Source: Parcubacteria group bacterium CG1_02_58_44
Lineage (GTDB): Bacteria; Patescibacteriota; Patescibacteriia; SG8-24
Direction of reading: 5' to 3'
DNA length: 37,958 nucleotides
Assembly: GCA_001872545.1 (NCBI GenBank)
Contig: MNWN01000008.1
Coordinates: forward strand, 1 to 37,958
A program made the translations under genes and the position numbers. The notes beneath the pieces are model-generated. The model was not told the DNA's origin. It searched no databases and was given only the letters and a program-made list of their open reading frames with translations. Shown here piece by piece: positions 1 through 37,958 of the stretch (positions are counted from its first letter, which is position 1; every line of letters begins with the position of its first letter).

Positions 1-51
1 TCGATCCGATCACCGCCCGTCCGAACATGACGCAGTCCGATCCGATCTCCA

Positions 52-303
52 CGGCGCATGCCTCCCGCGGCAACCTCGGAGGCGTCCGGGCTGGGTCCCG
101 AGCCGGCAGGCGAGGGCCGGACGCCGAGAGTTAGGGCGGACCGCCGCCGGAGCGGGCCGACCCGTACCGCGGGAGGCATGCGCCGGAGACCCCGTCCGGC
201 CCGAGGACATGTATTCCGCGGAGCGGCTGGCCCCGTCCGGCCCGAGGACATGAGGTCCCACATAGTGGGAGGCCTAGGGTCCGGGGAAATGGGATTTCCC
301 CGG
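52..303. other. Stem-rich non-coding island with inverted and direct repeats
   Basis: 19-bp perfect inverted repeat CGGCGCATGCCTCCCGCGG (52-70) / CCGCGGGAGGCATGCGCCG (167-185). Nested stem GGCGTCCGG (81-89) / CCGGACGCC (117-125). 22-bp direct repeat CCCCGTCCGGCCCGAGGACATG at 190-211 and 231-252. Hairpin TCCCAC-ATA-GTGGGA. Perfect 10-bp palindrome CCGGGGAAAT-GGG-ATTTCCCCGG (281-303). Confidence 0.55.
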
Positions 304-332
304 TTAAAGAAGATGAGGCTGAAGAGAAACAT

Positions 333-374
333 CCTGGGTCCCGGATAGTCGCTGCGCTCCTTCTGGGACGACAA
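333..374. repeat. Degenerate copy of the dispersed palindromic repeat family
   Basis: CCTGGGTCCCGGATAGTCGCTGCGCTCCTTCTGGGACGACA resembles GGATCCCGGATAGACCTCGCTCCGCTCGGCCTTCCGGGATGACA seen near 9073-9117. Confidence 0.55.
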
Positions 375-404
375 GGGAGTAAAGCAGCATCCGCCAGCGA
401 AAAA

Positions 405-413
405 TGATACAAT
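405..413 (+). promoter_or_regulatory. Possible extended -10 promoter, would give a near-leaderless transcript
   Basis: TGATACAAT 11 nt upstream of the ATG at 424. No good -35. Confidence 0.35.
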
Positions 414-423
414 CACCCCAGCT

Positions 424-1959
424 ATGAGAAGTCCGTTCGAATCTATTTCAGGCCTGTTAAGACCGTCGGACAGCCGCCGTCTGGCCGTCCTGTTCGCTCT
501 AGTCACCTTATTGGCCATAGTCTCGGTCCTGTTTTTGGGTCCCTGGAAGATGCTCGGCGTGATCGCCGGACTGCTGATCGCCTGGCTACTCCTGTTCCGC
601 CCGGAGGCTATGGTCATGGCCTTGGCTGTCTACACTCCTCTCGAGCCGTTCCTGCTCAAGTTCGTGCCGGACGAGCTCTACATCTTCGCCCGCTACCTGC
701 CGGAGTTGCTGGTCTACGGCCTGGTCGCCGTCGCCGTGCTCAGGGTGCTGTCGCGCTGCCGCGAGCTGACCTCGACACCGATCGACCTGCCGTTCGCCTT
801 TTTTCTGATAGTCGCCCTGACTTCGCTGGTGCTGAACGCGGTCCCGTGGTTCAGCGGACTCCTGGGCCTGCGTCAGATCGTCAGGTTCATGCTGATGTTC
901 TTCGCCGTGGTCTATCTGGAGCCGGAGCGCAAGTTCGTCCGTCGCCTGGTGCTCGTCATGTTCGGAGTGGTGGTCTTCGAGTCGGTGTTGGGGATCGTCC
1001 AGTCGTTCGTCGGCGCTCCGCTCGATGAGCTGCTCATTCCAAGCGAGCAGCGCTTCTACGAGAGCATCCAGCTGACGAGCGGTACCGAGCAGACCTGGTC
1101 CCCGGGCACCCGAATTTTTGCCACCATGGGTCGGTACGACCAGCTGGGGACATTCCTGTCGTTCTTCGGATTGATGGCCGTGGGCCTGTGGTATTCCTTT
1201 CGCAGTCGGCTGACGCGCAGTCGGCTGGTCTTCGTGCTGGCCGTGATCCTGCCGGCCCTGCTCCTGACCATGTCGCGCGCCTCCTGGTTCGGCTTCGCCT
1301 TGGGACTGCTGATCGTGGGCGGCTGGCTGATGCGCGACCGCCGGGTCCGGCTCGCCTATGTGGCGATGATCGTGCTGGCCGTCGGCTACTTGGCCTGGTC
1401 CGGCCTGGCCGTGCGCTACATGACCGACTATCCCGAGCAGACCGCGGTCGAGCGACTGTTCGAGGCCTTTTCCTACGAGCGCTGGCGTGGCGAGTATTAC
1501 GGCATGGGTCGGCTGTACTGGCTGGTGCAGACGGTGACGACCGTGGTTCCGTCGTCGCCGCTCTTCGGCGTCGGGCCGGGACAGTACGGCGGCGGGGCGG
1601 CTGCGGCTCTTGGCAACATGCGCGTCTACCAGGAACTGAACCTTCCGTTCGGCGTCTACGGCACCGAGGGCTACATCGACAACAACTGGTTTTCGCTGTG
1701 GGGCGAGACCGGGACGCTCGGCCTGGCGTTTTACGTCTGGATCTTCGTCGCCTTGGGCGCAATGGCCTGGCAGGTATGGCGTCGGTCCAGAGACCCGCTG
1801 CTCCGAGGTCTGGCCCTGGGACTGGTCGGCGGCCTGGCGGCGATCACCTTTCAGGCCGCATTGGGGACCTATCTCGAGGTCCGTACGCTGGCGCTGTACC
1901 TGTGGCTTTTTGCCGCCTGCGTCTATGTCCTGGCTAGACGAGAAGGCGTTCTGAAATGA
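424..1959 (+). CDS. O-antigen ligase/polymerase-like polytopic membrane protein
   Basis: 511-aa ORF with many hydrophobic segments and a large periplasmic-type loop (ERWRGEYYGMGRLYWL...GVGPGQYG), typical of the O-antigen ligase family. Located beside glycosyltransferases. Confidence 0.75.
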   Translation: MRSPFESISGLLRPSDSRRLAVLFALVTLLAIVSVLFLGPWKMLGVIAGLLIAWLLLFRPEAMVMALAVYTPLEPFLLKFVPDELYIFARYLPELLVYGLVAVAVLRVLSRCRELTSTPIDLPFAFFLIVALTSLVLNAVPWFSGLLGLRQIVRFMLMFFAVVYLEPERKFVRRLVLVMFGVVVFESVLGIVQSFVGAPLDELLIPSEQRFYESIQLTSGTEQTWSPGTRIFATMGRYDQLGTFLSFFGLMAVGLWYSFRSRLTRSRLVFVLAVILPALLLTMSRASWFGFALGLLIVGGWLMRDRRVRLAYVAMIVLAVGYLAWSGLAVRYMTDYPEQTAVERLFEAFSYERWRGEYYGMGRLYWLVQTVTTVVPSSPLFGVGPGQYGGGAAAALGNMRVYQELNLPFGVYGTEGYIDNNWFSLWGETGTLGLAFYVWIFVALGAMAWQVWRRSRDPLLRGLALGLVGGLAAITFQAALGTYLEVRTLALYLWLFAACVYVLARREGVLK

Positions 1960-1981
1960 TCCGACTCATCCGTGACCTGAC

Positions 1982-3208
1982 ATGAAGATAGTCTTCGCCA
2001 ACAAGGATTTCTACGTGAAGAGCGGTGTCGAGCGCTACATGTTCGACCTGCGCGACCTTTTGGTCGAGCATGGGCATGAGGTGATTCCGTTCGCCATGAG
2101 GGACGGACGGAACGAGCCGACCGGATGGGATCGTTGGTTCGTCAGTCCGGTCAGGACCGACGTTCCGGCCATTTCCTGGCAGGGGCTGCGTACGGTCGGG
2201 CGGTACATGTACTCGTTCGAGGCCCGACGTAAGTTCGGTGCGCTGCTCAGGGAGTCGCGGCCCGATTTGGTCCACGTTCAGAACATCTACCATCAGATTT
2301 CGCCGTCCATCTTGCCGGTAGCCCGGCGGCGGGGGATTCCGGTAGTGATGACCGCACACGACTTCAAGCTGATCGCACCCAACTACGGGCTGTTTCATGA
2401 CGGCCAGGTCTGCCGGCACACCAGACCGGACCGCTACTGGGAGGCAGTCAGGCACCGCTGCGTCCGAGGTTCGGTCGCCGCCAGCGCGGTCTGCGCCGCG
2501 GAGATGAGCCTGCATCGGCTGCTGGGACTGTGGCGGGACAACATCGACCTGATCGTCGCACCGAGCGCCTTCGTCGCCGCCACGCTCAAGGATTACGGCA
2601 TCGATTCGAAGAAGATCGTCCGAGTGCCGCACTTCATTGACACGTCTTCCTGGAAGCCGAGCTACGAAGGCAGTTACGCGCTGTATGTCGGACGGCTGTC
2701 GCCGGAGAAGGGGATCGAGACGCTGGTTCGGGCGGCCGCGACAGTCGGTGACCTGCCGGTTCGTGTGGTCGGCATCGGTCCGGACGGCGAACGACTGCGG
2801 CGTCTGGCCGACGACCTGAATCTGCGTAACGTGACCTTCGTCGGCTACCGGTCCGGTGAGCAGCTGCATCAGGAATACGCCGGCGCACGCTTCGTGGTCG
2901 TGCCGTCGCTGTGCTACGAGACCTTCGGATTGACCACGCTCGAGTCCTACGCTGCCGGTAAGTCGGTCATCGCCTCGCGGATGGGCGGACTGAGCGAGAT
3001 CGTCGAGGATGGGCGGACCGGTCGGCTGGTCTCGTCCGGCGACGTCGAAGAATTGGCCGAAGCCATGGCCGGACTGTGGAACGATCCGAAATCCTGCGAG
3101 CGGATGGGTCGCCTGGCGCGTCAGATCGCCGAGCGTGACTACTCGCCGGAGCGGCACTATCAAAAGATAATGAGGGTCTATAGGAAGGCCCTGGAGCGGA
3201 AGAAGTGA
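1982..3208 (+). CDS. Glycosyltransferase family 4 protein
   Basis: GT4 signatures: KSGVERYMFDL N-terminus, HDFKLIAPNY, LYVGRLSPEKGIETLVRA, VPSLCYETFGLTTLESYAAGKSVIAS. Confidence 0.88.
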   Translation: MKIVFANKDFYVKSGVERYMFDLRDLLVEHGHEVIPFAMRDGRNEPTGWDRWFVSPVRTDVPAISWQGLRTVGRYMYSFEARRKFGALLRESRPDLVHVQNIYHQISPSILPVARRRGIPVVMTAHDFKLIAPNYGLFHDGQVCRHTRPDRYWEAVRHRCVRGSVAASAVCAAEMSLHRLLGLWRDNIDLIVAPSAFVAATLKDYGIDSKKIVRVPHFIDTSSWKPSYEGSYALYVGRLSPEKGIETLVRAAATVGDLPVRVVGIGPDGERLRRLADDLNLRNVTFVGYRSGEQLHQEYAGARFVVVPSLCYETFGLTTLESYAAGKSVIASRMGGLSEIVEDGRTGRLVSSGDVEELAEAMAGLWNDPKSCERMGRLARQIAERDYSPERHYQKIMRVYRKALERKK

Positions 3209-3239
3209 GTCGAAGGGTGCAGTAGCCGTTCAGGTGAGG

Positions 3240-3266
3240 AAGCCGGAAGATGATTCGGCTTTTTTC
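3240..3266 (+). terminator. Intrinsic terminator
   Basis: AGCCG-GAAGATGATT-CGGCT followed by a T-run. Confidence 0.65.
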
Positions 3267-3336
3267 TTTATTTTTAGCCATTTTTGCCTAAAAGGTTGGT
3301 TTCGGCTCGATTGACGTTTTTGCCTTAGGTCTAGAC

Positions 3337-3365
3337 TTGACAAAAGTGTAGTTTTCTGCTAAAGT
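3337..3365 (+). promoter_or_regulatory. Sigma70-type promoter upstream of the second GT4 gene
   Basis: TTGACA (3337-3342), 17-nt spacer, TAAAGT (3360-3365). Confidence 0.6.
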
Positions 3366-3410
3366 ACGCAGTTATTCATCGAGGCTTCAGACTCAATCCA
3401 ACTCGTTGGT

Positions 3411-4568
3411 ATGCGTATCGCCATGATCGGCCAAAAGGGAATCCCGACCAAATTCGGCGGCATTGAACGGCATGTCGAGTCTTTGGCTGTGCGATTGGGT
3501 TCGGCCGGACATCAAGTGACGGTCTATACCCGCGCCTGGTACGGCCGGTCCAATCCCGACTTTTCGGTCGGCGTCAGGTCGGTCGTCATGCCGACTTTGC
3601 GCACCAAGAATCTGGACGCCATCGTTCATACTTTCGTTTCGACCCTGCACGCCATCTTTACCCGGACCGAAGTCATTCACTATCATGGCGTCGGACCGTC
3701 GCTCATGTCTTGGCTGCCGCGTCTGTTGGCACCCCGTGTTAAGGTGGTTTCGACCTTCCATTGCATCGACCGCAAGCACCAGAAGTGGGGCCTGTTCGCG
3801 CGACTGATGCTCAGGATCGGCGAGAGGTTCGCCTGCACGTTTCCGCACAGGACCGTCGTCGTGTCCAAGACGCTGCAGTCCTACTGCGACAACCTGTACC
3901 GCAACCGGACCGAGTACATACCGAACGGCATCACCGAACCGGAGGCCGTCGTCGAGGATGAAGGTACCCTGGAGAGGTTCGGACTGAAGCCGAACGGCTA
4001 TCTGCTCATGGTGTCGCGCCTGGTTCGGCACAAGGGCGCCCATTACCTGATCGAGGCCTACGAGAATCTGAAGAAGCGCGGACTGGTCGGTGACCTGAAG
4101 CTCGTCTTCGTCGGCGACTCGGCGTTCACCGACGATTACGTCGCCGAGATCAAGAAGATGGCCTCCGACGATTCGGACATCGTCTTTACCGGCTCGCTGC
4201 AGGGTGCGCCTCTCGATAGGCTGTTCAGGAATTCGTACGCCTTCGTCCTGCCGTCTGAATCCGAGGGATTGCCGATCGTGATCCTGGAGGCCATGTCCTA
4301 CGGCAAGACCGTGCTGGCCTCGGACATTCCCGAGAACGTGGAAGTGACCCGAACGCATGGCGTCAGCTTTCGTAACGCCGACGTCCGCGATCTGGAGGAG
4401 AAGCTCGTTTTTCTGATCACCAATCCTCAGCTGGTGGCGCGCAAGGGCGCCGGAGCCAAGGAGTTCGTGATCGAGAACTATCATTGGGACGACGTGGCCA
4501 GGGCGGTGGACGGCGTCTACCGCAGCTTACGTCCTCAGACCGAACCGGCCGAGGAACCGGTGGTCTAG
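3411..4568 (+). CDS. Glycosyltransferase family 4 protein
   Basis: MRIAMIGQKGIPTKFGGIERHVESLA N-terminus, LMVSRLVRHKGAHYLIEAY, LPSESEGLPIVILEAMSYGKTVLASDIPEN. Confidence 0.88.
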   Translation: MRIAMIGQKGIPTKFGGIERHVESLAVRLGSAGHQVTVYTRAWYGRSNPDFSVGVRSVVMPTLRTKNLDAIVHTFVSTLHAIFTRTEVIHYHGVGPSLMSWLPRLLAPRVKVVSTFHCIDRKHQKWGLFARLMLRIGERFACTFPHRTVVVSKTLQSYCDNLYRNRTEYIPNGITEPEAVVEDEGTLERFGLKPNGYLLMVSRLVRHKGAHYLIEAYENLKKRGLVGDLKLVFVGDSAFTDDYVAEIKKMASDDSDIVFTGSLQGAPLDRLFRNSYAFVLPSESEGLPIVILEAMSYGKTVLASDIPENVEVTRTHGVSFRNADVRDLEEKLVFLITNPQLVARKGAGAKEFVIENYHWDDVARAVDGVYRSLRPQTEPAEEPVV

Positions 4569-4595
4569 GTTTTTAAAGAACAGTTTTGAGAATCG

Positions 4596-4620
4596 AAAAG
4601 CTCCCGTGAGGGAGCTTTTT
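4596..4620. terminator. Bidirectional intrinsic terminator between convergent genes
   Basis: AAAAGCTCCCGTGAGGGAGCTTTTT. Confidence 0.8.
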
Positions 4621-4647
4621 GGTGTTCGTATTTTTCGCCGCGCCGCG

Positions 4648-6627
4648 CTACCTGACCAGTCCCTGCCGCTCCTCGATGCTGCCGAAGCGCACTCCCGTGG
4701 TCACCGGTTGGGCTTCCGAGGTTACCCTGACGCCGGTCACGGCATCGGTGCCGGTCATGGTCAGGTACTCGACCAGGTTCGGTGCGGTTCCGACGTCGTC
4801 CCTCGTCGGAGTGAACTCGATCTCGAAGCCGGCGGTGGGCCTTGGACCGAACCATCCGGCGAACGCCGGCAGGTCGTCGATTCGCCAGACGACCTTTCGT
4901 TCGTCGGAGATGTGGATGAGCGGCTCGCCGATCGCCACGTTGGTGCGGCCGGTCCAGACGCTGCCCTCGGGCAGGATGGCCGTGAGCTGCACGTCACGGG
5001 CCGGATTGGTTCCGTTGTCGAGCGCGACCATGATCCAGAAGCTGGTCGGCTGTCCGGCGGTCGGCGGCAGCGGTCCCAATCCCAGCTGGTCGCCGGATTC
5101 CGTGCGGTAGATGGCCGACGCGTCGATGTTCATCGCCGTCGAGATCGGCAGGTCCGAGGTGACGCTGTCGGTGCGGAATATTCTGGTCTGACTGTCGCCA
5201 AAGCGGTATTCGGCGGTCGTCGTCACGCTTATCATGGCCCCTTCGATTCCCTCGGTCTCCCATGGGCCGATACCTTCCTTGATCCTGAAGTTTGCCTCCA
5301 GGTGGCCGACCTGTCCCGGATCCAGTTCCTTCAGTTCGGGGAGCGTCTCTGCCGACCAGACCGCGGTCGGCGCCACGCCCGGTGCCAGATAGTCTCCGTC
5401 GACCTCGACCTTCAGCACGACGTCGCGTATCGGGAGATCAGTCCCGGGCACGTTGGAGTTGGCATAGTCCACGGCGACGGTCAACGTCTCGCCCGGACGC
5501 AGCGAAGAGACGCCCTTCATATCTTGGGACAGCTCGAAGCCGGTCGTCATGGCGTCGGCGTTGCCGTGTATCGAGTTGAGCACCATTTTTTGGTCGTCGT
5601 AGATTCCGGCTGTCGTCGCGACGGCCGTAAAGCTGGGCGTCTCGCCATACGCCAGCCGACCAAAAAAAATCAGCTTTCCGGTCTCTCCCGGCGTCAGGTT
5701 TCCGATCCGCCAGGTCAGCGGTTCGGAAAACCGCGGAGCGGAGCCGGAGACCTCGAAACCGGGCGGCGGTGTCAGACGTATATTCACTCCGTTGACGGGT
5801 CGGTCACCGCTGTTGGTGTAGGTCAGCAGGATTTTGTTTACGGTGTCGTTCAGGAACGGCTGCTCGAAATCGAATCCCATTTCGAGCGGCGTGGCATCGA
5901 CCGGAATTTCGTAGTAGGCAGTCTGTTCGGTCATTTTGGCCTGTCCGTCTTCCCAGTATGAGAGCCTGATCAGGACCGGCAGTACATCTCCGGGGGAACC
6001 GTAGGCCGAGCCGGAGACCGTAATCCGTCCGGTCGAGTCCGGTGCCAGCTCACCCAGTCCGAAGGCGGCTGTCCGTCTGGGTTCCGAATCGTCGTTCGTT
6101 CGGTCCGGTTCGGCGGTGACGAATCCGTCCGGCAGTTCGACCGTCATCCGGCCGTCCTTTAGTGTCCGGTCGGTGCGGTTGGTGTAGCTGAGGACCAGGT
6201 CGATCTCGGTTCCGCTCATGACTTCGTCAGGCCAGGTCAGCATGACCGACACCCGGTCTGGCGGACTGACCGGCGTCAGAAACTTATAGACCAGGATCAG
6301 AGACACGGTCAGGAAGCCGGCCAGAAATAGAAGCACCAGGTCGAAGATCAGGACTTTCCAGGCATGATGGGCGAACGGCCGCTTGTACTTGCTGTCCCAG
6401 TGCGCGGAGAGCGTCGGATAGCAGACCTTCTTGACCGGATCGATGAAGGCCCGCATCGGGCCGACGAAGACGTTGAGCGTGCCGATGAAGACGTTGCGGC
6501 TGCCGTTGGTCGGCGCGGCCGGCTCGATCTCCTGACTCCTCACCTTTTCGAGATCTCCGGCCGGGACCCGCTCGACCTCGAGCGTATCTTGGCGGTCAGG
6601 CTCGTTTTTTGGGTTCGGACCTTTCAT
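4648..6627 (-). CDS. Single-TM membrane-anchored extracellular beta-rich protein with DUF11/CARDB-like repeats
   Basis: Start placed at MKGPNPKNEPDRQD (internal Met, 6627) to avoid overlap with the upstream gene. One TM (KVLIFDLVLLFLAGFLTVSLILVYKF), then repeats such as 'VNKILLTYTNSGDRPVNGVNIRLTPPPGFEV'. Confidence 0.7.
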   Translation of the reverse strand: MKGPNPKNEPDRQDTLEVERVPAGDLEKVRSQEIEPAAPTNGSRNVFIGTLNVFVGPMRAFIDPVKKVCYPTLSAHWDSKYKRPFAHHAWKVLIFDLVLLFLAGFLTVSLILVYKFLTPVSPPDRVSVMLTWPDEVMSGTEIDLVLSYTNRTDRTLKDGRMTVELPDGFVTAEPDRTNDDSEPRRTAAFGLGELAPDSTGRITVSGSAYGSPGDVLPVLIRLSYWEDGQAKMTEQTAYYEIPVDATPLEMGFDFEQPFLNDTVNKILLTYTNSGDRPVNGVNIRLTPPPGFEVSGSAPRFSEPLTWRIGNLTPGETGKLIFFGRLAYGETPSFTAVATTAGIYDDQKMVLNSIHGNADAMTTGFELSQDMKGVSSLRPGETLTVAVDYANSNVPGTDLPIRDVVLKVEVDGDYLAPGVAPTAVWSAETLPELKELDPGQVGHLEANFRIKEGIGPWETEGIEGAMISVTTTAEYRFGDSQTRIFRTDSVTSDLPISTAMNIDASAIYRTESGDQLGLGPLPPTAGQPTSFWIMVALDNGTNPARDVQLTAILPEGSVWTGRTNVAIGEPLIHISDERKVVWRIDDLPAFAGWFGPRPTAGFEIEFTPTRDDVGTAPNLVEYLTMTGTDAVTGVRVTSEAQPVTTGVRFGSIEERQGLVR

Positions 6628-6640
6628 ATATAAATGGTCG

Positions 6641-8674
6641 CTAGTAGCCGGTCGAAAGCTTGAAGATGTCGGTCGACAGGGCAATTATCTCGTCGTATCC
6701 GTCGCCGTTCGTGTCCGAGACGGCGACATGGACTCCGGTGAAGGTCTTCGGGTCGCCGACGAAGAAGCCGCCCAAGGGCTTTGTCCAGACGTCGAAGATC
6801 CTGACGTGCGGTCCGCCGCCCGGTCCGGCGCCGGTGACTATCTCGTCGCGCCCGTTGCCGTTCAGGTCCCCGGCTGCCACCTTGACGCCGCCGCCGAAGA
6901 ACTGGTCGTAGGCGAAGAATTGGGCCCAGACCCGTCCGTACTGGTCGAACACGCGGACGTGCGGTCCGCCGCCCGGTCCGGCGCCGGTTATGATCATGTC
7001 CCGGCCGGTGCCGTAGAGGTTGCCGGTCGCCACGTTGACTCCGCCGCGGAAGCGCCGGTCATAGGCCATGAGGTCGGATCCGATCTGCTTCCCCTTAAGG
7101 TCGAACACCCTGACCAGCGGTTCCGCCCCCTGTCCGGTGCCGGTCACGATCTCGGTCCGTCCGTCGCCGTCCAGGTCGCCGACCGCCAGGGTGACGCCTT
7201 GCGTGAACTTCGGACCGTACGGCTCGAACGTCAGGCGCAGTTTGCCGTCCGATCCGTAGATCCTGACGTTCTTACGGTCAGCCACCAGTCGTTCCTTCTG
7301 CCCGTCGCCGTCGATGTCGTCCATCAGTACCCGGTCGGAGCCGGAGAACGGCGGCACGTAGGCGAAGAAACCGTTGCGCAGCTGTCGGCCGTTCAGGTCG
7401 TAAAGTCGGGCGAAGGCGCCGTTGATGAAGACCGAACCGGAGATGGAACCGATCGGCTTCAGCAGGATTATGCCGTCCTGCGGAGCCAGAGTGACCGACT
7501 TGGCGATCTGGCCGCTGTTGACGGTCGGATCTTGCGTGCCGCGCAGCCGTTCCATTTCGGCCTCGAAAGAGACGGTCTGCGGACGGTCCGTGGAGTTCAG
7601 CAGGGCGACGCCGTTCTGAAAGTCGCGGCGCCAGACCCCGGACATGGTCACCGAGTTGCCGGCCGACTGGTTTACCGACGGCCCCAGCGGATTGCCCAGG
7701 TTGGCGTCCTCTTCGTCGCACCACCAGATCTGACCGTGGTCCTCCTCGCCGTAGTCGTAGCTGAAGAAACCGTCGCCCATCAGCGTCGAGGTCAGGGCGA
7801 ATCGGGCCTGTCGGCAGTCGGTCGCACCCCTGTTCTTGGTGCTGGCGTTGATGACGAAGACCGGCTGGTATCCGACCTCGCCGTGCAGCCGAAGGTAGCT
7901 CGAGAAAGAGTCCTGCCACTTTCCGCTGCCCTCCCACGGCGTGGGAAACGACTCGTACATCCGTCCGTTGAGGTACGGCTGGACCGAAGCGGCCGAGTCG
8001 CCGTTCGTTATGATGACGGCCGACGGACCCAGCATCTCCCTGGTGTCGCGCAGCATGTTGACCGTCGCCCGCTCCCAGGCCACGTCGATCAGCCGCGGGT
8101 CGTCGCGCGTGCCGTTGCGATGAATGTCTATGTCGCCCCCGTTCACCCAAGATGCGGTGACCGAGAATTCGTCGTAGAATATCCCGTCCCAGAGTCCGGT
8201 CGACCAGATGTCCTCTTTCACGTACTTGGGCAGTTCCTTGCTCCAGGGCGAGACCATATTGAGCATCCGCGTTCCGGGCCAGACCGAAACAGGTCCGCCC
8301 GACGGACTCAGCAGCCACCACGAGTCCTGAATTCGGTCGGTCAGCTTGTCGTGAAGGCTGTCGAACCAGTACTGGAAGTTGTACGACTTGGTCGGGACGT
8401 AGGCCAGGATGGTGATGTTCGGGTTCAGACGTCGCAGGTCGGTGAACAGGCTGCGGTTGTAGATCTGGGCCTCGGCCGGCAGGATCAGCAGGTCATACTT
8501 GGCCAGCCGTTCGTGGTCGGATGGGGGAATGCCGATGCTTGCCTCCAGGTAGTAGTTGGCCGATCGGACGAACCTGTCCGGCGCCGTCTTGAGTTCGGCC
8601 GAAGCCAGACTCGGCACTGCGGCCAAAAGCAGGATCGCGAGCGTCATCAGTTGTGTCTTGCGGCGGCAGTTCAT
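6641..8674 (-). CDS. Secreted putative glycoside hydrolase (GHL15-like) with C-terminal FG-GAP/VCBS-like repeats
   Basis: Start at MNCRRKTQLMTLAILLLAAVPSLASA (signal peptide). TIM-barrel-like segment (LAKYDLLILPAEAQIYN...ITILAYVPTKSYN...WDGIFYDEF). Repeated GDLNGNGRDEIVTGAGPGGGPHVRIFD units. Confidence 0.72.
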   Translation of the reverse strand: MNCRRKTQLMTLAILLLAAVPSLASAELKTAPDRFVRSANYYLEASIGIPPSDHERLAKYDLLILPAEAQIYNRSLFTDLRRLNPNITILAYVPTKSYNFQYWFDSLHDKLTDRIQDSWWLLSPSGGPVSVWPGTRMLNMVSPWSKELPKYVKEDIWSTGLWDGIFYDEFSVTASWVNGGDIDIHRNGTRDDPRLIDVAWERATVNMLRDTREMLGPSAVIITNGDSAASVQPYLNGRMYESFPTPWEGSGKWQDSFSSYLRLHGEVGYQPVFVINASTKNRGATDCRQARFALTSTLMGDGFFSYDYGEEDHGQIWWCDEEDANLGNPLGPSVNQSAGNSVTMSGVWRRDFQNGVALLNSTDRPQTVSFEAEMERLRGTQDPTVNSGQIAKSVTLAPQDGIILLKPIGSISGSVFINGAFARLYDLNGRQLRNGFFAYVPPFSGSDRVLMDDIDGDGQKERLVADRKNVRIYGSDGKLRLTFEPYGPKFTQGVTLAVGDLDGDGRTEIVTGTGQGAEPLVRVFDLKGKQIGSDLMAYDRRFRGGVNVATGNLYGTGRDMIITGAGPGGGPHVRVFDQYGRVWAQFFAYDQFFGGGVKVAAGDLNGNGRDEIVTGAGPGGGPHVRIFDVWTKPLGGFFVGDPKTFTGVHVAVSDTNGDGYDEIIALSTDIFKLSTGY

Positions 8675-8961
8675 GACTGGATCTTTTGAGTCTCCTGCTC
8701 CAGCGTCTGTGGGTTGGGACTGTAGAGACGGTTCTTGATTTTCCACTGGCCGACGAACTGGCCGATGCCGTCCTCGTCGAGCTTGGTCCTGACCGACGGC
8801 CGGTGCTGTGACCATTTGACCAGACTCTCGAAGCTGACCTTGTAGCGCCCCCGGACCACCACATAGGTTATCTCGCCGTCGGCGATGGCCCGACGGACGG
8901 TCTTAGTCGAGACACCAAAAAGTCGGGCGGCCTCGGAGACGGAAACACGGATGACGTTCAT
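8671..8961 (-). CDS. Excisionase/MerR-like helix-turn-helix DNA-binding protein
   Basis: VSVSEAARLFGVSTKTVRRAIADGEITYVVVRGRYKVSFESLVKW. Overlaps the next start codon by ATGA. Confidence 0.75.
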   Translation of the reverse strand: MNVIRVSVSEAARLFGVSTKTVRRAIADGEITYVVVRGRYKVSFESLVKWSQHRPSVRTKLDEDGIGQFVGQWKIKNRLYSPNPQTLEQETQKIQS

Positions 8962-9010
8962 AGTTTCACCTTCTTAGATAGAGAGTGTCCAAAATCTTAC
9001 TTTCTGTCCA

Positions 9011-9390
9011 TGTCGTTCTGGAATCACGAAGGCAGTGAGCGGTATCCGGGATACGGAGGCCGATCGATCGCTGGATCCCGGATAGACCTCGCTCCGCTCG
9101 GCCTTCCGGGATGACAGAGGGAGTGTTGTCGCCCCGGCCCCCGAGCCGGGACCCAGAAAGCCCTCCTAGTCGCCCCGGACTTGATCCGGGGCCCAGAAGC
9201 AGACTTGCCGGCGCTGGATCCCGGATATTGCTCACCGCATTCGCAATTCCGGGATGACAAGTTAAGAAGGAGAGCGGTTCCGGGATGACAGAGGGAGTGT
9301 TGTCGCCCCGGCCGCCTTCTAAACCTACTGTCGTCCCGGCTGCCTTCTAAACTTACTGTCGTCCCGGGCCGAGACCCGGGACCCAGAAAC
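9011..9390. repeat. Cluster of dispersed CCCGG-type palindromic repeats
   Basis: Multiple units, e.g. GGATCCCGGATAGACCTCGCTCCGCTCGGCCTTCCGGGATGACA, CGCCCCGGACTTGATCCGGGGCCCAGAAG, GGATCCCGGATATTGCTCACCGCATTCGCAATTCCGGGATGACA, GTCGTCCCGGGCCGAGACCCGGGACCCAGAA. Confidence 0.85.
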
Positions 9391-9506
9391 TGTTAATTCT
9401 TTTTGTCTACGGTAGTGTAGACAATTAGGGTTATTTAGGCAAGTCCGAACCGTTACAGAAGGGTCCTCCCACTCAGCGATTTTTCGCAGCTTGAAGGCCT
9501 TTAACC

Positions 9507-9535
9507 TTGACTTTTTTCGCTTATTTTAGTATAAA
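9507..9535 (+). promoter_or_regulatory. Sigma70-type promoter upstream of the sigma factor gene
   Basis: TTGACT (9507-9512), 17-nt spacer, TATAAA (9530-9535). Confidence 0.65.
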
Positions 9536-9625
9536 GATATGACGTTTACAGCCCATTGTCAGAGGAATATACTGTAAGAAATTATTGTGTGCGGTAACGC
9601 ACTTCTATTTTTTCCGTCTGATGCA

Positions 9626-10234
9626 ATGAACGGTCGAATATTAAAAGAGAAGTTCCTGCTCTTCCGCATAAGGGCCAAGAAGGATTCCGAAGCGTTTGGC
9701 GAGATCTATGACTTTTACGTCAGTCGGGTCCACCGCTTCATTTACTTCAAGGTGCCCTCAACGGAGGTGGCCGAAGACCTGACGTCCGAGACATTTCTCA
9801 AGGCCTGGCGTTACCTGATGGAGAAGAGGGACGTACCCCATTTGCAGGCCCTCCTATACAGTGTGGCCCGCTCGGTGGTCATCGACTGGTACCGTTCGAC
9901 TGCCTGCGAGCGTTGCGATGTTTCGCTCGACGAGGCTATAGCGACTGAAGAGCCGGCCGACACAGTCAGTGAGCAGCTCGCCAAAGCGGTTGACTCCAAA
10001 CTGGACATGGTTCGCGTGGCCGAGCGGCTGCGTGGACTGAAGGACGACTACCGGGAGGTGGTGGTGATGAAGTATCTCGACGGCATGTCTAACCGCGAGA
10101 TCGCCTCCGCCCTCGACAAGTCAGTATCGCACGTGCGCGTCATGGCGCATCGGGCCGTTAAGGCCTTGGGTGAATCGTTTGACGGCAATGACACAGAACG
10201 CGACCAAAAAGCTGTTGCAGACAATAAAGGATGA
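9626..10234 (+). CDS. RNA polymerase sigma factor, sigma-70 family (ECF-like)
   Basis: FGEIYDFYVSRVHRFIYFKV, AEDLTSETFLKAWRYL (region 2), YREVVVMKYLDGMSNREIASALDKSVSHVRVMAHRAVKAL (region 4). Start chosen at MNGRILKEKF. Confidence 0.88.
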   Translation: MNGRILKEKFLLFRIRAKKDSEAFGEIYDFYVSRVHRFIYFKVPSTEVAEDLTSETFLKAWRYLMEKRDVPHLQALLYSVARSVVIDWYRSTACERCDVSLDEAIATEEPADTVSEQLAKAVDSKLDMVRVAERLRGLKDDYREVVVMKYLDGMSNREIASALDKSVSHVRVMAHRAVKALGESFDGNDTERDQKAVADNKG

Positions 10235-11348
10235 ACGGCGAGGTGGTGCCCCGCGCGAGGATTGGGTTACCCGCAACCGAGAGATCCTGCTGATGCAGGT
10301 CTCGAACACGACGGATGCGGATCGAAGACCCAAGACACTCGAGCAACTGCACCACCTTTTTGGTATCTTCATGCCGCTCGAGACTGCGACCATGGCGGTC
10401 AGGACTTTCGGCATCTTCCTCCTGGTGATCGGTACGGTGCTGGGCGGCGGACTGGCCTCGGCGCAGATGTATCACGGCGCCATGCCCGGCGAGATGCTTT
10501 ATGGGGTGAAGATGGCGGTCGAGCACGTGCAGTTGGCGCTGTCTCCGAACGACGAGTACAAGTTCGGCCTGGACGTCGAGTTCGCCGATCGTCGTATCGA
10601 TGAGATCGCCCGGCTGGCTGAATCATCGGACAGACATCAGGAATTATTGCCTGACGTTTTGGCGTCCTTTGAGCGCAGCGTGATCGCTCTGCGGGGAGGC
10701 CTCGAGAAATTGCAGGCCGACGATCCAGACGGTGCGGTCGAGTTGGCCAAGATGCTCGAGCGCAAGATGACCACCTATCAGGGTCTGCTCCAGAAGACGG
10801 CCGGTGTGCTGTCGCCCGAGAGACGTGTGGCGGTCAACGTTACTCGCAACAGTATCGACGACACGGCCATTGTAGCCATGTCCATCATCGTCCGCAGTCA
10901 CATCGATGGTGACGAGCGTGCCTCGCGCTCCGTGGTGGTCAGCAAGTTTGAGGATCGGATCAAGCAAGCCGAGCATAATCTCGACTCGGTAATCGCCGAC
11001 CAGGACATTTTCGAAGAGAAGTCGCCGGCCATCAGAGCCAAGACAGCCATTGCCGAAGCCAAACTTCTTATAGAGAAAGAAGATTACAAGGCTGCCTTGG
11101 GCAAGATCGTCGAGGTTGCTGAGCTGACCAAAGAGGCCGAGGAAGCTGTGATTCAGGATGAGGAAGCCGCAAGCAAAGAGACCGAAGAGATTGATGAGAG
11201 TCAGGATAGTGAAGATCAAAAGAATACGGAGGAATCCAAAGATTCCGCCGCGGATTCGAGTAACAACGATAAGAACGCGACATCTGCAGAACCGGCAGGG
11301 TCGGCCGACACAAAGTCGGACGACACTGTTGGGTCTGGCAGCCGTTAG
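10188..11348 (+). CDS. DUF5667-like single-TM membrane protein, possible anti-sigma/sensor partner
   Basis: Start MTQNATKKLLQ overlaps the sigma gene. TM FGIFLLVIGTVLGGGLASA followed by GEMLYGVKMAVEHVQLALSPNDEYKFGLDVEFADRRIDEI. Acidic, low-complexity C-terminus. Confidence 0.68.
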   Translation: MTQNATKKLLQTIKDERRGGAPREDWVTRNREILLMQVSNTTDADRRPKTLEQLHHLFGIFMPLETATMAVRTFGIFLLVIGTVLGGGLASAQMYHGAMPGEMLYGVKMAVEHVQLALSPNDEYKFGLDVEFADRRIDEIARLAESSDRHQELLPDVLASFERSVIALRGGLEKLQADDPDGAVELAKMLERKMTTYQGLLQKTAGVLSPERRVAVNVTRNSIDDTAIVAMSIIVRSHIDGDERASRSVVVSKFEDRIKQAEHNLDSVIADQDIFEEKSPAIRAKTAIAEAKLLIEKEDYKAALGKIVEVAELTKEAEEAVIQDEEAASKETEEIDESQDSEDQKNTEESKDSAADSSNNDKNATSAEPAGSADTKSDDTVGSGSR

Positions 11349-11439
11349 GACGGACTGTCGGTCGGGGAATCGTCCCGCGGTGAGCCTCCCTGCAAGGGCA
11401 GGCAGCCGGAGACGGTCCCGACGAACGGTCGCGAGACCT

Positions 11440-11573
11440 GTATATACGCTAACTAGCCGCAGGGCTGAAAGGTCGAGATTCGGTAACCCGAGTCGCACTC
11501 GGTAACCTAACCTTTCGCGCAAATTAAGTGCGAAGGTGAATAAAAAAAGGACCAAACGTTATGCACAACGTTT
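11440..11573 (+). promoter_or_regulatory. Structured 5' leader of the S-layer-like gene, with the start codon in a hairpin loop
   Basis: TGTATATAC -10-like element near 11440. Hairpins AGCC-GCAG-GGCT, CCGAG-TCGCA-CTCGG and TTCGCGC-AAATTAA-GTGCGAA. AAACGTT-ATGCAC-AACGTTT (11554-11573) carries the ATG in its loop. Confidence 0.5.
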
Positions 11574-14500
11574 TAAGAATGAGCAGGAAGGCGTTTACCG
11601 TTGCAGTGGTCGCTGCGACGATCGCCTGGTCTGTCGGATTAGCTGCCCTAGTTGCACCTTTAACGGTCAACGCAGCGGCTTCTGGCGACTTGGTGCGCGG
11701 TTCTCTGCCGGCGGTTTACTACGTCGGCGCGAACGGCAGACGCTATGTCTTCCCGAACGAGAAGACTTACAAGACCTGGTACTCGGATTTCTCGACTGTC
11801 CAAGTTGTGACAGACGCGGAACTGGCGGCTATGCCGATCGGCGGCAATGCCACCTATAAGCCGGGTGTCAAGATGGTTAAGATCCAGACCGATCCTAAGG
11901 TTTACGCGGTCGACGCCAACGGTACCCTTCGCTGGGTCCAGACCGAGGCGCTCGCCACGGAGCTTTACGGAGCTTCCTGGAACACCATGATCGAGGATGT
12001 ACCGGATGCCTTTTTCGTGAACTACACGATCGGCTCCGACATCGCCGCTGCCGCTGATTTTGTCGTCGCTGACGTCTCAGCCGCTGCTACCTCGATCAAT
12101 GTCGATAAGAACATCAGCGCCAGCTCGTCCGCGAGCCTGAGCGTTTGTGCCAGTTCTTCGATGCCAGTTGGTTCGACCCTGCCGAAGGGTGCAACCGGCG
12201 TCAATATGCTGAAGTTTGATGTGGTCAACGGCGGCGCCGATGCCATGACGGTCAATTCTTTGACTGTTCACCGCAGCGGAGCCGGTCAGACGGCCGACTT
12301 CTCCTACGTCTACCTCTATGACGGCAACGTCCGTCTGACGACCGGACGCACGGTGAACTCATCGACTGGCGACTCAGCCTTCAATGGTTTGAGCATCTCC
12401 GTCCCGGCCCACGGCACCAAGACCCTGTGGATCGCCGCCGACCTCGCTACTACAGCGAACTCCGGCAACGTTCACATGCTGTCTTTGACTGACCTGAAGT
12501 ACGGTACGACTTCGGTGAGCGGTCTGCCGGTCTCCGGCCCGCAGTTCACCATGTCGAACGCTTCGTCCGGAACCCTTACGATCACCAAGCAGGGCGCTGT
12601 CCCGCTGTCCAACGTGATGGCTGGCGGTCTCGAGCAGCTGATCGGTAAGTTCCAGGTCGCGGCCGGCACCGGTGAGGACGTTAGCCTCGAGCGCATCACC
12701 CTGTTCCAGGGCGGCGCGGTCAGCACGGCCAACATCACAAATCTTAAATTGAAGCAGGCCAGCACTACCGTGGCTACGGCTGCTGGTTATGACTCGAACG
12801 ACCGGGTGACCTTCGTCCTGGGAACTCCGTTCCTGCTGGAGAAGGGTGCCAATCGGACCTTCGACGTCTACGCCGACATCTCGGCCGGAGCCCGCACGGG
12901 TACCACCGAGACGATCTTGACCTATGTTGATTCCACCACGGACGTCATGGGCGTGGGCCAGACCTACGGCTATGGCGCCAACGTGGACATCGCTTCCTTT
13001 GGCACCTACGACGGCACCAGCTGTGCCCTCGGAGCCGGTAACTGTTCCAGCACTAGGATCGAAGGCAGCACTCTGACCATTACCTTTAATGGTCCGGCCG
13101 CCGCTGACGTCGCTGTTGCCGCCAACGATGTGGAGCTCTATAGCTTCACCATGGCTGCAGCTGCCAACCTGGAGGTTCGGAACCTGCGCATGGCGATCAC
13201 CGCCACGGATGGTGATGTCGGCGTGGACGTTAACGACCTGTACGACAGCACCGACGCGGAGAACAACTACAGCGACATCAAGCTGGTCAACGCCACCACC
13301 GGCGTGACCGTGGCCGGTCCGCTGTCCCTCTCTTACTCGGCTGCTGCGGACGACATCACTCAGACTCTGACCTTCACCGAGACCTTCACTCTGGCCGCCG
13401 GCTCGAGCGAGACCTACAAGGTGACAGCTGACGTTCGCAACAGTGCGGACAACGATGCCGACCGGGTCCAGATCAATCTGTCGGCCTTCCAGAGCAGCGA
13501 CATTCGTAATCTGGACAACAGCACCTACTTGTCGACGACTACCGACATCGTGCCGAACGCCGGCATCAACGGTAATCCGTTCACGGTGCATGCGCCGACC
13601 CTGACCATGGCTGCCGCTTCGAGCCCGGTCGCTCAGACCTACATCAAGGGCAGTAGCAACGTCGCTTTGGGCGGTTACACCTTTACGGCCAACGATGCGG
13701 CTGACATCTACGTCACCAGCATCGCGCTCACGGGTTACATCGACACCAACGACGAGTCCGGTACTTGTACCATCGCCGCTGATGGTGATGGCGGTCTCCA
13801 AGGTATGGAGGATGCTGCTTGTGCCAGCGTGGCCACAGTCGTCCTGACCGCCGGCCTCTGGAACGGAGATACCCAGGTGGGTACAACCAAGAGTCCGTCT
13901 GCATCTTCGGCAGTCAGTACTGGCGGTGTGTTGACCTTCAACAATCTCGGTCTGGTCATTCCGGCCGGCGAGTCGGTCAGTCTGACTCTGAAGGGTAACA
14001 TTTCTGGTGCTTTGGCTACGGCCACTCTGACCGATTTGATCAACTTCCGGATCGCAGCCACAACAGACGTTTCAGCCACCGACCTGAGCGGTAACTCGGT
14101 CACCAAGAGCGGTGTACCACAGGGTTCGACCATGACTGTAGCCGACAAGGGTAGCATCTCGGCCACCTTGGCTCCGGATGATTCCGATACCGAAGCCGGT
14201 ATCGTGGTCGCCAGCACTTCTAACGTGGTTCTGGGCAAGTACAAGTTCACCGCGCTGAACGAGGAACTCAAGGTGACTAAGGCTCGCTTCCACGTCAGCA
14301 CTTCGTCCGATGACTCCATTAGCTCCCTGACCCTGTATGACGGTTCGACCGTTGTCGGCGGTCCGGTGGCCATGCAGACTTCGGGTAATGTGGACTTCTC
14401 TGGCGTCAACTTCGTCATTCCGAAGGACAGCTCCAAGGTTCTGACCGTCAAGGCCAATCTGAACGCTGTGGGCACCGGTGCCGCCGCTTCGGGCAGCAAC

Positions 14501-15610
14501 CTAGCCTTGAGCCTGATGAACACTGCTTCGACCTTCGAGGCCCGCGGTACTGGGTCCGGATCGAGCACACTGATCTCGACGCTTACGTCCCAGGTGGACG
14601 GACGTGCCAAGATCATCCGCAAGTCCAAGCCGACCGTTTCTCTGATGGCTTTGCCTCAGACGGTCCTGACTTCCGGCGATCAGTCGATCATGAGGTTCAG
14701 CGTCGCGGCCGATGCGGCCGGCGACATCTCGTTCAAGAAGCTCACCTTCACTTCGAACGTGACTTCGAACGTGACCTTGGCTGTTACCTCCAACTCGTCG
14801 GTTCGCCGCGTCGGTGACGCCAGCAATCTGGCGGGTCTGGGTGTGGCCAGCGGTGCGGCCTGCTCTGCGGGTACGGCCGATGCCTGTACCATCACAGTTT
14901 ACCTGACCAATGAGGAGGTCATTTCGGCCGGTTCCAGCCGGACCTATGACCTACGCCTCACAGTCGGTGGTGCCTTGGCTGTCGGTGACAGCATCAGCTC
15001 CACGCTGAACGGCGAGTCGTCTGCCTCGGTCGTGACTGGCTTTATTGCCACACGAACGTCTGTATTCACTGTCGGGGGTACGGCTTTTGAAGCTGATGAC
15101 GTTTACACCATCACCAATATCGGAGCCGCACCTAAGGCGATTGACGGTGTCGGTGTCACGGCTGTCACCACGGCTAACGCCATCGTCGATGCCATCAATG
15201 CCGATGCGACCCTGTACTTCAGTGCGGTATCTACCGGTACGACCGGTGTGGTGTACATGTACCCCAAGTCAACTGCCACCTGGGCACAGGCGATGGCGAC
15301 GATTACGGTTGCTACCACCGATGTCGGTGGTGTTGCCGATAACCAGACGGTTTCTCCGGTCACGACTCCGGTGACGATGTACGAGATCGACACGGTCAAC
15401 GATGGTGCTTTGACCACTGACGTCTATACTGCCACCAGTGAGGACGCCGATTCGCACAGCTTTATCTGGAGTGACAACAGTGCTACTGCGCACAGCGATA
15501 CGGCCTTCTTCGTCGATACGTTGGCAGCCAGCATGACTGGTTCGCTAGACTTCACCAACGGCTCCTACGTCAAGATCCTGACCACCGACACTCAGACGAT
15601 GTCTAAGTAG
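11561..15610 (+). CDS. Large exported S-layer-like surface protein with tandem Ig-like domains
   Basis: 1349 aa with an N-terminal signal segment (RKAFTVAVVAATIAWSVGLAALVAPLTVNAAA). ~110-aa YYVGANGRRYVFPN... domain, then repeated beta-rich units (e.g. SNVVLGKYKFTALNEELKVTKARFHVS...LYDGSTVVGGP...FVIPKDSSKVLTVKANL). Ser/Thr/Ala/Asp-rich. Confidence 0.75.
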   Translation: MHNVLRMSRKAFTVAVVAATIAWSVGLAALVAPLTVNAAASGDLVRGSLPAVYYVGANGRRYVFPNEKTYKTWYSDFSTVQVVTDAELAAMPIGGNATYKPGVKMVKIQTDPKVYAVDANGTLRWVQTEALATELYGASWNTMIEDVPDAFFVNYTIGSDIAAAADFVVADVSAAATSINVDKNISASSSASLSVCASSSMPVGSTLPKGATGVNMLKFDVVNGGADAMTVNSLTVHRSGAGQTADFSYVYLYDGNVRLTTGRTVNSSTGDSAFNGLSISVPAHGTKTLWIAADLATTANSGNVHMLSLTDLKYGTTSVSGLPVSGPQFTMSNASSGTLTITKQGAVPLSNVMAGGLEQLIGKFQVAAGTGEDVSLERITLFQGGAVSTANITNLKLKQASTTVATAAGYDSNDRVTFVLGTPFLLEKGANRTFDVYADISAGARTGTTETILTYVDSTTDVMGVGQTYGYGANVDIASFGTYDGTSCALGAGNCSSTRIEGSTLTITFNGPAAADVAVAANDVELYSFTMAAAANLEVRNLRMAITATDGDVGVDVNDLYDSTDAENNYSDIKLVNATTGVTVAGPLSLSYSAAADDITQTLTFTETFTLAAGSSETYKVTADVRNSADNDADRVQINLSAFQSSDIRNLDNSTYLSTTTDIVPNAGINGNPFTVHAPTLTMAAASSPVAQTYIKGSSNVALGGYTFTANDAADIYVTSIALTGYIDTNDESGTCTIAADGDGGLQGMEDAACASVATVVLTAGLWNGDTQVGTTKSPSASSAVSTGGVLTFNNLGLVIPAGESVSLTLKGNISGALATATLTDLINFRIAATTDVSATDLSGNSVTKSGVPQGSTMTVADKGSISATLAPDDSDTEAGIVVASTSNVVLGKYKFTALNEELKVTKARFHVSTSSDDSISSLTLYDGSTVVGGPVAMQTSGNVDFSGVNFVIPKDSSKVLTVKANLNAVGTGAAASGSNLALSLMNTASTFEARGTGSGSSTLISTLTSQVDGRAKIIRKSKPTVSLMALPQTVLTSGDQSIMRFSVAADAAGDISFKKLTFTSNVTSNVTLAVTSNSSVRRVGDASNLAGLGVASGAACSAGTADACTITVYLTNEEVISAGSSRTYDLRLTVGGALAVGDSISSTLNGESSASVVTGFIATRTSVFTVGGTAFEADDVYTITNIGAAPKAIDGVGVTAVTTANAIVDAINADATLYFSAVSTGTTGVVYMYPKSTATWAQAMATITVATTDVGGVADNQTVSPVTTPVTMYEIDTVNDGALTTDVYTATSEDADSHSFIWSDNSATAHSDTAFFVDTLAASMTGSLDFTNGSYVKILTTDTQTMSK

Positions 15611-15640
15611 TCAGAGTCAGTCTCTAGCGATTTGAGGGTT

Positions 15641-16196
15641 TAGCGGCCCCCCGGGCATTCAAGGGCCGTCCTTACTCCGGTGCGGCGGTGGGGGAAACCT
15701 CGCCGCCCTCCGGAGGAACCGCGGAACCGATCGTGCACTAAAAGCACATCGCACTTCCGGCCAGACGACGAAACCGAACGGGCCTGTTCCTGACAGCCGG
15801 TTCGACCGGACCAACCGTGCCGCTGGACGAATCTCCGTCCGACGGGCCGCGCGTCCAACCGACCGAAAGCCGAAGCGCAGCCGTGTTTGCACCTACAGGA
15901 GGAAACACGGGTAGCGGCGGGGTTCGATCGCCTTCCGAGTAGGCCAATTATTTATGTGCCACCGGACTGGCGCCATTGGACGCCGCAGAAACTGTTGAGC
16001 CACTGGCGCTCTTCGGACACGCTGCATTTCGGCCCAGGTCGTGCGGACTTCGCGGACCTCGGCGAGACCGTCTAATGACATCGGATAGGTTCGGCCGACC
16101 GGTCCAGGGGACTGCCCCATGTCGGACGAAGCCGTCTCCTGTCCCGCTCATTTGCGAGACGGAAAAGACGTCCATCATTTTGATGGGCGTCTTTTT
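15641..16196 (+). ncRNA. Candidate structured RNA or structured 3' UTR downstream of the S-layer-like gene
   Basis: No convincing ORF. Stems include CGGCCC/GGGCCG (15644/15663), CTCCGG+GGCGGTGGGG-GAAA-CCTCGCCGCC+CCGGAG (15675-15715), CGGAA...CGAT.GTGC/GCAC.ATCG...TTCCG (15722-15759), CCGTGTTT/AAACACGG (15881/15903), GCGGCG[CCAAT[GTGCCA/TGGCGC]ATTGG]CGCCGC (15914-15986). Ends in an intrinsic terminator. Confidence 0.55.
16163..16196 (+). terminator. Strong intrinsic terminator
   Basis: AAAAGACGTCCATCA-TTT-TGATGGGCGTCTTTTT. Confidence 0.88.
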
Positions 16197-16255
16197 GTTG
16201 GGGATAAAAAGAGCGTCATTCCTCACTTAAAATCTGTCATCTCTCATTCAAAATT

Positions 16256-16530
16256 TGTCATCCCGGAATTGCGAATGCGGTGAGCAATATCCGGGATCCA
16301 CGATCCGATCTTTCTGCTTCTGGGCCCCGGATCAAGTCCGGGGCCACAAGGAGGGCTTTCTGGGCCCCGGGTCTCGGCCCGGGACGACATATATAGAGGG
16401 GGCCCGGGACGACACTCTTAATATGTCATCCCGGACTTGATCCGGGATCCAGAGCTATATCAAAAATTTATCATCTCTCATTCAAAATTTGTCATCCCGG
16501 AAGGCCGAGCGGAGCGAGGTCTATCCGGGA
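16256..16530. repeat. Dispersed palindromic repeat cluster, left of the GIY-YIG gene
   Basis: TTTGTCATCCCGGAATTGCGAATGCGGTGAGCAATATCCGGGATCC, GCCCCGGATCAAGTCCGGGGCC, GTCATCCCGGACTTGATCCGGGATCCAGA, GTCATCCCGGAAGGCCGAGCGGAGCGAGGTCTATCCGGGATCCAGA. Confidence 0.88.
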
Positions 16531-16584
16531 TCCAGAAGCTTGCAACGTCGTCATGGCCCTGCTAAGGATCGGCCATCAGTCTGT

Positions 16585-16881
16585 ATGGGAGAGAAACTCT
16601 ATTACGTCTACATTTTGGCCAGCCAGCGCAACGGCACGCTTTATGTTGGCGTAACTTCAAACTTGATTCGTCGCATTCATGAGCATAGGAGCAGTGTAAT
16701 AGCTGGATTCACCAGAGATTATCGAGTCAAAAAACTGGTCTGGTTCGAAAGCACTAATGACGTCCGTGAGGCTCTCGAATTGGAGAAACGACTGAAACGA
16801 TGGAAACGTAGGTGGAAATTGGAATTGATTGAGGCGAACAATCCAGAATGGAAAGACCTTTTTCAGGAGTGGAGCGCTTAG
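16585..16881 (+). CDS. Small GIY-YIG nuclease-domain protein (COG2827-type)
   Basis: MGEKLYYVYILASQRNGTLYVGVTSNLIRRIHEHR...VKKLVWFESTNDVREALELEKRLKRWKRRWKLELIEANNPEWKDL. Start moved to the internal Met because upstream codons are repeat sequence. Confidence 0.88.
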   Translation: MGEKLYYVYILASQRNGTLYVGVTSNLIRRIHEHRSSVIAGFTRDYRVKKLVWFESTNDVREALELEKRLKRWKRRWKLELIEANNPEWKDLFQEWSA

Positions 16882-16884
16882 TTT

Positions 16885-17060
16885 CTGCTTCTGGGTCCCG
16901 GCTCAGAGGCCGGGACGACATATATAGAGGGGGCCCGGGACGACACTCTTAATATGTCATCCCGGACTTGATCCGGGATCCACGATCCGATCTTTCTGCT
17001 TCTGGGTCCCGGGTCTCGGCCCGGGACGACATATATAGAGGGGGCCCGGGACGACAATCT
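16885..17060. repeat. Dispersed palindromic repeat cluster, right of the GIY-YIG gene
   Basis: Includes a 73-bp perfect copy (16910-16982) of 16379-16451 and a further partial copy at ~17019-17056 (CCGGGACGACATATATAGAGGGGGCCCGGGACGACA). Confidence 0.88.
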
Positions 17061-17132
17061 GTTTTACCTGACATTCGCCCTTCGAACGCCTATAATAACC
17101 CACAGAATTAAGTCTTCGCCTTTCTATTTTTT

Positions 17133-18392
17133 ATGAGAACAAAACTGATCGCCTTGGCCACCGTCCTGTCGCTGGTCCTGGGAGCCGCACCGGCCCTGGC
17201 CGACACGACGACAGACATCTCGACCTATCTGACCGATACCGAGTACGTCCTGGATGGCCAGACTATGATCGTCAAAGCCGGCTCCGCATACAACTGGATC
17301 TCGGTCAACGAAACCGAACTGGTGGCGCAGATACCGGACCACGAGGCCTTCGAGGTGCGGACCCCGGGCCTCTACCCGTCGTCGATCGAGAACGACGGCG
17401 GTGTGGCGGTCTGCAACGTGATCACCACCCGCGAAAACCGCGTCTTCGTCTACGGTCCGCGCACCGTGACTTTCCATCCGAGAGAAGACCGCTGCACGGT
17501 CGTTGCCTCTGCCTACAGCACCAACACCGCGCCGGAGATCGGTCTTTCCGCTCCAGTCGCCGGGGATATCCTGGTGCCCGGAACTGCGACTACCGTTTTT
17601 TGGTCCACCCTGTCCGGCCGCAATCCGAATGCCGTTCGTCTGCGCCTGTCGACCGACGGCGGCCGGAGCTTCGATACAGTCCTGGCCGACAATTTGGTCA
17701 ACAATGGCTTCTACGTTTGGAACATTCCGTCTGATCTGTCGGCCAGCGAGGCTCGACTTAAGCTGGACGGTTACGATTCCGGCTATATCGTGGCTCTGGC
17801 CGTGAGCGGACAGTTCTCCGTCGGCGAGGCAGCCGCCGAATCCGCTGAAGCCGCCGAATCCGAAGGTGCCTTGGTCTCAGACGACTCGACCGGCAGCCAG
17901 ACCTTGACCTACCTCGGCTACGAACCGATAGTCGCGACGTTCGCCGCGGCAACGATCAGCATCGATCATGGACTGACAGCCGCTGAAGGCCGGACTTCCT
18001 GCATTCCCAACACTCGCCTGAAGTCATTCTCTGATTCCGCCGTCTACTACTGTGGCGTCGACGGAAAGCGTTACGTCTTCCCCAACTTGGCCACTCACCG
18101 CACCTGGTATGACGACTTCGCCGGCGTGATCGAAGTGTCTGACGACCAGCTGGCTCGGGTTCAGCTCGGCGGCAACGTCACTTACCGTCCCGGCATCCGG
18201 CTGATCAAGATCCAGACCGATCCCAAGGTCTACGCGGTCGACGCCGGCGGCACGCTGCGCTGGATCGAGACCGAGGCTGTGGCTGCAGCGCTCTATGGAT
18301 CGAACTGGAATCAAAAGGTAGACGACGTCTCCGATGCTTTCTTCGTCAACTATACGGTCGGCGAGTCGATAGCGGCCGTGACCGCGTCATAA
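17133..18392 (+). CDS. Exported protein sharing a ~110-aa C-terminal domain with the S-layer-like protein
   Basis: Signal peptide MRTKLIALATVLSLVLGAAPALA. C-terminal YYCGVDGKRYVFPNLATHRTWYDDF...KIQTDPKVYAVDAGGTLRWIETEAVAAALYG...DAFFVNYTVGESI. Confidence 0.75.
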   Translation: MRTKLIALATVLSLVLGAAPALADTTTDISTYLTDTEYVLDGQTMIVKAGSAYNWISVNETELVAQIPDHEAFEVRTPGLYPSSIENDGGVAVCNVITTRENRVFVYGPRTVTFHPREDRCTVVASAYSTNTAPEIGLSAPVAGDILVPGTATTVFWSTLSGRNPNAVRLRLSTDGGRSFDTVLADNLVNNGFYVWNIPSDLSASEARLKLDGYDSGYIVALAVSGQFSVGEAAAESAEAAESEGALVSDDSTGSQTLTYLGYEPIVATFAAATISIDHGLTAAEGRTSCIPNTRLKSFSDSAVYYCGVDGKRYVFPNLATHRTWYDDFAGVIEVSDDQLARVQLGGNVTYRPGIRLIKIQTDPKVYAVDAGGTLRWIETEAVAAALYGSNWNQKVDDVSDAFFVNYTVGESIAAVTAS

Positions 18393-18399
18393 TTGTGAA

Positions 18400-18745
18400 G
18401 CCTAAACCCCGGACGTAAGCCCGGGGAGTGTCATTCGCATCATCTTTTCTCTCAGATTCCCCCTATTTGTCGTCCTAGGCCCTCTACCATGTCGTCCCGA
18501 CCTTCTCAATTTTGTCGTCCCGGCCTCCGAGCCGGGACCCAGAAGTAAAAGAGATCGGATACTGGATCCCGGATATTGCTCACCGCATTCGCAATTCCGG
18601 GATGACAAATTTAAGAAGGGTTGCAGTTCCGGGATGACATACTAAGAAGGAATGCGGTTTCGGGATGACAGATAAATTAAAGTATTGTCGTCCCGGACTT
18701 GATCCGGCTTGCCTACCGTAGCTTTAGCGGAGGTGGGGACCCAGA
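18400..18745. repeat. Dispersed palindromic repeat cluster, including a repeat-in-repeat
   Basis: GTCGTCCCGGCCTCCGAGCCGGGACCCAGAAG, GGATCCCGGATATTGCTCACCGCATTCGCAATTCCGGGATGACA, GTCGTCCCGGACTTGATCCGG interrupted by CTTGCCTACCGTAGCTTTAGCGGAGGT, then GGGGACCCAGAAG. Confidence 0.8.
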
Positions 18746-18790
18746 AGCAAATTACAAAGGCCTAAAATCAAGATTTTACCCAATTATTCT

Positions 18791-18985
18791 ATGTTCCCTC
18801 CAGACCAAGACGGAAAAGACGGTTTCGAGCCGATCGACTTGCCGCCGGGTGGCGATTTTGGCGCAGGATTTTCCAGCTTCGACTTCCTGAACGAGGCCGG
18901 AAACTTAAAGAAGAAAGAACCGGTCGAGGAAGGCGATACGGTGGGTGTCGGACTGCATTTCCACGAGAAGCTGAGGAAAGGCTGA
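18791..18985 (+). CDS. Small hypothetical protein (64 aa)
   Basis: MFPPDQDGKDGFEPIDLPPGGDFGAGFSSFDFLNEAGNLKKKEPVEEGDTVGVGLHFHEKLRKG. Non-repetitive, plausible composition, no homology recognised. Confidence 0.4.
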   Translation: MFPPDQDGKDGFEPIDLPPGGDFGAGFSSFDFLNEAGNLKKKEPVEEGDTVGVGLHFHEKLRKG

Positions 18986-19088
18986 GTTGAGGCCGAACGA
19001 GGCAGGAGACGGGCGCCTTCCGGGGCGTTTTGTCCTTTATCTTTCCCTCGGCGCTTTGTACAATGCTTTCGGTATTGAATCGACCATT

Positions 19089-21173
19089 ATGCTAGGCAAT
19101 CAGCTAAAAATCGGCAGTCTGACGTATCGTAGCCTGGCGGCCGCGTTGTTAGTCATAGTTGCGGTGGCACCCGTCGCCGTACTGGCTAGGACGCCCAACG
19201 ACCAGTATTTCAGCGAGCTGTGGTACCTGCAGCAGATCAACGCCCCGGCGGCTTGGGACTACAGCTTGGGCATGGAGACGATACCGATCGCCGTGATCGA
19301 CAGCGGCGTGGATGTCGACCATCCGGACTTGAAGGATAACATCTGGCTCAACACCGACGAGACAGCACACGACGGCATCGACAACGACGGCAACGGCTAC
19401 ATCGATGACCTCTACGGTTGGGACTTCATCGGTCACGACAACGATCCGCGACCCGACCTGGACGGCGAGTATTCGGTGCTCGGGGCGAACCACGGTACCA
19501 TCAGTGCCGGACTGATCTCGGCCAAGGGGGACAACGGCATCGGTATCGTCGGCGTGACCTGGCAGTCGCCGATCATGGTCCTGCGCGCGCTCGACTCGAT
19601 GGGCACCGGCGATCCGGACGATGTGGCCAGTGCGGTCGACTATGCCGTGGACAACGGCGCCAAGGTGATCAACCTGAGCTTCGACGGCCCGATCAACAGC
19701 CTACGTCTGGCGACGTCCCTGCGTCGCGTCTACGACAGGGGGGTATTCGTCGTGGCGGCGGCCGGCAACGCCCCGGAGGACGGTGAGGCCACGAATCTGG
19801 ACCGCGAGCCGATGTATCCGATCTGTTTCGACCGCGACTCCAGCGAGAACTACGTCTACGGTGTGGCTGCGACTGACACAGGCGACCAGAAGGCATCCTT
19901 CTCCAACTACGGTGCCGCCTGCGTGGACATCAGTGCGCCCGGCAATCGGATCATCTCGACCCAGCTTTACCTGCCGGGAGACTTCGAGTTCGACGAGCCG
20001 TACGGCGGTTACTTCAAGGGGACGTCGGTGGCTGCACCGCTGGTTTCGGGTTTGGCTGCGCTGATGTTCTCGCTGGACCGGAACCTGACGCCCAAGCAGG
20101 TGACCAACATTATCACCGAGACGTCGGCCAATATCGACCAGAGCAACCCCGATTACGTCGGGCGCCTCGGACGCGGTCGGATCGATGCGGCCAAGGCCGT
20201 GATCAAGGTGGCTGAGCTGCGGAGCAAGCCACCGGCTGAGACCTATAAACCGACTTCAGCACTGACTCCGGACGGCACTTCGAACCGTTTGGTGGTCGCC
20301 TCGTCCGGCCCCGGACGCGATCCGGAGGTCAGGATCTTCACCGAGGACGGCCTGTTTGTCCGTTCGTTCAGCGCCTTTCCGGTCGGATTTCGCGGTGGCG
20401 TTTCCCTGGCTCTAGGAAATTTCGACGGAACGCGCCGCAGCAGCATCGTGGTCGGTGCGCTGGCCGGCGGCGGGCCTCACGTCCGCATCTTTGACCTGAA
20501 CACCAAGCCGATCGGCGGTTTCTTCGCCTATGACGTCGGCTTCGGCGGCGGCGTCGAGGTGGCGACCGGAGATCTAGACGGCGACGGATTGGATGAGATC
20601 ATAACCGGAGCCGGTCCGGGCGGCGGACCGCATGTCCGTACTTTTGACCGGCGCGGCAACGTGATCGGCGGCTTCTTCGCCTTCGACGAGTCGTTTGTCG
20701 GCGGCGTGGACGTCGCGTCGGGAGACTTGGACGGCGACGGGCTGGACGAGATCGTGGTCGGAGCCGGCGTCGGAGGCTCTTCGGTCAGGGTGTTCAGTGC
20801 GCACGGCGAAATCCTGCTGGATTTCAGGCCGTTCGGAATCGACTACGACGGCGGAATTCAGGTGGATACGGAAGACCTGAATTCGGACGGTCGGGCGGAG
20901 ATAATCGTTCAGGGCAGGCGAGTCGGCGACCTTGGCGGCGTGGCGGTGTTCGACGGGTCCGGTCATTACGTCGGGCAGGGCGGATCGATTCCGTCGCTGT
21001 ACGCCAGCTTGGCGAACTGGAACCTTCAGCCGCCGAAGATGGTGACGGCCTGGGGTGCCCCGGCGGGGGAGTCGCCGCAGGTGACCCTGTCGTTCCCCAG
21101 AAGATCGAACTTTTCCTTCTCGGCCTTCGAGCCGTCTTTTCGCGGCGGAGTGCGGGCCTTCATTATAGAATGA
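19089..21173 (+). CDS. Secreted subtilisin-like (S8) serine protease with FG-GAP-like repeats
   Basis: Start at MLGNQLKIGSL followed by a signal segment. Catalytic motifs IAVIDSGVDVDHPDL, NHGTISAGLIS, GTSVAAPLVSGLAALM. C-terminal GDLDGDGLDEIITGAGPGGGPHVRTFD repeats. Confidence 0.9.
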   Translation: MLGNQLKIGSLTYRSLAAALLVIVAVAPVAVLARTPNDQYFSELWYLQQINAPAAWDYSLGMETIPIAVIDSGVDVDHPDLKDNIWLNTDETAHDGIDNDGNGYIDDLYGWDFIGHDNDPRPDLDGEYSVLGANHGTISAGLISAKGDNGIGIVGVTWQSPIMVLRALDSMGTGDPDDVASAVDYAVDNGAKVINLSFDGPINSLRLATSLRRVYDRGVFVVAAAGNAPEDGEATNLDREPMYPICFDRDSSENYVYGVAATDTGDQKASFSNYGAACVDISAPGNRIISTQLYLPGDFEFDEPYGGYFKGTSVAAPLVSGLAALMFSLDRNLTPKQVTNIITETSANIDQSNPDYVGRLGRGRIDAAKAVIKVAELRSKPPAETYKPTSALTPDGTSNRLVVASSGPGRDPEVRIFTEDGLFVRSFSAFPVGFRGGVSLALGNFDGTRRSSIVVGALAGGGPHVRIFDLNTKPIGGFFAYDVGFGGGVEVATGDLDGDGLDEIITGAGPGGGPHVRTFDRRGNVIGGFFAFDESFVGGVDVASGDLDGDGLDEIVVGAGVGGSSVRVFSAHGEILLDFRPFGIDYDGGIQVDTEDLNSDGRAEIIVQGRRVGDLGGVAVFDGSGHYVGQGGSIPSLYASLANWNLQPPKMVTAWGAPAGESPQVTLSFPRRSNFSFSAFEPSFRGGVRAFIIE

Positions 21174-21697
21174 CGGCCGATGGACCGTCGTGCGTCATGG
21201 ACAGAGAGACAGGTATGGGCATTCGCGACCTGAAGTTGGCCGATTTCGTTGTCGGACAGGCTGGATTGGTCTGGCGTGGCGGGTCTACGGCCCATGAACT
21301 TTTACGCTTCTGCCTGGTCGGGACGGTGAATACGACCCTGGATTTCGGCGTCTACCTGCTGCTGACCAGGCTGTTCGGCTTCTGGTCAGGACATCTGCTG
21401 GCTGCCGCCGCGGTATCGTGGTGTCTGGCCGTGCTGTCGAGTTTTCTGCTGAACAACTTCTGGACCTTCGGGCACGGCACGCTGCGGCTTCGGAGCAGGA
21501 TGGGCAAGTTCACGGCCGTGGCCCTGAGCGGCGGGGCCTGGAACCTGATCTTGATGGTGGCCTTCATTTGTCTGGGACTTCATGACGTGCTGGCCAAGGT
21601 CTTGGCTACGGTCGGCGTGACCGTCTGGAACTTTACGCTTCAAAAGAGATGGACCTTCGGCGGACGGACGGCCGAGACCGACGAGATCCGTCATTAG
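21170..21697 (+). CDS. GtrA-like family membrane protein
   Basis: LLRFCLVGTVNTTLDFGVYLLLTRLFG...SSFLLNNFWTFG...VTVWNFTLQKRWTFG. Start overlaps the preceding stop (ATGA). Confidence 0.83.
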   Translation: MTADGPSCVMDRETGMGIRDLKLADFVVGQAGLVWRGGSTAHELLRFCLVGTVNTTLDFGVYLLLTRLFGFWSGHLLAAAAVSWCLAVLSSFLLNNFWTFGHGTLRLRSRMGKFTAVALSGGAWNLILMVAFICLGLHDVLAKVLATVGVTVWNFTLQKRWTFGGRTAETDEIRH

Positions 21698-21723
21698 TCT
21701 TCAGTGATTTTTACCATTTTCTT

Positions 21724-22749
21724 ATGCCCTCAGCCCCGATCTTCGACAGGAGGAACGTGCTGGTGACCGGCGGCGCCGGCTTCATTGGCTCCTTCCTGTG
21801 CGAGCGCCTGCTCCGCGACAGCAAGGTGATCTGCCTCGACAACTTCTCCACCTCCCAGCAGTCGAACATCTCCCACCTGCTCAAGAATCCGGACTTCGAG
21901 TTCATCCGCGCCGACGTCAACGCCCCGGTCGACCTGGCCGCCTACCCCGAGCTCGAGAGGTTCAAGGTCCGCCTCCAGGGCGTGCAGGAGGTCTACCACC
22001 TGGCCTGTCCGACCTCGCCCAAGAACTTCGACCGGTTCCGGAAGGACACCCTGCGCTCCAACTCCATCGGCATGAGCAATATGCTGGAGCTTGCGGTCGG
22101 CTACGGGGCCAAGTTCTTTCAGGCGTCGTCTTCGGTGGTCTACGGGCTGCGTCCCGAGGACGGCCATCCGTTCCGCGAGGACGAGTACGGCTCGTTCGAC
22201 CACCTGACGCCGCGCGGCTGCTACGACGAGGGCAAGCGCTTCGCCGAGACCTCCTGCGCCACCTACCATGACGTGCACGGGCTCGACGTCCGTATAGGTC
22301 GCATCTTCCGCACCTACGGACCGCGTCAGCCGCTTTCCGACGGCCACATGATCCCCGATTTCGTGCTCGACGCCATCGACGGCCGCGATTTGGTCATCTA
22401 CGGCGACGACAGCTTCAGGTCCTCACTGATCTACGTCTCGGACGTGGTCGATGGAATCATGCGTCTGATGTCGCTGCCAGAAGACCCCGGTCCGCTGAAC
22501 ATCGGCAGCGATTACGACATCAAGCTGTCCGACGTGGCCGCCAAGATAATGGAGATGACCGGCTCGCAGTCGAATGTGGTCTATCGTGAGCGGTTGCCGT
22601 TCATGCGCGAGCTGGGGCTGCCTGACCTGACCAAAATCAAGGAAAGGACCGGTTGGATTCCGCTCGTGTCGCTGGAGCAGGGGCTGAAGAAGACGGTCGA
22701 GTACACCGTGGCGTACAAGGATATCCTGCGTCCGCCTTTCGCCTTGTGA
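21724..22749 (+). CDS. NAD-dependent epimerase/dehydratase, UDP-glucuronate decarboxylase (UXS)-like
   Basis: NVLVTGGAGFIGSFLCERLL, DNFSTSQQSNI, YDEGKRFAE, RIFRTYGPRQPLSDGHMIPDFV. Confidence 0.82.
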   Translation: MPSAPIFDRRNVLVTGGAGFIGSFLCERLLRDSKVICLDNFSTSQQSNISHLLKNPDFEFIRADVNAPVDLAAYPELERFKVRLQGVQEVYHLACPTSPKNFDRFRKDTLRSNSIGMSNMLELAVGYGAKFFQASSSVVYGLRPEDGHPFREDEYGSFDHLTPRGCYDEGKRFAETSCATYHDVHGLDVRIGRIFRTYGPRQPLSDGHMIPDFVLDAIDGRDLVIYGDDSFRSSLIYVSDVVDGIMRLMSLPEDPGPLNIGSDYDIKLSDVAAKIMEMTGSQSNVVYRERLPFMRELGLPDLTKIKERTGWIPLVSLEQGLKKTVEYTVAYKDILRPPFAL

Positions 22750-22750
22750 T

Positions 22751-23419
22751 ATGAGCGTTTTTGCCGTGGTTCCGGCCTACAATGAGGAAAAGACGGTGGC
22801 CGACGTGGTCCGCTCGCTCGGTTCGGTGACGGATCGGGTGATCGTGGTGGACGACGGCTCGACTGACCGGACCGGACCCGAGGCCGACGGCGCCGGGGCG
22901 CTGGTCCTGCGCCATCTCTTCAATCGCGGACTGGGCGCGGCCATCGGGACCGGACTGCGTCATGCCTTGGACTTGGACGCCGATGTAGTACTGACTTTCG
23001 ATGCGGACGGCCAGCATCGGGCCGAGGACGTGCCGCACCTGATCGGGCCACTGCTCGACGGTCGGGCCGACGTGGCGATCGGAGTGCGGACATTGGACCG
23101 CCATATGATGCCCCGTAGCCGGCGCACAGCCAACTGGATCGGTAATGCCCTCACCTTCGCCCTGTTCGGCCTGTGGGTCCAGGACAGCCAGTCCGGCCTG
23201 CGGGCTTTCACCTCTTCTGCCGCTTCCCGTCTCGACCTGCGCTGCGACCGGATGGAGGTGTCGTCCGAGATAGTACGCGAGATCAGGCGTCATCGGCTGC
23301 GTCTGCACGAGCAGCCCATCCGGCCCGACTACACTCCGTATTCCCTTTCCAAGGGTCAGGGTTTCGTTGCCGGCCTCAAGACCGCCGGACGGCTGGTCCT
23401 GCACCGGGTCATGAGGTAA
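22751..23419 (+). CDS. Glycosyltransferase family 2 (polyprenyl-phosphate sugar transferase-like)
   Basis: FAVVPAYNEEKTVADVVRSL, VIVVDDGSTDRT, NRGLGAAIGTGLRHAL, VLTFDADGQH, DSQSGLRAF. Confidence 0.88.
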   Translation: MSVFAVVPAYNEEKTVADVVRSLGSVTDRVIVVDDGSTDRTGPEADGAGALVLRHLFNRGLGAAIGTGLRHALDLDADVVLTFDADGQHRAEDVPHLIGPLLDGRADVAIGVRTLDRHMMPRSRRTANWIGNALTFALFGLWVQDSQSGLRAFTSSAASRLDLRCDRMEVSSEIVREIRRHRLRLHEQPIRPDYTPYSLSKGQGFVAGLKTAGRLVLHRVMR

Positions 23420-23431
23420 CCTTCCGATTCT

Positions 23432-23815
23432 ATGCATCTGATTCAGGTCACCATCATCGCCTTTGCCCTGTTCGCCGTCTGGCGGACCGTCATCAAGTTT
23501 CGGTCGGGCGAGCTGGGCCGTTTTCATCTGGTGCTGTGGCTGCTGCTGTGGGCCGCGGCCGGATTTCTGGTCGCCCTGCCGCAGGCCACCAGCTGGCTGG
23601 CCGTACTGGCCGGCGTGGGCCGTGGCGTGGACGTGGCTATCTACCTGTCAGTGGTGGTTCTTTTCTACCTGACGTTCCGCCTGTTCGTGCGTCTGGAGAA
23701 GATCGAGCATGACATCACCCTGTTGGTCAGGGAGATGGGGCTCAAGGACCGTCGTCCTGGAGCTCTGGAGGAAAAAGACCGCGCCGACGAAGGGTCGCGT
23801 TCCGGTCGGACATAA
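23432..23815 (+). CDS. DUF2304-like membrane protein
   Basis: Small hydrophobic protein following a GT2 gene: FRSGELGRFHLVLWLLLWAAAGFLVALPQATSWLA...RGVDVAIYLSVVVLFYLTFRLFVRLEKIEHDITLLVREM. Confidence 0.78.
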   Translation: MHLIQVTIIAFALFAVWRTVIKFRSGELGRFHLVLWLLLWAAAGFLVALPQATSWLAVLAGVGRGVDVAIYLSVVVLFYLTFRLFVRLEKIEHDITLLVREMGLKDRRPGALEEKDRADEGSRSGRT

Positions 23816-23827
23816 CCCACGACGCCC

Positions 23828-24892
23828 ATGTCGTTACCTAAGATACCGAAAGTCACGGTCATCGTTCTGACCTTCAACTCGTCCAAGTACCTGGACGGGT
23901 GTTTTGGCACCCTGGAGAAAATTAACGCCGAGGGTTTGGAGGTCAAAGTCATGGTCGTGGACAACGGTTCGTCCGACGGCACGCCGGACGAGATTCGGCG
24001 CCGTTGGCCGTCGTTCGAAGTGGTCGACACCGGCAGCAACTTGGGTTACGCCAGCGGGAACAACGTCGGCATCAGGCTGGCCATCGAGCGGGGCGCGGAC
24101 TACGTCTACCTGCTGAACCACGACACCGAAGTCGGACCGGATTTTCTGGTCGAGGCGGTGCGAGTGGCCGAGTCAGATCCCCAAGTCGGCAGCGTGCAGT
24201 CGCTCCTGCTGCTTCATCCGGACCGTGAGCTGGTGAACAGCACCGGCAACGCCATACATTTCCTCGGCTTCGGCTACTGTCAGGACTACCGGCGGAGTGT
24301 GGACCGGATCGACGTCGAGACCGTACGCGAGATTCCCTATGCCTCAGGTGCAGCCGTTCTGTGTCGCTTGGCCGCACTGAAGCAGGTGGGCGACTTCGAC
24401 GAACGTTTCTTCATGTATCACGAGGATCTGGATCTGGGCTGGCGACTGCGGTTGGCCGGCTACCGGAACGTGCTGGCGCCCAAGTCGGTGGTCTGGCACA
24501 AGTACGAGTTCTCGCGGAGCATCGGCAAGTGGTACTACATGGAGCGCAACCGCTATCTGGTCCTGTTCAAGAACCTGCGCCTGCGGACGCTGATCGTGCT
24601 GGCGCCCTGTCTGGTCCTGGCCGAGGCCGGCATGGCCGTTCCGGCGGCGTTCGGCGGCTGGTGGGGCAAGAAGGTCAGGGCCCTGACCTATTTCCTGCGG
24701 CCGTCGGTCTGGAGCTACATCATCAGGGAGCGCGAACGTGTGGCTGCCTGGCGAAAGGTGAGCGACCGGGAGATCTTTTCGCTGTTCACGCCGACCGTCC
24801 GCGATCAGGAGAAGGCCAGTCTTTTTGCCGAATGGGTAGTCAATCCGCTGTTCGAGGTGACTTGGAAGGTCGTCCGGCCGTTCATCCGCTGA
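23828..24892 (+). CDS. Glycosyltransferase family 2 (rhamnosyltransferase-like)
   Basis: VTVIVLTFNSSKYLDGCFGTL, VVDNGSSDGT, GYASGNNVGIRLAI, YVYLLNHDTEV, FDERFFMYHEDLDLGWRLRLAGY. Confidence 0.88.
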   Translation: MSLPKIPKVTVIVLTFNSSKYLDGCFGTLEKINAEGLEVKVMVVDNGSSDGTPDEIRRRWPSFEVVDTGSNLGYASGNNVGIRLAIERGADYVYLLNHDTEVGPDFLVEAVRVAESDPQVGSVQSLLLLHPDRELVNSTGNAIHFLGFGYCQDYRRSVDRIDVETVREIPYASGAAVLCRLAALKQVGDFDERFFMYHEDLDLGWRLRLAGYRNVLAPKSVVWHKYEFSRSIGKWYYMERNRYLVLFKNLRLRTLIVLAPCLVLAEAGMAVPAAFGGWWGKKVRALTYFLRPSVWSYIIRERERVAAWRKVSDREIFSLFTPTVRDQEKASLFAEWVVNPLFEVTWKVVRPFIR

Positions 24893-24897
24893 TCCGC

Positions 24898-26052
24898 ATG
24901 ACGGGCCAGAGGATCGCCATCGTGACTCCGACTTTCCTGCCGTACCGCGGAGGCATGTGCGTCGTGGCCGAGCAGGACGCACGCCAGCTCGCTGCCTTGG
25001 GGCATGAGGTGGACGTGCTGGTGCCGTCGGGCGACGGCGTCGGTGAGGTTGGCGGCTATTCGGTCAAGGCCCTGCGCATCTGGTTCAGGTACGGCAATGC
25101 CGCCCTGGCGCCCGGAGCGTTCTCTGCCTGTAGTGATTACGACTTGATTGTGTTGCACTATCCGTTTTTCGGCGGTGCCGAACCGGTGGCGCTGGCCCGG
25201 TCGCTCGGTCGCTGTCGTCGGCTGGTCGTCTATTATCATATGGACGTCTTTGGTCATGGTCTGGTCCGGGCGGTGGCGGCGGTGCATGGTCGGACGTTCC
25301 GGCCGTGGATTCTCGAACAGGCGGACAGGATTTTGGTGACCAGCTTCGACTATGCGCGATCTTCGGTAGTCGGTCCGACGCTCACGGCGGATCCGGAGCT
25401 CTTTCGGGAGCTTCCGCCGGCGGTGGATACCGAGCGGTTTCGTCCGGGGGAGAAGCCGGTCGAACTGATCAGGAGATACGGGCTCGATCCGAAGCGGCCG
25501 ACGGTAGTATTCGTCGGAGGGTTGGATCAGGCTCACTATTTCAAGGGCATTGAAGTGCTGATCAGGGCGCTGGCGGTCGGCGATCTGTCCGGGCTGCAGG
25601 CGGTGGTGGTCGGCGGCGGCGAGCTGCTCGGAAGCTACCGTACTCTGGCCGAGAGAATGGGCGTGGCGGATCGGCTCGTCTTCTCCGGGCCGGTTTCGGA
25701 CGACGAACTGCCGTCATATTACCTTTTGGGTGACGTATTCGCCTTTCCGTCGTTGGACCGCTCCGAGGCGTTCGGCATCGCCGCATTGGAGGCCATGTCT
25801 TGCGGCGTACCGGTGGTGGCGAGCGACCTGCCCGGAGTCAGGACCATCGTCCGTACCGGACAGACCGGATATTTGGTCCGGCCCGGAAGCGTCTCCGCCT
25901 TGGCGGCGCGCATTCTGGACGTGATCGGGGACGAGCGACGTCGGACCAAGCTCGGTGCTGCCGGCCGCGAGATGGCAGTCGCCGAATATTCCGAACTGCA
26001 CCGCATTGACGCCTGGGAACGAATCTCATCGGAACTGTTCGCCGACCTATGA
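24898..26052 (+). CDS. Glycosyltransferase family 4 protein
   Basis: MTGQRIAIVTPTFLPYRGGMCVVAEQDARQLAALGHEVDV..., VFVGGLDQAHYFKGIEVLIRAL, FPSLDRSEAFGIAALEAMSCGVPVVASDLPG. Start at 24898, not the far upstream Met of the ORF track. Confidence 0.88.
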   Translation: MTGQRIAIVTPTFLPYRGGMCVVAEQDARQLAALGHEVDVLVPSGDGVGEVGGYSVKALRIWFRYGNAALAPGAFSACSDYDLIVLHYPFFGGAEPVALARSLGRCRRLVVYYHMDVFGHGLVRAVAAVHGRTFRPWILEQADRILVTSFDYARSSVVGPTLTADPELFRELPPAVDTERFRPGEKPVELIRRYGLDPKRPTVVFVGGLDQAHYFKGIEVLIRALAVGDLSGLQAVVVGGGELLGSYRTLAERMGVADRLVFSGPVSDDELPSYYLLGDVFAFPSLDRSEAFGIAALEAMSCGVPVVASDLPGVRTIVRTGQTGYLVRPGSVSALAARILDVIGDERRRTKLGAAGREMAVAEYSELHRIDAWERISSELFADL

Positions 26053-27227
26053 GGGTGCTGATAGTCTCGAACCTTTACGGGCGGCTGGCTCGTGGCGGGG
26101 CCGAACGGGTCGTAGAGATCGAGGCCGCTGGCCTGCGGGAGCGCGGTCATGAGGTGGCGGTGGTTTCCGGTGTTCCGTCAGTCGGACGGAAGAGTGGCGT
26201 GACCGGAATCGGGCATGAGGTCGGCTCGGACGGCACGGAGTCATTTACCTACTTTCCGCCCAACACGTGTTTCTATACCGAACTTTCCGGACGGTCCTGG
26301 CTCGGTCGCCTGATTTGGCATTGGCTCGACATCTTCAACTGGCGGTCGGCCAACATTTTGGCCCGTCTCGTCACCGACTGGCGTCCGGATATAGTCCATA
26401 CTCACAACCTGATGGGTCTTGGTTTCGCCATACCGGCCAAACTGCGACAGTCCGGCATCAGGCACGTGCATACCGTCCATGACGTGCAGCTGCTGCATCC
26501 GTCTGGTCTGCTGCCTTCGGGCTGGACCGGTCCGCGTTGGCTGCACGAACGAGCCTACATCTGGCTGATGAGGCAGATGATGGGTTCGCCGGAGACCGTG
26601 TCGTGGCCGTCGGAGTTCGTCCGTGACCTGCATCTTCGGTTCGGCTTTTTTCCGCATTCGAGGCAGGTGCTGTTGAGGAATCCGGTTTCGGCGGTTCGTT
26701 CCACCGGGGAAAGGCGTATCGGTACGCCTCGGACCTTCCTGTTCGTCGGTCAGCTCGAGGAACATAAGGGCATTCTCGATCTGGTGATGGCCTGGTCGCA
26801 GTGGACCGATCGGGGTGACGCCAAACTGGTCGTGGTCGGCGACGGAAGTTTGGAGTCGGAGGTTCGTCGAATTTCGGCCGGCGATCCTAGCGTCGAATGC
26901 CGCGGACGTCTGCGGCCGGAAGACTTGGCGAATGAGTTCGCTGCCGCCGATTGGCTAGTGGTGCCCTCGCGGGTAATCGAGAACGCGCCGACCGTGATCG
27001 TCGAGGCGTTGGCCTGCGGACTTCCGGTCATGGCCGCGCGCACCGGCGGCATTCCAGAGCTGGTTCGGGACGGGGAGAACGGCCTGCTGTTCGAGCCGGG
27101 GGATGCGGTCGCACTGGAGGAGGCATTGGTCAGTACAGAAGGTCTAAGTTTGACGGTCCAACCATCAGTCGATCCGTCCATGGACGAGTTTTTGGACTCA
27201 CTCGGACATGTTTTGTTCGGTAAATAG
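26049..27227 (+). CDS. Glycosyltransferase family 4 protein
   Basis: ARGGAERVVEIEAAGLRERGHEVAVVSG, LFVGQLEEHKGILDLVMAW, VVPSRVIENAPTVIVEALACGLPVMAARTGGIPELVRDGENGLLF. Confidence 0.88.
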   Translation: MRVLIVSNLYGRLARGGAERVVEIEAAGLRERGHEVAVVSGVPSVGRKSGVTGIGHEVGSDGTESFTYFPPNTCFYTELSGRSWLGRLIWHWLDIFNWRSANILARLVTDWRPDIVHTHNLMGLGFAIPAKLRQSGIRHVHTVHDVQLLHPSGLLPSGWTGPRWLHERAYIWLMRQMMGSPETVSWPSEFVRDLHLRFGFFPHSRQVLLRNPVSAVRSTGERRIGTPRTFLFVGQLEEHKGILDLVMAWSQWTDRGDAKLVVVGDGSLESEVRRISAGDPSVECRGRLRPEDLANEFAAADWLVVPSRVIENAPTVIVEALACGLPVMAARTGGIPELVRDGENGLLFEPGDAVALEEALVSTEGLSLTVQPSVDPSMDEFLDSLGHVLFGK

Positions 27228-27269
27228 GCGTTGTTTTGGCTCACCAATAACGAATATATCCAGTCATAC

Positions 27270-27298
27270 TTGACAAATCCCGTCAGGTGTGATATAGT
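27270..27298 (+). promoter_or_regulatory. Strong sigma70-type promoter with extended -10 driving the candidate ncRNA
   Basis: TTGACA (27270-27275), 17-nt spacer, TATAGT (27293-27298), TGA immediately upstream of the -10 (27290-27292). Confidence 0.85.
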
Positions 27299-27303
27299 GC
27301 TGA

Positions 27304-27815
27304 TTGTGTTGGATCGGGCCGTGGAACAGAGGCGTCAAGCCTCCACTTCGCCCGATCGCACAGACCCCTCTTAGGGGTCAATAAGTCCCCCTCGACCTGA
27401 ACGGTCGGGGCGGGTAGGCAGGGGGCTGGGACTTTCGCCAAAGGTCCACCCCCATTTTGTCCCTCTTAGGGACATAACCATTTCCCCGTCAATGGGGGAG
27501 AAAGGGAAGGGCCTCGTGGAGAGGTGCCTCTAGACGCGCCACCTGCACGCCTGATAAGTGGCAGGCGGCACCCTCTGGCCGTCGACGCAGAGGGAAACGG
27601 TGGTTCTTCGGAGCAATCAAAGACCGTCTCAGTTGTGAGTTTCCTACCGTCCACCTTGGACGAACTCACGATTGCCGCGGTCAGCATCCGAAGACCACTC
27701 ACCGGTGTCGCCTAACGTAACGGCACACTGGTGAGAAAGATCCGCGCGTACCTAAACGTGCGGAATGCGAAGTCTCACCTATCAAAAGCGTCTGCCAATT
27801 CTGGCAGGCGTTTTC
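27304..27815 (+). ncRNA. Candidate large structured ncRNA (~510 nt), class not recognised
   Basis: Own promoter and intrinsic terminator, no convincing ORF. Stems include GATCGGGC/GCCCGATC (27312/27350), ACCCCT-CTT-AGGGGT (27364-27378), TGTCCCT-CTT-AGGGACA (27458-27474), GTGGTTCTTCGGA/TCCGAAGACCAC (27600/27687), GTGAGTT/AACTCAC (27635/27663), GTCCA-CCT-TGGAC (27649-27661), CTCACCGGTGTcGCC/GGCACACTGGTGAG (27698-27735), CCGCGCGT-ACCTAA-ACGTGCGG (27742-27763). Confidence 0.8.
27784..27814 (+). terminator. Intrinsic terminator of the candidate ncRNA
   Basis: AAAAGCGTCTGCCA-ATTC-TGGCAGGCGTTTT. Confidence 0.87.
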
Positions 27816-27824
27816 AGTTATTTC

Positions 27825-27854
27825 AAAACCCCCCGGGGTTAAGTCCGGGGGTTT
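27825..27854 (-). terminator. Intrinsic terminator for the minus-strand membrane protein gene
   Basis: On the minus strand: AAACCCCCGG-ACTTAACC-CCGGGGGGTTTT. Confidence 0.65.
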
Positions 27855-27880
27855 CGATATGCAGTCTCGCAACAGGTCGG

Positions 27881-30121
27881 TCATTCTCGATCATACTCGA
27901 ATACCCAGACCCGATCGTCCTCGGTCCACCAACTGTCGGCCTCACGTTGGGCGTTCAGGATGATCTGCTGGGCCTGCCACCAGTAGTGGTCGACCACGTA
28001 GAAGGCAGTGTCGGTTCCGGTCAGATTCAGCGCCTGCAGTACGGTCGCCCGCCGGCCGAAGTCCATGTTGGCCTTGAGGAAGATCTGGTAGAGCGGCCCG
28101 CCGGTCGGTATCGGATAGAAGAAGATCTGGTCGGAGACGTTCGGATCCTTCGAGTCGAAGTATCTCTTGAAACCCAACTCGCGGATGGCCGCGGCCGAGA
28201 CCGACTGGTCGGACAGCACTACGTAGTCCGCACCGTCAGCCCGCTCGTCGATCGACTGTACGGCCTGCACGTCGGCACCGCTCGTGGACCAGCCGCGGCT
28301 GTCCTCGTACCGGTCACGGCGCGGGTAGGCCAGGTAGACGTTGGCGGTGACCGTGGCGGCCAAGAGCAGGGTCAGGCCCAGGGCCATAGTAGGGAAGCCG
28401 TGGCGGCGGATGCGGATGATGAGCCGTCCCAAGGCGTAGAGCAGCATCGGCGTCAGCACGATCAGCGTCAGGTCGGCCAGCCGGTCGGCATAGCTGGTGC
28501 GTTCGTAGGAAATCAGGAACGGGAATTGGACCCAGAGCCGCAGCAGGACGAAGTTGATCAGGAAGGCAATGGCTCCGGCGGTGAAGGCTATGGCCGTCTC
28601 GCGTTTCCTACGGCTGTCGGTCCGCCGTCCGGCCAGCCAGAGCAGGATCAGTCCGGTCAGTCCGGCCAGACCCAGCGCGGTCGTGCGGGAGGTTCGCCAG
28701 CCGTAAACGAAGTCGAGCGCTGCGGAGAACCGTCTGGTCACCAGGTCGGGCGCCTTCAGGACTTCGATGATCGCAGCCGGGGCGGAGAGCATCTCGCGGT
28801 CCAGGGTCACGTCCGTGCCGGAGAGCGCCGAGTTGAGCAGAAACAGCAGCGGCAGGGAGACGGCCGTCAGCAGGACCAGCTTGATGAAAATGGTCCAGCG
28901 CAGCTTCGGCAGACGGCGCAGTAGTCCGTCCGATACGTCGAGATAGGAGAGCGTGGCCACGAACAGGAAGAGGGGCACGCCGGCCAAAGGATGGATGACC
29001 GCGGTCGCCGCCGCCAGTACGGCAGGATAGCGATTAGGTACCGACTTGGAGACCGCCATCGGCAGGCAGGTCAGTACGGTCAGCAGGGCGAAAACGTCGG
29101 CCAGTCCCTGCGGAGTGGTCAGGACGAACGGCGCGAGCGGCAGCAGTAGCAGGCCGAGCGTCGCGCCCGCCGCCGTGTGGCTGGACCAGTTGAAGCTTCG
29201 CCGCAGCGACCAGTAGGCCAGCGGAAAGGAGAGGGCGAAGGCGAACGGCACCAGCCACCTGTCGATGTTCACCACCTGACCGCCGACCATTCGGGCGAGC
29301 ATGGTCACGAGCGCGTACTGGCCGAGGTAGTACGGCGGCTTGGGCAGCATCTCGCCGAAGCTGAAGATGTGCAGTTCGGTCGCCTGATGGATGAACGGGT
29401 CGAAGCCGAACCCGATCGAGTAGACCGAGATGGCGACGGTGGTGGCCAGAGCCGACAGTCCCATGACCAGCGGCAACGTGGGCGCACCGGAGAACCGGCC
29501 GAACGACAGGGCGAACGATCCGGAGGCGATCATGAAGACGACGATGAAGAACAGCCGAGGTACATTGTCCCAGGGCGAGCGGATCGACAGGTCAGTGGCT
29601 ACGCCGGACAGCAGGCCGAAACCGTAGGCCACCAGTGCCAGCAGGGCGACGGCCACGAGCGCTCCGATGACAGTCAACATCACTTTGGACCAGCGTCGTT
29701 GTTTGGCCTTCTTTTCTGTCGGTTTTTCTCCGGCCAGCGCGATCGTCAGTCCTTCAGTTCGCCGTCGGCCGGTCAGCAGTGTTGTGAGGGCCGGCGCGAC
29801 CAGAATGACCAGGAAGACCGACGATGCACTGAGGTCATGCAGCAGATAGACCAGACTGCCCAACACCATGGTCAGCGACAGGTGCAGTAGCGTTCCGAGC
29901 AGTGTCCGCCAGAGAGCTGTTTCTTGCGGCAGCGATTTCCAGCCGACCGTCGCGCCGAGGCCGACAAAGTAAATGACCGTCAGCAGAATTCGGGCGCCGA
30001 GCGGCAGCGGCAGCAGCAGGGACAGCAGGCCGGCCGCTGTGAATATTACGGCGAAAAAGCTATACTTTTTGTTGGAATATTTTCCCGTCATGTAGGAAAG
30101 CATAGCATATTTTTGAGCCAT
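27881..30121 (-). CDS. Large polytopic membrane protein, possible GT-C-type glycosyltransferase/polymerase
   Basis: 746 aa with many hydrophobic helices and a C-terminal soluble portion ending in a compact domain. Located in a glycan locus. Alternative start MTGKYSNKKYSF at 30091. Confidence 0.65.
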   Translation of the reverse strand: MAQKYAMLSYMTGKYSNKKYSFFAVIFTAAGLLSLLLPLPLGARILLTVIYFVGLGATVGWKSLPQETALWRTLLGTLLHLSLTMVLGSLVYLLHDLSASSVFLVILVAPALTTLLTGRRRTEGLTIALAGEKPTEKKAKQRRWSKVMLTVIGALVAVALLALVAYGFGLLSGVATDLSIRSPWDNVPRLFFIVVFMIASGSFALSFGRFSGAPTLPLVMGLSALATTVAISVYSIGFGFDPFIHQATELHIFSFGEMLPKPPYYLGQYALVTMLARMVGGQVVNIDRWLVPFAFALSFPLAYWSLRRSFNWSSHTAAGATLGLLLLPLAPFVLTTPQGLADVFALLTVLTCLPMAVSKSVPNRYPAVLAAATAVIHPLAGVPLFLFVATLSYLDVSDGLLRRLPKLRWTIFIKLVLLTAVSLPLLFLLNSALSGTDVTLDREMLSAPAAIIEVLKAPDLVTRRFSAALDFVYGWRTSRTTALGLAGLTGLILLWLAGRRTDSRRKRETAIAFTAGAIAFLINFVLLRLWVQFPFLISYERTSYADRLADLTLIVLTPMLLYALGRLIIRIRRHGFPTMALGLTLLLAATVTANVYLAYPRRDRYEDSRGWSTSGADVQAVQSIDERADGADYVVLSDQSVSAAAIRELGFKRYFDSKDPNVSDQIFFYPIPTGGPLYQIFLKANMDFGRRATVLQALNLTGTDTAFYVVDHYWWQAQQIILNAQREADSWWTEDDRVWVFEYDRE

Positions 30122-30707
30122 GTCGGACGACAGGTGGAACGAAAAAATCAGGCTCCTGCCGCACGACAGGATCTATGCCCGGACGCTGGATGCGCTGATG
30201 CCGCGCTGGATAGTGCCGAACCACGTGACGGTGCTGCGCTTTTTTTTGATTGCGCCGGTGGTCTATCTGCTGTACGTCGGCAACTATTCTTGGGGCGTGC
30301 CGCTGTTTTTGTTTGCCGCACTGACCGACGCGTTGGACGGTTCGATGGCCAGGGTCCGTCGGAAGATCACCAGGTGGGGGATCGTCTATGATCCTTTGGC
30401 CGACAAGCTGCTGATCGGTTCGGTGCTGTTTCTGATCGTGCTGCGTCACATTAACTTCTACCTCGGCTTGGGGCTGCTGCTGGTCGAAAGTCTGATGATC
30501 ATCGGAGGTTGGATGATGTGGCGTCGAGGCATTGTTCAGCCGGCCAACTTCTTCGGAAAGCTCAAGATGGTGGCCGAGGTGGTGGGTATCATGCTGCTCC
30601 TGATCGCGCTCTGGCTCGACATGAGCCTGTTCGTCGACTTGTCGAACGGCACTCTGAGCGTCGCCCTGGTCGTGGCCATCGTCAGTCTGCTGTCCAGGCT
30701 CTACTAG
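30120..30707 (+). CDS. CDP-alcohol phosphatidyltransferase family protein
   Basis: CDP-OH-P motif DALDGSMARVRRKITRWGIVYDPLADK, several TMs. Confidence 0.9.
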   Translation: MSDDRWNEKIRLLPHDRIYARTLDALMPRWIVPNHVTVLRFFLIAPVVYLLYVGNYSWGVPLFLFAALTDALDGSMARVRRKITRWGIVYDPLADKLLIGSVLFLIVLRHINFYLGLGLLLVESLMIIGGWMMWRRGIVQPANFFGKLKMVAEVVGIMLLLIALWLDMSLFVDLSNGTLSVALVVAIVSLLSRLY

Positions 30708-30710
30708 AAT

Positions 30711-32399
30711 ATGACCTTACTCAGGAAAAACTTGCTGCTGACGGTGTCGGGACTGGCCTTGGCGGTCATTTTCTTTTTTGCCTATTCGTTTCTGGGTCTG
30801 TCCGTGCCTAACGTTTACAATTCGCCGGACGAGAACGCCAACGCGGTCTTCGCCCGCCAGTTCGCCGCTGACGGTCGGCTGTATCGGGTCGACGAGCTGA
30901 ATCTGCGGACCGGACTCGAGGGTCTGGTACATCCGCGCAGCGTCAGGGTAGTCGGCGGCTTTCAGGTTCCGGGCGGATTCCTAGGGCTACCGGTCATGTT
31001 CGGTCTGGCGATCAGGGTCTTCGGGTCCGCCAGCCTGCCGTTCGTTACTCCGGTCCTGGCCCTGCTGGGTGCGTTGGCTTGGGGCTGCCTGCTGGGCTGG
31101 CTGTTCGGCCGTCGGGTCGGGATGTTCGGCGGGCTGCTGCTGCTGGTCAATCCGGTCTGGTGGTATTGGGCGGCCCGATCCCTGATGCCGAACGTGGCCT
31201 TCTGCTCGCTGCTGCTTTTGGCCGTGACGTTCGTCGTCTGGGCGCCGTTCTTCAGGGTGGCCGAACGTCGCTGTCGCGACGGCTGGCGTCTGCTGCGGCA
31301 GGCCGACGGCGCATTGGCCGGAATGTTCTTGGGTCTGGCCCTGGCCGTCAGGCCGGTCGAGCTGTACTGGATAGTCCTGGCCGTCATGGTTTTGGCGGTC
31401 GTCTATCGTAGATCGATACCTTGGAGCCGTGTCGCAGTCGCCGGCGCTTTTTGTCTGCTGACTCTGGCTCCGTTTCTGATCCTGAACCAGAGCCTCTACG
31501 GCCATTGGCTGATGAGCGGCTACGGTGACGTGGGGGTTGGCGTATCGGAGACGACACAGGGCGGACTGGGGGCGCGTCTGCTCGGACCGTTGCGTCCGTG
31601 GCTGTTCCCGCTCGGTTTCGTACCGCGTCTGGCATTGGCCAACTTTTGGACCTATGGGGTGAAGTTTTTCTGGTGGTGGTCGGCGCTCTCGGTGCTGTCC
31701 GGCGCTTACCTGCTGCTTCGACGCCGGAACAGGACGTGTTCGGTCGAGCGGTCCCGTCGGATCAGGTCGTTTCTGATCGTCGCGGCGGCGGTGACTGGTT
31801 GGTTAATCCTCTTCTACGGCAGCTGGCCGGTCCAGGACAATCCTGACCCGTCGGCCGTGACCGTCGGTTCGTCGTACCTGCGCTATTGGCTGCCGACCTT
31901 CGTCCTGTCGACTGCACCCTTGGCCGCAGCGTTCGACTGCCTGCTGTCCAGGCGGTTTTCTTGGTGGAGGTCGGCGGCGGTCTGGACGATGCTGCTGGCG
32001 ACAGCGGTCGTCTCGGCGGCGGCGGTGTTCGGGTCGGCACAGGAAGGACTGTCGGCGGTCCGTTCCAGTCTGGTCGGCTATCGTTCCGACGTCAGAACAG
32101 TCCTTTCTCTGACCGGGAGCGATGCCCTGATCATCGTCGATCGGGCCGACAAGACGATCTATCCGTATCGGTCGGTGATAAGTCCGTTGCGCAGCGAGCA
32201 GACCTACGAGGCCCTGCCTGTCGCGGCGGCGGCCCGGCCGCTCTACTATTACGGCCTGACTTTTCCGCTGAAGGACCTGGATTGGTTTCGTGCGAACAGG
32301 CTGGTTCCTCATGGCCTTGACATGGAGGCCGTTCAGGAACTCGGACAGAACACGCTCTATCGAATTTTCCGTACCTACTCGGCTGGCGGTACGGACTAG
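30711..32399 (+). CDS. Polytopic membrane protein, GT-C/PMT-like
   Basis: 562 aa with an early loop acidic motif (VYNSPDENANAVFARQFAADG) and many TMs, C-terminal soluble tail. Confidence 0.6.
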   Translation: MTLLRKNLLLTVSGLALAVIFFFAYSFLGLSVPNVYNSPDENANAVFARQFAADGRLYRVDELNLRTGLEGLVHPRSVRVVGGFQVPGGFLGLPVMFGLAIRVFGSASLPFVTPVLALLGALAWGCLLGWLFGRRVGMFGGLLLLVNPVWWYWAARSLMPNVAFCSLLLLAVTFVVWAPFFRVAERRCRDGWRLLRQADGALAGMFLGLALAVRPVELYWIVLAVMVLAVVYRRSIPWSRVAVAGAFCLLTLAPFLILNQSLYGHWLMSGYGDVGVGVSETTQGGLGARLLGPLRPWLFPLGFVPRLALANFWTYGVKFFWWWSALSVLSGAYLLLRRRNRTCSVERSRRIRSFLIVAAAVTGWLILFYGSWPVQDNPDPSAVTVGSSYLRYWLPTFVLSTAPLAAAFDCLLSRRFSWWRSAAVWTMLLATAVVSAAAVFGSAQEGLSAVRSSLVGYRSDVRTVLSLTGSDALIIVDRADKTIYPYRSVISPLRSEQTYEALPVAAAARPLYYYGLTFPLKDLDWFRANRLVPHGLDMEAVQELGQNTLYRIFRTYSAGGTD

Positions 32400-32411
32400 C
32401 GGTACCTAAAG

Positions 32412-33959
32412 ATGTCGACACGACTGAAAGTGAACAGGATGTTCGCCTGGGGAATCAGGCTCGCTGCAGCATTGGCGGTCGCAGCAGTTTTTGTCCATGT
32501 GGTCTTCACTGCCGCCTCTCCGGACGGCTATCTGACCGTGACCACCGATCTCAGGAGTCCATCGGCCTTCGTTTCCTACCCTAAGCCGATAGGCCGCCTG
32601 CACCTGGATGACGGCTCGCCCTTTCGTCTGATCGGCAGTCCGGTCTACCTTGACCTGAAGCCGCCGTCACCCTTCGAGACGGTTACCGTGCGTGCCGAAT
32701 ACGTCAACCGCGGGCAACCGCTCGTCGAAATCGGCGCGCTGTCCAACCGGTTGGACAGCCAATACGACATGAGGTCGGTCGAGAACCGGTTGGTGGACTC
32801 TCTCAACTGGTCACGGCTGTCGAGCGGCCGCCTGAACCTGCTGCAGAGGAACAGGACTTACGCCACGTTGGACGACTTCCTGGCCGACCCGCCGAACGTT
32901 TCGCGGGTGGCCACGTACCGGACCGGGCTCAGCTGGCCGTACCGGCCGGAAGGCATGCCGTCCGATCAGCCGAAGACTCGCGTCGTATCGCTGCGCGGAC
33001 ACCATCGCATATTGACCTACACTGCAGGCGAGACACTGTCCTTCAGTTTCGTGGTTCACGACATGAACCGTCAGTCGGGAGCCGATCCGGTCACGCTGTC
33101 GGTATTCCGTGAGGGTCAGGAGACGGCAGTGGCACGTACTGTACTGGCCGACGACGGAAACACTGCCGACGACCAGGGGTCTTCGCCGCTGCGGACGGTG
33201 GCCGTGTCGGTGGCCAGCCCGACACCGGGACTGTACCGTATCGAGTTCACCGCATCCGACGATGTCTTCATCCGTGAGCTGACTACCCGTCAGTCCAAGT
33301 TCGTCTTTCTTGGGCGCCTTTACTTGGGCGACCATGTCGGCTACAGCGACCTGACCCTGCCGCTCGACGTACTGGCCGGAGGCAATACGCTGACGGTTCG
33401 GACCGCCCACACCGAAGGGCTGCAGACGATCGTCGTCGACGGTCGGCCGTTCGAGGTACAGGAAACCAATGTCCGTCAGGACGTGCGGTTGGGGCAGGTC
33501 GGACGGCCAGTGGAGGTGCATTTGCCGCGGCGTGACATCCTGCTTGAGACCGGCGGCGTGTTCGCCCTCAGCGAGGAAGACTATTTTCAGCCCCTACCTG
33601 TCGAGCTTGACTGGCACATGACTTCTGATGACTTGGATTCGGCCGGTATCGATTTCATACTGACAGAATACGAATTTCCGGAGCTGAAAGGCGGCCTGAC
33701 TGCAGCCAGGACCACCTTCGACTTCGACAGGTTGGCGCAGACCGAGGACGGCGCCTACCGTTTTGCCCTTTCCGCACCGGGCCTGAGTTTGACCGAGAAC
33801 GACCTGCGCCTGAAGTCCGTGACTTTCATCCTGCATCGCCCCAAGACGGACTGGCTGACCGGCCTGCGACGTTTCTGGAAAGGTACCGGCGACGACCTGT
33901 CCGGATCTGAGTCGATCATCCTGACGCACGGGTCGAGCTTCGGTGAGGAAGTGCAGTAG
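32412..33959 (+). CDS. Hypothetical membrane-anchored exported beta-rich protein
   Basis: 515 aa, single N-terminal TM (FAWGIRLAAALAVAAVFVHVVFTA) and a long extracytoplasmic region. No family recognised. Confidence 0.65.
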   Translation: MSTRLKVNRMFAWGIRLAAALAVAAVFVHVVFTAASPDGYLTVTTDLRSPSAFVSYPKPIGRLHLDDGSPFRLIGSPVYLDLKPPSPFETVTVRAEYVNRGQPLVEIGALSNRLDSQYDMRSVENRLVDSLNWSRLSSGRLNLLQRNRTYATLDDFLADPPNVSRVATYRTGLSWPYRPEGMPSDQPKTRVVSLRGHHRILTYTAGETLSFSFVVHDMNRQSGADPVTLSVFREGQETAVARTVLADDGNTADDQGSSPLRTVAVSVASPTPGLYRIEFTASDDVFIRELTTRQSKFVFLGRLYLGDHVGYSDLTLPLDVLAGGNTLTVRTAHTEGLQTIVVDGRPFEVQETNVRQDVRLGQVGRPVEVHLPRRDILLETGGVFALSEEDYFQPLPVELDWHMTSDDLDSAGIDFILTEYEFPELKGGLTAARTTFDFDRLAQTEDGAYRFALSAPGLSLTENDLRLKSVTFILHRPKTDWLTGLRRFWKGTGDDLSGSESIILTHGSSFGEEVQ

Positions 33960-33987
33960 AGCGACGTCGGTAACGTGATCTTATAAG

Positions 33988-34401
33988 ATGGCCTTCAAGC
34001 GAATCAGAAAAGTTGTTCATCGTTCGGTCCTGCCGTACCTTGCCGATATCGGTCGGGTTGGTCTTACGGTTTTGACGATCGTGATCCTGTCCGGAGCTGC
34101 GGTCGAGACCGTGCGTCCGGGAATGGTCTTCAACCTGATGGCGCCGCAGGCACTGGTCGGGCTGCTGATTCTGGCCGGCGGACTGTCGCTGCTGGTTCCG
34201 GCCGCACCATACAGCATTCGGAGACGGCTCGCCTTCGCTGCAGTCGGTCTGGTGGCGGCCGGCGGCATTTGGCGGTTGGTCTGGGACTATCTCCAGTCTA
34301 CCGGTAGCGATCGGACCCCCCTGACCGTGGCGGCCGTAGGCATGACCGTTCTGGTCTTCGCGGCGGCTTTGAGGACCGGTCGCAGAACCGTTAAAAAATA
34401 A
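33988..34401 (+). CDS. Small multi-TM hypothetical membrane protein
   Basis: 137 aa with about four hydrophobic segments and a basic C-terminus. Confidence 0.6.
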   Translation: MAFKRIRKVVHRSVLPYLADIGRVGLTVLTIVILSGAAVETVRPGMVFNLMAPQALVGLLILAGGLSLLVPAAPYSIRRRLAFAAVGLVAAGGIWRLVWDYLQSTGSDRTPLTVAAVGMTVLVFAAALRTGRRTVKK

Positions 34402-34412
34402 CTGACATCCAT

Positions 34413-34823
34413 ATGTCCGACTGCCTATTCTGCAAGATCGCCAGCGGCGAGATGAGCTCGCATTGCGTTTACGATGATGACACCGTCATGTCCTTTCTGG
34501 ATATCCAGCCGTCCAGTCCGGGGCATTTGCTGGTGATTCCCAAGAGGCACAGCACTGACTTTTTGGATGTGCATTCGGAAGAGCTACAGAGCATATTCGT
34601 GGCCGTCCAGTCGCTCGGTCGGGCAGTCGAGTCGGCGACCGGAGCCCAAGGTTTCAATATCATGGTCAATAAGGGTGCGGCCGCCGGTCAGATGATTTTC
34701 CATACCCATATACACATAATTCCGCGCTTTACGGGCGACGGTCTGCGTCATTGGCCGAAGATCGAGATGGACGACATTCAGTTGGGCGAGCTGTCCGTCA
34801 AGATCAGGTCCAGCCTCAAATAG
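34413..34823 (+). CDS. HIT family protein
   Basis: SDCLFCKIASGE...SPGHLLVIPKRH...GQMIFHTHIHIIPRF (HxHxH motif). Confidence 0.93.
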   Translation: MSDCLFCKIASGEMSSHCVYDDDTVMSFLDIQPSSPGHLLVIPKRHSTDFLDVHSEELQSIFVAVQSLGRAVESATGAQGFNIMVNKGAAAGQMIFHTHIHIIPRFTGDGLRHWPKIEMDDIQLGELSVKIRSSLK

Positions 34824-34849
34824 GTAGATTTTTCCAGTTCAGGTTCGGA

Positions 34850-34874
34850 CGGCTCCGGTTGTGGGGCCGTTTTT
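34850..34874 (+). terminator. Intrinsic terminator after the HIT gene
   Basis: CGGCTCC-GGTTGT-GGGGCCG-TTTTT. Confidence 0.75.
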
Positions 34875-35072
34875 ATCCGCATCTTGAACCGATATATTGG
34901 CCCAGAGCGGTCTCGAATTATAAACTGTAGCGATGACATGAGATTGCTTGTGGATAAAATTGTACGGTCCGGCTGTTATGGTTAGTTAGAATTCAACGAA
35001 TAGCCGGCTACGATTACGTCAGCAATGAGACTTTTTTGGTAATTCCTACTTTCTTACACCTAACGTCCCACC

Positions 35073-36119
35073 ATGAAAAAGATCCTAGTGACTGGCGGTG
35101 CCGGCTTCATCGGTTCGTCTTTCCTACGTTACCTGCTGCGGGAGCACGATGACGTGCGGGTAGTGAACTACGACAAGCTGACTTACTGCGGCAATCTCGA
35201 GAACCTTAGGGACATCGAGAAGGATCCGCGCTATTCGTTCGTGAAGGGTGACATCTGCGATATGGAGCAGGTTCTTGAGGCACTTGGCGACGATACTGAC
35301 GTTGTGGTCAACTATGCGGCCGAATCGCACGTCGACCGTAGCGTACTCGACCCGACCGTCTTCGTCAGCAACAACGTGCTGGGTACGCAGGTGATGCTCG
35401 AGGCCTGTCGACGCCGTGAGGTGCCGCGCTTTCATCAGATCTCGACCGACGAGGTGTTCGGCGAGATCGGTCTCGATGAGGATCGGGCCTTCAAGGAGGG
35501 TGACGTCTATCTTCCCAAGTCGCCTTACAGTGCCTCAAAGGCCGCCTCGAATCACGTCGTCCGCGCCTATCATCATACTTTCGGTTTGCCGGTCACCATC
35601 AGCTACTGCTGCAACAATTACGGTCCCTATCAGTTTCCGGAGAAGCTGATTCCGCTCTTTGTCACGAATGCCATGGAAGACCGTCCGCTGCCGCTCTTCA
35701 GGAGCAGTCAGAACACCAGGGAGTGGATTCACGCCGACGACCACAGTGCGGCGGTGGATGTCATCCTGGAACGGGGTCGGATGGGCGAGTCCTACAACAT
35801 CGGCACCGGGGTCGAGAGGTCGGTCGAACAGATCACCGACCTGATCCTTGATATCTTGGGTAAGCCATCCTCCCTCAAGACCTACGTGCCGGATCGGCCG
35901 GGACACGACTCGCGTTATCTGGTCGATTCGACCAAAATACGGACAGAGCTAGGTTGGGAGCCGAAGATCGGGTTCAATGAGGGGATCAGGCAGACGGTCG
36001 AGTGGTACCGGGGCAATCCGGATTGGTGGCAGCGGGTGAAGTCCGGCGCTTACCAGGATTACTATCGTCAGTATTATTCCGAAACGCTGAAGGACGAGGC
36101 TGTCAGAACGACCGTCTGA
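35073..36119 (+). CDS. rfbB: dTDP-glucose 4,6-dehydratase
   Basis: KILVTGGAGFIGSSFLRYLL, NYDKLTYCGNLENL, STDEVFGEIG, YSASKAASNHVVRAYHHTFGLPV, NNYGPYQFPEKLIPLF, REWIHADDH. Confidence 0.94.
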   Translation: MKKILVTGGAGFIGSSFLRYLLREHDDVRVVNYDKLTYCGNLENLRDIEKDPRYSFVKGDICDMEQVLEALGDDTDVVVNYAAESHVDRSVLDPTVFVSNNVLGTQVMLEACRRREVPRFHQISTDEVFGEIGLDEDRAFKEGDVYLPKSPYSASKAASNHVVRAYHHTFGLPVTISYCCNNYGPYQFPEKLIPLFVTNAMEDRPLPLFRSSQNTREWIHADDHSAAVDVILERGRMGESYNIGTGVERSVEQITDLILDILGKPSSLKTYVPDRPGHDSRYLVDSTKIRTELGWEPKIGFNEGIRQTVEWYRGNPDWWQRVKSGAYQDYYRQYYSETLKDEAVRTTV

Positions 36120-36146
36120 CAGGTCGTGTCTGTCGTGATGTAGGTT

Positions 36147-36728
36147 ATGAAAGCTATTGAGACCGGAATTGCCGGACTGCTGGTGGTCGAACCGCAGGTG
36201 TTCGGCGACGAGCGGGGCTGGTTCATGGAGGCTCATAGCCGTCCTAAGTTCGATGCGTTGGGCATCGAGTCGGATGTGGTCCAGATCAACCATAGCTTTT
36301 CGGTGCGCGGCGTATTGAGGGGTCTGCACTTTCAGACGCCGCCGAACGACCAGACCAAGTTGGTGCGTTGTCTGCGCGGACGCCTCTACGACGTGGCCGT
36401 GGACATCCGCGTCGGTTCGCCGACTTTCGGCCGTTGGTTTGGCCTGGAGCTGTCGGCCGAGAACCGGAAGATGCTGTTCGTGCCCAGCGGCTTCGCCCAC
36501 GGTTTCTATTCGGTCGATGACAGCGAGCTGATGTACTTGTGCGGACGTTCCGGATACAGCAAGGAGACGGAGGGCGGGCTGCGCTTCGACGCCGAGGACC
36601 TGGGCATCGCCTGGCCGCTCGACGGCGAGCCTACGATCAACGACCGCGACCGCAATTTCCCGACGTTGGCCGAGCTGCAGTCGCCGTTCGTCTGGCAGGA
36701 GGAAAAAGTGAAGGAGATGGCGCTATGA
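36147..36728 (+). CDS. rfbC: dTDP-4-dehydrorhamnose 3,5-epimerase
   Basis: GLLVVEPQVFGDERGWFMEAHS, VQINHSFSVRGVLRGLHFQTPPNDQTKLVRCLRGRLYDVAVDIRVGSPTFGRW, VPSGFAHGFYSV. Confidence 0.94.
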   Translation: MKAIETGIAGLLVVEPQVFGDERGWFMEAHSRPKFDALGIESDVVQINHSFSVRGVLRGLHFQTPPNDQTKLVRCLRGRLYDVAVDIRVGSPTFGRWFGLELSAENRKMLFVPSGFAHGFYSVDDSELMYLCGRSGYSKETEGGLRFDAEDLGIAWPLDGEPTINDRDRNFPTLAELQSPFVWQEEKVKEMAL

Positions 36729-37615
36729 AGGTTTTGATCTTGGGTGCGCGCGGCAATCTGGGTCAGGATTTGGTTCGAGCTTTTGGTTTGGCTGGACACG
36801 AGATGGTCGGTTTGGATCATGATAGATTGGACGTGACCGATCGGGAGGCCGTTCGTGGCCATGTGTCGGCCGGCGGCTACGGTGCGATCGTCAATGCGGT
36901 GGCCTGGAACGACGTGGATGGGGCCGAGGATCCAATCAAGCGCGAGTTGGCTTGGAAGCTGAACGTTGAGGTTCCGGGCCGTCTGGCCGAGCTATCGCGG
37001 GAAGTCGGGGCGGCCTTCGTTCATTACAGCAGTGACTTTGTTTTTGACGGCACTAAACTCGAGGGGTACACCGAGGATGACGCTCCGGCGCCGATCTCGG
37101 TCTACGGTGAGAGCAAGCTGGCCGGAGAGGAAGCGGTCCGTGCGGCCGGCGGAAAGTGGTTCGTCTGCCGATCCTCCAAGTTGTTCGGTAGGCCCGGATC
37201 CTCACCGTCGTCCAAGCCGAGCTTCGTCAATCTCATGCTTAAGCTGGCGGCCGAGCGACCCAAACTGACCGTTGTGGACGAGGAAGTCGGATCTCCGACC
37301 TACACTGACGACCTAGCCGAAGCCACCGTACGGCTGGTGGCCGGCAGGTACGACCCCGGGGTTTATCATCTGGTGAATTCCGGTACGGGCGTGACTTGGT
37401 ACGGATTCGTTCGGGAATTATTCGGTCTGTTGGGTGTTGAGACGCCTTGTGATCCGGTGCCGGCCTCGGCCTTCCCCCGACCGGCCAGGCGGCCGAATTT
37501 TGGCCAGCTTCTTAGCACCAAGTTTCCGCCGCTCCGGGATCGGCAGGCGGCGCTGCAGGCCTTCTTCGCCGAGTGCCCAGAAGTCGTGCCGGAGCGGTTT
37601 CGTAAGACTAAGTGA
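36725..37615 (+). CDS. rfbD: dTDP-4-dehydrorhamnose reductase
   Basis: MKVLILGARGNLGQDLVRAF, LDVTDREAV, VNAVAWNDVDGAE, YSSDFVFDGTKLEGYTEDDAPAPISVYGESKLAGE. Start at 36725. Confidence 0.9.
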   Translation: MKVLILGARGNLGQDLVRAFGLAGHEMVGLDHDRLDVTDREAVRGHVSAGGYGAIVNAVAWNDVDGAEDPIKRELAWKLNVEVPGRLAELSREVGAAFVHYSSDFVFDGTKLEGYTEDDAPAPISVYGESKLAGEEAVRAAGGKWFVCRSSKLFGRPGSSPSSKPSFVNLMLKLAAERPKLTVVDEEVGSPTYTDDLAEATVRLVAGRYDPGVYHLVNSGTGVTWYGFVRELFGLLGVETPCDPVPASAFPRPARRPNFGQLLSTKFPPLRDRQAALQAFFAECPEVVPERFRKTK

Positions 37616-37687
37616 ATTGTCCGGTTCAGGAGGTCGATGAAATAAGGCAGAATCGTCCGTATCTCCGGGAGGTTTTCTTTGGCAGTC

Positions 37688-37958
37688 TCAGACTTTTAAC
37701 GCAACGAGCCTGTTGAACACTTCGTCCGGTTTGAGATAGTCGAGTACCTGTCTCGGCCTGTCGTTGAGCTGGCGCTGTACCCGCTTCAGTTCACGGGTCG
37801 GTACCGTCCTGAAGTCCGTTCCTCTGGGGAAGTACTGCCGGATGAGCCCGTTGGTGTTCTCGTTCGTCCCGCGCTGCCATGGCGATGCCGGATGGGCGAA
37901 ATACACCTTGATCCCCGTCTCCTTCGTGAAGCGCGCATGGCCGCTCATTTCTTTCCCC
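37688..37958 (-). mobile_element. IS30-type transposase, C-terminal part, runs off the window edge
   Basis: KVYFAHPASPWQRGTNENTNGLIRQYFPRGTDFRTVPTRELKRVQRQLNDRPRQVLDYLKPDEVFN, characteristic IS30 C-terminus. The reading frame continues toward the window end. Confidence 0.88.

Follow-up and report, generated by a model that had tools for sequence, protein, structure and literature searches.

Large structured non-coding RNAs of bacteria, among them OLE, GOLLD, ROOL and HEARO, extend over several hundred nucleotides and have an elaborate conserved fold. Long bacterial 3′ untranslated regions (3′ UTRs) with regulatory functions also have precedents (PMC3868564, PMC5502269): the long 3′ UTR of icaR in Staphylococcus aureus carries a UCCCCUG motif directed at the Shine-Dalgarno region, with RNase III involved (PMC3868564), and the regulatory 3′ UTRs of hmsT, hilD and ftnA have been reviewed (PMC5502269). 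Little has been learnt so far about post-transcriptional control in Patescibacteria, and our literature search found no paper joining Uhrbacteria and S-layer. Here we analysed a stretch of 37,958 nucleotides from Parcubacteria group bacterium CG1_02_58_44, an uncultivated member of Candidatus Uhrbacteria (henceforth referred to as ‘the window’; contig C41 of a genome of about 1.06 Mb), in which the gene for an S-layer-like surface protein is followed by an island that lacks a long ORF. Our best reading of this island is a lineage-specific, cis-acting 3′ UTR that would protect or regulate the S-layer mRNA.

Results

The gap after the S-layer-like gene contains only an 84-aa ORF starting with TTG and a 92-aa ORF starting with GTG, in agreement with the original prediction, made from the sequence alone, that no convincing ORF is present. 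The gene and the elements of the region downstream of it are listed below, where G000 is the genome of the window, G001 belongs to the same genus, G007 to another genus of the same family and G009 to a third genus.

11561 to 15610, plus strand: S-layer-like surface protein gene, 1349 aa (ORF calls; orthologues in the family and the class)
15611 to 16196, plus strand: the whole element, a putative structured 3′ UTR of 586 nt (fold z −8.0; pair conservation; synteny)
15633 to 15674, plus strand: P1 hairpin (4 of 7 inner pairs changed on both sides in three genomes)
15675 to 15715, plus strand: P2, a two-part hairpin with a GAAA loop (the loop is CAAAATA in G007 and G009)
15722 to 15759, plus strand: P3 hairpin, with a conserved UAAA in its loop (fold and alignment)
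15763 to 16137, plus strand: imperfect rod of ~375 nt (MFE helices; shorter in G007, absent in G009)
15882 to 15909, plus strand: side hairpin CCGTGTTT/AAACACGG near the rod tip (fold)
15917 to 15986, plus strand: apical arm of the rod, with an AU-rich loop UUAUUUAU and flanks GAGUNGGCC / GUGCCACCGGAC (fold and conservation)
15992 to 16016, plus strand: second side hairpin near the rod tip (predicted only)
16139 to 16162, plus strand: P5 hairpin with a UCAUU loop (loop conserved in G000, G001, G004, G007 and G009)
16163 to 16196, plus strand: terminator-like hairpin with a U-rich 3′ arm (read from sequence and fold)

The computed fold places the two-part GAAA hairpin (15675-15715), the CCGTGTTT/AAACACGG stem (15881/15903) and the terminator (16163-16196) exactly where they had been proposed to lie, although a longer-range alternative competes with the CCGTGTTT/AAACACGG side hairpin in the consensus fold. 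The arm GCGGCG...CGCCGC was likewise located at 15914-15986, but the way in which it had been drawn, with nested CCAAT/ATTGG and GTGCCA/TGGCGC stems, reaches −19.0 kcal/mol against −36.3 kcal/mol for the preferred fold, in which GGCC pairs with the GUGCC side, the AU-rich loop is left open and the arrangement is compatible with the G007 homologue. The hairpins that had been itemized one by one do exist, yet the structure is larger than had been described: those in the middle are arms of a single rod of ~375 nt, the tip of which is predicted to consist of three arms. The rod apex (GAGUNGGCC - UUAUUUAU - GUGCCACCGGAC) is near-identical in G000, G001 and G007, whereas the rod otherwise differs for the most part in both sequence and length, and the conserved loop bases of the tail are unpaired in the prediction. 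The arms of the hairpin at 16163-16196 can be read as a terminator on either strand, and the consensus scan flagged it on the minus strand only.

The plus strand of the island folds with −273.5 kcal/mol compared to −225.6 ± 6.0 kcal/mol for dinucleotide shuffles (z −8.0; 0 of 100 shuffles). The homologue of the island in G001 is 84% identical over its full length, and we used it to assess whether base pairs are kept, by fixing the structure predicted from G000 only and redistributing the G001 differences among like letters. Under these conditions the G001 differences break 9 of the 203 G000 pairs, where 23.7 ± 2.9 are expected (0 of 2000 permutations), and the reverse comparison of G001 with G000 gave 15 broken pairs against 28.2 ± 3.1 (0 of 2000). 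The first three hairpins, P1-P3, pass the same test alone (1 of 1000 permutations), as does the rod (7 broken against 14.0 ± 2.2; 2 of 1000 permutations), while P5 and the terminator are almost invariant between the two genomes and so uninformative. An RNA on the opposite strand was rejected: the fold of the minus strand is weaker (z −4.9) and its pair breakage is close to chance (30 against 36.0 ± 3.3 and 15 against 18.8 ± 2.9, within about two SD).

In an alignment of P1-P3 from G000, G001 and G007 (fully alignable tail sequences number three, two of them from one genus), standard pairs occupy 93.6% of cells and 13 of the 43 pairs have changed on both sides, compared to 39-48% standard pairs and one to four both-sided changes when the partners were slid by one to three columns as a control. 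In the alignment of two sequences the compensatory count (5, against 4.9 in column shuffles) is uninformative, since the differences are mainly transitions, which yield G-U pairs; the consensus energy, with a z of −7.4, is informative. Overall, P1-P3 and the pair counts over the whole fold reveal pairs that are maintained by compensatory change, and the island is a structured RNA that is read on the plus strand.

The original prediction had proposed an Rfam scan, and Rfam 15 returned no match at the gathering score anywhere in the window; at a permissive threshold, the best sub-threshold match had 19.2 bits versus 45 for P33 (E 0.19). A divergent RNase P RNA or tmRNA was rejected, as the genome has its copies elsewhere (RNase P RNA on G000:C7 and tmRNA on G000:C20).

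A decayed coding gene had been named at the outset as one of the findings that would speak against the proposal, along with a known Rfam family and a lack of conservation in close relatives. The substitutions relative to G001 are spread evenly over the three codon phases (28/30/29), with no periodicity, and indels are 1-3 nt long; a coding gene, intact or recently decayed, can therefore be dismissed. A mobile repeat or MITE was discarded as well, since the island occurs as a single copy in the genome and has no match in phages or plasmids, and the rod apex pattern is absent from viral contigs. That the island reflects gene decay, a mobile repeat or functionless folding driven by composition thus seems highly improbable: its G+C-richness and the REP-like repeats and GIY-YIG gene directly downstream speak for such an origin, but the dinucleotide-corrected z of −8.0, the short indels without codon periodicity, the single copy and the base pairs selectively kept on one strand largely refute it.

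The original prediction had suggested looking for the island downstream of homologous surface-protein genes, and relatives do carry it there. Sequence conservation of the tail starts just past the S-layer stop codon, and in G001, G007 and G009 the orthologous gene is followed by a tail at the equivalent position. In G007 it spans ~400 nt and comprises P1, P2, P3, a shorter rod, P5 and a terminator, and next comes a homologue of the protein that is encoded downstream in the window. By reading, the G009 tail has the P2 loop CAAAATA, a P3 loop with UAAAA and the P5 loop UCAUU, and no rod; the G004 tail has a P1-like hairpin and the P5 hairpin; and those of G002 and G005 have P1-like hairpins only. 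In all four of these genomes (G009, G004, G005 and G002) the P1-like hairpins directly follow the stop codon. More distant members of the class mostly have a short tail plus a terminator after the gene.

We also built a covariance model of P1-P3 (R1). In 381 genomes of the class and 380 of the phylum (overlapping samples) R1 was convincing only in G000, G001 and G007, and among 27 loci its best matches outside the training set were the orthologue tails of G009 (E 0.7) and G002 (E 1.0), which are weak by themselves, yet at the expected place. A search of the order with the P5 pattern recovered S-layer tails together with some other matches, most of them without a matching 3′ arm. The island is present as a single copy per genome and, in the class and phylum genome samples, was never seen away from the S-layer gene.

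These observations bear on the main rival to a cis-acting 3′ UTR, namely that processing of the S-layer mRNA releases a stable non-coding RNA from its 3′ end, or that such an RNA is transcribed from a promoter inside the ORF; the RNA would share the terminator of the mRNA and act in trans, with the conserved open loops serving as pairing seeds or protein sites. We regard this as possible, if doubtful. The large self-contained fold with its three hairpins, rod, P5 and own terminator would suit such an RNA, as would the near-invariance of the apex despite turnover of the rod, and sRNAs derived from 3′ UTRs are a known class (PMC5502269). However, in the genomes sampled the element never occurs apart from the S-layer gene, no target was identified, and a scan for consensus promoters over 15200-16300 gave no promoter-like match, which agrees with the earlier remark that the island has no obvious promoter of its own. 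The cis-acting 3′ UTR is the simplest reading because the element starts at the stop codon, lacks a promoter-like match, is single-copy and accompanies only this gene.

A more specific proposal, by analogy with icaR, is that the 5′ and 3′ parts of the message pair, the P5 loop GCUCAUU binding AAUGAGC in S-layer codons 6-8 and so blocking or masking initiation. The complementarity covers 7 bp in G000, 8 in G001 and 9 in G004, with the loop predicted to be open in all, and the P5-to-start duplex outperforms shuffled targets in G001 (9 of 500) and G004 (3 of 500). In contrast, shuffles did as well in 61 of 500 cases for G000 and 146 of 500 for G009, where only 6 bp are left, the target having lost one base without a compensating change in the loop. 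In addition, leader and tail share about as many complementary 7-mers as chance would give (17 versus 13.5), the target codons are under protein-level constraint, and G005 has the target but no P5. We hence treat the match between the P5 loop and codons 6-8 of its own mRNA as no more than a lead, and pairing with the start region appears improbable.

Several observations concern the surroundings of the S-layer gene. Its 5′ leader (11349-11560) is nearly identical between G000 and G001, and a leader core (GACCTGTATAT ... AAGGTCGAG) with a hairpin is found again ahead of the S-layer start in G002, G003, G005, G006 and G009. Rfam gave no match for this leader, which may serve as a promoter, as a leader RNA element that pairs GACC with GGUC, or in both ways. 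Further upstream, an ORF at 9587-10234 resembles, by reading only, an ECF-type sigma factor and is followed by a gene for a DUF5667 protein at 10170-11348; the two may form an operon that regulates the surface layer. Clusters of REP-like repeats (GTCATCCCGG...ATCCGGGATCC) lie on either side of the region (8990-9390 and 16230-17060), and the GIY-YIG ORF (16489-16881) sits amid them, after the terminator of the 3′ UTR and before the next gene. The latter (17133-18392) encodes a protein of 419 aa without a Pfam match, which shares a domain of ~150 aa (RYVFPN...GGNVTYRPG...KIQTDPKVYAV) with the N-terminus of the S-layer protein; the domain occurs in up to about a dozen copies per genome across the class and looks like an undescribed surface domain.

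Discussion

The structure on the plus strand, the position right after the orthologous gene and the loop sequences are all conserved. The ‘giant structured 3′ UTR’ of the original prediction fares well on this evidence: base pairs are kept, the element begins at the stop codon and has a terminator-like end, and relatives carry it in the same place. The predicted layout, from stop codon to terminator-like hairpin, and the synteny fit a long regulatory 3′ UTR, and we give a probability of roughly 0.5 to the reading that the island is the 3′ UTR of the S-layer mRNA, a folded tail acting in cis, which probably controls the lifetime or translation of the S-layer message.

The ideas of exonuclease protection and regulator docking rest on general knowledge of bacterial mRNA decay. 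Transcription of the S-layer gene would continue through P1-P3, the rod and P5 and stop at the terminator. The folded tail would then most likely shield the 3′ end of this presumably abundant message from 3′-to-5′ exonucleases, and the open loops (the AU-rich rod apex, UCAUU in P5 and UAAA in P3) would dock a protein or an RNA that modulates mRNA decay or translation. Simple protection of the 3′ end alone would need only a short terminator hairpin, as in the more distant relatives, and the elaborate rod with its conserved apex suggests a more specific role.

At its boldest, the tail would be a new lineage-specific RNA device, in which the rod presents the near-invariant AU-rich loop, the UCAUU loop contacts the mRNA’s own start region or a dedicated partner, or a processed form is a stable non-coding RNA, and S-layer output is self-controlled. 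We consider this unlikely; if true, it would amount to an RNA device for self-controlled S-layer output in a bacterium with a genome of about 1.06 Mb. The tail is in any case a specific, testable and evolution-backed RNA element on a cell-surface gene, and the cell surface is where such bacteria meet their surroundings and possible hosts. Tails of the same gene that range from <100 to about 590 nt also allow the growth and shrinkage of a large structured 3′ UTR to be addressed.

The S-layer tail resembles OLE, GOLLD, ROOL and HEARO in its length of several hundred nucleotides and its elaborate conserved fold, and differs from them in having no Rfam match at a useful score, a far narrower distribution and a tie to the 3′ end of one gene. 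With the icaR 3′ UTR it shares the form of a long tail of a single mRNA that is proposed to act on that mRNA, and a possible complementarity between loop and start; unlike in icaR, the only complement lies in codons 6-8 and is conserved in only some of the relatives, and the tail has a long rod and a much more elaborate fold. As in regulatory 3′ UTRs of the hmsT, hilD and ftnA type, the tail lies between stop codon and predicted terminator, and by analogy an effect on decay or translation would be expected. What sets it apart from long 3′ UTRs in general is that it is a lineage-specific, covarying, multi-domain element of ~590 nt that follows an S-layer gene in a Patescibacterium.
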